Of a stretch of 64,000 bases of DNA, positions 1-64,000 are shown piece after piece. The DNA is from Rhodococcus yunnanensis NBRC 103083 (lineage in GTDB: Bacteria > Actinomycetota > Actinomycetes > Mycobacteriales > Mycobacteriaceae): assembly GCF_001895005.1 (NCBI RefSeq), contig NZ_BCXH01000017.1, positions 1-64,000 of the forward strand, in the 5' to 3' direction. Position 1 is the stretch's first letter. Each line of letters starts with the position of its first letter. A program made the translations under genes and the position numbers. The notes beneath the pieces are model-generated. The model saw nothing but the letters and a program-made list of their open reading frames with translations, did no database searches and was not told the DNA's origin.

Positions 1-78
1 GGGGGATGCGGTGTGCGTGGCCGCCGAGGCTCAGGGTGGGGGAGGGGAGGGTCGGCGTACTAGGGGTGCGGACGAAGC

Positions 79-116
79 AAAAGAGGGCAACACCCGAATG
101 GGTGCCGCCCTCTTTT
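79..116. terminator. Bidirectional hairpin terminator after qcrB
   Basis: A long inverted repeat pairs AAAAGAGGGC (79-88) with GCCCTCTTTT (107-116). An inner stem CACCC/GGGTG encloses a GAAT loop. Both strands read into a T-run, so it can stop the qcr transcript coming from the right and any transcript coming from the left. It lies 15 bases beyond the qcrB stop codon. Positions 1-78 show no gene that I can support. Confidence 0.85.
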
Positions 117-130
117 CGTTCTGAAACTGT

Positions 131-1912
131 CTAGTGCTCGCTCTCACTGTCCTGGTGTGCAGGGGAGTGATCGCTTGCGCCGTTGCCACTGGACAGATCG
201 TTGGATTCATGTCCGTTCGAGCTGTGGCCCTTCGACCCGCTGCCGTTCGAACCATTGCCGTTCGATCCGTGACCATTGGACCCATGGCCGTTGGTCGAAC
301 CGTTGCTGGTCTGGTAGGTCTTCAGCATCTTCAGCTGCTCTACCTCGCCGTGGTGCAAGGCCTCTTCGAGTGCCTTGCTCTCCGCTACCGGGTCGGGGCG
401 GAAGATCGAACCGGAACCGGGCTTGCCGGCAGATCCGAGCTTGTTCATCTTCTTCGGGAGCGCTGCACCCTGGTAGTCGAGCGGGATCGGGTGACCGTGA
501 TCGTCGACCGGTCCGAGTGGCTGATGAATCTCGACGTACTGGCCGTGCGGCAGACGCTTGATGATGCCGGTCTCGATTCCGTGATCGAGGACTGCACGGT
601 CACTGCGCTGGAGGCCGATGCAGAACCGGTACGCAACGAAGTACGCGATGGGCGGCAGTACGAGCATGCCGATTCGGCCGATCCACGTCATGGCGTTCAA
701 CGAGATGTCGAACTTGTACGCCACGATGTCGTTGACACACGAGATGGTCAACACGATGTAGAACGCCAGGACCATCGCGCCGATTGCGGTACGGACCGGG
801 ACGTCGCGGGGGCGCTGGAGCAGGTTGTGGTGCGCACGGTCCCCGGTCAGACGCTTCTCGATCCAGGGGTACGCGATCATCACGGTGAAGACGAGACCCA
901 TGATCAGCGCGACGGCGAACACGGCAGGGATCGTGTATCGACCCGCAATGTAGATGTCCCAGGCCGGCCACAGACGAGCGAGACCGTCGGTCCACATCAT
1001 GTAGAAGTCGGGCTGTGATCCAGCCGAGACCTGCGCTGGGTTGTACGGGCCGAGGTTCCAGATCGGGTTGATCTGGAACAGACCGCCCATGAGTGCAAGC
1101 ACGCCGAACGTGACGGCGAAGAACGCGCCGGACTTCACAGCGAACACAGGGAGGATTCGGACGCCGACGACGTTGGTCTCGGTGCGGCCGGGTCCGGGGA
1201 ACTGCGTGTGCTTCTGGTACCAGACCAACGCCAGGTGAGCTGCGATCAACGCGAGGATGATGGCAGGCAGCAGCAGGACGTGTGCAACGTACAGGCGCGG
1301 AATGATGATGGTGCCGGGGAAGTCGCCGTCGAAGACCATCCAGTGCAACCAGGTTCCGATCACCGGGATGCTCATCGAGATGCCGGAGAACGCCGCTCGA
1401 AGGCCGGTGCCCGAGAGCAGGTCGTCGGGAAGCGAGTAACCGAAGAAGCCCTCGAACATCGCCAGGATCAGCAGAAGGCAACCGATGACCCAGTTGGCCT
1501 CACGCGGACGACGGAATGCTCCGGTGAAGAAGATGCGGAGCATGTGCACGATGATCGAGCAGGCGAACATGAGCGCTGCCCAGTGGTGAATCTGTCGCAT
1601 GAACAGACCGCCGCGGACCTCGAACGAGATGTTCAGCGCGGTTTCGTAAGCACGAGACATCGATACGCCACGGAGTGGTTCGTAGATGCCGTTGTACTCG
1701 ACCTCGCTGAGGGAGGGGTCGAAGAACAACGTCAGGAACACACCCGAGATCAGCAGGATGATGAAGCTGTACAGCGCGATCTCACCGAGGAGGAAAGACC
1801 AGTGCGTCGGGAAGACCTTGTTGATCTGGCGACGTATACCCGGTGCCAGGTGGTAACGACTGTCTACGTCGTCAGCCTGCTTGGCAGCGAGGGCTTGCAG
1901 TGAAGGGCTCAT
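131..1912 (-). CDS. qcrB: Cytochrome bc1 complex cytochrome b subunit (QcrB)
   Basis: This is the membrane cytochrome b of the menaquinol:cytochrome c reductase, 593 residues from the ATG at 1912, which overlaps the qcrA stop by 4 bases. Haem-ligand histidines are visible in QIHHW, IVHML, YVAHV and AAHLA. PDFYMMW stands in the position of the quinol-site PEWY motif. There are about eight or nine membrane segments. Actinobacterial QcrB has a long C-terminal extension, and here it ends in a low-complexity Ser/Asn/Gly/His tract of about 60 residues. It is the last gene of ctaE-qcrCAB and part of the bcc-aa3 respiratory supercomplex. An in-frame upstream start would add 79 residues read through qcrA and is rejected. 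Confidence 0.97.
195..312 (-). repeat. Degenerate SNGHG repeats at the QcrB C-terminus
   Basis: The 3' end of qcrB encodes serial SNG, GHG, GNG and GSG units from a degenerate repeat of about 12-15 bases, visible on the plus strand as recurring ccgttcga and ccattg words. The resulting tail is hydrophilic, uncharged and probably disordered on the membrane surface. Such tracts vary in copy number by slippage. Confidence 0.7.
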
Positions 1913-3114
1913 GATTCGCTCTCCGCTTCGGTGTTCGGGCGGCGCTCCCAGAAGGCAGGTCCGAGGGCTTCGATGAAGTCTCCGCTGGCAACGAGGAATC
2001 CTTCTTCGTTGACCGTGATCGGCAGCTGCGGCAGAGCACGAGCGGCCGGACCGAAGATCGGCTTGCAGTATTCGAGTGCGTTGAACTGCGACTGGTGGCA
2101 GGGGCACAGGATGCGGTTGGTCTGCTGCTCGTACAACGACGTCGGGCAACCGAGGTGGGTGCAGATCTTCGAGTAACCGAAGTAGTCGCCGTAGTTGAAG
2201 CTTTCCTGGCCCTTGCGCTTGATGACCTTGGCCGTGTCCTCGGAACGGAGACGGATGAGCATCACCGAGTTACGGATACCACGCAGCGACGCGAGCAACG
2301 CATGATCGTCGTCGCGGTCGGCCTCGCGGAACGGGAACACGGTTTCCATGGCTCCGGCATCCATATCCTCGGGGCGCACCAACACGACGTCGTGGGGACG
2401 TCCGGTGTCACGCCGAAGGTAGATCGTCTCCCCAGGGTAGCGCGGAGTCCAGCCGGAAACCCAGAGCGGAGACTTGTCGCCTTCTGCCCACGGGTTCTTG
2501 ATCAGACCGCCGAGCGGAAGAATGGCCATGATTCCGAGGGCGCCGCCGCCGAAGAACAGCGAACGCTTGATGACCTTGCGACGACCGATGGTCGACGTGG
2601 CGAGCGAATCGCCGAGCTCGGCGACGACCGTCTGGCGGTCGACCTCCGAGGATTGACCGTCGTGGCGGTCCTGGATGGAGACCTCTTCAGGGATGAACTT
2701 CTTGGTGAACTGCACCGCGCCGACGCCTACGCCGAGAATCGCCAGACCCATGGTCAGACCGATCAGCGGTGTGTAGAGCGTGTACAGGCCGTAGTTCTCC
2801 TCTCCCATGCCCGCGTACTCCCACGGCCAGAAGAGGTAGATCCCGATGAATGCCACTGCCGATACACCGGAGAGCGCGAACCAGAACGCGACGTTGCGCT
2901 CGGCGCGCTTCTCGGCGCGGGTGCCTGTGACGGCCCAGCGATCGCGGCGGTAGGCAACATCGACGTGGTCGAGGTTGGTTCCCAGCTCGACGAGCTGGTC
3001 GCGCGTCATTCCGGCGAGTTCCTCGTCGGTGTACTTCTTGTTCACGTCCACCTTGTCGACTTTCGTGCTGTCGGCGTGGCCACTGTCGGTACGCCCGGAA
3101 TCAGCATCGCTCAT
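1909..3114 (-). CDS. qcrA: Cytochrome bc1 complex Rieske iron-sulfur subunit (QcrA)
   Basis: This 401-residue protein passes electrons from menaquinol to the dihaem cytochrome QcrC. The Rieske [2Fe-2S] ligands are visible as CTHLGC and CPCHQS near the C-terminus. The N-terminal half has about 105 charged residues followed by three membrane segments, the actinobacterial architecture rather than the single anchor of proteobacteria. The ATG at 3114 overlaps the qcrC stop by 4 bases, and its own stop overlaps the qcrB start in the same way, so translation is coupled through qcrC-A-B. Confidence 0.97.
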
Positions 3115-3989
3115 GACCTTGATCCGATCCATAGTGTTGCGCCGACGACAGCAGCGATTCCGACTACCCAGATTGCGATTGCTTCGGTACCGGGACCGAA
3201 GCCGCCCAGACCCCAACCGCCGGGTGCGGTCGTTTCCTGCGCCGATTTCACGTACGAGATGATGTCGATCTTCTCTTCCTGCGTCAGCTGACGGTCGGAG
3301 AATTTCGGCATGTTCTGCGGCCCGGTGAGCATTGCCGCGTAGATCTGCTGCTCGCTGGCGGGTCCGAGTGGGGGAGCGAACTTGCCCGAGGACAGTGCGC
3401 CTCCCTCGCCGGTGAAGTTGTGGCACGAGGCGCAGTTCAACCGGAAGAGTTCGCTGCCGCGAGCGATGTCGCCGCCGGTGAGCGAGGACTGTGCGATGTC
3501 ACCGTTGCTGTCGCGGATGACCGTCGGTCCTCCGCCGTTCGCCTGGATGTATGCGCCGAGTGCGTCGATCTGCTTGTCGTCGAACTTCGGTGGCTTACGC
3601 ATGATCTGAGCCTCGTTGCGCACCGCCGGCATACGCCCTGACGAGACCTGGAAGTACACCGCAGCTTCGCCGACGCCGATGAGGCTGGGTCCGCGGTCCT
3701 GTACGCCCTGCAGGTTCACGCCGTGGCACGTGACGCACGAGGTGTCGTAGAGCTGCTTGCCTTCGCGGATCAAGGCGGCCGAATCCTGATCGGCCGTCGC
3801 CACCTGCGGTGTCGGTGTCAGAGCAGAAGCGAGGAATCCCGCGCTGATGAGTCCCATCATGAGTACGAGGGCGCCGGTCACGCGTCGACGCACCTTGCGC
3901 TGACGTCGGCTCTTGATGGCCGATGGTGATCCTGCCGAGGCGGATCCGTTGGTGCTGTCACCGGATGCTGCTGGGGGAGATGAACTCAT
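3111..3989 (-). CDS. qcrC: Cytochrome bc1 complex dihaem cytochrome c subunit (QcrC)
   Basis: QcrC replaces both cytochrome c1 and soluble cytochrome c in Actinobacteria and hands electrons directly to the aa3 oxidase. The 292-residue protein has two CxxCH haem sites (CVTCH and CASCH), an N-terminal membrane segment after a basic stretch, and a C-terminal anchor just before the end. The ATG at 3989 is preceded by the purine-rich AAGGGATAGAAG. About 100 bases separate it from ctaE upstream, and it overlaps qcrA by 4 bases. Confidence 0.97.
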
Positions 3990-4090
3990 CTTCTATCCCT
4001 TGTCGTGTCGGGACGGACTGAACGTCGGGGGCTGATACCGAACGTCCGCTGCGGTTGACGAAGTGAAAACACTGAAACTGCGTTCGTGCA

Positions 4091-4702
4091 TCAGCGGATG
4101 AAGTAGATGGTCGCGAACAGTGCGATCCAGACGATGTCGACGAAGTGCCAGTAGTAGGAGACGACGATCGCGGCGGTTGCCTGAGCAGGCGTGAACTTGC
4201 TGACCAAGGTTCTGGTGATCAGGAACACGAATGCGATCAATCCGCCGATGACGTGGAGTCCGTGGAAACCGGTCGTGATGTAGAAGACCGATCCGTAGAC
4301 ACTCGACGACAGCGTCGTGCCCTCGTGCACCAGGTGGTAGTACTCGTACCCCTGGCCGGCAACGAAGAACGCGCCCATGAACAGGGTGATGATGTACCAG
4401 CGTCGCAACCCGAAGACGTCACCGCGCTCGGCGGCGAACACACCGAGCTGGCAGGTGAACGACGACGCGATCAACACGGCGGTCACCGGCACGGCGAGCG
4501 CAAGGTTGAGCTCGGTCGGTTCTGGTGGCCAGTTGCCGTTGGCTTGCGCCCGTGCGACGAAATACATCGCGAAAAGTCCAGCGAAGAACATGAGTTCGCT
4601 GGACAACCACACAATCGTGCCGACGCTGACCATATTGGGGCGGTTCAGCGAGTGCACGCGTTGGGTGATTGCCGATCCTTGAGTCCCTACAGCGCTCGTC
4701 AC
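4091..4702 (-). CDS. ctaE: Cytochrome c oxidase subunit III (CtaE)
   Basis: Subunit III of the aa3-type oxidase, 203 residues with seven predicted membrane segments. Family-typical stretches include [10 protein letters not shown], the WLSSELMFF helix and the C-terminal SYYWHFVD. I chose the GTG at 4702, giving MTSAVGTQ, which matches the M. tuberculosis start as I remember it. A CATACT -10 element lies 7 bases upstream and there is no ribosome binding site, so the mRNA is probably leaderless. An upstream ATG would add 12 residues. It is the first gene of the ctaE-qcrCAB operon. Confidence 0.96.
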
Positions 4703-4709
4703 AGAAAGA

Positions 4710-4715
4710 AGTATG
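4710..4715 (-). promoter_or_regulatory. Probable -10 element of the ctaE-qcrCAB operon
   Basis: On the minus strand CATACT (5 of 6 matches to TATACT) lies 7 bases before the GTG of ctaE. This places +1 at or next to the start codon. The -35 region is weak (TTCGGT). Confidence 0.5.
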
Positions 4716-4853
4716 ACTGGCCGTAGTACCGAACGCATACCCGGGTCCGGTGTTGGCGCGTCGCGAACTGGACGACCGTCGACGGCAGCACTCGCGGGCC
4801 AGGTCGAACCGGGTGAGTGGGCTCGAGATCCGGTGTCGTGGAAGGCTTGCCTC

Positions 4854-5339
4854 ATGGCAACGAACGATGGCGCAGGTTGGTTCCGGCGTCTGTTTTCGCG
4901 CTCGAAATCGATTCCGCTCGACCCCACGCAGGGCGATTTGGTGGTAGTCGCGTACTCGTACGACGACGCCGAGTCCTGTTCGGCGGCTCTGGCTCGCGGT
5001 GCCGACGACGGCGGATGGGTCGCGGAGGCCGAAGCCGTGCTTCGGCACCATCTGATTCTCCCGTCGGACACGGTCGGGGATGCGGCGTCGATCGCCGCAC
5101 AGGATGGATACGCGCTGACCGACCCGGCGGCGATAGTCGTCCACGCCGAACCTGTGCCCGTCCATCGGCCGGTCGTCGAGGGCGGGGTGTCGGTGACACT
5201 GCAACGAGTGCAGGTGGTCGACGCGCTGCATTGCTCTCAGGAACGGTCGAGGATGGCGGGTTTGGCGCAGCGGCGAGGCGGCATCGTGCTGGGTTGGGAT
5301 GCACTGCAACCTGCATCCGGCCCGGACCTGGACGTCTGA
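4854..5339 (+). CDS. Conserved hypothetical protein between ctaE and trpD
   Basis: A 161-residue acidic protein starting at an ATG preceded by GGAAGG with 8-base spacing. It opens with a basic aromatic stretch ([11 protein letters not shown]). The body contains [15 protein letters not shown] and a [19 protein letters not shown] segment, and I see no membrane segment or signal peptide. I do not recognise a family with known function. It is divergent from ctaE and 59 bases before trpD. In-frame codons upstream are also open, but the ribosome binding site supports this start. Codon use matches the neighbours. Confidence 0.75.
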
Positions 5340-5398
5340 CTAAGCTTTCGACGCACGTTGTGGGTCCAAGTCGTCAGTCCAGGAAGGCACGGGAGAAC

Positions 5399-6472
5399 AT
5401 GACCGAACCGAAGACCGGCGAGGCACAGCGGACGTGGAAGTCGATACTCGGCGCACTGACGTCCTCGAAGGATCTCTCGGCTGCCGATACCGGCTGGGCG
5501 ATGGACGAGATCATGTCCGACAACGCCACCGCGGCACAGATCGCCGCTTTCGGGGTCGCCTTGAAGATGAAGGGTCCGACCTCGGCCGAGGTGCGGGGTC
5601 TCGCGGACTCGATGTTGGCCCACGCGAGCCTCGTGGACAGCGAACCGGATGCGGTCGATGTCGTCGGGACCGGCGGCGACGGCGCGGACACCGTCAACAT
5701 CTCGACGATGGCGGCGATCGTCGTTGCTGCTGCAGGGGCGCCGGTTGTGAAACACGGCAACAGGGCCGCGTCGTCGCGCAGTGGCACCACCGATGTCCTC
5801 GAGGCGCTTGGAGTGAAGTTCGGCCTCGGCCCCGCGGGCGTTGCGCAGAGCGTTCGTGACGTCGGGATCGGATTCTGCTTCGCTCCCGTCTATCACCCTG
5901 CGCTGCGATTCGCCGGTCCACCGCGCAAGGAAATCGGAATTCCGACGGTCTTCAACGTGCTGGGTCCCCTGACGAACCCGGGCAGACCTCGTGCAGGCCT
6001 GATCGGTTGCGCGTTCGAAACGCTGGCTCCCGTTGTTGCAGGAGTATTCGCTGAGCGAGGGACGAGCGCCCTCGTCGTCCGGGGCGACGACGGATTGGAC
6101 GAGATCACCTTGTCGTCGACGACCACGGTGCACGTGGTCTCGAACGGCGATGTGACGGTGACACAGATCGATCCACGAGACTTCGGGTTCGATCTGGTGC
6201 CGATCGGCGCACTGCGGGGCGGGAATGCCGAATACAACGCCGGTGTCGCACGTGCGGTCTTCGGCGGGGAAACCGGGCCTGTCCGTGACGCTGTCCTGCT
6301 CAATGCGGCTGCTGCACTGACTGCGCACGACGGCATTGCGGGCGGAGTCGACGCGAAGGAGCTGGTGACATCGATGGCCGGAGGGCTCGAGCGCGCGATA
6401 CGTGCAGTGGATTCCGGTGCCGCAACCGATCTGCTCGCACGCTGGGTCGCCAGGTCAAACGAGTTGGAGTAG
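5399..6472 (+). CDS. trpD: Anthranilate phosphoribosyltransferase (TrpD)
   Basis: Catalyses anthranilate plus PRPP to phosphoribosyl-anthranilate in tryptophan synthesis. The 357-residue protein has the glycine-rich PRPP site [14 protein letters not shown] and the [21 protein letters not shown] region, both family signatures, followed by [19 protein letters not shown]. The ATG at 5399 has AGGAAGG and GGGAG upstream. It sits apart from other trp genes, as it does in mycobacteria, and converges on the Lrp-domain gene with only two bases between stop codons. Confidence 0.97.
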
Positions 6473-6474
6473 TC

Positions 6475-6750
6475 CTACTCGCCGATCGAGAAGCCTGCTT
6501 CCACGTCCGCGCTCGAATACGACTGGAACGCGATGTGGGTTGCCGTGTTCACTACACCAGGCACCTTGTTGATGCGGCCTGTCACGACCTCGGCGATCTC
6601 TTGGTGGTCGCGGACCTTGACGATCGCGATGAGATCCACATCGCCTGCGCACGAATAGACTTCGGTCACACCTGCGACGTCGGCGACGGCCTGAGCCGTC
6701 TCCGGGATGGCACGGGCTTCGGCGTCGATCATGACGATTGCGTTGATCAC
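6475..6750 (-). CDS. Stand-alone Lrp/AsnC effector-binding (RAM) domain protein
   Basis: A 91-residue protein made only of the alpha/beta ligand-binding domain of Lrp/AsnC regulators, with no helix-turn-helix. The pattern AIVMIDAEARAIPETAQAV, GVTEVYSCAGDVDLIAIVKV and INKVPGVVNTATHIAF fits the beta-alpha-beta fold that binds amino acids at subunit interfaces. Start is the GTG at 6750 with AAGGAA upstream. Lone RAM domains can act as amino-acid sensors or partners of full-length Lrp proteins. Its place beside trpD suggests, but does not show, an aromatic amino-acid link. Confidence 0.88.
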   Translation of the reverse strand: MINAIVMIDAEARAIPETAQAVADVAGVTEVYSCAGDVDLIAIVKVRDHQEIAEVVTGRINKVPGVVNTATHIAFQSYSSADVEAGFSIGE

Positions 6751-6804
6751 GGGGTTCCTTCACGATCGGTGACACGGCACGCGGGTACGTGACGAACGAC
6801 AAGC

Positions 6805-8535
6805 TTAAAGGGCGCGCCGCGCGGGGACCTCGTGTGCGGTGTGTTCGCGTCGCGAGATGTCGCGCGCGGCGGCGCACCACTGTTTCCAGCTCCCTGCGGC
6901 GTGGACGGGTTCGAAGTACCCGTCGGTGGTCCGCACTATCCGAACCCCGTCCGTGTCCAGCCAGCGCGCGATGAGGCCCACCTCCTCCGGCGATGCGCCC
7001 CGAAGCGGAGTCGAGTCGGGGACGACCGTCTCGGCGGCGGCAGTGATCGCGTCCACGACGGGCATCGGATGTACGCGGCGCGGCGCCACGGCTGCGCCGG
7101 TCAGCCTGCCGTGTCGAATCACCGCCAGTTCCCAGCCGCCCTCCGCGGTGCGCCGCGCGACGACCAGTTCGGCGATCGCGGCTACTGCGGCAAGGCGGTG
7201 CATCCGGGCGAGCATGTCCGCGAGAACGGCGAGACGGTCCCGCAAACGAGCCGCGGATTCGAACAGCTCGGACTCGGCCAACTGCGTGACCCTCGACAGC
7301 GCAGCCTGCAGTGCGGAATCGTCGGTGCCTGCCGCCAACGCCATGAACTTCGCCGGGAACGACGCGTAGTCCTCGGCCGACAGAAGTCCGGCTTCGGCAG
7401 CGGCGCAGCCTCCCACCGCGGTGGGCGGGCAGTCGGCTCCGTGCATCGCCGATCTCGGAATACGCCGAGTGCAGGTGCGAATCGAACAGAATTCTGCGAT
7501 CAGGGCAGCCGCGTCGGCCGCGTCGGCTCGGGCGGCGAACGGACCGAGTGATCCGATGGCAGGTGTCCGAACCACCGACAACCTGGGGAAGGCCTCGACG
7601 GTGGCAGTGATCCACCATCCCTTCTTCGGAAACTTCGACCGCCGGTTGTAGGGCGGGATGTGCGCGCTCAGAAGCCTCAGCTCGCGTACTCCGGCTTCGA
7701 GTCCGTGTGCACACTCCACATGGGCGACGTCGACGGCCAACGACACCATCTCCTTCATCCGCCCGCGGGTCTCCGAGCCGGTGAAGTAGTTGCGGACGCG
7801 GCGTTGCAGATTGGTCGACGTACCGACGTACAGAACCTCGTTGCCGGGTCCCTTGAACAGGTAGACCCCAGGCGATCTCGGTAGTCCAGCGGCAAGATGA
7901 CGCTTCGCTCGTTGGCCGGACGAGACGTTCGGCAAGTAGTCGACGAGCTCCGCGTAGCTGTGCACCCCTTGGTTTCCGACGCGCTCGATGAGGGCATGCA
8001 GCACGTCGACGGTGGCGCGGGCGTCGTCGAGAGCCCGGTGCGTCGGTTGCGTACTCACCTCGAAGAGCGTGGACAGCGCGGACAGCTTGACCGACGGTGC
8101 TTCGTCGCGGGTGAGAACGCGACGCGCGAGTTTGACGGTGCACAGGACCGAGAACGAGGGCCAGGCGATGTCCATGCGGCTTGCTGCGGCGCGCAGAAAG
8201 CCGGTGTCGAAGCGTGCGTTGTGTGCGACCAGCACGCTTCCGCGAGCGAACTCGAGGAATGCCGGTAAGACGCGTTCGATTCTCGGCGCTCCGATCAGCA
8301 TTGCCGTCGTGATCCCGGTCAGCTCGACGATGTACGGGGGAATGGAGCGGCCGGGATCGACGAGTGTCGCGAACTCGGCGATCACCTCGCCGCCTCGAAT
8401 CTTGACCGCACCGATCTCGGTGATCGCCTCCGTGTCGGCGCTGCCCCCCGTCGTCTCCAGGTCGACGACGACGAACGTGGTCTGGTGCAGTGGTGTGTCC
8501 AGTTCGTCGAAACTGAGTTGGATCGGAAGGCTCAC
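6805..8535 (-). CDS. DEDDh 3'-5' exonuclease fused to UvrC-like GIY-YIG domain (Rv2191-like)
   Basis: A 576-residue two-domain nuclease. Residues 20-190 form a DnaQ-type exonuclease with the acidic motifs [14 protein letters not shown] and the HRALDDA box. From about residue 215, [23 protein letters not shown] starts a GIY-YIG endonuclease domain like the N-terminus of UvrC. A UvrC-like central part with a Cys-containing segment ([19 protein letters not shown]) follows. The UvrC C-terminal nuclease and HhH domains are missing. This fusion is typical of Actinobacteria (Rv2191), and a role in DNA repair is inferred. The ATG is at 8535. Confidence 0.93.
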
Positions 8536-8676
8536 AAGATCTGGACGCTAGACGCGAGCACCGACAGGTCTCGCCCGCACGGACAGGGCGCGGCAGATTC
8601 CTGTCGGAGGCCGCCGCTAGGTTTCGCTCGTATCGGCCGAATTCGGCTCCGCTTCGAGGAAAGAGACGAGGATCAC

Positions 8677-8958
8677 ATGATTGTCGACTGCGGTGATTGC
8701 AAGGTCCGAGATGTCGCCTGCGGGGACTGTGTCGTCACGGTCCTTCTCGGGGCGCCGGGATGGCCCGCCAGGGGCGGTGTGGGTTCCGGCGCGGGGACGC
8801 CGAAAATCGACATCGACCAGGAAGAACTCGGAGCAATCGGTGTGCTCGCCGATGTCGGTCTCGTGCCACGCCTGCGGCTGGTGGTCGACGACGGTTCACC
8901 GGCCCGAAGCGGTTCGTTACCGTCTCGTGATCAGAGCGCCGATCAGCGTGCGGTCTAG
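8677..8958 (+). CDS. Small conserved protein with two N-terminal CxxC motifs
   Basis: A 93-residue protein starting at the ATG after a strong GAGGAAAGAG site. The first 18 residues carry two CxxC pairs (C5/C8 and C15/C18, in VDCGDCKV and ACGDCVV), suggesting a small zinc or disulfide site. The C-terminal 25 residues are polar and low in complexity. I believe similar short proteins occur next to NlpC/P60 genes in related actinomycetes, but no function is known to me. It is separate from the downstream hydrolase, which has its own promoter and riboswitch. Confidence 0.75.
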   Translation: MIVDCGDCKVRDVACGDCVVTVLLGAPGWPARGGVGSGAGTPKIDIDQEELGAIGVLADVGLVPRLRLVVDDGSPARSGSLPSRDQSADQRAV

Positions 8959-8998
8959 TCGAAATCCGAACTATTCGGGGCCGTACGGCGCGTTGGGG

Positions 8999-9028
8999 TC
9001 GACACAAGGGGATGCCGTTTCGTAACCT
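8999..9028 (+). promoter_or_regulatory. Promoter for the riboswitch-controlled NlpC/P60 gene
   Basis: TCGACA (8999-9004) and TAACCT (9023-9028) are separated by 18 bases. This is a good match to housekeeping -35 and TANNNT -10 elements and would start RNA near 9035, just upstream of the riboswitch. Confidence 0.55.
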
Positions 9029-9069
9029 TCCTGAGACCTTGCGGAGTCTCGCCAATCCACACCGGAGCG

Positions 9070-9225
9070 GCGTCGCAAGTCACCGCCTAATCGGGCACTC
9101 GTGAGAGTGGCCGTACCGGGAACCCGATTTCCACTGGGGTGAATCCCGCCGAACCGCACATGCGAGCCGGTGGGTAGGGCTGATCTTCCCAGCCCGAACC
9201 CGTCAGCTAACTCGGTCGGCGGATG
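9070..9225 (+). promoter_or_regulatory. Cyclic di-AMP (ydaO-yuaA) riboswitch
   Basis: The leader carries the conserved ydaO-yuaA core in order: ACCGGGAACCC near 9116, GGGGTGAATCCC near 9135, GGTAGGG near 9172, and CCCGAACCCGTCAGCTAAC near 9193, closing with GTCGGCGG. In Actinobacteria this class sits before cell-wall hydrolase genes and shuts expression when c-di-AMP is high. Here it lies about 30 bases before the GTG of the first NlpC/P60 gene, so control could be transcriptional or through access to its ribosome binding site. Confidence 0.93.
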
Positions 9226-9253
9226 AGTGGAAGAAACGGAGCAAAACCCTCTC

Positions 9254-9811
9254 GTGGCGTCACATACTTCAACCCGTTCATTGCGTCGAATCCTCGTAGC
9301 CGGCGCGATCACAGCCGGCGCGGTCATCCTGCCCGCTGCCCCCGCACTTGCGGCCCCCATCACCATCCCCGGTGTCGGTACCTTCGAAATCCCCGACATT
9401 CCGGGCCTTCCCCCGCTGCCTGCCGTTCCGGGTCTTCCCGCGCTGCCTGCGCCTGCTGCACCTCAGGTGACTCCGGCTGCCAAGGCAGTGCAGGCTGCCG
9501 AGTCCAAGATCGGCGCCCCGTACGTGTACGGCGCATCGGGACCGGACTCGTTCGATTGCTCCGGTCTCGTCCAGTGGGCATACAAGCAGGCAGGCATCAG
9601 CCTCCCGCGTACGAGCTACGACCAGGCTTCGGCGGGCGTGGCGGTGTCGCAGTCCGACTTGCAACCCGGTGACGTCATCTCCTTCTACGGCGGATCGCAC
9701 TCGGGAATCTACGCAGGTAACGGCAACGTCATCCATGCGTCGACGTCCGGTGTTCCGGTCAAGATCGCGCCGGTGGCGTCGATGCCGTACGACGGAGCTC
9801 GTCGCTACTGA
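9254..9811 (+). CDS. Secreted NlpC/P60 peptidoglycan endopeptidase
   Basis: A 185-residue exported hydrolase that cleaves peptide stems of peptidoglycan. A signal peptide ends at ALAAP. A Pro-rich linker (IPGLPPLPAVPGLP) leads to the C-terminal NlpC/P60 domain, with the catalytic Cys in SFDCSGLVQWAY, the His in GSHSGIYAG and a closing HAST. Start is the GTG at 9254, 12 bases after ACGGAG. An earlier in-frame GTG at 9227 falls at the edge of the riboswitch. It shares about 110 C-terminal residues with the next gene and is controlled by the c-di-AMP riboswitch. Confidence 0.94.
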   Translation: MASHTSTRSLRRILVAGAITAGAVILPAAPALAAPITIPGVGTFEIPDIPGLPPLPAVPGLPALPAPAAPQVTPAAKAVQAAESKIGAPYVYGASGPDSFDCSGLVQWAYKQAGISLPRTSYDQASAGVAVSQSDLQPGDVISFYGGSHSGIYAGNGNVIHASTSGVPVKIAPVASMPYDGARRY

Positions 9812-9829
9812 TTCGATGATCTACGGACG

Positions 9830-9878
9830 AGCAGCATCAGGTCAGGGCCGTGCAGGTCCGCCGCCTGATGCTGCTTTG
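9830..9878 (+). terminator. Hairpin terminator between the two NlpC/P60 genes
   Basis: AGCAGCATCAGG (9830-9841) pairs perfectly with CCTGATGCTGCT (9864-9875) around a 22-base loop and is followed by TTTGTCGTT. The 12-bp stem ends the riboswitch-controlled transcript, so the second hydrolase gene should have its own promoter within 9879-10116. That stretch holds no gene and I could not fix a -35/-10 pair in it. Confidence 0.8.
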
Positions 9879-10116
9879 TCGTTGTGTAGTTCGTGTCGGG
9901 GCACCGAGGTGCAACGGCGAATGGACACCGCGAACGAGGTTCCGTAGCCTAACGAAGTTGCTTCGTCCGTCCGTTATGGACCAGCGGTACGGAAATCTCC
10001 CGAAATACCGGCGTCAATCTTGCCCATTGTGCTGTACCGATGGGTAGGGTTCGTTTTCGAATCGTTACCGCCGCCTGTATCGGTGGACCACCGTAAGAAC
10101 GGAGAGTCACTTTCTC

Positions 10117-11178
10117 GTGGCGACACCGACAGCCTCACGCGTCACCCGCTCCAAGCGCACGGTCATGGCCGCTGCTGCACTCGCTGCGTGCCTACTGGCC
10201 GGACCGACGGCCGTTGCGCACGCACAACCCGAGATCGGTAGCGCCTCCGACGCGCAGACCCGATTGGCGGACCTCTCACGCGAATCCGAGCAGACCACCG
10301 AGGCGCTGCACAATGCGCAGATCGACCTCGACGCCAAAACGGCAGCACAGAAAGAGGCAGAAGCCTCCGTCGAAGCACACCGCAGTGCGCTCGACGTCGC
10401 CGAGGCAGCACTCACGCAGCTGAAGCCATCGATCGACAAAGTCGCCAACGTCAACTATCAGGGTGGCCGGACCAACCGTCTCTTTGCAGTCATGGTCAGT
10501 GATTCGCCGCAGCAGCTCCTCGACCAGATGTCGGCCCTCGATGTCATATCGGCCGAGACCGCCCGTCAGGTCGAACAGTTCAAGCAGGCCACCTCGGATG
10601 CCGCGGCGGCCGAGCTGGCCGCTCGACAGGCGGCCGATCAGGCCAAGACCGCTGCCGAACAGGCGAAGATGGTCAGCGACGATCTACAGGGCAAACAGAG
10701 TGAACTGCAGGGGCAGATGGCCGAGGTCATGGCCGCATTCAGTGCCCTGTCCAGCACCGAGCAGAGCGCACTCGCCGGGACGCCGTTGCCGCCCGGCTTC
10801 GACCTCTCGAAGATTCTCTCGAACCTGATTCCAGGATCGGGCTCGGGCGCGCTGCAGGCAGGAATGACGCAGATCGGAAAGCCATACGTCTGGGGTGCAA
10901 CCGGACCCGACGGATTCGATTGCTCGGGTCTGGTCGTATGGGCGTACAAGCAGGTAGGAAAAACGCTGCCCCGATCCAGCCAGGCCCAGGCAGCAGGCGG
11001 AACTCCGGTGGACCAGAAGGATCTGCAACCGGGCGACGTCGTGTTGTTCTACCCCGACGCCTCGCACGTCGGCCTGTATGCAGGCAACGGAAATGTGCTG
11101 CACGCATCCACTTTCGGAGTTCCGGTCAAGGTTCAGTCGATGGCGTCCTTCCCGTACTACGGTGCGCGTCGCTACTGA
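10117..11178 (+). CDS. ripC: NlpC/P60 endopeptidase with coiled-coil N-terminus (RipC-like)
   Basis: A 353-residue exported peptidoglycan hydrolase, the counterpart of Rv2190c. The signal peptide ends at AHAQP. Residues 40-220 form long Ala/Gln/Glu-rich coiled coils typical of hydrolases activated by FtsEX. Residues 245-353 are the NlpC/P60 domain, with the catalytic Cys in GFDCSGLVVWAY and His in ASHVGLYAG. The GTG at 10117 has GGAGAG upstream. FtsEX dependence is known for the family and inferred here. The downstream lipoprotein gene begins within or just after its stop codon. Confidence 0.94.
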   Translation: MATPTASRVTRSKRTVMAAAALAACLLAGPTAVAHAQPEIGSASDAQTRLADLSRESEQTTEALHNAQIDLDAKTAAQKEAEASVEAHRSALDVAEAALTQLKPSIDKVANVNYQGGRTNRLFAVMVSDSPQQLLDQMSALDVISAETARQVEQFKQATSDAAAAELAARQAADQAKTAAEQAKMVSDDLQGKQSELQGQMAEVMAAFSALSSTEQSALAGTPLPPGFDLSKILSNLIPGSGSGALQAGMTQIGKPYVWGATGPDGFDCSGLVVWAYKQVGKTLPRSSQAQAAGGTPVDQKDLQPGDVVLFYPDASHVGLYAGNGNVLHASTFGVPVKVQSMASFPYYGARRY

Positions 11179-12481
11179 TCACACGCCGACGGTGACGCGG
11201 CAGCGCCGTGCTGCGTCCGTACTTGCAATCCTGCTGCTGGCTGCGTGCAGTGTGCCGAACGTCGCCGTCGACCCACCACCGCCGAGCAATCCTTACGAGA
11301 GCGAGCGCCGCGCGGCCGTCGAGACGCTTCTGCACGACTGGGCCGACGCAGTGCGGTCCAGCGACAGTGCAGCATTGACCGCTCTGACGGATTCAGCTGC
11401 ACCGCCAGGGTTCCTGCAGCAACAGATCGATCGATCCGTCCAGGTGGCTGCGTCTCCGCTGGCGGACTGGGGATACGAACTGGTCGACGAGCCCGAGACT
11501 CCGGTTCCGTCCGAGGTCGCCGAACCGCTGAACGCAACCGATGTGTGGGCGCCCTCGGTGGTGCTGAGATACGCGATACAGGGCGCCGACGATCTACCTA
11601 CCCGTAGACCGGTGTCGCTGCTGGTCGCCGAGAGAGACGGCCGGTGGAGGCTCGTCTCCGATTCCGACATCGCCGGGATCGACCGGCACACGTGGCGAGG
11701 GCCGTGGGACTTCGGATCCGTCACGTCGTCGAACGCCCAGACCTCCGGTGGTGCCTCGGTCGTCGTCGGACATCCGGAACAGGCGACACTGATGTCCGCG
11801 ATCGTCGACGAACTACCTGCCGCGGTCGATGCGGTGTCCGACTTCTGGGGTGAGGAGTGGGCGCGCAAGGCCGTGATCTTCACGGCAGGCTCACCGGCCG
11901 AGTTCGTCGCCTCCGTCGGTACGGCAGCCGCGGGTGCCGACGCCGCGGCGGTGACCATTTCCGATCTCGTGGTGCCGGATCGGCCGGTCAGCGGTCAGCG
12001 CGTCGTCTTCGGTCCGACCGCATCCGAGCGACTGACCGAGTTCACGACGCGTTCGGTGCTGAGACACGAACTGACGCATGTCGCGACACGGTCGAACACC
12101 GTCGACGGGTCGCCGATGTGGATGCTCGAGGGCATCGCGGACTACTCCGGTTATCGAGGATCCGGTCTGGACCTGGGTCGACTGGCTCCCACTCTCAGCC
12201 GGGCAGTTGCCCGAGGTGGACCCCCGACGGTCCTGCCGACAAATGCGGACTTCGCCGCAGGCGGACTCCGCGCGACTCTCGCATACGAGTCGGCGTGGTC
12301 CGTCTCGGCGTTCGTTGCTCAGCGGTTCGGTGAGCCCACTCTGCGGGCGCTGTACCTGAAGATCGCGGACGGGCCCAAGAGCGACGGCGAGGTTTCTGCA
12401 GTTCTGACCGCAGTCCTCGGACTCGGCATCGGGGACTTCGTCGCCGACTGGGGGGCGTGGGTGGCAGCCGGCGGACGCTGA
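11162..12481 (+). CDS. Lipoprotein zinc metallopeptidase (peptidase MA-like)
   Basis: A predicted lipoprotein of about 439 residues with a lipobox LLAAC after a basic n-region (RQRRAASVLAI). The C-terminal half carries the gluzincin signature HELTH, followed about 20 residues later by EGIADY, which together give the zinc ligands and catalytic Glu. The N-terminal part resembles a small alpha/beta NTF2-like fold (LLHDWADAVRSSDSAALTAL). The start is uncertain. GTG at 11162 overlaps ripC by 17 bases, and GTG at 11192 gives a shorter signal peptide. Position matches Rv2189c. The substrate is unknown. Confidence 0.85.
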   Translation: MRVATDHTPTVTRQRRAASVLAILLLAACSVPNVAVDPPPPSNPYESERRAAVETLLHDWADAVRSSDSAALTALTDSAAPPGFLQQQIDRSVQVAASPLADWGYELVDEPETPVPSEVAEPLNATDVWAPSVVLRYAIQGADDLPTRRPVSLLVAERDGRWRLVSDSDIAGIDRHTWRGPWDFGSVTSSNAQTSGGASVVVGHPEQATLMSAIVDELPAAVDAVSDFWGEEWARKAVIFTAGSPAEFVASVGTAAAGADAAAVTISDLVVPDRPVSGQRVVFGPTASERLTEFTTRSVLRHELTHVATRSNTVDGSPMWMLEGIADYSGYRGSGLDLGRLAPTLSRAVARGGPPTVLPTNADFAAGGLRATLAYESAWSVSAFVAQRFGEPTLRALYLKIADGPKSDGEVSAVLTAVLGLGIGDFVADWGAWVAAGGR

Positions 12482-12483
12482 CC

Positions 12484-12489
12484 TACGGT
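12484..12489 (+). promoter_or_regulatory. Possible -10 element giving leaderless pimB'
   Basis: TACGGT fits TANNNT and ends 6 bases before the ATG at 12496, the distance expected for transcription starting on the start codon. No ribosome binding site is visible. Confidence 0.35.
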
Positions 12490-12495
12490 TGACCG

Positions 12496-13620
12496 ATGCG
12501 TCGGACACTGCTGGTGACGAACGACTTCCCGCCACGTCCTGGCGGTATTCAGTCCTACCTGCACAGCTTCGCGTCGAGGTTCCCCGGCGACGAACTCGTG
12601 GTGTACGCGCCCCGGTGGCGCGGGGACAGCCACGTGAAGTTCGATGCGCGGCAACCTTTCGAGGTCGTCCGGCATCCGACCACGCTGATGCTGCCGACAC
12701 CGCTGGTCGCGCGACGGGCCGCGGGACTGGTGAAGTCTCGTGAGTGCGACAGTGTCTGGTTCGGTGCGGCAGCGCCACTGGCGGTGATGGCTCCCGTGGT
12801 TCGACGCGCAGGCGCCGAGACGATCGTGGCGAGCACACACGGCCACGAGGTGGGGTGGTCGATGGTGCCGGGAGGGCGAGGAACTCTGCGGCTCATCGGC
12901 AATTCGGTGGATACGGTCACCTATGTCAGCAAGTACACGCGGGGTCGCTTCGCGTCGGCATTCGGTGCCCGCGCAGCCCTGGAACATGTTCCGCCCGGCG
13001 TCGACACGGACCGCTTCAGGCCCGATCCCGGTGCCCGCGAGGAGCTTCGCGCACGGTACGGGCTCGGGGCACGGCCGACCGTTCTGTGTCTGTCGCGGCT
13101 GGTTCCGCGTAAGGGCCAGGACTTCCTGATCAAGTCGATCGCGGGTGTGCGTGCTCGCATCGACGGTGCCGTTCTGGTGATCGTCGGCGGCGGACCGTAC
13201 GAGGGAGCGCTGCGTGAGCTTGCAAGAAAGGAAGGCGTCGACGAGCACGTGATCTTCACGGGCACGGTACCTTCCGCCGAGCTGGCAGCCCATCACACGA
13301 TCGCCGACGTCTTCGCCATGCCGAGCCGAACGCGAGGAGCAGGTCTCGACGTCGAAGGTCTCGGAATCGTCTATCTCGAAGCCTCCGCGTCCGGTGTGCC
13401 CGTCGTGGCCGGAATGTCCGGTGGAGCACCGGAAACCGTGGTGCAGAACAAGACCGGCATCGTCGTCGACGGCCGTTCGGTCGAGCAGATCACCGCCGCC
13501 CTCGTCGACGTACTGAGCGACCCGGCCCGCGCGGCCGGCATGGGTGCAGCCGGCCGCGCATGGGTCGAGAAGAGTTGGCGCTGGGACACTCTCGCGGAGC
13601 GGCTGCGCGCGCTCCTGTGA
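12496..13620 (+). CDS. pimB: Phosphatidylinositol monomannoside mannosyltransferase (PimB')
   Basis: A GT4, GT-B fold enzyme of 374 residues, the counterpart of Rv2188c. It adds the second mannose, alpha-1,6, to PIM1 or Ac1PIM1 from GDP-mannose on the cytoplasmic face of the membrane. Visible motifs are the N-terminal TNDFPPRPGGIQ acceptor loop, the nucleotide-sugar region LCLSRLVPRKGQDF, and the C-terminal EX7E motif in VEGLGIVYLEASASG. The ATG at 12496 is 14 bases after the lipoprotein gene. It converges on the acyl-CoA ligase gene with 19 bases between. Confidence 0.94.
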   Translation: MRRTLLVTNDFPPRPGGIQSYLHSFASRFPGDELVVYAPRWRGDSHVKFDARQPFEVVRHPTTLMLPTPLVARRAAGLVKSRECDSVWFGAAAPLAVMAPVVRRAGAETIVASTHGHEVGWSMVPGGRGTLRLIGNSVDTVTYVSKYTRGRFASAFGARAALEHVPPGVDTDRFRPDPGAREELRARYGLGARPTVLCLSRLVPRKGQDFLIKSIAGVRARIDGAVLVIVGGGPYEGALRELARKEGVDEHVIFTGTVPSAELAAHHTIADVFAMPSRTRGAGLDVEGLGIVYLEASASGVPVVAGMSGGAPETVVQNKTGIVVDGRSVEQITAALVDVLSDPARAAGMGAAGRAWVEKSWRWDTLAERLRALL

Positions 13621-13639
13621 TGGGCGGCGCAGCCGCATC

Positions 13640-15436
13640 TCACTTGGCGTAGATCGCCTCGATATCGTCTGCGTAGGACTTGGTGATGACGTTGCGCTTC
13701 AGTTTCATCGTCGGCGTCACTTCACCCGCTTCCTCGGTGAAGTCGGCCGGCAGAATCCGATACTTCTTGATCGCTTCGGCGTGCGAGACGGACTTGTTGG
13801 CCTCGGCCACTGCCGCATCGATCTCCGAGCGCAGGTCGGCGTCGTCGACGAGATCCGCGGGGCTCGCCTCGGCGGGCTTGTTGTGCGAGGACTTCCATCC
13901 CGTCAACGCATCCGCGTCGAGCGTCAACAGTGCACCGATGAACGGCTTCTGATCGCCGACGACGATGGCCTGGCTGATGAGAGCGTGCGCGCGAAGTTGG
14001 TCCTCCAGGCCGGCGGGGGAGACGTTCTTGCCGCCTGCGGTGACGATCAATTCCTTCTTGCGGCCGGTGATGGTGATGTATCCGTCGTCGTCGAGCGAGC
14101 CCAGATCCCCAGTGCGGAACCAGCCCTCGTCCAGTGCTTCGGCGCTCGCGTCGTCGTTGCGCCAGTATCCGGCGAACACGACAGGCCCGCGCAGTTGGAT
14201 CTCGCCGTCGTCGGCGATGCGAACCGTGTTGCCCGGCAACGGTTGTCCGACACTGCCGACGTGTTGGCGGCCGATCGTGTTGACCGCGAAGGCGGCGCTG
14301 GTCTCGGTGAGCCCGTATCCCTCGTAGATCGGGACGCCGACACCGCGGTAGAAGTGACCGAGGCGGGCGCCGAGAGGAGCTCCACCGGAAATCGCCAACT
14401 GGCACCGGCCACCCAGTGCCGCACGGAGTTTCGAGTACACCAGCTTGTCGAACACGGCATGCTTGAGCCGGAGCACGATGCCGGGGCCGGAGTCCTGTGC
14501 GCGGCTCCACTCCACTGCCGTGTCGGCCGCCAGATCGAAGATCTTGCCCTTGCCGTCGGCGTGCGCATTCTGCTTGGCAGTGTTGAACACCTTCTCGAAC
14601 ACACGCGGAACCGACAGGATGAAGTCAGGCTGGAACTTGCCGAACGTCGACACCAGGTTCGGAATGTCGTTGGTATGGCCGACGGTGGTTCCCGCGTCGA
14701 AGGCCGCGATCGTGACCGCGCGTGCAAGAACGTGTGCAAGAGGGAGGAACATCAACGTCCGGCTGCCCTCCTTCAGCAGGTTCTTCAGGCTGGTCTCGCG
14801 GATTCCGCGTGACTCGGAGATGAGATTCGAGTGTGTGAGCTGAACACCCTTCGGACGTCCGGTGGTTCCGGACGTGTAGATGAGGGTGGCCGGATCCGAG
14901 GACTTCAGCGCTGCGACGCGTGCGGTCACCACGTCCTCGTTGATCTGGTTGCCCAGAGCTGTCAGTTCCGCAATTGCGCCCTCGTCACCGTCGATGCAGA
15001 ACGTGCGGCGAACGGTCGGCGACGACGTGACGACCTCCGCGGTCGCTGCCAGCATGGACGGCGACTCCAGTAGGAGCAGTACCGGCTCGGCGTCGGACAG
15101 AATCCATTCGACCTGAGCGGCGGACGACGTTTCGTACACGGGAACGGTGACGCCGCCTGCGGACCAGATCGCATAGTCGAGCACCGACCACTCGTACCGG
15201 GTCGACGACATCAGCGCGACGCGATCACCCTGCCCGACGCCTGCCGCGATCAGGCCCTTGGCGATGTCAACCACCTGACCAGCGAATTCCAGTGCGGTGA
15301 CGTCGGTCCAGGTTCCATCGACGACGCGTCGGAACGCGACCGAGGAAGGAGCGCTCACCCGACGTTCGAATACGGTGTCGACGGTCGACGCCCCGTCCTC
15401 GACTTCGAAGTGGGCGGGGACGGTGAACTCACGCAC
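13640..15436 (-). CDS. fadD15: Long-chain fatty-acid--CoA ligase (FadD15-like)
   Basis: A 598-residue AMP-forming acyl-CoA synthetase. The P-loop-like motif YTSGTTGRPKGV, the YGLTETSA adenylate motif, the hinge region TGDLGSLDDDGYITITGRKKE and the C-terminal GGKNVSPAGLEDQL are all present. The GTG start at 15436 has GGAGGT 5 bases upstream. Position and orientation match Rv2187 (fadD15). It activates fatty acids for lipid assembly at the membrane, and the exact chain-length preference cannot be read from sequence. Confidence 0.95.
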   Translation of the reverse strand: MREFTVPAHFEVEDGASTVDTVFERRVSAPSSVAFRRVVDGTWTDVTALEFAGQVVDIAKGLIAAGVGQGDRVALMSSTRYEWSVLDYAIWSAGGVTVPVYETSSAAQVEWILSDAEPVLLLLESPSMLAATAEVVTSSPTVRRTFCIDGDEGAIAELTALGNQINEDVVTARVAALKSSDPATLIYTSGTTGRPKGVQLTHSNLISESRGIRETSLKNLLKEGSRTLMFLPLAHVLARAVTIAAFDAGTTVGHTNDIPNLVSTFGKFQPDFILSVPRVFEKVFNTAKQNAHADGKGKIFDLAADTAVEWSRAQDSGPGIVLRLKHAVFDKLVYSKLRAALGGRCQLAISGGAPLGARLGHFYRGVGVPIYEGYGLTETSAAFAVNTIGRQHVGSVGQPLPGNTVRIADDGEIQLRGPVVFAGYWRNDDASAEALDEGWFRTGDLGSLDDDGYITITGRKKELIVTAGGKNVSPAGLEDQLRAHALISQAIVVGDQKPFIGALLTLDADALTGWKSSHNKPAEASPADLVDDADLRSEIDAAVAEANKSVSHAEAIKKYRILPADFTEEAGEVTPTMKLKRNVITKSYADDIEAIYAK

Positions 15437-15568
15437 GGGTGACCTCCAACGGCGAATCGATAGCTCTACTCACGAGTAGCTCGGATTTGTCTTACTGTAG
15501 ACCCGCTGTTCGAGCGCATCCGACTGCCTCGTGTGCGGCGTGGCGGGTCGATATGTGAAGCTCATCCG

Positions 15569-15961
15569 ATGAGCAGTATCCAAGTGGCGGATCAAACCTT
15601 CATCGCGGCACCCGGCAGCAGGGTGTCCGAGGCGCTGTCTCCCCGTGACCGGTGGCGCCAGTGGTGGCCGGACCTGCGGCTGTCGGTGACCGAGGATCGC
15701 GGTGACAAAGGAATCCGGTGGGCCGTCGACGGTGCGTTGACCGGCACGATGGAGGTGTGGCTGGAGGCCGTCGATGTTCTCGACGGAGTCATAGTCCACT
15801 ACTTCCTGCACGCCGAGCCCGGTTCGGGGCGTGAGCGGGTCGACCTCGGAGACGAGAGTCGTCGCCGAAGGTCCGCGGGCAAGGCGATGACGTTCGAGTT
15901 GAAGCGTCGGCTCGAGGCAGGTCGAGCGGCAGGAGAGCGTCCAGCGGACGCAACGAATTAG
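15569..15961 (+). CDS. Conserved hypothetical protein, SRPBCC/polyketide-cyclase-like (Rv2186c position)
   Basis: A 130-residue protein whose layout resembles the START-like SRPBCC fold: SSIQVADQTFIAAPGS, then RWRQWWPDLRLSVTEDRGDKGIRW, then GTMEVWLEAVDVLDGVIVHYFLHA. The Trp-rich WRQWWPDL stretch is notable. It ends in a basic helix (KRRLEAGRAAGER). The ATG at 15569 was preferred over a longer frame without family support. It is the first of a plus-strand run with the next SRPBCC gene and the ArsA-like ATPase. Function is unknown, and a lipid or polyketide ligand is only inferred from the fold. Confidence 0.8.
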   Translation: MSSIQVADQTFIAAPGSRVSEALSPRDRWRQWWPDLRLSVTEDRGDKGIRWAVDGALTGTMEVWLEAVDVLDGVIVHYFLHAEPGSGRERVDLGDESRRRRSAGKAMTFELKRRLEAGRAAGERPADATN

Positions 15962-16096
15962 CCACACCGACGCGTGCCTGGCGCGAGCCCGTTGTGTGTT
16001 CGACCGAAGATCGTGTGTGATGAGTGAGAGCCGATGACGACCGTTCACGCCTGAGCGAGATCGGTACCGAACATGGAGAGGAAGCGGACTTTCAGC

Positions 16097-16534
16097 ATGG
16101 CCGAGAAAACTCAGAGGTCGATCACCGTCGACGCTCCTTCCGCACAGGTGATGGACGTCATCGCCGACTTCGATGCGTATCCGTCCTGGGTCTCGGCGGC
16201 GAAGAACGTCGAGGTACTCGCCGTGGGTGCGAGCGGCCGCGCGGACCGGGTCAAGTTCGTCCTCGACGCGGGCATGGTCAAGGACACCTACGAGCTGCAG
16301 TACGAGTGGGCGGCCGACGGCAGCGCGGTCGCATGGGAACTGGTGTCCGGCGAGATGCAGAAGTCGCAATCGGGCTCGTACACCTTGAAGGACAACGGTA
16401 GCGGTGGCACCGAGGTCACCTACGAGTTGACCGTCGACCTCAACATTCCGATGATCGGGCTGTTCAAACGTAAGGCGGAGAAGGTCATCACCGACACCGC
16501 GCTCAAGGAACTGAAGAAGCGGGTCGAAGGCTGA
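16097..16534 (+). CDS. SRPBCC family protein (TB16.3/Rv2185c-like)
   Basis: A 145-residue START-like protein of the polyketide-cyclase group. The opening QRSITVDAPSAQVMDVIADFDAYPSWV is the classic first strand and helix pair, followed by an antiparallel sheet with TYELQYEWAADGSAVAWELVSGE and a long C-terminal helix ending in LKELKKRVEG. The ATG at 16097 follows GAGAGGAAG. An ATG 24 bases earlier is less likely because it contains that site. Its stop overlaps the apparent CTG start of the ATPase. The ligand is unknown. Confidence 0.9.
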   Translation: MAEKTQRSITVDAPSAQVMDVIADFDAYPSWVSAAKNVEVLAVGASGRADRVKFVLDAGMVKDTYELQYEWAADGSAVAWELVSGEMQKSQSGSYTLKDNGSGGTEVTYELTVDLNIPMIGLFKRKAEKVITDTALKELKKRVEG

Positions 16535-17808
16535 GCGAAGCTCGCGCCGAAACCCACACCACGGTCCGGCTGTTCGTCGGCAAGGGTGGTGTGGGTAAGA
16601 CGACGGTGGCTGCGAAAGCCGCGCTCGATGCGTCGCTGTCCGGTGAACGCACGTTGATCGTCTCGTTCGACCAGGCGCATTCGCTGCTCGACGTGATGGA
16701 TGTGTCCGCGCCGAGCGCTCGACGCGGCAGTGTCGTGCCGGTGACAGAGCATCTCGATCTGATGGAGCTGGACACTTTAGCGCTGGTCGAATCGAGCTAC
16801 CGCGCGCTCTCGGTGATCTTGGCGGTGGCGAAGACCGGGCACGAACACGGGGTCAGGTTCGGTGCGATAGACCCGGAGGAAGTCGTCGGTGCGCCAGGAG
16901 TTCAAGAGGTGCTCGGACTCGATCGCATAGTCGGACTCGTGGGCGAGAATCGTTGGGATGCAGTGTTCGTGGACCTTCCTGCGACCGCCGATGCGCTCCG
17001 TACCCTGCAGTTGCCGGACCTGGTGTGCGGATATCTCGACCGGCTGTGGCCGCAACACGATCGTGTCGTCGCAGGAACTGGAACCGACCCTCGCTTGACC
17101 GTGGTCGTGGCAATGGTGGAGAGAGTCGCCGCGACCGCCGAAGGTGTACGTGACCTTTTGTTCGACAGTGAGCGCACGTCCGCGACCCTGGTGGTCACGC
17201 CCGAGGCGGTCGGCCTGGCCGAAGCGCGACGGACGTTGTCCGCTGCGGCCCTCATGGGCCTCGGCATCGATACCGTGATCGTGAACAAGGTTCTCCCGAA
17301 CCTGAATTCGGCCTCCATCGGTCTGGTCGGTGCGCACCCAGCTGTCTTCTGGTTCGAGGGATGGCGCGCCTCCCAACAGTCGGTTCTCACCGACATCACG
17401 CAGGCGGCAGCGCATCTGTCGGTAGTGATCGTCGAGCGAGCTCCCCATGAACCGGTAGGGTTGGCCTCTCTCGGCGCATTGGTGTCGGAGAACGAGCACG
17501 AGCCTTCGCCGCGAGCTCCAGGGCTGTTCGCGCGCGCGAATCGGCGTGACAGCAGGACGGTTGTGGCACACGAGTCGGGGGCGGGGTTGGAGTCGGTGTA
17601 CACGATGACGATGCATCTGCCGGTCGTGGATCCGTCGACACTGACGCTCGGTCGGGTGGAGGACGATGTGATCATCGGTGCAGACGGTGCGCGTACCCGT
17701 GTGCGACTGGCGTCGGTACTGCGTCGATGCGAGGTGGTCGGTGCCGAATTCGACGCCGAGGATCTGGTGGTTCGGTTCATGCCCGATCCGAATGTGTGGC
17801 CGGCGTGA
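16531..17808 (+). CDS. ArsA/GET3-like P-loop ATPase (Rv2184c-like), apparent CTG start
   Basis: A 425-residue ATPase of the ArsA/MinD superfamily with the deviant Walker A GKGGVGKTT near its N-terminus and VFVDLPAT as the Walker B region. A small sheet domain with MTMHLPVVDPSTLTL follows near the C-terminus, as in GET3-like actinobacterial proteins. There is no ATG, GTG or TTG between the upstream stop codon (16471) and the Walker A motif. The only candidate that keeps strand beta-1 is CTG at 16531, in a CTGA overlap with the previous stop. A GTG at 16591 lies inside Walker A and is rejected. Arsenite or tail-anchor function is not implied. Confidence 0.82.
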   Translation: MSEARAETHTTVRLFVGKGGVGKTTVAAKAALDASLSGERTLIVSFDQAHSLLDVMDVSAPSARRGSVVPVTEHLDLMELDTLALVESSYRALSVILAVAKTGHEHGVRFGAIDPEEVVGAPGVQEVLGLDRIVGLVGENRWDAVFVDLPATADALRTLQLPDLVCGYLDRLWPQHDRVVAGTGTDPRLTVVVAMVERVAATAEGVRDLLFDSERTSATLVVTPEAVGLAEARRTLSAAALMGLGIDTVIVNKVLPNLNSASIGLVGAHPAVFWFEGWRASQQSVLTDITQAAAHLSVVIVERAPHEPVGLASLGALVSENEHEPSPRAPGLFARANRRDSRTVVAHESGAGLESVYTMTMHLPVVDPSTLTLGRVEDDVIIGADGARTRVRLASVLRRCEVVGAEFDAEDLVVRFMPDPNVWPA

Positions 17809-17822
17809 GAACGGAGACATAG

Positions 17823-18269
17823 GTGACCTCCGAACATTCGGACGTGGCCGCTGAACTCTGGGCGCTGGCGGAAACCGTTCTCACTCGGCTCGAGCCGATG
17901 CTGCGGCGGGCGGTCGAGGAACAGGCGACAGCGACGCAACAAGGGTGCAGTTGGTGCCCGGTGTGCGCACTCGCCGCCTTGCTTCGAGGTGAGCAGCACG
18001 ATCTTCTGACATTCGCCGCAACCGAGGGTGCAACCATCGTCGCGATGATCCGTCAGTTGGTGGCCGAGCATTCCGGGAATCCGCAGACACGCGAGAGCGG
18101 CGAAGCGGCGACTTCGACGCCGCACGCGAATCCGACCGCCGGTGATTCGGGCCACAGCGACGACTCGACTATTGCGCCCGACACGGATGACCCGGTAGTT
18201 CGACGGGCAGGATTCGTACCGATTACGGTGGACGTCAAGAAGCAGTCGCCGGAGGATCGAGACCGCTGA
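17823..18269 (+). CDS. Conserved hypothetical protein with CxxC pair (Rv2183c position)
   Basis: A 148-residue protein. The N-terminal half is helical (ELWALAETVLTRLEPMLRRAVEEQ) and contains GCSWCPVCALAALLRGE, a CxxCxxC cluster that could bind metal or an Fe-S cofactor. The C-terminal half is Ser/Thr/Asp/Gly-rich and probably disordered, ending in FVPITVDVKK. The GTG at 17823 has ACGGAG upstream and lies 14 bases after the ATPase gene, so the two are co-transcribed. I know no function for this family. Confidence 0.82.
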   Translation: MTSEHSDVAAELWALAETVLTRLEPMLRRAVEEQATATQQGCSWCPVCALAALLRGEQHDLLTFAATEGATIVAMIRQLVAEHSGNPQTRESGEAATSTPHANPTAGDSGHSDDSTIAPDTDDPVVRRAGFVPITVDVKKQSPEDRDR

Positions 18270-18340
18270 ACATCCGATCTCGCGATCGGGAGATCACATC
18301 GTACGGCCGTTTCGGGGGCGGCAGAGAAAGGGTCGAACAC

Positions 18341-19315
18341 ATGAAGCGGCAGCGTGATGCCCTGAGCATCGGAATCGATGTCGGCGGTACCAGCCTCCGT
18401 GCGTCGGTCGTCGATTCGAACGGTCAAGTGATCGACTCGACGCAGTCGCCCACGCCGCATTCCGCTCGTGCCCTCGAGCGAGGCTTGGACCGTGCTGTCA
18501 AGGAATTGGCTGCACGACACCCGGTTTCGGCGGTGGGCTTGGCAGTCGCAGGTTTCGTCAACTCGGACCGGACGTCCGTCCGCTTCGCGCCTCATCTCCC
18601 GTGGGTGAACACCCCTGTTGCAAAACAGATGAGTGAAAGAATCGGCCTGCCGGTAGTTCTCGAGCACGACGCGAACTCGGCGGCGTGGGCAGAGTATCGA
18701 TTCGGCGCTGCGGCGGATGGACGCAACGTGGTCATGGTCGCGATCGGTACCGGTATCGGAGCTGCGTTGCTGATCGACGGTCGGATCTACCGCGGAAGCT
18801 ACGGCGTTGCGCCCGAACTCGGTCACATACAGGTCGTTCCCGATGGCCGCGCGTGTCCGTGCGGGAAGCGCGGTTGTTGGGAAAGGTATTGCAGTGGAAC
18901 GGCTCTCGTCGACACTGCGGTCGAGTTCCTGGCCTCGGACCAAGGGTCGTCGACAATTCTGGCCAGAGACGTCTTTCTCGATCCCGGTTCTCTGACCGGC
19001 CGTCGCATCGCATCGGCCGCACAGGAGGGTGACGAGATCGCTCGTCGAACCATGGAGGATTTCGCCCGCTGGCTCGGTATGGGGCTTGCGTTGGTCAGTG
19101 ATGTCTACGATCCGGATCTGATCGTCATCGCCGGAGGTGTCGCGACGTCCTCCAGTCAATTCCTCGATCAGGCGCGTGAGCACTACGGACGGCTGATCAC
19201 CGGTGCGGGTCACCGACCGCTGGCACAGATCCGAAGTACGCAACTCGGTGAGGCGGCCGGAATGATCGGTGCAGCGGACCTTGCGCGGTCGGAGTTTCTC
19301 ACCTCATCTCGGTAG
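18341..19315 (+). CDS. ROK family sugar kinase, probable glucokinase
   Basis: A 324-residue kinase with the phosphate-binding motif GIDVGGTSLR at the N-terminus, the sugar-binding EHDANSAAWAEYRFG segment and the ROK zinc signature ELGH followed by CPCGKRGCWERYCSG. The catalytic Asp lies in HDAN. These features fit glucokinase, though N-acetylmannosamine and other hexoses are also ROK substrates. The ATG at 18341 follows GAAAGG. It is 71 bases downstream of the CxxC gene and may share its transcript. Confidence 0.92.
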   Translation: MKRQRDALSIGIDVGGTSLRASVVDSNGQVIDSTQSPTPHSARALERGLDRAVKELAARHPVSAVGLAVAGFVNSDRTSVRFAPHLPWVNTPVAKQMSERIGLPVVLEHDANSAAWAEYRFGAAADGRNVVMVAIGTGIGAALLIDGRIYRGSYGVAPELGHIQVVPDGRACPCGKRGCWERYCSGTALVDTAVEFLASDQGSSTILARDVFLDPGSLTGRRIASAAQEGDEIARRTMEDFARWLGMGLALVSDVYDPDLIVIAGGVATSSSQFLDQAREHYGRLITGAGHRPLAQIRSTQLGEAAGMIGAADLARSEFLTSSR

Positions 19316-19454
19316 TGTGTGACCTCGGTCCCGACCCCGGCGTTGTTGTGGCTGGCGTCATAAACGATAGGTAGAGTCACCGACGGATCCACGTGTGCGA
19401 AGCAGACACGTATCGCTCCGCTTGCCATGACAGAATCGAATCAGGAAGGACGCC

Positions 19455-20177
19455 ATGTGGTACTGGCTGTTCAAGTACGTCCTCATCGGTCCAATCCTGA
19501 TCGCGTTGGGTAGACCGACGGTCGAAGGTGTCGAGAACATTCCGACCCGCGGGCCCGTGATTCTCGCGAGCAATCACCAAGCCGTCCTCGACTCGTTCTA
19601 CTTGCCGTTGAGGGTGCCTCGCAGAATCACGTTTCTCGCCAAGAGCGAGTACTTCACCGGCACCGGGTTCAAGGGTGCGTTCCAGAAGTGGTTCTTCACC
19701 GCAGTCGGACAGGTGCCGATCGACAGAACAGGCGCCGATGCAGCACAGGACGCTCTCGACGCAGGTGCACGTGTCATATCGAAGGGCAAGATTCTCGGTA
19801 TCTACCCGGAGGGCACGCGGTCGCCCGACGGTCGTCTGTACAAAGGCAAGACCGGCATGGCGCGATTGGCCCTGCAGACCGGAGTTCAGGTGGTCCCGGT
19901 GGCCATGATCGGAACCGACAAGATGAATCCGATCGGTTCCAGGGTGTGGCGACCGGCGAAGATCACCATCAAGATCGGAAAGCCGATCGACTTCTCTCGC
20001 TTCGACGGAATGGCCGGGAACCGATTCGTCGAACGCGCGGTGACGGACGAGGTCATGTACGACCTGATGTTGCTGTCGGGTCAGGAATACGTCGACGTGT
20101 ACGCAGCGTCGTTGAAGAAGCCGATTTCCCGCCCCGAATCCAGTGCCGATCGCCTTCCGGACTCCAAGGCAAGCTGA
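19455..20177 (+). CDS. 1-acyl-glycerol-3-phosphate acyltransferase family protein (PlsC-like)
   Basis: A 240-residue membrane-associated acyltransferase. Motif I, NHQAVLDS (HX4D), carries the catalytic dyad. YPEGTRS is motif III, the glycerol-phosphate site, and VVPVAMIG is motif IV. The N-terminus begins with a hydrophobic amphipathic stretch (WYWLFKYVLIGPILIALG). Position matches Rv2182c. The acceptor could be lysophosphatidate or a mannolipid, since mannosyltransferase genes lie nearby. The ATG at 19455 has GAAGGA upstream. Confidence 0.92.
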   Translation: MWYWLFKYVLIGPILIALGRPTVEGVENIPTRGPVILASNHQAVLDSFYLPLRVPRRITFLAKSEYFTGTGFKGAFQKWFFTAVGQVPIDRTGADAAQDALDAGARVISKGKILGIYPEGTRSPDGRLYKGKTGMARLALQTGVQVVPVAMIGTDKMNPIGSRVWRPAKITIKIGKPIDFSRFDGMAGNRFVERAVTDEVMYDLMLLSGQEYVDVYAASLKKPISRPESSADRLPDSKAS

Positions 20178-20230
20178 TCCGGGGGACGCGGTGACGCCCT
20201 GATGGCGTGACGCCCCGACACTGTCAGAAC

Positions 20231-21562
20231 CTACGGGCTCACTACGGCACCGGATCTCGGTGCGGACTTCGCATCGAGATCGGGTGTGCCAGGCTCGCGC
20301 GCGGTAGGCCAGGTCACGGATGCGACGGCGACGATGGCGGCGATACCCCACCAGACGTAGGACGAGGCTGCCAGCTGGTCCCACAGGGGCCAGTCGAGTC
20401 CGGAGGAGCGGCCGATCGCAAGGCCCCAGTGCGGAGCGAAGTGCATCAGTACCGCTCCGATTCCGACGAAACACAGTACGAGTGCATTCTTTCGTCGATA
20501 GGCCAGGGTTGCGAGCGCCACCATGAACGGCACGACCCACACCCAGTGATGCGACCAGGACACCGGGGAGACCAGCAGCCCGAACATCGCGTTCACGCCG
20601 AGTCCGAGGGCGGTCTGGTTCGCCGCGAAAGCTTTTCGCATCGCGAAGAACGTGAGCACCAGCAGGCCGAACGACACGGCGATCCACGTCGCCGAGCGGA
20701 TCGAGTCCTCGAGCCCCAGCCGTGCGAGCACGCCGCTGATGCTCTGGTTGGCCGGGTACGCAGGCCGACCGATTCGGTCCGAGTCGACGAGTGTTTGCGT
20801 CCAGTACTGGAGGGAATCGGAGAACGTCACCGCAAATCCGAGTGCGGTGAACGCAGCAAAACTGATCCCGGAGACGACGGCCGCGCGAAAGTCCTTGCGA
20901 AACAGGAAGAACAGGACGAACACGGCGGGGGTGAGCTTTACCGCGGCGACGAAGCCGATGAGAACGCCTCGCGGCCACGGCGTCTTGCGCGGTAGGCAGT
21001 CCGCGGCGACGAACGCCATGAGGATGATATTGATCTGCCCGTAGTCGAACGTCGAGAACACCGGCTCGAGAATCATCGACACCGCGAACACAGCGCCCGC
21101 AACCCACAGCAGCACTGTGCGAGGTGCGACTCCCAACGACACCAGCGTCAGCACGATAGTGCCGAACAGCAAGGTCAACGACACCGCGGTGACGACGATG
21201 CCCGCCCAGTGCAACGAGATCATCGACAGTGGACCGAAGATCGTTGCTGCGATGGGGGGATAGGTGAACGGCAGGGTGTTGCCGATGGCCGTCGGCGGCA
21301 TCTGGCCGTACAGCGGTGAGCCGGAGACGAATACGCGGCCGCCGAGTCGATACACGTCGAGGTCGATACGGTAGTAGTCCCCGAGTGCCCGCAGTCCAGG
21401 CAACCCCACCAGGTTGTACGCCAACCCTGCGACGACGGCGAGCACGATGACGACGCACACGAGTGGAATCGCTCGTCTCGACAGTGCGGCACGACGACGA
21501 AGGCCGACGTCCGTCGCCGACACATCGGAGTCGAGCGGCGTGGTGATGTCGGATGACGTCAA
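20231..21562 (-). CDS. mptC: Polyprenol-phosphate-mannose alpha-1,2-mannosyltransferase (MptC/Rv2181-like, GT87)
   Basis: A 443-residue multi-spanning GT-C enzyme of the GT87/DUF2029 family with about ten membrane segments. The first loop contains the conserved acidic YRIDLDVYRLGG and LPFTYPPIAA, and another loop has VSWSHHWVW. The M. tuberculosis homologue adds alpha-1,2 mannoses to lipomannan and lipoarabinomannan from decaprenyl-phosphomannose outside the membrane. The start is TTG at 21562 with AGGAAG upstream. An in-frame extension of 303 codons overlapping the next gene is spurious. Confidence 0.9.
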   Translation of the reverse strand: MTSSDITTPLDSDVSATDVGLRRRAALSRRAIPLVCVVIVLAVVAGLAYNLVGLPGLRALGDYYRIDLDVYRLGGRVFVSGSPLYGQMPPTAIGNTLPFTYPPIAATIFGPLSMISLHWAGIVVTAVSLTLLFGTIVLTLVSLGVAPRTVLLWVAGAVFAVSMILEPVFSTFDYGQINIILMAFVAADCLPRKTPWPRGVLIGFVAAVKLTPAVFVLFFLFRKDFRAAVVSGISFAAFTALGFAVTFSDSLQYWTQTLVDSDRIGRPAYPANQSISGVLARLGLEDSIRSATWIAVSFGLLVLTFFAMRKAFAANQTALGLGVNAMFGLLVSPVSWSHHWVWVVPFMVALATLAYRRKNALVLCFVGIGAVLMHFAPHWGLAIGRSSGLDWPLWDQLAASSYVWWGIAAIVAVASVTWPTAREPGTPDLDAKSAPRSGAVVSP

Positions 21563-21663
21563 GGAACTTCCTATCGATACGGTTGAACTTCGCTGGCAGT
21601 GAAACGTCGTTCGCAGTGGAACTTCGCCGACGGTCGAAGTGTTCTCGACGTCGGCGCTCGGGC

Positions 21664-21669
21664 TAGTCT
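21664..21669 (+). promoter_or_regulatory. -10 element for a leaderless exoribonuclease transcript
   Basis: TAGTCT fits TANNNT and is followed after 7 bases by the GTG start, with no ribosome binding site between. This is the geometry of a leaderless actinobacterial mRNA. Confidence 0.5.
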
Positions 21670-21676
21670 GTCGTTC

Positions 21677-22162
21677 GTGCGCTACTTCTACGACACCGAG
21701 TTCATCGAAGATGGTCGCACGATCGAGCTGGTCTCGATCGCGGTCGTATCCGAAGAAGGCCGCGAGTTCTATGCGGTCTCGTCCGAGTTCGACCCCGAAC
21801 GTGCCGGGAAGTGGGTTCGACGCAACGTCTTGCCCAAGCTGCCACCGTACTCGTCGCCGCTGTGGATGAGTCGGACCCGGATCCGGGAAGAACTGCTCCA
21901 ATTTCTGGTTCCGACCCCCGGTTCGGAGGTCGAGCTCTGGGCATGGGTCGCTGCGTACGATCACGTCGCACTGTGTCAGCTCTGGGGTTCGATGACGGAA
22001 TTGCCGCGATCGCTTCCACGTTTCACTCGCGAGCTCCGGCAGCTGTGGGAGGACCGTGGCAGCCCGTACCTGCCGCCGGCCCCTGACGACGCCCACGACG
22101 CACTTGCCGACGCTCGTCACAATCTCGCGAAGTTCGAGGCGATCCAGGCCGCATCGGTCTGA
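21677..22162 (+). CDS. 3'-5' exoribonuclease, DEDDh type (Rv2179c-like)
   Basis: A 161-residue RNase T-like enzyme. The start VRYFYDTEFIEDG supplies the first acidic pair, AWVAAYDHVALCQLWG the second Asp, and DDAHDALADARHN the final His/Asp group of the DEDDh site. Length and sequence match Rv2179c, a 3' exoribonuclease that trims RNA overhangs. The GTG at 21677 was chosen because it matches that start and the -10 element. A longer frame adds 26 residues without support. Confidence 0.93.
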   Translation: MRYFYDTEFIEDGRTIELVSIAVVSEEGREFYAVSSEFDPERAGKWVRRNVLPKLPPYSSPLWMSRTRIREELLQFLVPTPGSEVELWAWVAAYDHVALCQLWGSMTELPRSLPRFTRELRQLWEDRGSPYLPPAPDDAHDALADARHNLAKFEAIQAASV

Positions 22163-22192
22163 GAGACCCGAGCCCTGACAGTCGAGCCCTGA

Positions 22193-23650
<1,458 letters not shown>

Positions 23651-23660
23651 AATCCAACCG

Positions 23661-25670
23661 CTAGGGCAGGGATACGAGGGACACCGACGAGCCCGGTGCG
23701 ACTCTGGTACCCGGGCTCGGGTTCTGGGTGATCACCAGCGACCCGTCGGTGTCCACCACCTGCCGTACCTTGACGTCCAGCTCGAGTGTCTGCAGCACAT
23801 CACGGGCAGATCCGACCGATCGGCCGAGAAGTGACGGCACCGTGATCGCGTTCGACACCGTCAATCGGATCGAACTGCCGGCTGTCACCGACGCACCGAC
23901 CTTCGGGTCACTGCTGACGACGTGGCCGCCGTCGACGCGTTTGTCGAACTCGACGTCCGTGCCCGACACCGAGATTCCGACCGTGGCCAGTGCGGCAGTC
24001 GCGTCGCTCTCGGTCATGTTCTCGATGTCGGGAACATCGACGGGGGGAGCGCCCTTGGACCGAAGAATCTTGACGGTGTCTCCGACGGAGAGCGCCGTGC
24101 CGGGGGCGGGGTCCAACGCGGCCACGCCGCCGACAGGCGCGGTGGTGCTGAATGCTTCGCCCCCGTCGGTGGGGTCGAACGTTCGGTCGCGGAGTAGTTG
24201 CTGCATGTCACCGATGGCGATGTTCGGTGCGATGTCGGGGACGGTGGGTCGACCGAGTGACGTCAGGAGAAAGACCGTGCTGCCCTTGGTGATACGTGAT
24301 CCGGACGTCGGGTCGGTCCCGATGAGCGAGTCGGCGGGGGCTGTGTCGGAATAGGTGCCTCGCGTGGCCACCGTCAATCCTGCGGATTCGAGCTCCGACG
24401 TCGCGCCTGTGAGATCGAGCCCCTCGACGAGCGGAACGGACGTGTACCGACCGGACCCCATCCACCAGCCGCCTACACCGACGAGCACTGCCAGCAGGGC
24501 GACGATGGTGAGCCATATGACGATTGCTCGACGCGACCGCTGCCGGTCGGCGGCGAAATCGGGGAACTGGTACTGACCTCGCGCCGGCGGTGAGTCGTCG
24601 ATGTCGTGTTCGCCCCGCGACGTCGGGGCTGTGTGCACACGTGTGTGTTGAAGCCCCGCTGCCGGTCGCGGAGAGTGCGCCTCCGATGCAGGTGCGCTCA
24701 CCACCTCGGTGGCAGGCGCGTCGGGCAGGTCGTGACGCTGGCCGGCGAAGGTCGTCGGCGCACCGAGTGCGGCTGCACTGCGGTGTTCGGCCGACTTCTT
24801 CGGTGCGGGCACTCGATAGGGCGGCAGTTCCAACCGTGCGCACACACCGCGCAAGGCGCGTGCCATCTCGTCGGCGTTCTGATACCGACCCGCTGGGTCT
24901 CGAACGGTCGCCCGTCGAACGAGGTCGTCGAACTCGGGCGGAACACCGGCTATGAGGCTGCTCGGTCTCGGCACGTCGTTGTCGATGCGTTGGTACGCGA
25001 TGGACAGCGAGGTGTCTCCGGTGAAGGGCGCCCGGCCGGTGAGCAGCTCGAACAGTACGACGCCTACGCCGAACACATCACTGCCTGCGTTCGCGGATCC
25101 GACGGTCACCTGCTCGGGGGAGAGATACGCGGCAGTGCCGAGAATCACGCTGCTGGAGGTGGCGTTCGACGCGGCGACAGCTCGAACAAGTCCGAAGTCG
25201 GCGATCTTCACATCACCCGAATCCGAGATCAGGATGTTCTCGGGTTTGATGTCGCGATGCACGAGCCCTGCCCTGTGCGCGGTCCCCAGCGCGTCCAGTA
25301 CCGGCCGCAGTACTGCCGCAGCTGCGTGTGGAGGCATCGGTCCGCGCTCACGCAGCAGCTCTCGAAGTGTGCCTCCCTCGACGAGTTCCATGACGAGGAA
25401 CGCGTACTCGCCGTCGCGCCCGTGGTCGTACACCGCGACGAGACCTGGATTGGTCAACCGAGCGACTGCACGCGCCTCGAACTCGAATCGAGCCACGAAC
25501 TGGGGATCGTCGGCGAACTTCGGATCCATTATCTTGACCGCGACGGGTCGATCCAGCCGCGTGTCCAGAGCGCGGTAGACCGTCGACATCCCTCCACGTG
25601 CAATCGGCGCATCTATGCGATAGCGCCGATCCAACAACGAACCCGCTGACGCGGACCCAACTGACATCAC
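23661..25670 (-). CDS. pknL: Serine/threonine protein kinase with four PASTA domains (PknL position)
   Basis: A 669-residue receptor kinase. Residues 16-285 are the kinase, with GGMSTVY loop, Lys46 in VAVKIMD, catalytic HRDIKPEN (138-145) and DFG (158-160). A linker rich in Pro, Ala and His precedes one membrane helix at about 381-403. The outer region has four PASTA repeats, each closing with a DP-G-S/A-V-G type turn. As I recall, M. tuberculosis PknL lacks PASTA domains. The start is GTG at 25670, or the adjacent ATG, with GGAGGT upstream. It is divergent from the Rv2175c-like gene, whose product is a PknL substrate in mycobacteria. Confidence 0.93.
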   Translation of the reverse strand: MMSVGSASAGSLLDRRYRIDAPIARGGMSTVYRALDTRLDRPVAVKIMDPKFADDPQFVARFEFEARAVARLTNPGLVAVYDHGRDGEYAFLVMELVEGGTLRELLRERGPMPPHAAAAVLRPVLDALGTAHRAGLVHRDIKPENILISDSGDVKIADFGLVRAVAASNATSSSVILGTAAYLSPEQVTVGSANAGSDVFGVGVVLFELLTGRAPFTGDTSLSIAYQRIDNDVPRPSSLIAGVPPEFDDLVRRATVRDPAGRYQNADEMARALRGVCARLELPPYRVPAPKKSAEHRSAAALGAPTTFAGQRHDLPDAPATEVVSAPASEAHSPRPAAGLQHTRVHTAPTSRGEHDIDDSPPARGQYQFPDFAADRQRSRRAIVIWLTIVALLAVLVGVGGWWMGSGRYTSVPLVEGLDLTGATSELESAGLTVATRGTYSDTAPADSLIGTDPTSGSRITKGSTVFLLTSLGRPTVPDIAPNIAIGDMQQLLRDRTFDPTDGGEAFSTTAPVGGVAALDPAPGTALSVGDTVKILRSKGAPPVDVPDIENMTESDATAALATVGISVSGTDVEFDKRVDGGHVVSSDPKVGASVTAGSSIRLTVSNAITVPSLLGRSVGSARDVLQTLELDVKVRQVVDTDGSLVITQNPSPGTRVAPGSSVSLVSLP

Positions 25671-25805
25671 CTGAGGAACACCTCCTTCGAAAGTCGCTAC
25701 CGGACGATGGTAGCCAGCGCAGATATCGTCTCTGTCTCAGCCGGAGACGACCCTGTGGGCGGGCTTTTCGTAACCAGCGCTTTTCTGATCCAGGGACGAA
25801 CCCGT

Positions 25806-25811
25806 TAACGT
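25806..25811 (+). promoter_or_regulatory. -10 element for a leaderless Rv2175c-like transcript
   Basis: TAACGT (TANNNT) ends 7 bases before the GTG at 25819, with no ribosome binding site. The divergent region 25671-25818 also contains two perfect inverted repeats, GCTACC/GGTAGC and TCGTCTC/GAGACGA. Confidence 0.45.
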
Positions 25812-25818
25812 TACCGGA

Positions 25819-26190
25819 GTGAGCACTATCCCTTACTCCGACGACGTCCTCGACCCCGCCGAGTCTCTGATGCAGTTGACGGACGTCAGCAAGGCGCTCG
25901 GGGTGCCCAAATCACGCGTCGAGCAGATGCTGCGTGATCGCCTACTCATCGCGGTGAAGCGAAATCGGGTTCCTGGAGTTCCCGAGGTATTCCTCGACAC
26001 GAGCGACGGCACGATCGTCAAGGGCCTCCCGGGGCTGCTGGCAGTGCTGCACGATGGTGGATTCGAAGACGAAGAGGCCCTGCGCTGGCTTTTCGCGGAG
26101 GACGAGAGTTTGCCCGGCCGTCCGGTCGACGCGCTGCACGGCGACTTGATGCGAGAGGTGATCAGGCGCGCTCAGGCAATGGCGTTCTGA
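25819..26190 (+). CDS. Helix-turn-helix DNA-binding protein (Rv2175c-like)
   Basis: A 123-residue protein with a winged helix-turn-helix near the N-terminus (LMQLTDVSKALGVPKSRVEQML), a basic wing (VKRNRVPGVPEVF) and a helical C-terminal half (VKGLPGLLAVLHDGGFEDEEALRWLF). The mycobacterial homologue binds DNA and is phosphorylated by PknL, whose gene is divergent here too. The start is the GTG at 25819 after a leaderless-type -10. Its last 29 bases overlap the 3' end of crtB on the other strand. Confidence 0.9.
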   Translation: MSTIPYSDDVLDPAESLMQLTDVSKALGVPKSRVEQMLRDRLLIAVKRNRVPGVPEVFLDTSDGTIVKGLPGLLAVLHDGGFEDEEALRWLFAEDESLPGRPVDALHGDLMREVIRRAQAMAF

Positions 26191-27229
26191 TCTTCCCGCG
26201 TCCCCTGATCGTGCCTCGTGCGGTGATCCATCCCGCAGCCGCGAGGCCGGGAGCCGCGACGGACAGGCGACGCCATCCTGGAACACGTGCGCGCTGGCGT
26301 AGAACTCGGTAACCGCTGTCCTCGACTTCGCGCAATATGTCGCCGTACAGCGTGAATGCGGTGCGCATGCCAGGTCGAACCGCAGGGGCGAGCATGTCGA
26401 TGCCCGGTTCGGCCGTGCGATACATCGCCCGAGTGTGCGCGATCAGGTGGGCAAGTGCGCGTTCGACACGTGGATCGGTCCGGTCGGTGGCTCTGCTCTC
26501 GCGCAGCACGTCTTCGTCGACGCCGAATGCAGCGAGCTCCTCGGTCGGGAGATAGATTCGATCGCGGTCGAGGTCCTCGCCCATGTCGCGGATGAAATTG
26601 GTCAGTTGGAAGGCCTCGCCGAGAGCGGCCGCTGGTCCCTCGGCGACGTCTCGATCGACGGTCGTGCCGAGGATCGGCAGCATCTGCAATCCGATGACGG
26701 CCGCAGAACCGTACATGTACTCGGACAGCTCGGTCATGGTCCGGTAGCGCGAGACGAACATCGGCGTTCCCGGAATGTCCATTCGCATCGAATGAAAGAA
26801 CGCGTAGTAGTACTCGTGCGGAATACCGTACCGATCGGTGGTGTCGACCAGCGCTGCGAGCACCCGGTCGGAGCGACTCGCGCTCAACGTATCTCCGGCG
26901 AGGGCGGCACGAACGCGGCGCTCGAGGACGTCCAGCTTGGCTGCTGCTTGCCGATCCACCGTGGACACGCCTGCCGTGTCCGGGGGGAGATCAGGCAGTT
27001 CTACATCGGCCGAGTTCACGTCGACATCGACGATGTCGTCGACCATGCGGGCAAAGCCGTACAGCGCGTGCACTGCAGGTCTCTTGTCCGTGGGGAGCAG
27101 CCTCGTGGCGAGGAAGTACGTCTTGCCGTGCTGCGCGTTCAGGTCACGGCAGATCACGTACGCGTCGTGGAGCGCGGGATCGATGCCGTCGAGTTCACCC
27201 ACGGTCGGCGGTACTCGCTTCGGCTTCAC
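26162..27229 (-). CDS. crtB: Phytoene synthase (CrtB)
   Basis: Joins two geranylgeranyl diphosphates head to head into phytoene. The 355-residue protein shows both Asp-rich motifs, FARMVDDIVD and NFIRDMGEDLDRDRIYLP, and the YGSAAVIGLQMLPILG helix. The GTG at 27229 follows CCGGAGT and lies inside the last codons of mptA (35-base overlap), so it is translated with that gene. It converges with a 29-base overlap on the Rv2175c-like gene. It is the last gene of the run GGPP synthase-crtI-mptA-crtB. Confidence 0.95.
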   Translation of the reverse strand: MKPKRVPPTVGELDGIDPALHDAYVICRDLNAQHGKTYFLATRLLPTDKRPAVHALYGFARMVDDIVDVDVNSADVELPDLPPDTAGVSTVDRQAAAKLDVLERRVRAALAGDTLSASRSDRVLAALVDTTDRYGIPHEYYYAFFHSMRMDIPGTPMFVSRYRTMTELSEYMYGSAAVIGLQMLPILGTTVDRDVAEGPAAALGEAFQLTNFIRDMGEDLDRDRIYLPTEELAAFGVDEDVLRESRATDRTDPRVERALAHLIAHTRAMYRTAEPGIDMLAPAVRPGMRTAFTLYGDILREVEDSGYRVLRQRARVPGWRRLSVAAPGLAAAGWITARGTIRGRGKIRTPLPERA

Positions 27230-28826
27230 GAGCGACTCCGGTCGAGGACCTGGAGCGGAGTCGGAGGGGATCGACTCGGGTCAGCGACAGCGCGGCGACG
27301 ACAGCGGCGAACGTCGCCAGTGCAACGTGCGCAACGGTGTACAACCCGATGGATCCGTCGGGACGGAAGACCAGCATGAGCCACGTCGACAACCCGACGA
27401 GAATCATCAGGGTGCGAGGCGACAACGCGAACCCGGCGGCAAGCGCCAGTGGCCACGAGTAGTACCAGGGCAGCGCGGCGGGGGACAACACCACCACTGC
27501 GACCAGGGTGATCAAGATGCCCTTGACGGCGTCGCGCTCGGTGCGCCGGTACAACCACCACGTCCCGAGAATCACCACGACGAGGACTATCGCGCACAGC
27601 ATGCGAGTCACCTCGAGTACCGGGGCGAGGCGAACGTCGAGGAACCACGACGTGCTGACGGTGACGAGGTGCGCGAGGATGGTGGGCAGCGACAGCCAGT
27701 TGATGATCTTCGCGGAACCCGACAACGCGGTGAGCCAGCCGATTCCGACGCCTGCGACTGCGGAGGCGATTGCGAACACAGCGGCGAAGACCCCGAAACC
27801 GATGCCTGCGGTTTTGGCGAATGCCGCAACAGGAGACATCGGTTTCCGATGCTCCTCGATGGCCTGACGACGTTCGTGAATCATCCAGATCCAGACCAGG
27901 AACGGCAGCGCTAGACCTGCGGTTGCCTTGATGGCGACGCCGATGGCCACGAGCGCTATTCCACCGACGTGATGCCGCTCGAGAACGAGGACGATACCTG
28001 CGGTCATCAGCCCGACCATCAGAAGTTCGTTGTGCACACCCCCGATGAGATGGATCAGCACGAGCGGGTTGAGGACGGCCAACCACAGCGCAAGAGCAGG
28101 TTTACCGCCGAGATGTCCGGCCAGTCGTGGCACCGCCCACACCATCAATGCCAGTCCGGGGAGCATCGTCACGCGCAGCAGCATCGTGCCTGCGATGACA
28201 TTGTCTCCGGTGACCGCGGTGATCGCCTGCCCGAGCAGGAGGAACAGAGGTCCGTACGGCGCTGTCGTCGTCGTCCAGACGTTGCTGACGTTGTCGAGGA
28301 GTATTCCGGGGTTCGCCACGGGCCCAACGGCGTACGGGTCGAACCCGTCGCGTAGCAGCGCGCCCTGCGCAAGGTAGGAGTATGCGTCGCGGCTGAACAT
28401 GGGTACCGCCAACAGCAGCGGAGCTGTCCATGCGGGCACCACCCAGCGGAGTTCACCGAGCGTCGTGCGCCCACCCAGAGTTGCTCGGCCCAGACGAACC
28501 CACGCGATGATCATGAACAGCACGCCCAGCCAGACGAAGATGCTGGACAGAACCAGGCCGTGCCCGAAACGGAGCCATGACAGATGCATCGACTCGAGTA
28601 ACGGATCTCGTCGCCGTACACTCCCAGCTCCGAAACCGCCGAACGTGATAAGAATCGCACCGACAACACCGAGCAGGGCAGCGTGGCCTTCGGGGCTACG
28701 GAGAAAGAGGGAAAGCCTGCGTACTCGCGAGGGCGACGCAGGCGCCGCTGCGTCGACGGGCGCCCCGTCGGCGGGCTCGGAATCGGCAGCACCCGAGGTA
28801 GCAGCACTCGACGAGATCGAGGACAT
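27195..28826 (-). CDS. mptA: Alpha-1,6-mannopyranosyltransferase (MptA/Rv2174-like, GT-C)
   Basis: A 543-residue polytopic GT-C enzyme that extends the alpha-1,6 mannan backbone of lipomannan from polyprenyl-phosphomannose. A disordered Ser/Ala/Pro N-terminus precedes about 12-13 membrane segments. The periplasmic loop PMFSRDAYSYLAQGALLRDGF holds the acidic catalytic region typical of MptA/MptB. I chose the ATG at 28826 after GAGAGGAG, although a start 19 codons earlier is possible. Synteny with Rv2174 supports MptA over MptB. The gene sits inside the carotenoid operon, between crtI and crtB. Confidence 0.92.
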   Translation of the reverse strand: MSSISSSAATSGAADSEPADGAPVDAAAPASPSRVRRLSLFLRSPEGHAALLGVVGAILITFGGFGAGSVRRRDPLLESMHLSWLRFGHGLVLSSIFVWLGVLFMIIAWVRLGRATLGGRTTLGELRWVVPAWTAPLLLAVPMFSRDAYSYLAQGALLRDGFDPYAVGPVANPGILLDNVSNVWTTTTAPYGPLFLLLGQAITAVTGDNVIAGTMLLRVTMLPGLALMVWAVPRLAGHLGGKPALALWLAVLNPLVLIHLIGGVHNELLMVGLMTAGIVLVLERHHVGGIALVAIGVAIKATAGLALPFLVWIWMIHERRQAIEEHRKPMSPVAAFAKTAGIGFGVFAAVFAIASAVAGVGIGWLTALSGSAKIINWLSLPTILAHLVTVSTSWFLDVRLAPVLEVTRMLCAIVLVVVILGTWWLYRRTERDAVKGILITLVAVVVLSPAALPWYYSWPLALAAGFALSPRTLMILVGLSTWLMLVFRPDGSIGLYTVAHVALATFAAVVAALSLTRVDPLRLRSRSSTGVAREAEASTADRG

Positions 28827-28912
28827 TGCCGGGTCATTCTCCTCTCGGGTGGGGACGAAACTGGGGGCAGAGGGGGCGAACAAGAGTGCTCGACCGGCGG
28901 ACCGGAGCCAGT

Positions 28913-30541
28913 TTAGTGGCTACCTCCGTCGTCTCCGAACAACGACGCCTTCGGTCGGGGCGCACCGAGTGGTCCGACGACACGTTCAGCGGCAAGTCTG
29001 CCCGATACGAGGACTGTCGGCACGCCGACACCCGGAGTGGTTCCCGACCCGGCCAGGACCACGTTGTCCAGGCCCTCGACGACGTTCTTGCGACGAAACG
29101 GCCCGGTCTGGCGGAACACGTGAGCCGACGAGAACGGTGAGCCGTGCAGCATCCCGCGGTCGAGCCACGTACGTGGTGTGTCGAGATGGTCGACGGTCAT
29201 GTCGGTAGTGAGACCTCGGTACCCTCGCTGCTCGAGCACACCCTGTATCTCACGCATGTAGGGACGCCCGAGGCGCGCCCAATCGAGCGGGGCGCTCGCG
29301 AGGTTGGGGCACGGCGCCAGAACCGAAATCGGCTCGCACATCACACCGTCCCGCATGATGCGGAGCGTCGGATCGGTGACCGATGGTCGGGTGATGAGCA
29401 GCGAGGGGTCGTCCATCAGTTGTCCGCGGCCACGCCGTGCGGTGATCCGTGCGAAAGTTTGCGCCCATGCATCGCCGAAGTCGATGGTGTGATGCGCCGA
29501 CGTCGGCCACGTGTCCGTCACCCGGATCGGCACGGTCCCGTGGAACACGACCGCGGACGGCGAGACCACCGAGTATCCGCGTCGCCGGCCGCGGGAGGTG
29601 ACTCCGGCTCGGTCGAGAAGCCGATCCACGACGGGAAGATCGGGCGTGAGTACCACGGCGTCGCACGGAAAGCTGCGACCGTCCGCAACCTCGACTGCGG
29701 TGACGCGCCCGCCCTCGACGGTCAGCCCGTTCACCTCGGCATCGGTGATCAGAATTCCACCGCTGCGTACGAATGCGTCCGACATCGCCGCGGCGATGGT
29801 CGACATTCCACCGGCCGGAAAGTACACGCCCATGGACGTGTCCATGTGCGCTATGGCGCCGTACACCGCCAGCGCTTTCGATGGTGCCATTCCGGCGTAC
29901 AGGGCCTGGAACGTGAAAACCCGCTGCAGCCTCTCGTCCTTCAGGAACGATCCGACCCGGGCTCCGAGGCGACCGAAGCCGCCGAGGGCCGCGAGCGTCG
30001 CGGTGTCCCGCAGTGCCGACCGGGTCGAGACGAGGTCGAGTGGTGAATCGAAGTTCGAGTCGATGAATCGGTCGAACTCCGCGTCGAAGATCGATGCCAG
30101 CCACCGTCGCAGGCGGCGGTAACCGTCGGCCTCGGCGTTGCCGCACGCTCGTGCCACCTCGGCACTCATCAGTTCGGGGTCGGAGAACACATCGATGTGG
30201 CTGCCGTCCGCGTAACGGGTGTGATAGCTGGGGGAGAGCTTTTCGAGGCGGATCGGCGGCGTCGTGCTCGCGAAGGTTTCTCGGACGGCGGCGAGTGCGG
30301 AACCGATCAGCTCGGGCATGGTCAGCACACTTGCGCCGTTGTCGATGTCGTACAGCGGCTTCCCGTCGGCACCGGGCACCGTGTACGTCCCGACTCGGCC
30401 GCCGACGGTGCTGGAGAGTTCGAGCACGGTCACGCGCTTGCCCGCTCCCGTCAGATGCAGCGCCGCGGACAGGCCTGCAAGTCCTGCGCCGACGACGACG
30501 ACGGAGTCGACTGGGCCTGGAATCGATCGTGCTGACGGCAT
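28913..30541 (-). CDS. crtI: Phytoene desaturase (CrtI)
   Basis: A 542-residue FAD-dependent desaturase that converts phytoene towards lycopene. The N-terminal dinucleotide fold VVVVGAGLAGLSAALHL and GGRVGTY follow the CrtI pattern. The C-terminal NVVLAGSGTTPGVGVPTVLVSG is the family flavin-site signature. The ATG at 30541 lies 17 bases after the GGPP synthase gene on the same strand. The number of desaturation steps cannot be read from sequence. Confidence 0.94.
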   Translation of the reverse strand: MPSARSIPGPVDSVVVVGAGLAGLSAALHLTGAGKRVTVLELSSTVGGRVGTYTVPGADGKPLYDIDNGASVLTMPELIGSALAAVRETFASTTPPIRLEKLSPSYHTRYADGSHIDVFSDPELMSAEVARACGNAEADGYRRLRRWLASIFDAEFDRFIDSNFDSPLDLVSTRSALRDTATLAALGGFGRLGARVGSFLKDERLQRVFTFQALYAGMAPSKALAVYGAIAHMDTSMGVYFPAGGMSTIAAAMSDAFVRSGGILITDAEVNGLTVEGGRVTAVEVADGRSFPCDAVVLTPDLPVVDRLLDRAGVTSRGRRRGYSVVSPSAVVFHGTVPIRVTDTWPTSAHHTIDFGDAWAQTFARITARRGRGQLMDDPSLLITRPSVTDPTLRIMRDGVMCEPISVLAPCPNLASAPLDWARLGRPYMREIQGVLEQRGYRGLTTDMTVDHLDTPRTWLDRGMLHGSPFSSAHVFRQTGPFRRKNVVEGLDNVVLAGSGTTPGVGVPTVLVSGRLAAERVVGPLGAPRPKASLFGDDGGSH

Positions 30542-30558
30542 GTGTGTCCCCGGTCCGA

Positions 30559-31698
30559 TCAGTACTGTCGTTGAGTTGCGGACACGGCCATTGCGCGTAG
30601 ACGTGCTGCGGCGCCCGGTTCGACGGTGCTGCCGTCCAACGTGCCCAGTGCCCGCTCGGTGAGTTCGGTGATGCGTCGTTCGACGTCGTCGACGGCGCCG
30701 AGTTCGGTCAGCGCGGTCCGAATGGCGCGGATGTCGTCTTCGGCGAGATCGGCGTCGCCAAGGCTGGTACGCAGCAGCGCAGCCAGGTCCGGTCGGTCCC
30801 GGTCGGCCAGTTGCATGCCGACGGCCATCAGCACTGTTCGTTTTCCCTCGCGGATGTCGTCGCCCGACGGTTTGCCGGTGACGCCCGGATCACCGAAAAC
30901 GCCGAGCAGGTCGTCACGGAGCTGAAATGCCGACCCGATGTCGGAGCCGAACGCCCGGTAGCTCTCGACCAGCTCGCTCGGTGCACCGGCCAGCAGTGCA
31001 CCGAGGTGAAGTGGGCGCTCGACGGTGTACGCGGCCGTCTTGAAACGGTTGACACGCATGGCGGCGTCCACCGATTCGTCGAGCCCGGCCTCGGCTTCGA
31101 TATCGAGCAGTTGACCACCGAGCACTTCGGTACGCATCGACGACCACACAGGTGAGATCCGCGCCGCGGTGTCGGAGTCGAGACCGGCTTCACGCAGCAT
31201 GTCGTCGGCCCAGCACAGTGCGAGGTCTCCGAGAAGGATTGCTGCGGATTCTCCGAACCGCTCGGCCGAACCCGACCACCCGAGACCACGGTGCCGGTCC
31301 GCGAAGCCGATGTGGACCGTCGGGTAGCCGCGCCGCGTGACGGAGGCGTCGATGATGTCGTCGTGAATCAGTGCGCACGCCTGGATCAGTTCCAGAGATG
31401 CGCAGGCGCGCAACACCGACGGTGCGCTGGTACTGCTTCGATCGCCTCCAGCGCCCAGCCATGCCGTCCACGCGAATGCAGGCCGAATCCGCTTTCCGCC
31501 GCGCAGGACGAAGGCAACGAGGTCTTCGACGGCCGCTGGGTATCCACCGCCTACGGCCGCGACCTGAGGCCGTTTGGACGCGAAGAAGGCTTCGAGGGCC
31601 GACTCGACGAGGGTGGCGGGATTCGCGGTCGCGTCGTGTACGGCGAAGTCGTGTTCTGTCGATTCGCGAGTGGTGTGCGAGGTCAGGTCTCCGGACAG
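30559..31698 (-). CDS. Geranylgeranyl diphosphate synthase (CrtE/IdsA-type), apparent CTG start
   Basis: A trans-prenyltransferase of 379 residues making GGPP for phytoene synthase. The GGKRIRP substrate motif, first Asp-rich motif LIHDDIID and the second, FQLRDDLLG, are all present. The frame has no ATG, GTG or TTG between its upstream stop (31726) and residues needed for catalysis. CTG at 31698 has GGAGG 5 bases upstream and gives MSGDLTSHTTRES. A GTG at 31416 would remove the GGKRIRP motif and is rejected. Position matches Rv2173 (idsA2). It is the first gene of the minus-strand carotenoid run and is divergent from metF. Confidence 0.9.
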   Translation of the reverse strand: MSGDLTSHTTRESTEHDFAVHDATANPATLVESALEAFFASKRPQVAAVGGGYPAAVEDLVAFVLRGGKRIRPAFAWTAWLGAGGDRSSTSAPSVLRACASLELIQACALIHDDIIDASVTRRGYPTVHIGFADRHRGLGWSGSAERFGESAAILLGDLALCWADDMLREAGLDSDTAARISPVWSSMRTEVLGGQLLDIEAEAGLDESVDAAMRVNRFKTAAYTVERPLHLGALLAGAPSELVESYRAFGSDIGSAFQLRDDLLGVFGDPGVTGKPSGDDIREGKRTVLMAVGMQLADRDRPDLAALLRTSLGDADLAEDDIRAIRTALTELGAVDDVERRITELTERALGTLDGSTVEPGAAARLRAMAVSATQRQY

Positions 31699-31768
31699 GG
31701 GATCCTCCAGTCGAGCGCGGGCGGTCTAGCCCCGCCAACCCTAGTCGGCACCCGTCCACGAGGCTGCC

Positions 31769-31798
31769 GTGACGGCACCGCCGGACCGAAACTATGAT
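31769..31798 (+). promoter_or_regulatory. Promoter of metF
   Basis: GTGACG (31769-31774) and TATGAT (31793-31798) are 18 bases apart, close to TTGACA and TATAAT. The GTG start at 31805 follows the -10 after 6 bases, so the transcript is probably leaderless. On the other strand TAGGGT (31745-31740) may serve the GGPP synthase gene. Confidence 0.6.
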
Positions 31799-31804
31799 GT
31801 GGCG

Positions 31805-32773
31805 GTGACAAGTGATGCCGTCAGGGGGCGGTCGAGTGAGGGCTGGGTCACCCGAACCCCGTCGATCGTCGATCGCCTGCGGACGACTACCGAATCCAAG
31901 ATTCCCTTCTCGGTCGAGTTCTCGCCGCCGCGCGATCAAGCAGCCGAGGCTCGGCTGTGGCGAGCGGTTCGAGAGTTCGAGCAGATGCAACCGGCGTTCG
32001 TGTCGATGACCTACGGAGCAGGTGGGTCGACGCGTGATCGAACGGTGCGTGTCACCGGACAGATTGCCGAGGAGACCACGCTGCTGCCCGTTGCTCACCT
32101 GACAGCGGTGTCTCACAGCATCGACGAGCTGAGATCGATGGTCGGGGCGTACGCCGATCGGGGAATCTCGAACATTCTCGTGTTACGCGGAGACCCGCCC
32201 GGTGATCCACTGGGGGACTGGGAAAAGCATCCCGAGGGCGTCGAATACGCCGAGGAACTGGTATGTCTGGTTCGCGAACTGGGCGATTTCCACGTCGGTG
32301 TCGCCTCGTTCCCCGAGGGCCACTACCGGGCGCTCGACCTCGAGCAGGACACCCGGGTACTGGTGAACAAGTTGCGTGCGGGCGCCGAATATTCGATCAC
32401 CCAGATGTTCTTCGACGTCGACGATTATCTGCGTCTGCGAGATCGAGTGGTCGCGTTCGATCCCGAGCAGGGACGCAAACCGGTGATTCCCGAGATCATG
32501 CCCATCACCTCGCTGCGTTCGGTGCGCCGCGCGCTCGCACTGTCCGGATCTGCACTTCCGCGCGAGATAGACGACAGGTTCGTCAAGGCAGCGGGAACCG
32601 GTCAGGAGGAGGACCGTGCAGCTGTGCGCGAGGTGGGAATCGAACTCGCGACTTCGATCGGTGAGCGACTGATCGCCGAGGGCGCACCGGCGTTGCACTT
32701 CATCACGCTGAACTTCGCCAGGGCCACCCGCGAGGTATTGACGAATCTAGGACTGTCGCCCGCCCGGGTCTGA
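31805..32773 (+). CDS. metF: Methylenetetrahydrofolate reductase family protein (Rv2172c-like)
   Basis: A 322-residue TIM-barrel protein of the MTHFR family that would reduce 5,10-methylene-THF for methionine synthesis. Visible family stretches are PFSVEFSPPR (catalytic Glu region), FVSMTYGAGGS, HLTAVSHS, ILVLRGDPP, FHVGVASFPEGH and AEYSITQMFFD. The GTG at 31805 was chosen from the promoter. A GTG 12 codons upstream would start before the -10 element. Its 3' end overlaps the convergent glycosyltransferase gene by 27 bases. Cofactor use (flavin or not) is not evident. Confidence 0.92.
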   Translation: MTSDAVRGRSSEGWVTRTPSIVDRLRTTTESKIPFSVEFSPPRDQAAEARLWRAVREFEQMQPAFVSMTYGAGGSTRDRTVRVTGQIAEETTLLPVAHLTAVSHSIDELRSMVGAYADRGISNILVLRGDPPGDPLGDWEKHPEGVEYAEELVCLVRELGDFHVGVASFPEGHYRALDLEQDTRVLVNKLRAGAEYSITQMFFDVDDYLRLRDRVVAFDPEQGRKPVIPEIMPITSLRSVRRALALSGSALPREIDDRFVKAAGTGQEEDRAAVREVGIELATSIGERLIAEGAPALHFITLNFARATREVLTNLGLSPARV

Positions 32774-33955
32774 GATGTCTCCCGCGCCGAGGAGCGCACG
32801 CTCCTTCCACGACAGCCGCCCACGGGCGCGTCGCCGATGCGAGTCGACGGTCAAGAAGGCGTAGGTCACCGTCGACACCGGGTGCGCCGACGCTGCTGCC
32901 GCGTGCCGGACCGCACCGACGACGGATCTGTCACCGGATTCGGACAGTGCGGCGACGGTTCTCGACAGAACGGCCGCGCCGTACCCGGCACATCCGATCC
33001 GACGTGTTGCACCGGATCCGGCGACAGCGGCGAGTGGCGGAACCAGGTAGGCCAGCGCCATCGTGACCAGCACGAGGCCCGAGCCGATCCGACCTCCGAA
33101 CGCCGACCACAACCACCGCGTGTATCCGCTGCCCAACTCCGCCCAGCCGTCGTACATCCGGCACGAGAGAAATCCCGCTCCGGCGACCACGGCGGTTGCC
33201 TTGCCGCGGCGGCGAAGAACTCGGGCGATGTCCAGATCCTCCGTCGCGCTCGACGCAACGCTCGCGTGGCCACCGATGTCGCGGTAGTCGGATGCGTCGA
33301 AGACCATCAGCTGCCCGCACGCCACCACAGTCGACGACCGAGACGAGTGATTGGCCGAGCGCACGGCCAGCATGGACATCCACGAGAAGGCGAGCAGCGG
33401 CTGAACGAGCTTTTCGGCGACGCTACCGGTGCGCTGGACAGGCCATGGGCACAGCAACGAGACATCGTGGGTGCGTAGTGCTGCCACTGCGGCAGCGATC
33501 GCGTCGTCGGCGAGCCGTACATCGGCATCGACGAACACGAGAACATCGAGGTCCGGGCGGCCGGTGTACGCGAGATCGGCCAAGGTCCTGCACGCCGCGG
33601 CCTTGCCCGTCCATCCTGGCGGAGGCTCAGCATTCGACGCGAAGACCGAGATGCACGGATCACCGTCCACCGCAGCGAGAGCCGTGGCGTAGGTGTCGTC
33701 GGTCGAGTCGTCGTCCAGCACGAGCACCTGGAGATCGCCGTCGTAGTGCTGCGCCCGGAGATCGGCGATCAGTCGCGCAATGGTTCGTGCCTCGTTGCGT
33801 GCGGGTACGCAGACGGTTACCGATTCCCCGACCGATCGTGCACGGCGCAGGCGCGGCATCGTCGCCGCGTTGAGGACGCACATGGCCGCCGACACTCCGG
33901 ACAACGCAGCGCCGGCGACGGTGAAACATCGCAGAAAGGTGGAACCCCGGCTCAC
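32747..33955 (-). CDS. Membrane-bound GT2 glycosyltransferase, probable carotenoid glycosyltransferase (CruC-like)
   Basis: A 402-residue enzyme. A GT-A domain follows an N-terminal membrane helix: VTVCVPARNEARTIARLI, LVLDDDSTDDT, LVFVDADVR (DXD) and the acceptor-region TEDLDIARVLRRRG. Two or three membrane helices follow near the C-terminus. Chlorobactene and 2'-hydroxycarotenoid glycosyltransferases share this plan. Its operon with cruF-like and crtO-like genes supports a carotenoid acceptor, but the substrate is inferred. Its start overlaps the lppM stop by 4 bases, and its 3' end overlaps metF by 27 bases. Confidence 0.8.
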   Translation of the reverse strand: MSRGSTFLRCFTVAGAALSGVSAAMCVLNAATMPRLRRARSVGESVTVCVPARNEARTIARLIADLRAQHYDGDLQVLVLDDDSTDDTYATALAAVDGDPCISVFASNAEPPPGWTGKAAACRTLADLAYTGRPDLDVLVFVDADVRLADDAIAAAVAALRTHDVSLLCPWPVQRTGSVAEKLVQPLLAFSWMSMLAVRSANHSSRSSTVVACGQLMVFDASDYRDIGGHASVASSATEDLDIARVLRRRGKATAVVAGAGFLSCRMYDGWAELGSGYTRWLWSAFGGRIGSGLVLVTMALAYLVPPLAAVAGSGATRRIGCAGYGAAVLSRTVAALSESGDRSVVGAVRHAAAASAHPVSTVTYAFLTVDSHRRRARGRLSWKERALLGAGDISDPGGRQS

Positions 33956-34683
33956 GCCGAATCGCGACCGGAACCTGCGGGCTTGTCGCTTCCCTCGGCA
34001 TCACGCCTGACCGAAGGATTGCGCGTGACCCATGCCATCGCTCCTACGATCGCCGCGACACCCACGGTCACGCCGCCCACGATTCCGGCCCAGCCGGCGA
34101 AACTACGAGTGTTGGGGTCCGGGTAGTTCACCTCGGCGCGCATCGAGGTGACCTCGCCCGCCGGCAGCTTCCAGGTGATGATGTTGTCGCCGTCGCGCGT
34201 GCCGTTGGTCGTGCCTATGCGAGCGGGAAACGCGATCGTGAACTGCACGTCGGTTCCCTGGACCGGGACAGTCTGCAGATCGGCCTTGCCGTCCAGGGTG
34301 ACCTGGTCGCCGGAGCGCTGCATGACGAGTTGAAAACTTCCCGTTGCCTGGCCGGACATCGAACCGAGCGTCTGGACGTCACCGAAGGACAGATCGCTGA
34401 ATCGTGCCTGCGTCCCGACGTACCCGTCCTGCTTGTATTCCTCGATCCGAATCTTGCTCGCCAGAGTCGACGGGGCCGTGAGGGTCGGCCCGGTGTCGGT
34501 GTCCGAGGTCGGAATCGTGGCTGCGACGATCTGGCCGGACACGCGGTCGTCGGCGGACACGCCCATCGAGACCTGGACTCGCAGGCATCCGGTCAGCAGG
34601 GGCGCGAGAAACAGCGCCAACGCGAGCACCGACAGGAGTCGGCGACGGTTACGAGACTTGCCTTCACGGATTGTCGACTGCAC
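33952..34683 (-). CDS. lppM: LppM-family lipoprotein (Rv2171-like)
   Basis: A 243-residue lipoprotein with a basic n-region, a hydrophobic core and lipobox LLTGC. A beta-rich outer domain (LRVQVSMGVSADDRVSGQIV) is followed by a C-terminal membrane helix and a charged cytoplasmic tail. This matches the LppM family, in which the mycobacterial member affects phagosome maturation and has a lipid-binding-like domain. The GTG at 34683 was chosen because the next upstream ATG is far away. It lies 35 bases after the cruF-like gene and overlaps the glycosyltransferase start. A role in carotenoid handling is speculative. Confidence 0.88.
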   Translation of the reverse strand: MQSTIREGKSRNRRRLLSVLALALFLAPLLTGCLRVQVSMGVSADDRVSGQIVAATIPTSDTDTGPTLTAPSTLASKIRIEEYKQDGYVGTQARFSDLSFGDVQTLGSMSGQATGSFQLVMQRSGDQVTLDGKADLQTVPVQGTDVQFTIAFPARIGTTNGTRDGDNIITWKLPAGEVTSMRAEVNYPDPNTRSFAGWAGIVGGVTVGVAAIVGAMAWVTRNPSVRRDAEGSDKPAGSGRDSA

Positions 34684-34718
34684 AGCGACATCGTGCCAGA
34701 CGAGTAACCGAGAGCGTG

Positions 34719-35540
34719 TCAGGGAGTTACCGCGGCGGCGCGTCTGTACCCCCGTAGCCAGGTTCGAACGAAGGGAATGCCGACGATGGCCATCGCCGCG
34801 CATCCGTATACCGCGGAAAAACGAAGTTCGCCGCCGCCCAGGAGCACTGAATGCGCCAACGCAGAACCGAGCCACGTCCAGGTGAACAACACCAGGGGAG
34901 CCGCGTCCGAGAGCGGCGCCGCGGGCATCGTCGACGGACCGATCCGGTCACCGACCGCATCGACGATCAGAGCCATGACCAGGGCTGTGATGAACCATCC
35001 GAGGTAGTTCGTGACGGGAATGGACGGAATGCCGGGTAGGCCCGCAATGTCCGACGTCCACGTCCACTGTCCGTCGGTGACCATCTGAGTGTCGAGATAC
35101 AGATCCCATCCGACCATTCCCAGTGCCGTTGCGATCGCGCGGTGTACGCGCAGCCGATCCTGGGTCGCTTCGGTGCGCTCGAGCACGTAGGTGACGGCAC
35201 ATCTGATCGGGTAGAAGCCTGCGGTCCACGCGAGAGGCACGATGGCGGGGACGCCCCATATTTCGGGGCCGAGCCGGTCGGTCGCGTAGAAGTAGCTTCC
35301 GAAGGGAAATCCGGTTGCTGTCCCGACGATCTCGGCGAGGAGTCCGAGGCCGGCTGTGGTTACCCACAGCACGAGTGTCCACGCGATGCCGCGCGACGCT
35401 GCGGCATGGGTCAGAACGGCTGCGGCGAGAAGCGCGACGACGGCAACGGTGACCACATCGCGCTGCGTGCCGGTCACCAGCGGATATGCGATCTGGGCCA
35501 ACAGGGCCGCCGTCACGAGAACCCAGACGAGTCGAATCAT
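34719..35540 (-). CDS. CruF-like carotenoid biosynthesis membrane protein
   Basis: A 273-residue protein with about seven membrane segments, fitting the carotenoid-synthesis (CruF, formerly DUF422) family. Hallmarks are GLGLLAEIVGTATGFPFGSYFY, PLAWTAGFYP and GWDLYLDTQMV, in which Glu and Asp residues sit at helix ends. Characterised relatives hydrate the C-1',2' double bond of gamma-carotene or bisanhydrobacterioruberin to a tertiary alcohol. The ATG at 35540 overlaps the crtO-like stop by 4 bases. A hydroxyl added here would be the natural acceptor for the glycosyltransferase in the same operon. Confidence 0.86.
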   Translation of the reverse strand: MIRLVWVLVTAALLAQIAYPLVTGTQRDVVTVAVVALLAAAVLTHAAASRGIAWTLVLWVTTAGLGLLAEIVGTATGFPFGSYFYATDRLGPEIWGVPAIVPLAWTAGFYPIRCAVTYVLERTEATQDRLRVHRAIATALGMVGWDLYLDTQMVTDGQWTWTSDIAGLPGIPSIPVTNYLGWFITALVMALIVDAVGDRIGPSTMPAAPLSDAAPLVLFTWTWLGSALAHSVLLGGGELRFSAVYGCAAMAIVGIPFVRTWLRGYRRAAAVTP

Positions 35541-37150
35541 CGGACCTTCTCGCCTATCCACCGGCGAAGACGGCCTGCCCTGGTGTCCGCGAGGGCGATA
35601 CGGGCAGCGCTGCGTCCACTCGCCGCGGAGACACCGCCGCCGGGGTGCGTGGATGCACCGGTCAGATACAGACCAGGGGCGCCTGGAACCCGATGCCCGG
35701 ACAGCTGAGGAACAGGTCGCCACATCATCATCTGATCCAGCGACATCTCCACGTGCATGATGTTGCCGCCGATCATGCCCAGCTCGCGTTCGATGTCCAC
35801 GGGGGACTGAACATGACGATCCAGAATCGACGCGGTGAACCCCGGTGCATGCACCTCCATCTCGGCAATTATCCGAGCGGCCTCACGCTCGGCCACATCG
35901 TCGACGGCGCGAGATTCCGAGGAGTCCCGCCATGTCCTTCCACCGGAGAGCGTGTGCGGGTGCCATTGCGACCACAACGAAATTTGGTGTTGCCCAGGGG
36001 GAGCGACACTGGGGTCGAGTGCGGTGAAGGACATTCCCAGTACCGCAGGAGTCGGGGGAAGCTCACCCGCGGACGCCGCCCCGTGTGCCGCACGGAGGTG
36101 CGCTCTGTCCCGAACCAACAGCTGCAGGCCGCTCGTGGCGTCGGATTCGATGTCCGCGCTGGCGTAGCGCGGCAGCGAGTCGGTCGCGAGACGTACAGCC
36201 ATGCCGATGCCGGGCCCGACGCGTATACGCCGCCGCCAGGCTTCGACGGGGATGCTGTCGTGGCCACCGGCGATCAGCAGGTCGAGTGTCGTGAGAATGT
36301 GGCATCCGGCGACGACGATGCGGCTCGGCAGAACCCGCCCGGATGCAGTTCGCGTCTCCCACGTTCCTCCTCGGCGGGAGACCGACGTCACCGCGTCGCC
36401 GACGCTGAGTCCGCCGCCTGTCGAGGTCAGCCTGGAGATCAGCGCCTCGCTGAGTGCGCCGCTGCCTCCGATCGCGCGGCCGGGCGGGAGAGTGTGCATG
36501 AGCGCGGCGAATCCGACCATCGGAGCGGTACCGGGTTCGGACATGGGAGGGCCGGACTGTGCGCCGAACCAGGCGAGCGCAGCTTTGAGTCGCTCACTGT
36601 CGAACATCTCGTCGAGTAGTGCGTCACCGGTGGTCAGGAACTCTCGCGAGAGGGCGCTCCCGCCGTCGGGGGCGCCGAGACCCCAGAACGAACGAAGCAG
36701 ATTGCTGCCCGTCGGGGGCGCCGAGAACGCTCGCATCGTGCGAGCACTTCTCGGGCCCCACGTGGCGACGAAATCTCTGTACGCCTTCGCGTCGGCAGGC
36801 CCGCACGCAGCGGCAATGGAATCGCAGGTGCGGCCCAGATCACGGTGGAACACCAGCGCGGGTTCATCGGTTCCAGGTGCGCCCGGCGCGAAAGCCCATG
36901 GGTCGCATTCGGCGTATCGAAGCCCGTGCGCCGCCAGCGAGAGTTCCTCGATGATGCCGGTGTGGCGGACCATGATGTGCGCCGAGGACCCGCGGTCGAC
37001 GCGGTGACCGGGAAAGCGTTCGACGGACGATACGGCGCCACCGGCGATGACGTCGCGTTCGAGAACTTCGACGGCGAGGCCGGCGTCGGACAGGTAACAG
37101 GCCGCGGTCAGGGCATTGTGCCCGGAGCCGACGACAACGACGTCGATCAC
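35537..37150 (-). CDS. crtO: CrtO-type carotenoid ketolase/oxidoreductase
   Basis: A 537-residue FAD-dependent oxidoreductase in the CrtI/CrtO superfamily. It has an N-terminal dinucleotide fold (VVVVGSGHNALTAACYL), GGAVSSVERFPGHRVDRGSS and the C-terminal APGLYLTGASTHPGGGVSAASG flavin motif. The long low-similarity middle and the overall length fit CrtO of Rhodococcus erythropolis, a beta-carotene ketolase, rather than phytoene desaturase. A human PYROXD2-type oxidoreductase of unknown substrate is the alternative. The start is GTG at 37150. It is the second gene of the GNAT-crtO-cruF-lppM-GT run. Confidence 0.8.
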   Translation of the reverse strand: MIDVVVVGSGHNALTAACYLSDAGLAVEVLERDVIAGGAVSSVERFPGHRVDRGSSAHIMVRHTGIIEELSLAAHGLRYAECDPWAFAPGAPGTDEPALVFHRDLGRTCDSIAAACGPADAKAYRDFVATWGPRSARTMRAFSAPPTGSNLLRSFWGLGAPDGGSALSREFLTTGDALLDEMFDSERLKAALAWFGAQSGPPMSEPGTAPMVGFAALMHTLPPGRAIGGSGALSEALISRLTSTGGGLSVGDAVTSVSRRGGTWETRTASGRVLPSRIVVAGCHILTTLDLLIAGGHDSIPVEAWRRRIRVGPGIGMAVRLATDSLPRYASADIESDATSGLQLLVRDRAHLRAAHGAASAGELPPTPAVLGMSFTALDPSVAPPGQHQISLWSQWHPHTLSGGRTWRDSSESRAVDDVAEREAARIIAEMEVHAPGFTASILDRHVQSPVDIERELGMIGGNIMHVEMSLDQMMMWRPVPQLSGHRVPGAPGLYLTGASTHPGGGVSAASGRSAARIALADTRAGRLRRWIGEKVR

Positions 37151-37160
37151 CTCTCACACG

Positions 37161-37769
37161 CTATATGTCGGTGGGTACGTCGAACGGCAGCGCATGACCC
37201 AGCACGGCGAACGGCCGTCGATCGCCCGAGAAGGTGAAGTTCCGCAACACGTCCTCGAAGCCGAGTCGTCGGTACAGACGCCACGCACGGTTGCCTTCGT
37301 CCGCGACCTCGGGCGTCGAGAGCAATACGGTGCGCTCGTCGCGCCCGTGGAGGAGTCGGCGCGTCAGTGCGCTGCCGAGTCCGTGTCCCTGCGCATCCGG
37401 TTTGACGTGTAATTCGGTCAGTTCGAAGTAGTCGGACAGCACCTCGTCGACGTGCTCGGCGCTGCATCCGGATCTACGTAGTCCATCGCGAACCTGCTGG
37501 TGCCACCACTGATGTCGTGCTCCGCGGTACCCGTATGCGATGGCAACCATCGGTGCGTCCGAGGTGGGCAGCACGGCTGCCACGCCGCGCCATCCCGGTC
37601 GTGACACGTGTTCGGACCACATGGGTGCGCGATGGTATTCGGTGCCTCGCGGGTAGCCCATGGCCTCGACGTAGATCGCCAGTGCCTCGGGAAGGCGACG
37701 GCGAATTTCCTGGGGGGACAGGTCCACCAGGTAGGGGGTCGTCTCCGCGTCGGTGTCGACTGTTCTCAA
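37161..37769 (-). CDS. GNAT family N-acetyltransferase (Rv2170-like)
   Basis: A 202-residue acetyltransferase. The acetyl-CoA loop appears as VKPDAQGHGLGSALTRRLL, followed by LLSTPEVADEGNRAWRLYRRLGFEDV, the typical C-terminal GNAT strand and helix. The start is TTG at 37769 with AAGGAAAGG upstream. The M. tuberculosis homologue has been reported to acetylate a lysine of isocitrate dehydrogenase, but substrate identity here is unproven. Its promoter region overlaps a perfect LexA box shared with the divergent HEPN gene. Confidence 0.9.
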   Translation of the reverse strand: MRTVDTDAETTPYLVDLSPQEIRRRLPEALAIYVEAMGYPRGTEYHRAPMWSEHVSRPGWRGVAAVLPTSDAPMVAIAYGYRGARHQWWHQQVRDGLRRSGCSAEHVDEVLSDYFELTELHVKPDAQGHGLGSALTRRLLHGRDERTVLLSTPEVADEGNRAWRLYRRLGFEDVLRNFTFSGDRRPFAVLGHALPFDVPTDI

Positions 37770-37776
37770 CCTTTCC

Positions 37777-37807
37777 TTGACTACTTGTCGGTGGGCACAG
37801 CTATATT
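37777..37807 (+). promoter_or_regulatory. Promoter of the HEPN-domain gene
   Basis: TTGACT (37777-37782) and TATATT (37802-37807) are 19 bases apart. The predicted transcription start near 37814 abuts the LexA box at 37815-37830. On the minus strand TATAGC at 37805-37800 may be the -10 of the GNAT gene. Confidence 0.6.
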
Positions 37808-37814
37808 GAATATG

Positions 37815-37830
37815 TCGAACGGATGTTCGA
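37815..37830. promoter_or_regulatory. Perfect LexA (SOS) box
   Basis: TCGAAC-GGAT-GTTCGA is the exact actinobacterial LexA consensus TCGAAC-N4-GTTCGA, palindromic in all 12 positions. It covers the predicted +1 of the HEPN gene and the upstream promoter region of the divergent GNAT gene, so LexA could repress either or both until DNA damage. Confidence 0.88.
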
Positions 37831-37957
37831 TGTCGGTGATCCGGCGATGAGCTCGAGGGAAGCGAGTCTCGCCGGGTTCCGACCTTAGAGCTTCATCATG
37901 GTCCGGGCGTGTCGGAATGTGATCACGTACGGCGTTTCGAACGGGAGGTGTTCGAGT

Positions 37958-38407
37958 ATGGCCACAAAAGTTCTCCATAGCGGTGTACGTCCGCCGGTGT
38001 CGCCTCGTGCCAGGGTGCTCCTGGGTCGAGCCGATGCGTTTCTGTCACGCTCGGTCGGCGCGGCGGACGCAACCGAGCGGTTCCTCGATTGCTACATGGC
38101 CGCGTTGCGCGGTGCGGCTGCTGTTCTCGAAGCGACACCGATATCGCAGTCCCGCGCTCGATCGCGGAGCGCGTGGGTGCTGCTGAGCAAGGCGGCGCCG
38201 GATTTGGACGAGTGGGCGGAGTACTTCGCGGGATTCTCCGCGACTCGCGCGGCGCTGCAGGCAGGATTGTCTCGGTCGATCAGCGAAGGTGATGCGGACG
38301 AGTTCTATCGTGAAGTGGGGCACTTCCTTCATGTCGTGGAGGACCGTATCGGTGCGGATTCTCGGCTGGATCGCTCCGACAGTGCTCGTCGATCGATGAC
38401 TGCGTGA
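37958..38407 (+). CDS. SAV_6107-family HEPN-domain protein under a LexA box
   Basis: A 149-residue all-helical protein that fits the SAV_6107-type HEPN family. The segments VLLGRADAFLSRSV, ERFLDCYMAALRGAAAVLE and WAEYFAGFSATRAALQAG form the bundle. R118-X6-H125 in REVGHFLH matches the HEPN RX4-6H motif that makes the RNase site in active members. The ATG at 37958 follows GGGAGGTG. The 144-base leader starts at a strong promoter overlapped by a perfect SOS box. The gene just precedes the division cluster. RNase activity and a checkpoint role are inference. Confidence 0.86.
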   Translation: MATKVLHSGVRPPVSPRARVLLGRADAFLSRSVGAADATERFLDCYMAALRGAAAVLEATPISQSRARSRSAWVLLSKAAPDLDEWAEYFAGFSATRAALQAGLSRSISEGDADEFYREVGHFLHVVEDRIGADSRLDRSDSARRSMTA

Positions 38408-38623
38408 CGTGCGTCGCCCCCGGGCCGGTCGGTCCGAGGTAGTTCGACATGGTGTTCTGTCCCTCACGCGGCCAAACTTCGAACTTTCTCAGGAACACAT
38501 CGACCGAGTAGGTGGTAAGCAGGCGATTCTGCTCGTATTATTGACAGCAGGTAGCCGCCAAGGTCAGCTTCCCGTCGTTTCGCATCCGAAATGACTTTCA
38601 ATATCTGTGCAGGGGGAGGTACC

Positions 38624-39064
38624 GTGCCACTCTCCGAGCACGAGCAGCGCATGCTCGACCAGATCGAGAGCGCTCTCTACGCCGAGGATCCCAAGTTCGC
38701 TTCTCACGTCCGAAGTGGACGCATGCGTACGGCATCGAGCAAGCGCCGCTTTCAAGCGGCGGCTGTTTTCGTGCTGGGGCTTGTTCTTCTCATTGCCGGG
38801 CTGGCTCTGCCCTTCAAGCCCGGTGGTTTTCCGGTGGTCAGCCTCGTCGGCTTCGTCTTCATGTTCGGTGCGGGTGTTCTCTTCATTCTCGGGGGATCCC
38901 GTAAGGGTGCCCCCGCGGGCAAGGGCGACGCGACAGCCGAAAACGGGTCCGAGCAATCCGGCAGGCCTCGAAGCGGGGGCAACAAGCCGAAGTCCGGCCG
39001 TAAAGGCGGTGGCTTCACATCTCGCATGGAAGATCGATTCCGGCGGCGGTTCGAACAAGAGTGA
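38624..39064 (+). CDS. DUF3040 membrane protein (Rv2169c-like)
   Basis: A 146-residue protein with the DUF3040 opening PLSEHEQRMLDQIESALYAEDPKFA, two membrane helices (AAVFVLGLVLLIAGLALPF and VVSLVGFVFMFGAGVLFILG) and a basic Gly/Lys/Arg-rich tail. The GTG at 38624 has GGGGGAGGT upstream. The family is widespread in Actinobacteria just before mraZ and its function is unknown to me. The 216 bases upstream contain a TTGACA near 38541, a possible -35 without a convincing -10. Confidence 0.9.
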   Translation: MPLSEHEQRMLDQIESALYAEDPKFASHVRSGRMRTASSKRRFQAAAVFVLGLVLLIAGLALPFKPGGFPVVSLVGFVFMFGAGVLFILGGSRKGAPAGKGDATAENGSEQSGRPRSGGNKPKSGRKGGGFTSRMEDRFRRRFEQE

Positions 39065-39120
39065 TCACGATGTGTGATGTCGACGCCGTTCGGCGTATGG
39101 CCTCGCACGCCGTGAATCCG

Positions 39121-39236
39121 TAAACCGAAGTTCACGAACACCGAAGTTCAAGAACACCGAAGCGGTGCCCACAGATTGTGGGCACCGCTTCGGTGTTTGT
39201 GCTGTCTGAGTGTTCGTGCTGTCTGGGTGTCGCCCG
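39121..39236 (+). repeat. Short direct repeats around the DUF3040 terminator
   Basis: CCGAAGTTCA-(C/A)GAACA occurs at 39125-39141 and again from 39141, with a partial third copy that forms the left arm of the terminator. To its right TGTTTGTGCTGTCTGAGTG is followed by TGTTCGTGCTGTCTGGGTG. The repeats are not coding. Confidence 0.6.
39153..39201 (+). terminator. Strong terminator after DUF3040 gene
   Basis: AACACCGAAGCGGTGCCC (39153-39170) pairs without mismatch with GGGCACCGCTTCGGTGTT (39180-39197). The stem extends inward by ACA/TGT around a GAT loop, giving 21 bp, and TTTGTGCTG follows. It separates the upstream gene from the mraZ promoter. Confidence 0.9.
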
Positions 39237-39301
39237 TCTGTCCGGAGTCGAGCGTTCTCGGGTGCATTCCCCGAGCCTGATTCGTGTGGTTCACGCCGGA
39301 T

Positions 39302-39325
39302 CCCCACTTCCCCCCACTGTGCCCA
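39302..39325 (-). promoter_or_regulatory. Distal cluster of three MraZ-type boxes
   Basis: NCCCA words at 39302-39306, 39312-39316 and 39321-39325 read as TGGGN on the minus strand with periods of 10 and 9 bases. This resembles the MraZ operator, but it lies about 240 bases upstream of mraZ and in reverse orientation. Confidence 0.4.
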
Positions 39326-39435
39326 CGCCGATGATCAGTGCGGTGGTCCAGCTGTTTTCGACCTGCGCTTTCGCGATCCTGGGCGTCTCCGATGACGCCG
39401 GAATCGTGAGGTTTCGGGTTCGCTGTCAAAATTTC

Positions 39436-39450
39436 CCCCACCTCACCCCA
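39436..39450 (-). promoter_or_regulatory. Middle pair of MraZ-type boxes
   Basis: CCCCA at 39436-39440 and 39446-39450 are TGGGG boxes on the minus strand with a period of exactly 10 bases, matching the spacing of the promoter-proximal operator. Confidence 0.4.
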
Positions 39451-39504
39451 CTGTCTCGAGCTGGACTTTTGTCACTCCTCACAGAAGTTGTCACCTCTTC
39501 GGGG

Positions 39505-39536
39505 TTGAAGGTGGGTGAAAGTGGGGTAAAGTGGTG
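39505..39536 (+). promoter_or_regulatory. mraZ promoter overlapped by three MraZ boxes
   Basis: TGGGT (39512), TGGGG (39522) and TGGTG (39532) repeat with a period of exactly 10 bases. This is the TGGGN-N5 arrangement bound by MraZ in other bacteria. A promoter TTGAAG (39505-39510), 16-base spacer, TAAAGT (39527-39532) runs through the same bases, so bound MraZ would block RNA polymerase and repress its own operon. Transcription would start near 39539. Confidence 0.75.
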
Positions 39537-39566
39537 GAAGCGATCGAGCGCGAGTGGAGGTGTCGA

Positions 39567-39998
39567 GTGTTCCTCGGTACCTATACGCCCAAGCTCGACG
39601 ACAAGGGGCGGCTGACATTGCCGGCGAAGTTTCGTGAAGCACTCTCGGGAGGTGTGATGGTGAGCAAAGGGCAGGATCACAGCCTCGCTGTCTACACCCG
39701 CGAGGAGTTCGCCGAGAGAGTCAGAAAACTCACCGAGGCATCTCGGTCCAATCCTGTCGCTCGCTCCTACATCCGGCAGTTGGGTGCGGGTACCGATGAG
39801 CAGCAAGTCGACGGCCAAGGGCGGATCACGCTCAGTGGTGAGCATCGGCGTTACGCCAATCTCGAGCGCAACGTCGTCGTCAACGGTTCGATCGAGTTCA
39901 TCGAGATCTGGAACGAGGACGCGTGGACTCGCTACTCCACCGAGAGCGAGCAGAGTTTCTCCGACGCGTTCGACGAGTCCCTCGGAGGAATCTTGTAG
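39567..39998 (+). CDS. mraZ: Transcriptional regulator MraZ
   Basis: A 143-residue protein of two tandem SpoVT/AbrB-type units. The first is [23 protein letters not shown] and the second [19 protein letters not shown], each with the conserved D-GR-T/I motif. MraZ forms a ring that binds TGGGN repeats and represses the division and cell-wall operon. The GTG at 39567 follows GGAGGTGTCGA, and longer in-frame starts would lie within the operator. It opens the dcw cluster. Confidence 0.96.
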
Positions 39999-40040
39999 CC
40001 CCTTCGATCACATGCCGAGTGCCGCGAGGCCTCTGCCCGA

Positions 40041-40115
40041 TCAGAACCCTGACGTTCTTCCCCAACGCCAGGTTTCGCAGATCAGGACCCTGACGTTCTT
40101 CCCCAACGCCAGGTT
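40041..40115 (+). repeat. Tandem 34-base repeats forming two hairpins between mraZ and rsmH
   Basis: Two nearly identical copies (40041-40074 and 40082-40115, period 41) contain CCTGACGTT and AACGCCAGG arms that pair with one mismatch around a CTTCCCC loop. Together they place two consecutive RNA hairpins in the 213-base spacer between mraZ and rsmH. No T-run follows, so they are not simple terminators. Confidence 0.75.
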
Positions 40116-40211
40116 CCCTATCGGACAGGGACCTCGAAGCATTCAGCCCATCATCGATCGACCAGCTCGCCATCGGTCAGGCGAGCAGAAGCAAGACCGG
40201 GAGGAATCATT

Positions 40212-41261
40212 GTGGAAGGCGAAGAATCGCCCGCCCCGGATAGCGCTCCCGAACCATCCGACACTTCGGAGAATTCAACGAATGCCGCCGCGCCGAAGCA
40301 TATTCCGGTGCGGCTGGGTCGCGCGGACGAACTTCTGGGACCTGCACTCATCGCCGCACGCGAGCGGGGCGACGGCGGTGTGATGATCGACGCGACCCTC
40401 GGGCTCGGTGGACACTCGGAGCACTTTCTCCGCACCTATCCGGACATGAGGCTCATCGGCCTCGATCGAGATCCCATGGCGCTCGTGCTCGCCGGCCGCC
40501 GACTCGCCGAGTTCGCCGACAGAACCACCTTCGTTCACACGACGTACGACGGCATCGACGTCGCGCTGGAGCACGCTGGATTGTCGGAATACGAGTCGGT
40601 CGACGCGATCCTGTTCGACCTCGGTGTCTCGTCGATGCAGCTCGACGAAGCCGACCGGGGTTTCGCGTACTCGGTCGACGCGCCACTCGACATGCGCATG
40701 GACCCGACGGTCGGTATCACCGCCGCCGATGTGCTCAACACGTACAGTCACGGCGACATCGCGCGTGTGCTCAGCACGTACGGCGAGGAGCGGTTCGCAG
40801 GTCGAATCGCATCGGCCGTTCTGCGTCGCCGTGAAACGACTCCCTTCACGACGAGCGGTCCCCTGGTCGAGTTGTTGTACCAGTCGATCCCGGCGGCTAC
40901 TCGTCGTACCGGTGGGCATCCCGCCAAGCGGACCTTTCAAGCTCTTCGCATCGAAGTCAACGGTGAACTCGATTCGCTCGAAAAGGCCGTTCCAGCAGGG
41001 CTGGATTCTCTGGCGGTCGGCGGGCGAGTGGTGTTCATGTCCTACCAATCCTTGGAGGATCGAGTCGTCAAGAAAGATCTGGCGCCTCGGATCAAATCGA
41101 GATCGCCCGAGGGACTTCCGGTCGAATTACCCGGCATGGGGCCGGAATTCACGATGTTGACTCGGGGAGCAGAACGAGCCTCGGATCAGGAAATCGAAGA
41201 GAATCCGCGTTCGGCGCCGGTGCGCCTGCGTGCAGCCGAGCGAATTGCGAGGAGAGCCTAA
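40212..41261 (+). CDS. rsmH: 16S rRNA (cytosine-1402-N4)-methyltransferase (RsmH)
   Basis: A 349-residue SAM-dependent methyltransferase that methylates C1402 in the decoding site. The SAM motif is [36 protein letters not shown] and [16 protein letters not shown] are RsmH signatures. An acidic low-complexity N-terminus precedes the core. The GTG at 40212 follows GGGAGGAATC. Its TAA overlaps the next ATG by one base (TAATG). Confidence 0.96.
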
Positions 41262-41989
41262 TGACTGTCACCGCGAGTTCTGTTGGAACTCGACGCACTC
41301 GTCGGAACAGAACTTCGTCCGAGGACGGATCTCCACGCTCGGGTGCCGCGTTGCGCGCGTACGAGCGCCGGCAGCAACGCGTCAGCGAGCATTCCGGCGA
41401 TCTCGTGCCGACCAGTCATGGGGCTGCACGAATCTCGTTGTCGAGCGCTTCCCTTGCCGCCCGTATTCCCTTCGTCGCGTTGATCATCGGCCTGTTGACG
41501 CTCGGGCTCGGACTCACCCTGCTGCTCACGACACGCTCGGCCGGAGATTCGTACGAACTCAGTGACGCCAAGCTGTACAACGAGCGTCTTGTTCAGCAGA
41601 GTGCATCGCTCCAGCGTGACGTCGAATTGGCGGATTCCGCACCGGAACTCGCACGAAAGGCTGCGGAACTCGGCATGGTTCCTGCAGCCAACGCGGCGCG
41701 CATCGTCGTGGCTCCCGGCGGATCGGTGCAGATCATCGGCGAGCCCGCTCCCGCGGCAGGTAAGCCCGTCGCACCATTGGATCCACCGACATCGCAGTCG
41801 GTTTCGCAGCAGGCGACCGGTACCCAGACAACTCCCCGTGCCGCATCGGCGCCGCCACCCGCATCCGCGGCATCGTCTGCGGCATCCGCCACGCCGAACG
41901 CATCCAATAACGCTCTCGCAGGGGCTTCCGGTGAACAATTGGTTCCCATGAGTACTCCGTCGGCCGGCCCAACGGGTAACCGGCAGTGA
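41261..41989 (+). CDS. ftsL: FtsL-like septal protein (Rv2164c position)
   Basis: A 242-residue bitopic membrane protein: a basic cytoplasmic N-terminus, one membrane helix (FVALIIGLLTLGLGLTLLL), a short leucine-zipper-like coiled coil (LYNERLVQQSASLQRDVELADS) and a long Ala/Pro/Ser-rich periplasmic tail. The plan and its place between rsmH and ftsI identify it as the actinobacterial FtsL equivalent, which links FtsQ and FtsI/FtsW. The tail is longer than in classical FtsL. The start is the ATG in the TAATG overlap. Confidence 0.88.
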   Translation: MTVTASSVGTRRTRRNRTSSEDGSPRSGAALRAYERRQQRVSEHSGDLVPTSHGAARISLSSASLAARIPFVALIIGLLTLGLGLTLLLTTRSAGDSYELSDAKLYNERLVQQSASLQRDVELADSAPELARKAAELGMVPAANAARIVVAPGGSVQIIGEPAPAAGKPVAPLDPPTSQSVSQQATGTQTTPRAASAPPPASAASSAASATPNASNNALAGASGEQLVPMSTPSAGPTGNRQ

Positions 41990-42023
41990 CACGGCCGGGA
42001 GCAGAGCCGGTAGGTACGAGCCG

Positions 42024-43973
42024 ATGAAGCCGACTACCGGAGCTCCTCGTCGTACATCCTTGCCGCGCAACACATCCGGAGGTCGACGTCCCCGCGATGA
42101 TGCGCGGGGACGACCGAGGTCACCGCGCAGTTCGGCACGTCCGCCACGCCCGCCCGCAGGCGGAAGGTTCGACGCCTCGTCCTTCGGGTTTCGTCACGGA
42201 CTCGGGCGCTGGCTGATGTTCGGGGTACTGGCCGTAGTCGCCTTGCAATTGTTGTGGATCATGGGGATCAACGGTCCGCGGCTGTCGGCCGAGGCGGCGT
42301 CGCAGCGGACCACCACCTTGGTGGATCCCGCTCAGCGAGGGGCGATCACGGACCGCAACGGAAAGCCGATCGCCTTCACGATGGAAGCGAAGGCACTCAC
42401 CTTTCAGCCGGTTCGTGTCCGCAAGGAACTCGACGAGGCCCGTGCGAAGGACCCGTCGAAGCCGGCGACCGACGATCGGCTGAAGGCGATCGCCGCAGGC
42501 ATTCACGACGCACTCGGTGATGTCGCGAACGAGAAGGACATTCTTGCGAAATTGAAGAGCGAGGACACATTCGCCTACCTGGTCAGGGGAGTGGACTCGA
42601 CGACGGCAACCGAAATCAGCGAAGAGTTCGAAGAGGTCGGTCTCGAACGCCAGGACATACGCGAGTACCCCGGTGGCTCGCTGGCGGCGAACATCGTCGG
42701 CGCCACGGGTTGGGACGGTCACGGCCTGCTGGGTTTGGAGGATTCACTCGATTCCTCGCTCGCTGGAACTGACGGGTCCGAGACGTACGACAGAGGCTCC
42801 GACGGTGCGGTCATTCCAGGCAGCTGGCGAGACAAACAGACGGCGGTGAACGGGTCGAGCGTCGAGTTGACCATCGACTCGGACCTGCAGTACTACGTCC
42901 AGCAGCAAGTTCAGTTGGCCAAGGACCTCTCGGGTGCAAAGAACGCGTCGGCGTTCGTGCAGGACGCACATACAGGTGAGGTTCTGGCGATGTCGAACGA
43001 CAACACGTTCAATCCGGGGATCGGTGTCGGCAACAACGACAAGAACAAGGAGATGGGCAATCTCGCCGTGTCCACTCCGTTCGAGCCGGGTTCGGTGAAC
43101 AAGATCATCACTGCCGCCGCGGCAATCGAGTACGGGCTCACGACTCCGGACGAGGTGCTCCAGGTTCCCGGCAACATCTTCATGTCCGGGGTGTCGGTGA
43201 AGGACGCGTGGGAACACGGAGTGGTTCCGTACACCTCGACCGGCGTGTTCGGTAAGTCGTCGAACGTCGGAACGTTGATGCTGGCGCAGCGAGTCGGCGA
43301 GGATCGCTTCGCGGACATGCTGTCTCGATTCGGGCTCGGACAACGCAGCGACGTCGGTCTGCCGGGGGAGAGTGCAGGAAACGTGCCGAGCCGCGATCAG
43401 TGGTCCGGCGGCACGTTCGCCAATCTCCCTATCGGACAGGGATTGTCGATGACCCTGTTGCAGATGACGGCGATGTACCAGGCGATTGCCAACGACGGGA
43501 TGCGTATTCCGCCGAGGATCGTCCGCTCGACCATCGGTCCCGACGGAAACAGGACGGAGACCGAGCAGCCGGAGGGCGTCTACGTCGTCAGCCCTCAGAC
43601 GGCAGCCACGGTCCGAGACATGTTCCGTGCGGTCACTCAGGACGACACCGGGAATCAACGCGGCACCGGTGTCGCTGCGGGCGTCGACGGTTATCAGATC
43701 AGCGGCAAGACCGGGACTGCGCAGCAGGTGGATCCTGAATGCAAGTGCTACTCGAACTCGAACTACTGGATCACGTTCGCCGGTATCGCACCCGCTGACG
43801 ATCCCCGGTATGTGATCGGAATCATGCTGGACGCTCCGACTCGTAGTGCAGATGGTTCGGGTGGTCAGTCCGCTGCACCGCTGTTCCACAACATCGCCAG
43901 CTGGATGCTGCAGCGAGACAGTGTTCCGCTGTCCGCCGACCCGGGTCGCAGGTTGGTGCTCCAGGCCGACTGA
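42024..43973 (+). CDS. ftsI: Septal peptidoglycan transpeptidase FtsI (PBP3/PbpB)
   Basis: A 649-residue class B penicillin-binding protein that crosslinks septal peptidoglycan with FtsW. It has a basic Pro-rich cytoplasmic tail of about 60 residues, a membrane helix at 60-82 and a dimerisation domain beginning RGAITDRNGKPIA. The transpeptidase carries S357-V-N-K, SSN (412-414) and KTG (562-564). I see no PASTA domain. The ATG is at 42024. About 200 bases separate it from murE. Confidence 0.96.
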   Translation: MKPTTGAPRRTSLPRNTSGGRRPRDDARGRPRSPRSSARPPRPPAGGRFDASSFGFRHGLGRWLMFGVLAVVALQLLWIMGINGPRLSAEAASQRTTTLVDPAQRGAITDRNGKPIAFTMEAKALTFQPVRVRKELDEARAKDPSKPATDDRLKAIAAGIHDALGDVANEKDILAKLKSEDTFAYLVRGVDSTTATEISEEFEEVGLERQDIREYPGGSLAANIVGATGWDGHGLLGLEDSLDSSLAGTDGSETYDRGSDGAVIPGSWRDKQTAVNGSSVELTIDSDLQYYVQQQVQLAKDLSGAKNASAFVQDAHTGEVLAMSNDNTFNPGIGVGNNDKNKEMGNLAVSTPFEPGSVNKIITAAAAIEYGLTTPDEVLQVPGNIFMSGVSVKDAWEHGVVPYTSTGVFGKSSNVGTLMLAQRVGEDRFADMLSRFGLGQRSDVGLPGESAGNVPSRDQWSGGTFANLPIGQGLSMTLLQMTAMYQAIANDGMRIPPRIVRSTIGPDGNRTETEQPEGVYVVSPQTAATVRDMFRAVTQDDTGNQRGTGVAAGVDGYQISGKTGTAQQVDPECKCYSNSNYWITFAGIAPADDPRYVIGIMLDAPTRSADGSGGQSAAPLFHNIASWMLQRDSVPLSADPGRRLVLQAD

Positions 43974-44176
43974 CGCTCGGCGGGCCCCAAAACCGAACGT
44001 GCTGTTCCGATCACGATCGGGCATCGGACGGTCTCCCGTGTCCATCCGCCGAGAGACTCGCCGGTAACCTGACTCGTCGGCCCTGTCCGGACATCGACGT
44101 CATCGGCGTCGGGTCCGTGTCGGGAATCGGCACCGTCGACGTGACCATCTCCACTTCTCGAGCAGGAAGGAGCACA

Positions 44177-45775
44177 GTGTCTGTGCCAGCAGCACCGCAG
44201 CCTGCTCCGTCGGATTCTCGTCCCGCCCGGCCACCGGAAACCACGGTCGACGAGATCGCATCGGCGTCGGGTGCCTGGGTGGTGCCGGGGGGACCGTCGG
44301 ACCCTCGGCTCGTGACCGGTGTCGACCTTCGAGCGCAAGGTATTCGGCCGGGGGACCTCTTCGCCGCGCTACCCGGTGCATCGGTGCACGGCGCCACCTT
44401 CGTCGGTGATGCGCTAGGGCTCGGCGCGGTGGCAGTTCTGACCGACCCGGCCGGGTTGCAGATCATGCAGGCGGCGTCGGCAGAGCTGCCGGTACCCGTC
44501 CTGGTGCACGATGCTCCGCGCAGCGTGCTCGGCACGGTCTCTGCACTCGTCTACGGCAACCCGTCCGCGCAGATGACGGTCATCGGGATCACCGGCACAT
44601 CGGGGAAGACCACCACGTCCTATCTCCTCGAGGCAGCACTGACCGCGGCAGGCAGAACCACCGGTCTGATCGGGACGATCGAGACCAAGATCGCCGGAGC
44701 TCGTGTTCCGAGCGCTCTCACCACACCCGAGGCTCCACGGCTGCACGCCTTGTTCGCCGTGATGCTCGAACACGGGATCGACACCGTTGTCATGGAAGTG
44801 TCCAGTCACGCACTCACCCTCGGCCGCGTCGACGGGACCGTGTTCGCAGTCGGTGCGTTCACCAATCTGTCGCAGGACCACCTCGACTTCCACGACTCGC
44901 TGGAGGACTACTTCCAAGCCAAGAGTCGCTTGTTCGCTTCGGAATCGGCGGTGCACAGCCGGTCGGCCGTGGTGTGCACCGACGACGTCTGGGGAAAGCG
45001 AATGGCGGAGATCGCGGCTGCCGCCGGATCTGCCGTCGTGACTGCCTCCGTGTCCGGCGGCTCCGATTGGACGGTCTCCGACGCGACGACACTGCAGGAC
45101 GGGACACAGACATTCTCGATCGTCGATCCCACCGGCACGACGCATCCGGCATCGATTCGGCTTCCGGGGCGATACAACATCGCCAATGCAGTGTTGGCTA
45201 CGGCGACATGCTCGGCGGCAGGCGTCGATATCGAGCGTGCGATCAGCGGCATGGCGTCGGTCGACGTCCCGGGCCGAGTGCAGCGCATTTCGCGAGGACA
45301 GGACTTTCTCGCTGTTGTCGACTACGCGCACAAACCGGCTGCGGTCGAGGCAGTCATCGACACCTTGCGTCAACAGACTCGCGGCCGGATCGCGGTCGTG
45401 CTCGGCGCAGGCGGCGATCGCGACACCGGCAAGCGCGCGCTGATGGGTGCAGCCGGTGCACGTGGCGCGGACCTACTGGTCATCACCGACGACAATCCCC
45501 GATCGGAGGATCCGGGATCGATCCGCGAGGCCGTCGCGGCGGGGGCGTACGCGGTGGATGCGTCGGTTCGGGGTGAGATCCGCACCGTGGACGGGCGTGC
45601 CCGGGCGATCGACGAGGCGGTCGCATGGGCGCGGGCAGGCGACGTCGTGCTCGTTGCAGGCAAAGGGCACGAGACCGGCCAGGAAGTTGCGGGCGTCAAG
45701 CACCCGTTCGACGACAGGCAGGTCCTCGCCGAAGCAATCGATCGCAAGAACGCAGAATCCGGAGAGCAATCGTGA
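44177..45775 (+). CDS. murE: UDP-MurNAc-tripeptide synthetase (MurE), meso-DAP type
   Basis: Adds the third stem residue to UDP-MurNAc-L-Ala-D-Glu. The 532-residue protein has the ATP loop GITGTSGKTTTSYLL and the C-terminal DNPR motif (TDDNPRSEDP), which selects meso-diaminopimelate over lysine. The GTG at 44177 follows AGGAAGGAG, and an in-frame GTG two codons on is an alternative. Its stop overlaps the murF start (GTGA). The spacer 43974-44176 shows no further gene. Confidence 0.96.
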   Translation: MSVPAAPQPAPSDSRPARPPETTVDEIASASGAWVVPGGPSDPRLVTGVDLRAQGIRPGDLFAALPGASVHGATFVGDALGLGAVAVLTDPAGLQIMQAASAELPVPVLVHDAPRSVLGTVSALVYGNPSAQMTVIGITGTSGKTTTSYLLEAALTAAGRTTGLIGTIETKIAGARVPSALTTPEAPRLHALFAVMLEHGIDTVVMEVSSHALTLGRVDGTVFAVGAFTNLSQDHLDFHDSLEDYFQAKSRLFASESAVHSRSAVVCTDDVWGKRMAEIAAAAGSAVVTASVSGGSDWTVSDATTLQDGTQTFSIVDPTGTTHPASIRLPGRYNIANAVLATATCSAAGVDIERAISGMASVDVPGRVQRISRGQDFLAVVDYAHKPAAVEAVIDTLRQQTRGRIAVVLGAGGDRDTGKRALMGAAGARGADLLVITDDNPRSEDPGSIREAVAAGAYAVDASVRGEIRTVDGRARAIDEAVAWARAGDVVLVAGKGHETGQEVAGVKHPFDDRQVLAEAIDRKNAESGEQS

Positions 45776-47280
45776 AGTCCCTGACCCTGGAGCAGATCTG
45801 TCGGATCGTCGGCGGAACACTGCACGACGTGCCGAACGCGAGCCTGCTCGTCGACGGATCCGTCGAATTCGACTCGCGAAAAGTCACTCCGGGAGGGTTG
45901 TTCCTCGCGTTGCCGGGAGCCCGCGTCGACGGGCACGACCATGCCGCCGCCGCTATCGCCTCGGGCGCCGCCGCTGTCCTTGCCGCTCGTCCGGTCGGGG
46001 TACCTGCGATCGTCGTCGACCCCATCCCGCACGACGGCCGTGCGATGGCACTCGAACACGATCTCGACGGTTCCGGGGCAGCAGTGCTGCAGGCGCTGGC
46101 CGCACTCGCGCGCGCGTCGGTCGTCGAACTGACCGAGTCGAGTGGTCTGACGGTCGTAGGAGTCACCGGGTCCTCGGGCAAGACCTCGACGAAGGACCTG
46201 CTGGCCTCGGTACTGGCACCCCTCGGACCGGTCGTCGCACCTCCGGGCTCGTTCAACAACGAACTCGGACATCCATGGACAGCGCTGCGCGCCGACGAGT
46301 CGACCGACTTCCTCGTCCTCGAATTGTCAGCGCGAGGGGTCGGCCATGTTGCGGCACTCGCGGCCACGGCACCGCCGCGTATCGGCGTGGTGCTCAACGT
46401 GGGCACCGCTCATCTCGGTGAGTTCGGCTCACGGGAGAGAATCGCGGTCGCGAAGGGCGAGCTGGTCGAGGCGTTGCCGAGCGCCGCCGACGGCGGAGTG
46501 GCTGTGCTCAATGCCGATGATCGACTCGTGCTCGAGATGCGCTCGCGCACGGCGGCACGAGTGGTGACGGTCGGTCTGTCGCCGGATGCGGACATTCGTG
46601 CGAAGAACGTCTCCCTCGATGCAGATGCACGCGCGAGGTACACGTTGGTCGCACCTGGCGGCGAGGTCGACATCGCGCTGGCAGTGCACGGAGAGCATCA
46701 GATCGGGAACTCGTTGGCGGCTGCGGCAGTAGCGCTCGAATGCGGTGCCACACTCGATCAGATCGCTGGCTCGCTCGCGGGTTCGACGGCTGCGTCGGTT
46801 CGACGTATGGATGTACGTACTCGTACCGACGGCGTGACGATCGTCAACGACTCCTACAACGCAAACCCTGATTCGATGCGTGCTGCCCTCAAAGCATTGG
46901 TGTCGATGTCCAGGTCCGGGGCGGATTCACGCAGGCGAACGTGGGCTGTATTGGGCGAAATGGCCGAACTGGGGTCAGAATCGATCATCGAGCACGATTC
47001 GATAGGGCGTCTGGCTGTGCGATTGGACGTCAGCCGTCTGATCATCGTGGAATCCGGTCGGCCGACCAGAGCGATGCATCAGGGTGCAGTGATGGAGGGT
47101 TCGTGGGGTGAGGAGTCCATGCTCGTCCCCGACGACGCGTCGGCGATCGCGGTGTTGAGATCAGAGGTGGCGCCGGGTGACATCGTCCTGGTGAAGGCGT
47201 CGCAGTCGGTCGGACTGTGGTCGGTTGCCGACGCACTTCTCGGCGACGACGCACTTCTCGGCGACGATGCGCAGCAGTGA
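45772..47280 (+). CDS. murF: UDP-MurNAc-tripeptide--D-Ala-D-Ala ligase (MurF)
   Basis: Completes the UDP-MurNAc-pentapeptide by adding D-alanyl-D-alanine. The 502-residue ligase has VVGVTGSSGKTSTKDLL, the PGSFNNELGHP segment and the NDSYNANPDSM motif of MurF. The GTG at 45772 has GGAGAG upstream and overlaps murE by 4 bases. The C-terminus carries a recent tandem duplication, LLGDDALLGDDA, from a 15-base repeat. Its stop overlaps the start of a small ORF that runs to mraY. Confidence 0.96.
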   Translation: MKSLTLEQICRIVGGTLHDVPNASLLVDGSVEFDSRKVTPGGLFLALPGARVDGHDHAAAAIASGAAAVLAARPVGVPAIVVDPIPHDGRAMALEHDLDGSGAAVLQALAALARASVVELTESSGLTVVGVTGSSGKTSTKDLLASVLAPLGPVVAPPGSFNNELGHPWTALRADESTDFLVLELSARGVGHVAALAATAPPRIGVVLNVGTAHLGEFGSRERIAVAKGELVEALPSAADGGVAVLNADDRLVLEMRSRTAARVVTVGLSPDADIRAKNVSLDADARARYTLVAPGGEVDIALAVHGEHQIGNSLAAAAVALECGATLDQIAGSLAGSTAASVRRMDVRTRTDGVTIVNDSYNANPDSMRAALKALVSMSRSGADSRRRTWAVLGEMAELGSESIIEHDSIGRLAVRLDVSRLIIVESGRPTRAMHQGAVMEGSWGEESMLVPDDASAIAVLRSEVAPGDIVLVKASQSVGLWSVADALLGDDALLGDDAQQ

Positions 47281-47405
47281 GGACGGCAGCGTCAGTGAAG
47301 ACAGCGGTAGTGACGACAGCGGTAGACAAGACAGCCAGTGACACGGGCAGTGGCAGCGGTAGGGATGGGGAGAATCAGACGATGACACCGGAGGACATGC
47401 AGTGA
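47277..47405 (+). CDS. Small 42-codon ORF linking murF and mraY
   Basis: A 42-residue ORF whose GTG overlaps the murF TGA (GTGA) and whose TGA overlaps the mraY GTG (GTGA). It fills the 121-base gap exactly. The product would be rich in Thr, Ala, Val, Ser and Gly, starting [12 protein letters not shown], with no recognisable domain. The DNA contains repeated acagcggtag words. It may be a coupling cistron or chance reading through a repeat-derived spacer. Confidence 0.35.
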
Positions 47406-48481
47406 GACAGATCCTCTTCGCCGGAGGTATTGCCCTCGCTGTCGCGATTCTGCTGACGCCGGTACTGATCAAGGCGTTCTCGAAGCAGGGTTTCGGTCAG
47501 GAGATTCGTGTCGAGGGCCCGGCCAGCCACCAGTCGAAGCGGGGAACCCCGACGATGGGCGGCGTCGCGATTCTTGCCGGACTGTGGGCCGGGTACTGGG
47601 GCTCGCACCTCATCGGTGTCGGATACGACGCGGATGGACCTTCGGTATCGGCGCTGTTGGTCCTCGGTCTGACGACCGTCCTCGGCCTCGTCGGCTTCCT
47701 GGACGATTTCATCAAGATCCGCAAGCGCCGCAACCTCGGGTTGAACAAGACGGCCAAGCTCGTCGGGCAGCTGATCGCCGCGGTCATCTTCGGCGTTCTC
47801 GCTCTGCAGTTCCGCGGGCCGAACGGGCTGACACCCGGCAGCACTCAGCTGTCGTACGTGCGCGACATCGCGACGGTGAGCATGGGTTCTGTCGTGTTCA
47901 TCCTGTTCTGCTACCTGCTCGTCAGTGCCTGGTCCAATGCGGTCAACCTGACTGACGGTCTGGATGGGCTCGCCGCGGGGTCGATGACCCTGGTTCTCGG
48001 TGCGTACACGGTCATCACGTTCTGGCAATACCGCCAAGCGTGCTCCACCAGCCCTGGTCCTGGATGCTACGACGTACGGGACCCGCTCGACCTTGCGTTG
48101 ATCTGCGCATCCGCAGCAGGCGCCTGTATCGGATTCCTGTGGTGGAACGCTGCTCCGGCGAAGATCTTCATGGGCGACACCGGTTCACTCGCACTCGGCG
48201 GACTGCTCGCCGGTCTGTCGATCGTGACGCGGACCGAGTTGATCATGGTCGTGATCGGCGCACTCTTCGTGGCCGAGGCGGCATCGGTGTTGATTCAAGT
48301 CGCAGTCTTCCGGTCCAGTCGACGACGCGTCTTCCGGATGGCGCCGTTCCACCATCACTTCGAGCTCGCGGGTTGGGCGGAAACCACGGTCATCATTCGG
48401 TTCTGGCTGTTGGCGGCGATATCGTCCGCGGTCGGGTTGGCCTTGTTCTACAGCGAGTACCTCGCAGCAGTCGGAGGATAG
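47402..48481 (+). CDS. mraY: Phospho-MurNAc-pentapeptide transferase (MraY)
   Basis: Transfers phospho-MurNAc-pentapeptide to the polyprenyl phosphate carrier, forming lipid I. The 359-residue protein has ten membrane segments and the MraY signatures [43 protein letters not shown], and the HHH motif in [13 protein letters not shown]. The GTG at 47402 follows GGAGGACATGCA. Confidence 0.96.
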
Positions 48482-48487
48482 AGCCCG

Positions 48488-49966
48488 GTGTCGCAGCAGC
48501 TCGAACCGACGGAGAACGATCTGGCGAGGTGGTTGCACGGTCGCACCGTCCTCGTTGCAGGAGGCCGGGTGTCCGGTCTGGCAACCGTGAAGCCGTTGCA
48601 GGATCTCGGCGCCGTAGTCGTGGTCACGGATGCGGACCCCGTTGCCATCGAGAAGGCGCGGTCGATGGGCGTCGGGGGAGTGCTGCAGGACGACCTGCTC
48701 GCCGACCCGGCACTGTTCGAGAGCATCGGGCTGGTGGTGACGAGCCCCGGGCTGCGCGCCGACGCACCGGTCCTCGCGGCGGCGGCAGGTCTCGGAGTTC
48801 CGATCTGGGGTGATGTCGAACTGTCCTGGCGCGTCGACCGTGCCGGGCTGTACGGTCCGCCGACACGCTGGCTCGTCGTCACCGGCACCAACGGCAAGAC
48901 GACGACGACGTCGATGCTCGCGTCGATTCTCGAGTCCGCTGACCTTGCCAGTGCCGCCTGCGGGAACATCGGACTACCGATCCTCGATGCGCTGCAGCAG
49001 GACCCGCATCCCGCGGTGCTCGCAGTCGAATTGTCCTCGTTCCAGCTGTTCTGGGCGCCGTCGGTCCGGCCCGAGGCCGGTGTGGTGCTCAACATTGCCG
49101 AGGACCATCTCGACTGGCACGGCGGCATGGACGGATATGTCGAGGCCAAGTCCCGTGCCCTCGCCGGGCGAACTGCCGTCGTCGGTCTCGACGACGAACG
49201 CGCCGCGGCACTCGGGTCGTCGTCTCCGGCCGCACGGGTCGTCGGATTCCGCCTCGGCGAGCCGGTCGTCGGCGAGTTGGGAGTTGCCGACGACGTCCTC
49301 GTGGACAGGGCCTTTGCCGAGAACCTCCCTTTGGTGGCGGTGCAGGACGTCGTACCGGTCGGTCCGGCTGGCGTGATGGATGCGCTGGCTGCGAGTGCTC
49401 TTGCGCGGGCGATCGGAGTGTCGGCGGGCGAGATCGCAGACGGGCTGCGGACGTACCAGGTCGGCCCACACCGCGCTGCTGTGGTTCGCACGCTCGGTGG
49501 GGTGACGTTCGTCGACGATTCGAAGGCCACCAATCCGCACGCGGCTCGCTCGTCGCTGCTCGCGCACCAACGGATCGTCTGGATCGCCGGTGGGTTGCTC
49601 AAGGGCGCTGCGATCGACGATCTGGTGGAGGAAATCGGTCCCAGGCTCGTCGCAGCCCTCGTGATCGGCCGCGATGGGACACAGATCGCACAGGCTTTGG
49701 CGCGACACGCCCCGGATGTTCCCGTTGTGACGTATCCGGCGGGAGACGATGCTGGTGTGACTGAAGTGGCTGACGATGCAGATGTAGTGATGCGAGCAGT
49801 TGTGCATGAGGCCGCGCGCCGAGCCGGTTCGGGTGACACCGTTCTCCTGGCGCCCGCGGCCGCGTCGCTCGACATGTTCGTCGACTACGGCCACCGCGGG
49901 CGTAGCTTCGCAGCCGCTGTCGGCGAACTCGACGCCACCGACATCTCGGGTGGGCAGTCGTCGTGA
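48488..49966 (+). CDS. murD: UDP-MurNAc-L-alanine--D-glutamate ligase (MurD)
   Basis: Adds D-Glu to UDP-MurNAc-L-Ala. The 492-residue ligase shows an N-terminal Rossmann fold ([15 protein letters not shown]), ATP loop [24 protein letters not shown] and [11 protein letters not shown]. The GTG at 48488 is 6 bases after the mraY stop. The stop overlaps the ftsW start by 4 bases. Confidence 0.96.
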
Positions 49967-51432
49967 GTGTTGGGGCGCCACGCGTCGGACCGCGAACACG
50001 GGTCGGCCTGTGGCTCGGTCGGCCGTTGGCGTCGTTCCACCTCATCGTCACGGTTGCCGCACTCCTGACTCTCCTCGGGCTCGTCATGGTCCTGTCGTCG
50101 TCGGCCGCGGAGGCGTATGCGGCGGACGGTTCGGCCTATTCACTGTTCACCCAGCAGTTGATCGGCGTCGGACTCGGCGTCGTCGCCTTCTACATTGCGT
50201 TGCGGATGTCGGTGCGGTTCCTGCGCAAGATTTCGTTCCCCCTGTTCTGCCTCTCGGTCGTACTGCTGATGATGGTGCTGATTCCCGGAGTCGGTTCCGA
50301 GGGCGCCGACGGTGCACGCCGGTGGTTCAACATCGCCGGAGTCTCGTTCCAGCCGTCCGAGCTCGCCAAGGTGACGCTCGTTCTCTGGGGCGCGCATCTG
50401 CTCGCGTCGAGGCGCAGCGAGCATGCGTCCCTGAAGTCACTGCTCATTCCGCTGGTTCCGGCGGCGTTGCTGATGGCAGCGCTGATCGTGCTGCAGCCGA
50501 ACCTGAGTACGGCCATCGCCGTCGGCATCATCCTGGTCTCGCTCCTGTGGTTCGCCGGTCTGAACGCACGCCTGTTCGCAATCCTGCTCGGCGGCGGCCT
50601 CGCCGCGGCGACCGTGCTGGCCTTCACCGCGGGCTACCGCTCCAATCGAATCAAGGCGTGGCTCAACCCCGGTGACGACCCGCAGGGCCTCGGATACCAG
50701 TCGAACCAGGCCAAGTTCTCCCTGGCCGACGGCGGTCCGTTCGGCGTCGGACTCGGACAGAGCCGTGCCAAGTGGAGCTACCTCCCGAACGCCCACAACG
50801 ACTTCATCTTTGCGATCATCGGCGAGGAGCTCGGATTCATCGGGTGCATGGCCGTTCTCGGCCTCTTCGCGCTGTTCGTCTACACGGGCCTGAGGATCGC
50901 CATGCGCTCGGTCGACCCGTTCCTCCGGCTCCTGGCTGCAGGATCCACGACGTGGATCTTCGCCCAGGCGATGATCAACATCGGCTACGTGGTCGGCCTG
51001 CTTCCGGTGACCGGTCTCCAGCTTCCACTGGTGTCCTACGGCGGTTCGTCGACCGCGATCACGCTTCTGATGTTCGGCATCATCGCCAACGCCGCCAGGC
51101 ACGAGCCCGAGGCCATCGCGGCTCTGCATGCGGGTCAGGACAGTCGACTGGACCGCATGCTGAGGCTCCCGTTGCCCGCATCGTTCTCTCCCATGCGTGC
51201 AGCAGTGGCCAGAGCGAAGTCGACGCGGCCCGCGCTCGACCGATCCGATCGCCGCACTCTCGACGCTCGGACCGCCGGTGCACGGCGACCCGTCCGAGCC
51301 GAAGCAGGGGCACGATCGGGACGCGACCCCCGGCCGCTCGCCGGCGAACGTCGTACAGACACCGGTCGCCGCGGCGCCCGGCAACCCGGAGTGCAACGCA
51401 GACACCCGGATGGGCCAGGATACAGACGGTGA
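49963..51432 (+). CDS. ftsW: Septal peptidoglycan glycosyltransferase FtsW
   Basis: A 489-residue SEDS-family polymerase that builds septal glycan strands with FtsI. About ten membrane segments are visible, together with [43 protein letters not shown] and PLVSYGGSS, the core SEDS motifs. The last ~95 residues form an Arg-, Ala- and Pro-rich cytoplasmic tail, likely disordered. The GTG at 49963 overlaps murD, and its stop overlaps murG. Confidence 0.96.
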
Positions 51433-52574
51433 ACTCACGTAACAGGCCGCTGTCCGTCGTTCTCGCAGGCGGCGGGACAGCAGGCCACATCGAACCTGCC
51501 ATGGCCGTCGCCGATGCGCTTCGTGAGCTCGACCCGAACGTCCGAATCACCGCACTAGGGACGGCGCGTGGCCTCGAGACGAAGCTCGTTCCTGCACGCG
51601 GATATCAGCTCGAATTGATTCCGCCGGTGCCTCTGCCGAGGAAACCGACACTCGATCTTCTTCGCCTGCCTGCTCGCGTCGTGGCATCGGTGCGGCGGAC
51701 TCGAGCAGTTCTGAAGGACAGCGAAGCCGACGTCCTGATCGGGTTCGGCGGCTACGTCGCGCTGCCCGCGTACCTCGCGGCGCGGGGTGTGCTGCGACGT
51801 CGAGGCACTCCGATAGTCGTCCACGAGGCCAACGCGAGTGCCGGTATCGCGAACAAGGTCGGTGCCCGGCTGGCCACCCGTGTCCTCGCGGCAGTGCCGG
51901 GCTCGGGGGTCTCGGCCAAGGGGCAGTCCGAGGCGGAGATCGTCGGAATACCGGTCCGGCCCACCATCACGGGCCTCGATCGAGCCGCGACGCGCAGCCT
52001 TGCCCGCGACCACTTCGGTCTTCCTGCCGACGGGCCGGTACTTCTCGTCTTCGGCGGATCTCAGGGTGCGCGCTCGCTGAACGACGCGGTGTCCGGCGCT
52101 GCGGAGGCACTTGCCGCAGCAGGCGTGTCCGTTCTGCATGCGCACGGACCGAAGAACACCGTCGACATCGGCAGGGGAGACGAGCACACTCCGTACGTGG
52201 CAGTGCCGTACCTCGACCGGATGGACCTCGCCTACGCGGCGGCTGACCTCGCGGTGTGTCGTTCGGGGGCCATGACCGTCGCCGAAGTGTCCGCGACGGG
52301 GTTGCCCGCGGTGTACGTTCCGTTGCCGCACGGCAACGGCGAACAGGAACTCAATGCCAGGCCAGTGGTCGACGCCGGTGGTGGCAGGTTGGTGTCCGAC
52401 TCCCAGCTGAACGCCCGTTACGTCGGGGCCGAGATCGTCGAGCTGATCACGAACCCGGAAGCTCTCGCCGCCATGTCGGCAGGCGCGGCAGGGGCGGGAC
52501 ATCGTGACGCAGCCACTGCAGTGGCGACAATCGTGCTCGACGTCGCGTCGGCACACAGGAACGAGGCGACGTAG
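51429..52574 (+). CDS. murG: Lipid II-forming GlcNAc transferase MurG
   Basis: Adds GlcNAc from UDP-GlcNAc to lipid I. The 381-residue GT28 enzyme has the acceptor loop [51 protein letters not shown] and the sugar-nucleotide site [28 protein letters not shown]. The GTG at 51429 overlaps the ftsW stop by 4 bases. An in-frame extension through ftsW is rejected. Confidence 0.96.
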
Positions 52575-52598
52575 GTCGTGACGAGTGAAAGGAACGAG

Positions 52599-54083
52599 AT
52601 GGCCGAGCTTCCCGCAGAGCTCGAGCGGGTTCACATGGTGGGAATCGGCGGTGCAGGCATGTCGGGGATCGCCCGCATTCTGCTGGCCCGTGGCGGGCAG
52701 GTGTCCGGCTCGGATGCGAAGGAGAGCCGCGGAGTTCTTGCCCTGCGTGCTCGCGGGGCCGATGTTCGCATCGGCCACGACGCGTCGGCGCTCGACATTC
52801 TTCCCGGCGGCCCGACCGTCGTCGTGACGACGCATGCCGCGATTCCGAAGTCGAATCCCGAACTCGTCGAGGCCGAGCGGCGAGGTATTCCGGTCGTTCT
52901 GCGGCCTGCCGTGCTGTCTTCGCTGATGGACGGATATCGCACGCTGCTGGTGTCGGGCACGCACGGCAAGACGTCCACGACGTCGATGCTCGTGGTGGCG
53001 CTGCAGCACTGCGGGTTCGATCCGTCCTTCGCGGTCGGTGGTGAACTCAACGAGGCGGGAACCAACGCGCATCACGGAAGTGGTGACGTGTTCGTCGCCG
53101 AAGCCGACGAGAGCGATGGCTCGCTGCTGCAGTACTCGCCGAACGTCGTGGTAGTGACCAACATCGAGGCCGATCACCTCGACTACTTCGGTACTGCCGA
53201 GGCATACGTCCAGGTCTTCGACGATTTCGTCGCGCGCCTCGAACCCGGCGGTGTCCTGGTCGCATGCATGGACGATCCAGGCTCGGCGGCGCTCGCTCGT
53301 CGCGTGCACGATGCAGGCATCGACGGTGTACGTGTACTGGGGTACGGATCCGAGGGCGCCGACTCCGGTGACGTCGAGATGGCGGTCGAGCTTCTCGGCT
53401 GGGAGCCCGAGGACGCAGGCGGCGTCGCGCAGTTGCGTGTTGCGGGCGAGGACAAGCCGCGCACGCTTCGGCTCGGGGTGCCAGGGCGCCACACTGCGTC
53501 GAATGCACTCGGTGCGTTCACCGCAGGTGTGCAGGTCGGTGCCGCCGTCGACGATCTGTTGGCGGGGCTCGCCGGGTTCGGGGGTGTCCATCGCCGGTTC
53601 CAGATTCGCGGCCGCGAGCACGGAATCAGGGTGTTCGACGACTACGCGCACCATCCCACCGAAGTGCGTGCCGTGCTGACCGCTGCTCAGCAACTCGTCG
53701 CGTCGGCAGCGGGCGACGGCCGTCGTGGCCGTGTGATCGTGGTGTTCCAGCCGCATCTGTACTCCCGGACCGAGACGTTCGCCACGGAGTTCGGTGCTGC
53801 ACTCGGCCTCGCCGACGAAGTGGTGGTGCTGGACGTCTACGGTGCTCGCGAGGAGCCCCTACCCGGTGTGACGGGCGCGTTGGTGGCCGCCGCGGTGACG
53901 AAGCCGGTGAACTATCAGCCCGATCTTTCACTCGTGGCAAAGCAGGTGGCGGCGCTGAGCGCACCGGGAGATGTAGTTCTCACCATGGGCGCCGGCGACG
54001 TGACGATGTTGGCCGGGCCGATTCTCGATGCGCTTCGGTCGAAGACCGACTTCCGGATCGGGCAAGGTCGGGCATCGGAGTGA
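52599..54083 (+). CDS. murC: UDP-MurNAc--L-alanine ligase (MurC)
   Basis: Adds the first stem residue to UDP-MurNAc. The 494-residue ligase has [15 protein letters not shown] at the UDP site, ATP loop [27 protein letters not shown] and [13 protein letters not shown] prefer the ATG at 52599, with AAAGGA 5 bases upstream. A GTG 7 codons earlier is also possible. The stop overlaps the ftsQ start by 4 bases. Confidence 0.96.
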
Positions 54084-54913
54084 ATGCGCGCTCGGGCCGC
54101 CCGACGCGACTGTCCGCGGCCGAATCGGACTCGCACGGGCGTGGGCGGACACGGTCGTCGAAGTCCGGTGACGCGGCGGATCGTTCCCCGGAAGCGATGG
54201 AACGTGAACGCAAGCGGGCCGCGCGCGAGGAAGAACGTCGACGGGTCGCTCGATCGCGTCGGCGTGCGGGCCTGATCGCGGCTGCAGTCGTCGCCGTGAT
54301 CGTCGGTGGGTTCGCGGCCGTGTACTTCACCCCGTTGCTGTCCGTGCGCACCATCGAGGTGGAGGGCAATTCCACGGTGCCGACCGAGGAGATTCTCGCC
54401 GATCTCGCGATTCCGATGGGGGAGCGGCTCGTTCGAGTCGACGCGGGTTCCGCAGCGCAACGTGTGGCCGGAATTCCGGCGCTCGCGTCGGTACGGGTGC
54501 AGCGGCAGTACCCGTCCACGGTCCGTGTCACCGTCGTCGAGCGCGTCGCAATCGTGTTCGTGGACAAGCCGGACGGTACCCATCTCATCGACGCGGACGC
54601 GGTGGACTTCGCTGTGGCTCCGCCGCCGCCCGGAGTCGTTCGACTCGTGGTCGACTCGCCCGGCCCGGGTGATCCTGTGACGGAAAGTGCGCTGGCAGTG
54701 CTGACTTCGCTACCGGATGTGCTCCGCGGTCAGGTCGGCGAGATCCGCGCGTCGTCGATTTCGGATGTGTCGTTGCTTCTGACCGACGGGCGAACACTGG
54801 TGTGGGGTAACAACGAGAACTCCGAGCGCAAATCGGCTGTGGCTCTTGCTCTGTTGTCGCAGCCGGGTCAGATACTCGATGTCTCGAGCCCGGACCTGCC
54901 GACCACCAAGTAG
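54080..54913 (+). CDS. ftsQ: Cell division protein FtsQ
   Basis: A 277-residue bitopic divisome protein. A highly basic N-terminus ([22 protein letters not shown]) precedes one membrane helix ([21 protein letters not shown]). The POTRA domain starts [20 protein letters not shown] and is followed by the FtsQ domain with [20 protein letters not shown]. The GTG at 54080 overlaps murC. It bridges FtsZ-ring proteins and the FtsWI synthase. Confidence 0.94.
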
Positions 54914-55036
54914 ATTGTTCGAAAGGACGCGTCGAAATCTCGTGCCGACGCGCGAATCACAAAATCTTTCGGTGTCGTCCGGCGCGCCTAATGGCGGATG
55001 GTGGCACCGGTGAATAGCGTTCCCAGAGTCGAATAC

Positions 55037-55070
55037 TTGACATAACACTAAGCCTGTGGTTGAGGTTGAG
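55037..55070 (+). promoter_or_regulatory. Putative ftsZ promoter region
   Basis: The 208-base ftsQ-ftsZ spacer holds a consensus -35 hexamer TTGACA (55037-55042), but only a weak -10 (TTGAGG at 55060, 17 bases on), and GGTTGAGGTTGAGGG repeats follow. A dedicated ftsZ promoter here is expected from other actinomycetes, but the -10 is not convincing. Confidence 0.35.
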
Positions 55071-55121
55071 GGTTTTCGAGAATTCGACAGACCCGAAAAC
55101 AACCACGGAAGGCGAGAGCCC

Positions 55122-56336
55122 ATGACGCCCCCGCACAACTACCTCGCCGTAATCAAGGTCGTCGGCATCGGCGGCGGCGGCGTGAACGCAGTCAACCGCA
55201 TGATCGAGCAGGGACTCAAAGGAGTCGAGTTCATCGCGGTCAACACCGATGCGCAAGCTCTGCTGATGAGCGACGCCGACGTCAAACTCGATGTCGGCCG
55301 TGAACTCACACGCGGTCTCGGTGCAGGCGCGGACCCCGAGGTCGGTCGCCGAGCGGCCGACGACCACAAGGACGAGATCGAAGAGGTCCTCAAGGGCGCC
55401 GACATGGTCTTCGTCACCGCAGGTGAAGGTGGCGGTACCGGCACCGGTGGGGCTCCCGTCGTCGCCAACATCGCACGCAAGCTCGGCGCATTGACGGTCG
55501 GCGTGGTGACACGTCCGTTCTCGTTCGAAGGCAAGCGACGTGGCGGCCAGGCAGATACGGGCATCCAGCAGTTGCGCGAGTCCTGCGACACACTCATCGT
55601 CATTCCCAACGACCGCCTGCTGCAACTCGGTGACGCGGCCGTGAGCCTGATGGATGCCTTCCGTAGCGCCGACGAGGTTCTCCTCAACGGTGTGCAGGGC
55701 ATCACCGACCTCATCACCACGCCCGGTTTGATCAACGTCGACTTCGCGGACGTCAAGGGTGTGATGTCCGGAGCCGGTAGCGCATTGATGGGCATCGGGT
55801 CCTCGCGCGGTGAGGGTCGCGCCATCAAGGCAGCCGAGTCGGCCATCAACTCGCCGCTTCTCGAAGCGTCGATGGAGGGTGCGCGCGGAGTGCTTCTGTC
55901 GATCGCGGGTGGGTCGGATCTCGGTTTGTTCGAGATCAACGAGGCCGCATCGCTCGTGCAGGAAGCTGCGCACATCGACGCCAACATCATCTTCGGCACC
56001 GTGATCGACGATTCTCTCGGGGACGAAGTGCGCGTGACGGTCATCGCGGCCGGCTTCGACGGTGGCACTCCCGCTCGTCGACCGGTCGAGGCTGCACCCG
56101 CATCAGGTCGCAGTCCCATCGGTTCGGCTCGGTCCGGGGATGTCGCCGCTCGTTCGTCCGAATCGACGGAGTCCGGAGCAGTGTTCCGGGATCCGGTCGG
56201 CGCGTCCAGCGGAAGCAGCCTTCCTCCGTTGTCCTCCTCCAACTCCAGCAACAAGCAGAGTTCGGGGCGTCGTGTACCCGTGTCCGAGGAAGAGGGCGAG
56301 GACGAGGTCGACGTACCCTCGTTCATGCGTCGGTGA
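55122..56336 (+). CDS. ftsZ: Cell division GTPase FtsZ
   Basis: The tubulin-like GTPase that forms the Z ring. The 404-residue protein has [20 protein letters not shown], the tubulin signature [12 protein letters not shown] and NDRLLQL. The T7 catalytic loop lies around [22 protein letters not shown] Ser/Pro-rich linker leads to the C-terminal binding tail [11 protein letters not shown], which contacts SepF and FtsW. The ATG at 55122 has GGAAGGCGAGAG upstream. The stop overlaps pgeF (GTGA). Confidence 0.97.
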
Positions 56337-57097
56337 CACAGGCACACACGAGAGGATCGAAGACACTGAGTTTCACAGTTCGGCGAGTGACCACGACACG
56401 AGCGGGAGGTATCTCGGCACCTCCGTTCGACACGTTCAATCTCGGAGACCACGTCGGGGACGATCCGGTAGCAGTGGCGTCGAACCGCGAGCGGCTCGGC
56501 CGCGAACTGGGCCTCGGCCCGGAGCGGTTGGTGTGGATGGAGCAGGTTCACGGGCGGTCGGTGGCTGTGGTCGACGAGTCGACGGCCGGTCCCGTACCTG
56601 TCACCGATGCGTTGGTGACCACGGTCCGTGATCTCGGTCTGGTGGTGTTGACCGCCGACTGCGTTCCGGTCCTGTTGTCCGACGAAGAAGCGGGCGTCGT
56701 CGCCGCGGTCCATGCCGGACGCGTCGGAGCCAGAATCGGGATCGTCCCTCGGGTTCTCGAGGTCATGGTCGAACAAGGCGCGGATTTATCTCGCATCGGT
56801 GCGTTCCTCGGACCTGCGGCCAGCGGTAGGCAATACGAAGTGCCGGCACACATGCGGGCAGACGTCGAGAAGCACCTACCGGGGAGTGCGACGACGACCG
56901 TGCGGAAGACACCTGGGTTGGACATCCGTGCAGGTATCCGAGCCCAACTGCTGGCAGCGGGTGTTCGCGGTGTTGCGGTGGATCCGCGATGCACCATCGA
57001 AGATCGGACTCTGTTCAGTCATCGTCGCGGCGCGCCGACGGGCAGAATCGCCAGTGTCATCTGGATGGACTCCGGCGCTGCTGGATCGAACTCGTGA
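56333..57097 (+). CDS. pgeF: Peptidoglycan editing factor PgeF (YfiH/laccase-domain protein)
   Basis: A 254-residue protein of the DUF152 laccase-domain family. Metal-site residues appear in [17 protein letters not shown] and AAVHAGR, giving the His-Cys-His set, with a closing [16 protein letters not shown]. In E. coli the homologue removes wrongly incorporated residues from muropeptide precursors, and other members act as purine nucleosidases. The GTG at 56333 overlaps ftsZ, and the stop overlaps yggS. Confidence 0.93.
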
Positions 57098-57861
57098 CGA
57101 CGCCCGAGGGCAGAGCCCTGGACATCGAGAAGGCTCTGCGCGAAGTACAGGATCGTCTACGGGCGGCCTGTAGCGACTCCGGGCGAGGTGAGAGCGAAGT
57201 GATGCTTCTCCCGGTGACCAAATTCTTTCCAGCGAGCGATGTCGAGATTCTGTATCGACTCGGATGTCGGGAGTTCGGTGAGTCTCGCGAACAGGAGGCT
57301 TCGGCGAAAACCGAGGAACTCGATGTCGTGTTCGCGGATGCACCTGCGAAGTGGCACATGATCGGCCACCTGCAACGCAACAAAGCGAAGTCGGTCGCCA
57401 CATGGGCGCATTCCATCCATTCCGTGGACAGCGACAGGCTCGTCGGTGCGCTGCAGAAGGCTGTACGCCGCGCACTCGACGACGGCGATCGCGTGACGCC
57501 GCTGAGGGTGCTGATTCAGGTGAGCCTCGACGGCGACGTTCACCGGGGCGGGGTCGAGCGCGACGACCTCGCGCGTCTGGCCGACCGTGTGTCCTCGTGT
57601 CCTGATCTCGAGTTCTCGGGCCTGATGGCGGTCCCACCGATCGAGGCCGATCCCGATGCGGCTTTCGCCGATCTGGCCGATCTGCATCGGCGTGTACTCG
57701 TCGATCATCCCGGTGCACTCGAGCTGTCGGCGGGAATGACTTCAGATCTCGAAGCTGCCGTTCGACATGGATCGACGTGCGTGCGTGTCGGTACCGCAAT
57801 ACTCGGTTCTCGGCCGATAGCCTCGCCAATAGAGTCCGCGGATCACATCAGTCACAACTGA
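57094..57861 (+). CDS. PLP homeostasis protein YggS family
   Basis: A 255-residue PLP-binding TIM-barrel protein. The cofactor lysine is K43 in LLPVTKFFPA. WHMIGHLQRNKAK, FSGLMAVPPIEA and ELSAGMTSDLEAAVRHGSTCVRVGTAILG are the family signatures. It buffers pyridoxal phosphate rather than catalysing racemisation. The GTG at 57094 sits in the pgeF stop overlap, giving a chain of overlapping genes ftsZ-pgeF-yggS. Confidence 0.95.
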   Translation: MTTPEGRALDIEKALREVQDRLRAACSDSGRGESEVMLLPVTKFFPASDVEILYRLGCREFGESREQEASAKTEELDVVFADAPAKWHMIGHLQRNKAKSVATWAHSIHSVDSDRLVGALQKAVRRALDDGDRVTPLRVLIQVSLDGDVHRGGVERDDLARLADRVSSCPDLEFSGLMAVPPIEADPDAAFADLADLHRRVLVDHPGALELSAGMTSDLEAAVRHGSTCVRVGTAILGSRPIASPIESADHISHN

Positions 57862-57962
57862 CACAGTGCGAACCGAGGGCGAGCTTGCGGAACGACCCGA
57901 ATGGGCCCGAGTGACCGGAGTGGAGCCAGCGGAATGACCAGAGGGAACGGAAGGCAACATCG

Positions 57963-58634
57963 ATGAGCACCCTGCACAAGTTCAAGGCTTACTTCGGCAT
58001 GGTTCCTCTCGCGGACTACGAAGACGACTATCTGGACGAACCGGACTCGAACCGGTCGTCGCGTGGTCGTGATCCGTACGCGGATGTCGACGACCGTGAC
58101 GACCGGGAGTTCGCGAAGCCCAGCTTCTCCTCGCGTCGATCCTCGCGTGCCGAGATCGACGAGCTCGAGGACGAATACGACGATTACGAGGCGCCTCGGT
58201 CTGCGCCCACTCTTGCGCCGATCGGCGGGCGTTCCTCTCGTGCGGCGTCGGTAGGAGGCCGCGGTGCACCCACCCGCGGAAATCTCGCTGTCGATACCCG
58301 AATGGATGTGCGGGCCGAGACGCGCCGTAGTCCGATTGTCGACGACGGTGGACCGCTGTCGAAGATCACCACTCTGCGCCCTCGTGACTACAGCGAGGCC
58401 AGGACCATCGGTGAGCGGTTCAGGGACGGCACCCCGGTGATCATGGATCTGGTGGAGATGAGCAACGCGGACGCGAAGCGTCTGGTGGACTTCGCAGCCG
58501 GACTGGCTTTCGCTCTGCGCGGCTCGTTCGACAAGGTCGCGACCAAGGTGTTTCTGCTCTCACCCGCCGACATCGATGTGTCTCCGCAGGAGCGTCGACG
58601 AATCGCCGAGACCGGGTTCTACAGTCAGCAGTGA
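57963..58634 (+). CDS. sepF: Cell division protein SepF
   Basis: A 223-residue membrane-tethered FtsZ partner, essential in actinobacteria that lack FtsA and ZipA. The amphipathic N-terminal helix [18 protein letters not shown] is followed by a long acidic/basic linker and the DUF552 core ([49 protein letters not shown]). The ATG is at 57963 after a purine-rich stretch (GGAAGGCAAC). The 101-base spacer after yggS shows nothing else. Confidence 0.95.
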
Positions 58635-58735
58635 TCGAATTTCGATATGTCGTCACCTCGCGGCTCGATCGGGCGCAGCAAGTCTCTGACCTGCTCACTT
58701 TGATCGAGCCGCGCTTTTCGGGCAGAGTATGACCT

Positions 58736-59023
58736 GTGGCCTTGTTCGCGGTTCTTTACTTCGTGTTGTTCATTTTCTGGCTTCTGTTGATCGGCCGCAT
58801 CATCGTCGAATTCATCAGGACGTTCGCGCGGGATTGGCGTCCGTCGGGAATTGTGGTCGTATTGCTCGAAGCGATATTCACGGTCACGGATCCGCCGGTC
58901 AAGCTGCTTCGGCGATTGATACCTCCGGTGAATTTGGGTGGAGTACGCCTGGATTTGTCGATCATGGTGCTGTTGTTCGGGGTATTCATCCTGATGACGG
59001 TCGTACGGAGTTTGGGATCGTAG
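58736..59023 (+). CDS. YggT family membrane protein
   Basis: A 95-residue protein with two membrane segments: FAVLYFVLFIFWLLLIGRIIVEFI near the start and LSIMVLLFGVFILMTVVRSL at the end. Between them TDPPVKLLRRLIPPVNLGGVRLDLS is the YggT hallmark. The start is the GTG at 58736. The family accompanies sepF and wag31 in most actinobacteria, and its role in envelope or osmotic homeostasis is not well defined. Confidence 0.92.
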   Translation: MALFAVLYFVLFIFWLLLIGRIIVEFIRTFARDWRPSGIVVVLLEAIFTVTDPPVKLLRRLIPPVNLGGVRLDLSIMVLLFGVFILMTVVRSLGS

Positions 59024-59182
59024 AAATCGAAACTTGCCAGAAGACTTCGGGGACGTGCGCGACCTGCGCTGCCGATGTGACAGAATGGACGCCAGTTACA
59101 GTTCGATTGTTCCAAACCGTGCGGAATGGGATATGACTGAATGCTTGCTCTACCGCCTCAAGACGCGTGAAGGGATCCTTCC

Positions 59183-60028
59183 ATGCCGCTGACTCCAGCT
59201 GATGTGCACAATGTAGCGTTCAGCAAGCCGCCTATCGGTAAGCGCGGCTACAACGAAGACGAGGTAGATGCTTTCCTCGATCTCGTCGAACAAGAGCTGT
59301 CGCGACTGATCGAAGAAAATGCTGACCTCCGTCAGCGTGTAGGCGAGCTCGACCAGGAATTGGCCGAGGCCAAGAGCGCCCCGCGTCAGAGCGGTGGGTC
59401 GCAGCAGGCGCCGGTGGTGAAGGCTGCTGAGCCTGTGCGCCAGGCCGAGCCCCCGAAGCCGCCGCCCGTGGTGGCTCCGGTTGCCGCTCCGGTAGCGCCG
59501 ACTCAGAGTGGCGATTCCAACATGCAGGCCGCGAAGATTCTCGGGCTCGCCCAGGAGATGGCCGACCGGTTGACGAGCGATGCGAAGACCGAATCCGAGC
59601 AGCTACTCGGAAACGCTCGCACCAACGCCGAGCGACTCGTCACCGATGCGCGCACCAGGTCCGAGGCAATGGTGACCGATGCTCGCCAGAAGTCGGAGTC
59701 GTTGTTGTCCGATGCTCAGACTCGGTCGGAGACTCAGCTTCGCCAGGCCAAGGAGAAGGCCGACGCTCTACAGGCCGATGCCGAGCGCAAGCACACCGAG
59801 ATCATGGCCACGATCAACGAGCAGCGCTCGGTGCTGGAAGGCCGGATCGAGCAGCTCAAGACGTTCGAGCGTGAATACCGTGTTCGCCTGAAGTCCTACC
59901 TCGAATCTCAGCTCGAAGAGCTGGAGAACCGGTCGTCCGCTCTGCCGGTCGACAACGGTCAGGACAGCTTCAATCAGGAAAACCAGTCGTCCGGGTACAG
60001 CCAGTCCTACGCCAAGGGCAACAACTGA
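59183..60028 (+). CDS. wag31: Polar growth and division protein Wag31 (DivIVA)
   Basis: A 281-residue coiled-coil protein that marks cell poles and directs apical growth. The DivIVA lipid-binding start [34 protein letters not shown] is followed by a coiled coil, a Pro/Ala/Gln linker (about 75-110) and a second long coiled coil with heptad-like [16 protein letters not shown] repeats. The ATG at 59183 has AAGGGATCC upstream. The 159 bases before it contain TGTGACAG and TTACAGT, a possible but poorly spaced promoter. Confidence 0.95.
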
Positions 60029-60112
60029 GGTTGTTCGTTCCCACTCGTGGTGCGTGACGGCTCGCCCCGGATCTGAAGGACGCCGAAGGGCGCATCGGGA
60101 ACGAGGAGTGTC

Positions 60113-60280
60113 GTGCTGGTACTGACGCTGTGTGCGGCGGCAGTGGGGTTCGGACTGCTGGTCATCGCGTTGATGACCGGGTCTGTGGTGTGGGCGTGGG
60201 GATGTATCGCAGTGTGTGTCGTCGGTGCAGTCCTGCTTCTGGCTGGTGCGCTCAAACAGAAGAGTCCTCCCGAGCAGTAG
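60113..60280 (+). CDS. Small two-helix membrane protein (Rv2144c position)
   Basis: A 55-residue ORF from the GTG at 60113 (ACGAGGAGTG upstream) to TAG at 60278. The translation MLVLTLCAAAVGFGLLVIAL and VWAWGCIAVCVVGAVLLLAG gives two membrane helices, ending KQKSPPEQ. A small membrane protein at the same place between wag31 and downstream genes occurs in mycobacteria. Function unknown. Confidence 0.72.
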   Translation: MLVLTLCAAAVGFGLLVIALMTGSVVWAWGCIAVCVVGAVLLLAGALKQKSPPEQ

Positions 60281-60297
60281 TACGTACGGTGGTTCGT

Positions 60298-60303
60298 TAG
60301 AAT
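60298..60303 (+). promoter_or_regulatory. -10 element upstream of the ileS T-box
   Basis: TAGAAT (TANNNT) would start transcription near 60310, just before the T-box specifier region. No clear -35 is seen. Confidence 0.4.
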
Positions 60304-60309
60304 CGCGGC

Positions 60310-60553
60310 AGGCGTCGATCCGGCTATCACCGGGGAGCCTTCGGAAGAACGGTCCGTTCGTGTATTCGAATCGACTCAGTAGAACCGAACGGGTGGGCCC
60401 GTCACAGCCCACAGCGAGTGGCACGTCGGCCGAGTAGGGCCGTCGATGCAAACGGGGTGGTACCGCGGTGCCGGCGTCGAAACGTCGGTCGTCGTCCCCG
60501 TGCCGAACACAGTGCCGCTCGTGACGAGCGGTGCGGCACGGAGGAGTCACCGC
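60310..60553 (+). promoter_or_regulatory. T-box riboswitch controlling ileS
   Basis: The leader holds the diagnostic T-box sequence GGGTGGTACCGCGG (60455-60468), whose TGGT pairs with the uncharged tRNA acceptor end. ATC isoleucine triplets at 60318 and 60326 are specifier candidates in a short stem I. No T-run terminator follows. Instead GTGCCGC/GCGGCAC (60512-60539) forms a hairpin ending directly at the GGAGGAG ribosome site, consistent with the translational ileS T-boxes of Actinobacteria. Confidence 0.92.
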
Positions 60554-60554
60554 T

Positions 60555-63500
60555 ATGACCGAGAACAATGTGACCGAAGACCATGTGACCGAAGACCACG
60601 TGACCGAGAACAGGTCGTCGACGCGTGAGTCGTATCCGCTCGTCGACATCTCCGGAACGAGAACCGGCAGCGTCTCCTTTCCCGAACTCGAAAAGAAGGT
60701 CCTGGACACATGGGCCGCGGACGGTACGTTCCGGGCGAGTGTCGACAACCGGGAGGGTGCCGAGGAGTTCGTCTTCTACGACGGACCGCCCTTCGCGAAC
60801 GGCCTGCCTCATTACGGCCACCTGCTGACGGGGTACGTCAAGGATCTCGTTCCGCGCTTCCAGACCATGCGCGGCAAGAAGGTCGAGCGGCGGTTCGGTT
60901 GGGATTGCCACGGACTGCCCGCGGAGCTGGAGGCGGAGAAGCAACTCGGCATCAAGGACAAGTCCGAGATCGACGAGATGGGTCTGGCCAAGTTCAACGC
61001 GTACTGCAAGCAGTCGGTGCTTCAGTACACCGACGAGTGGCGCGACTACGTGACCCGCCAGGCGCGGTGGGTGGACTTCGACAATGATTACAAGACCCTC
61101 GACGTCGATTTCATGGAGTCCGTCATGTGGGCGTTCAAGACTCTGTACGACAAGGGCTTGATCTATCAGGGTTACCGGGTGCTGCCGTACTCCTGGTACG
61201 AGCAGACGCCGCTGTCCAATCAAGAGACCCGTCTCGACGACGCCTACAAGATGCGTCAGGATCCGGCGGTCACCGTCACGATGCCGCTTGCTGCACCTGG
61301 CGCACCGCTCGATGGCGCGAATGCCCTGATCTGGACGACCACGCCGTGGACCCTCCCGTCCAACCTTGCGATCGCCGTTCATCCCGAGGTTCGGTACCTG
61401 CAGGTACGCGGCACGGACGGTGAACGCTACGTCCTGGCCGCGGAGAGGCTGGCGCACTACGCCCGCGAGCTCGGCGACGAGCCCGAGGTCGTGTCCGAGC
61501 ACACGGGAACCGAGCTGGTCGGCTTGGCCTACGCGCCGCCCTACGACTTCTTCCTCGGCCACGAGAATGCACACCGCGTGCTGCAGGCCGATTACGTCAC
61601 CACCGATTCGGGCACCGGAATCGTCCACCTCGCACCGGCATTCGGTGAAGAGGACATGGACGTCGCCACGGCCAACGGCATCGAGGTAGTGCAGCCGCTC
61701 GATCCGGGTGGAAAGTTCACCTCGCTCGTGCCGCCGTACGAAGGCTTGATGGTGTTCGACGCCAACCCCGTCATCATCAAGGACCTCAAAGCCTCGGGAC
61801 GGTTGTTACGCCACGAGACCATCGAGCACTCCTATCCGCACAGCTGGCGCAGCGGTCAGCCGCTGATCTACATGGCGGTCCCGTCGTGGTTCGTCGCGGT
61901 GACGAAGTTCCGCGATCGCATGGTGGAGCTCAACCAGGAGATCACCTGGGTCCCCGAGCACATCAAGGACGGCCAGTTCGGCAAGTGGCTCGAAGGTGCG
62001 CGCGACTGGAACATCAGCCGAAACCGCTACTGGGGCAGCCCGATCCCGGCGTGGGTCTCGGACGACCCCGAGTACCCACGGCTGGATGTGTACGGGAGTC
62101 TCGACGAGCTAGAACGCGACTTCGGTGTGCGACCGACCGATCTGCATCGTCCGTACATCGACGATCTGACGCGTCCGAACCCGGACGACCCGACGGGCAA
62201 GTCCACGATGCGCCGGGTCCCCGAGGTGCTCGACTGCTGGTTCGAGTCCGGGTCGATGCCGTACGCGCAGGTGCATTTTCCGTTCGAGAATCAGGAATGG
62301 TTCGACACGCACAATCCGGGCGATTTCATCGTCGAGTACAACGGTCAGACACGCGGTTGGTTCTACACGCTGCACGTGTTGGCGACTGCGCTGTTCGATC
62401 GGCCCGCGTTCAAGACCGTTGCAGCGCACGGCATCGTCCTCGGTGACGACGGTCTGAAGATGAGCAAGTCGAAGGGCAACTATCCGGACGTCAAGGAAGT
62501 GTTCGACCGCGACGGCAGTGACGCGATGCGGTGGTTCCTGATGTCGTCGCCGATCCTGCGCGGTGGCAACCTCATCGTCACCGAGCAGGGCATCCGCGAG
62601 GGTGTGCGTCAGGCGCTGCTGCCGATCTGGAATGCCTGGAGCTTTCTGCAGTTGTATGCGGGCAAGCCAGGGCAGTGGCGGACCGATTCGACGAACGTGC
62701 TGGACCGGTACGTGCTCGCGAAGCTGTCGGCGACGCGCGACGCCATCACCGACGCTCTGGAGAACAACGACATCGCAGGCGCATGCGACGAGCTCAGGAC
62801 ATTCTGCGATGCGTTGACCAATTGGTATGTACGACGGTCGCGTTCGAGATTCTGGAGCGAGGACGCCGACGCGATCGACACGTTGCACACGGTGCTCGAG
62901 GTGCTCACGCGGATCGCGGCGCCGCTGCTCCCACTTGTCAGCGAAGTCGTCTGGCGCGGGTTGACCGGTGGACGCTCGGTACATCTGACGGATTGGCCTG
63001 CCGCCGAAGATCTGCCGTCCGACCCGGAGCTGGTCGGTGCGATGGACGAAGTGCGGACGGTGTGCTCGACCGTCCTCGGCCTGCGTAAGGCACAGAACCT
63101 CAGGGTTCGGCTGCCGCTGCCGGAGGTCACCGTCGCGGCCGAGGACGCCGAACGTCTTCGCCCGTACGCGGACATCATCGCCGACGAGGTCAACGTGAAG
63201 AAGGTCGACCTGACCGACGACGTCGCCGTACACGGCAAGTTCGAGCTCGTCGTCAATGCGCGTGCAGCAGGTCCGCGTATCGGCAAGGACGTCCAGAAGG
63301 TCATCAAGGCGGTCAAGGCGGGGGAGTGGACCGAGGACGAGGCAGGCACGGTCAGTGCTGCGGGCATCGAGTTGCTGCCCACGGAGTTCACTCGCAAACT
63401 CGTTGCCGCCGAGCCTGATTCGACTGCTGCGTTGCCGGGCAACACAGGCCTGGTCGTGCTCGATTCCCACGTCACCGCAGAATTGGAAGCAGAGGGATGG

Positions 63501-63734
63501 GCGAAGGATCGGATCCGCGAACTGCAGGATGCGCGCCGCTCGCTCGGCCTCGACGTGTCGGATCGCATCGACATCGTCGTCGACGTCCCAGAGGAACGAA
63601 AGCTCTGGTTGGACACTCACCGCGATCTGATCGCCGGGGAGGTTCTCGCATTGTCGCTCGTCGATGGTGATCCCGGTGCCGATGCGCTCGAACTCGGTGA
63701 GGGTGTTCGTGCACTGATAACCCGGGTCCGATGA
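60555..63734 (+). CDS. ileS: Isoleucyl-tRNA synthetase (IleRS)
   Basis: A 1059-residue class I synthetase charging tRNA-Ile. The HIGH-type motif appears as PHYGHLL, the editing domain as [13 protein letters not shown], and [11 protein letters not shown] is the second signature. Length and an extended C-terminal region fit the eukaryote-like (type 2) IleRS usual in mycobacteria and often mupirocin-resistant. The ATG at 60555 has GGAGGAG upstream. The N-terminus carries a 15-base tandem repeat encoding VTEDH units. Regulated by the T-box leader, and its stop overlaps def (ATGA). Confidence 0.97.
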
Positions 63735-64000
63735 CGGTCCGGCAGCCGTTGGAGGACGCCGTTCGCGAGTTGATCGAGTCTGCTCGCGACGGTGTCGTCC
63801 CGATCGTCACTGTCGGGGAACCAGTTCTGCGCAGGCCGGCGGAGCCTCTGGCCGATCGACTCGAACGTGCGACGCTGGGCAGGCTCGTGGAGGTCATGCG
63901 GGCGACCATGCACGATGCCCCCGGTGTCGGCCTTGCCGCGCCGCAGATCGGAATTCCGTTGCGTATCGCGGTGATCGAAGACATGTACGAGGTGAGCCGC
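63731..64000 (+). CDS. def: Peptide deformylase, 5' part (truncated by window end)
   Basis: Removes the formyl group from nascent N-terminal methionine. Ninety codons are visible from the ATG at 63731, which overlaps the ileS stop by 4 bases. The translation contains [18 protein letters not shown] and motif [11 protein letters not shown], and then runs off the window before the EGCLS and HEXDH motifs. An N-terminal extension of about 20 residues precedes the usual start. Confidence 0.92.

Follow-up and report, generated by a model that had tools for sequence, protein, structure and literature searches.

A HEPN_SAV_6107-family gene behind a conserved LexA-type box lies beside mraZ in its own family and often beside translesion polymerase genes in other families of its class

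The window, the whole 64-kb stretch of DNA analyzed here, carries on its forward strand a gene (37958..38407) for a 149-residue, all-helical protein of the HEPN_SAV_6107 family that is without the canonical catalytic histidine. The protein scores far above the Pfam gathering threshold for this family (PF18726; 107.6 bits against 27.2 bits, E 4.9e-31), its AF2 model (pLDDT 82.4) has the four-helix fold of the HEPN superfamily, and the fold matches of that model are HEPN proteins, all of which bears out the original prediction of an all-helical HEPN-type protein of this length at this position. HEPN is the sole domain detected by a Pfam scan, and a family-profile sequence search of solved structures returned two matches with E about 0.2 and no relative. 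We place the start at the ATG at 37958, because the closest relatives conserve a GGAGGT...ATG arrangement and because homologues of 149 aa exist, several of them named Rhodococcus; the window itself is probably from a Rhodococcus. The GGAGGT ribosome-binding site (37944..37949, forward strand) is shared by the 30 closest loci of the genus, in each of which it precedes the start codon; the ATG itself is preceded by GGAGGTGTTCGAGTATG, which is kept in 29 of these 30, the remaining locus (L013) having GAGAAATG.

Upstream of the gene lies a LexA-type SOS box, TCGAACGGATGTTCGA (37815..37830, assigned to neither strand), whose half-sites form a perfect palindrome: as predicted, it matches TCGAAC-N4-GTTCGA with 0 mismatches, and it is the only exact match in the window. 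The whole 6.37-Mb genome contains 9 exact sites, and a search with the pattern reversed gives 0. A -10-like TATATT (37802..37807, forward strand), kept in the 30 closest genus loci, stands about 7 bp before the start of the box, a spacing that fits an operator placed over the transcription start. A more doubtful -35-like element, TTGACT (37777..37782, forward strand), is separated from it by 19 bp and varies within the genus, being absent from one of the two sub-clades represented by the 30 closest loci, where TTCGGC, TTCGGA and similar sequences occur instead. The region had been described as a strong promoter with the box at its +1; the TTGACT, N19 and TATATT elements are indeed present and the position of the box is compatible with +1, but the supposed strength finds no support, given the variable TTGACT and a 19-bp spacer where a promoter consensus scan with 16-18 bp spacers found no promoter upstream of the HEPN gene. 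A structured leader RNA was considered and dropped, since the minimum energy has a z score of only -1.81 (10 of 200 shuffles fold as well or better) and since, in a TCGAAC-N7-GTTCGA repeat that flanks the ribosome-binding site, some genus loci lack the TCGAAC half.

Among the remaining 8 exact sites in the genome, four stand ahead of DUF222 genes confirmed by Pfam (L003, L004, L007 and L008), and perfect boxes at L001, L003, L004, L005, L007, L008 and L009 lie just upstream of DUF222-type genes, Pfam being silent on the L001 and L009 fragments; one exact site (L002 1501-1516) falls within a short-chain dehydrogenase frame, away from any obvious promoter. For the genome's own matches to lexA, imuA' and recA, the best upstream sites have 1, 1 and 2 mismatches, respectively; the lexA match (L253) has two one-mismatch LexA boxes ahead of it, at distances of 420 and 341 bp.

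The next gene downstream, with a probable GTG start at 38624, encodes a DUF3040/SCO2097-family protein (38624..39064, forward strand; PF11239 with E 7.6e-27 and NF058603, both obtained on the longer frame 38591-39061). It is followed by MraZ (39531..39998, forward strand; PF02381) at the start of the division and cell-wall cluster, and the HEPN gene therefore lies, as had been noted, just upstream of DUF3040 and mraZ. On the other side, a GNAT acetyltransferase gene (37161..37769, reverse strand; PF13508/PF00583) diverges from the HEPN gene. This order, with GNAT divergent and DUF3040 behind HEPN, recurs in 40 of 40 loci from the window's own family. It had been suggested that the GNAT gene shares the box, and a sister genus of the same family (g23), which we take to be Mycobacterium, speaks against this. 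Among the g23 genomes listed, 13 lack the HEPN gene and none has it, yet all 13 keep GNAT; in the 12 loci that are not cut by a contig end (L239 is cut and was excluded), GNAT and a DUF3040 motif are 213-332 bp apart, and the search for a box turned up nothing below two mismatches, one locus having a site with two. The same genus retains lexA and a second DnaE (each in 3 of 3 genomes checked). Because GNAT is kept where HEPN and the box are gone, the box goes with HEPN rather than with GNAT; shared LexA control of the divergent gene finds no support, and we do not count GNAT as part of the system.

The box is strongly conserved with the HEPN gene. A relative was found in 58 of 61 near genomes (the window's own genome included), and the 37 loci of the genus (the 30 closest and 7 more) all carry a perfect box, so that comparison among close relatives revealed no loss. 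At the level of the order, 21 further loci searched within 450 bp comprise 10 with a perfect box, 1 with one mismatch and 10 with at least two. We then drew a census of 99 loci across the class, a chosen sample taken mostly as one per genus from the matches listed, each locus spanning 13 kb or in some cases less; L181-L187 come from genomes also used for the near-relative loci, and L178 is counted with the own family. Within 450 bp, 50 of the 99 have a perfect box and 70 a box with at most one mismatch, compared with 2 and 5 of 1648 random windows from the same loci, a control that takes in coding DNA, and the reversed pattern gave 0 of 99 below two mismatches in the same upstream windows. Many of the misses at this distance arise because a DUF6504 gene precedes HEPN and the box stands ahead of DUF6504: this gene lies directly upstream of HEPN in 23 of the 59 loci from outside the family, and a search extended to 1200 bp found a box upstream of DUF6504 in 22 of them (21 perfect, 1 with one mismatch). 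Widening the search to 900 bp upstream of the HEPN domain gave 46 perfect boxes and 54 with at most one mismatch among the 59 outside loci, and 20 and 32, respectively, among the 40 own-family loci, against 3 and 18 of 2246 random control windows; the best site still has at least two mismatches in 5 of the 59 and 8 of the 40. The three loci L139, L179 and L180, which we take to be from Streptomyces, have a best site with at least two mismatches within 450 bp. A TCGAAC-N4-GTTCGA operator thus stands at the promoter and is conserved together with the HEPN gene, as is characteristic of an actinobacterial LexA/SOS regulon.

LexA control of a presumed orthologue is already in print. PMC5055667, which cites Jochmann et al. 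2009, places the conserved hypothetical gene cg2381 of Corynebacterium glutamicum in the LexA regulon and reports its induction by ciprofloxacin (M 3.86, equal to recA). We presume cg2381 to be the orthologue of the window gene from its gene order near mraZ (cg2378 is mraZ and cg2380 a putative membrane protein) and from the finding of PF18726 in C. glutamicum. Taken with the conservation of the box, this reported induction strongly supports SOS control of the HEPN gene by LexA. As a separate observation, two studies that evolved C. glutamicum in the laboratory found disruptive changes in cg2380, the likely counterpart of the DUF3040 gene at 38624-39064. A LexA study of S. venezuelae (PMC9380542) does not mention HEPN in its main text. 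Our literature searches found reports on LexA together with HEPN, none apparently on the HEPN_SAV_6107 family, and apparently unrelated reports on HEPN together with DinB; they returned no link of this family to translesion polymerases and no mention of DUF6504.

It is this linkage to translesion polymerases that is new here. Outside the window's family, 41 of 59 loci have, within 3.5 kb downstream of HEPN and on its strand, a gene for DnaE, DnaE2, DinB, ImuA' or ImuB; 18 of the 59 have none there, and in two of these (L149 and L177) an ImuA'-ImuB-DnaE set in the same orientation lies immediately upstream. The linkage is retained in 2 of the 40 own-family loci. ImuA' lies directly downstream of HEPN in 5 of the 99 loci (L128, L148, L162, L185 and L187), the window not among them, its genome having imuA' on another contig. 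These neighbors were counted as seed-profile matches, and Pfam or NCBIfam models confirmed single examples of each identity: ImuA' (NF058630, E 1.1e-51), ImuB (PF00817), error-prone DnaE (NF004225, above its cut-off), DinB, LigA and DUF6504. In the census LigA was in effect outside the count, the CrtO_NAD8 seed was excluded as matching unrelated oxidoreductases, and the calls of the gene caller, which overlooked HEPN in 40 of the 99 loci, were left out of all counts. In loci of the DUF6504-HEPN-DnaE type, the neighboring DnaE was a second, lower-scoring copy in 8 of 8 genomes, with a full-scoring DnaE elsewhere (in one genome in two pieces).

Several further genes recur around HEPN. An uncharacterized SAM methyltransferase lies downstream in 28 of the 99 loci (for example, L183 6948-7844), often between HEPN or DnaE and DinB. 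Two order-level loci, L056 and L064, have a LigA-like NAD-dependent DNA ligase after HEPN (confirmed by Pfam for L056) and boxes with 0 and 1 mismatches, and a PAC2-family gene follows HEPN in L140, L150, L161 and L163 (confirmed by Pfam for L140), each with a perfect box upstream. DUF6504 itself (23 loci; for example, L158 6975-7346) resembles in its W/WW pattern the stand-alone ImuB-C described in PMC12926913 and may correspond to it, but a profile comparison of the two was not significant.

Actinobacterial DnaE2 modules of the forms ImuA'-ImuB-DnaE2 and DnaE2B with ImuB-C and PolY are described in PMC12926913, and similar clusters occur in the relatives considered here, where HEPN either comes after DUF6504 and ahead of DnaE or precedes ImuA'. 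The account in the main text of PMC12926913 includes neither HEPN nor DUF6504, and in our data the presence of HEPN does not track a second DnaE. Among 25 chosen genomes, a second DnaE was found in 11 of 15 that bear HEPN (most of them without a polymerase gene beside it, and with G299, which has two full-scoring DnaE, scored as lacking a second, lower-scoring one) and in 8 of 10 that lack HEPN (two of these being 75 and 80% complete); of the latter 10 genomes, 9 gave a lexA match. Because the second DnaE is about as frequent either way, neither it nor HEPN seems to depend on the other, and HEPN is unlikely to be an obligate subunit or partner of DnaE2.

Two loci of the own family suggest how the arrangement in the window may have arisen. 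L197 and L202 read GNAT | HEPN-methyltransferase-DinB-DUF3040, and a tree of the domain places both outside the clade of 39 own-family members to which the window belongs (support 0.995). On the simplest reading, an ancestral operon of the form HEPN-(DnaE)-methyltransferase-DinB-DUF3040 would have shed, in the clade of the window, the polymerase genes that separated HEPN from DUF3040, and the HEPN-DUF3040-mraZ order looks like a stripped remnant of it. If the SOS-controlled first gene was retained when the polymerase genes disappeared, the presence of an SOS gene beside mraZ is explained without a role in division. We hypothesize, with roughly even confidence, that the HEPN gene belongs to the SOS regulon, that its product is a noncatalytic accessory of DNA-damage tolerance acting with error-prone polymerases, and that its position next to mraZ is a by-product.

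The linkage of HEPN to polymerase genes could also reflect shared regulation only. The gene would then be an ordinary member of the SOS response whose role lies elsewhere, such as RNA or nucleotide binding under stress, and that came to share operons with polymerases through their common control by LexA. We consider this unlikely, as the same gene order recurs in several families, with DUF6504 directly upstream in 23 of the 59 outside loci, which goes beyond what shared regulation leads one to expect.

A role in division has to be weighed next, since the original prediction raised a growth checkpoint on the strength of the mraZ neighborhood. A small LexA-controlled protein that restrained the DUF3040, MraZ and FtsI cluster would be in familiar company: SulA, YneA, SosA and DivS are SOS division inhibitors, and all are small proteins under LexA control. 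They differ from the window protein in domain, and the neighborhood of its relatives outside the family differs from theirs. Within the own family the arrangement is suggestive, DUF3040 following HEPN in every locus and 36 of 40 having MraZ no more than 3 kb downstream, and in the C. glutamicum cells in which ciprofloxacin raised cg2381, mraZ fell slightly (M -1.13; PMC5055667). Outside the family this association is missing: in the 59 loci there, MraZ never occurs in the first 3 kb downstream (in three it lies 5-6.5 kb away), against the 41 with translesion polymerase genes. The C. glutamicum LexA regulon, moreover, already includes a suppressor of cell division, DivS (again from PMC5055667), and Pfam detects the HEPN domain alone. 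These results weaken the case for a checkpoint, which we regard as improbable.

The product had further been predicted to be an RNase acting through an RX6H motif formed by R118 and H125. Both residues are present, but they sit inside helix 4, outside the place of the Rx4-6H motif of catalytic HEPN RNases, which lies at the end of helix 3 and the start of the loop to helix 4. Located by helix position, that place in the window protein is R97...Q101-A102-G103, where the arginine is present and the histidine is absent. Across the 99 loci, residue 97 is Arg in 88 and residue 103 is Gly in 93, whereas His occurs anywhere in 98-107 in 4, in none of them at 102-104. The predicted pair is poorly conserved: residue 118 is Arg in 59 of the 99 loci and residue 125 is His in 12, with both in 1, and even among the 58 near loci both are found in only 10 of 37 from the genus and 2 of 21 others, so that conservation of the pair breaks down among close relatives. 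An alignment of 87 proteins, rich in close relatives, gave His in 98-107 in 10 and R118 with H125 in 8; L048, with an in-frame stop, was excluded from one alignment. We therefore reject the RNase reading through R118 and H125, and the window protein is probably not an RNase. The protein agrees in family, HEPN fold and absence of the motif with HEPN-M (SAV_6107) of Anantharaman et al. (2013), whose table enters "No" for the catalytic motif and gives no partner or context for the family; our analysis adds SOS control and the linkage to polymerase genes. We note that many relatives outside the own family carry an R41-x4-H46 pair in helix 2 (H46 in 57 of 99 loci overall; residue 46 is Tyr in the window protein), which might form an alternative active site in those relatives.

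The fold class is shared with the HEPN component of the MNT-HEPN (HepT) toxin-antitoxin systems. Those systems are defined by an adjacent nucleotidyltransferase, and none was found among the scanned neighbors (GNAT, DUF3040, MraZ and a CrtO-like oxidoreductase); the window gene differs from them both in this respect and in being without a canonical Rx4-6H. PF18726, furthermore, occurs in 171 of 246 genomes of the class, nearly always as a single copy, unlike mobile toxin modules. An SOS-induced RNase or growth-arresting toxin, released from LexA and cleaving RNA so that growth slows during repair, sits poorly with the missing histidine, the scattered R118/H125 pair, the published "No", the neighbors and this distribution, and we think it quite unlikely.

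Our preferred reading of the gene as an SOS-induced, noncatalytic accessory of damage tolerance can be put together as follows. LexA bound at 37815-37830, across the transcription start, would repress the gene at 37958-38407 in this strain; upon DNA damage, RecA-stimulated cleavage of LexA would release it. The product, with a HEPN fold and without the canonical RNase histidine, may bind nucleic acid or a partner protein without catalysis, and would thereby support damage tolerance alongside the SOS-induced DnaE2-type, DinB and ImuA'/ImuB polymerases.

A more specific proposal, which we advance only tentatively and would not favor as it stands, is that HEPN_SAV_6107 is an overlooked noncatalytic subunit or regulator of translesion complexes (DnaE2, DinB, ImuA'/ImuB). 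An RNase-like fold would then have been turned into an adaptor for damage-induced mutagenesis, and in the clade of the window it would have been left alone once its polymerase neighbors had gone from the locus. How actinobacteria control damage tolerance and damage-induced mutation is incompletely described, and PMC12926913 indicates that the parts list of the mutasome was still growing in 2026. The HEPN gene, which has an SOS box that is perfect or nearly so in most loci sampled across the class and a recurrent place in translesion-polymerase clusters, is a direct candidate for one of the missing parts. If the adaptor proposal is true, an SOS gene kept very widely across the class would have a part in damage-induced mutagenesis.
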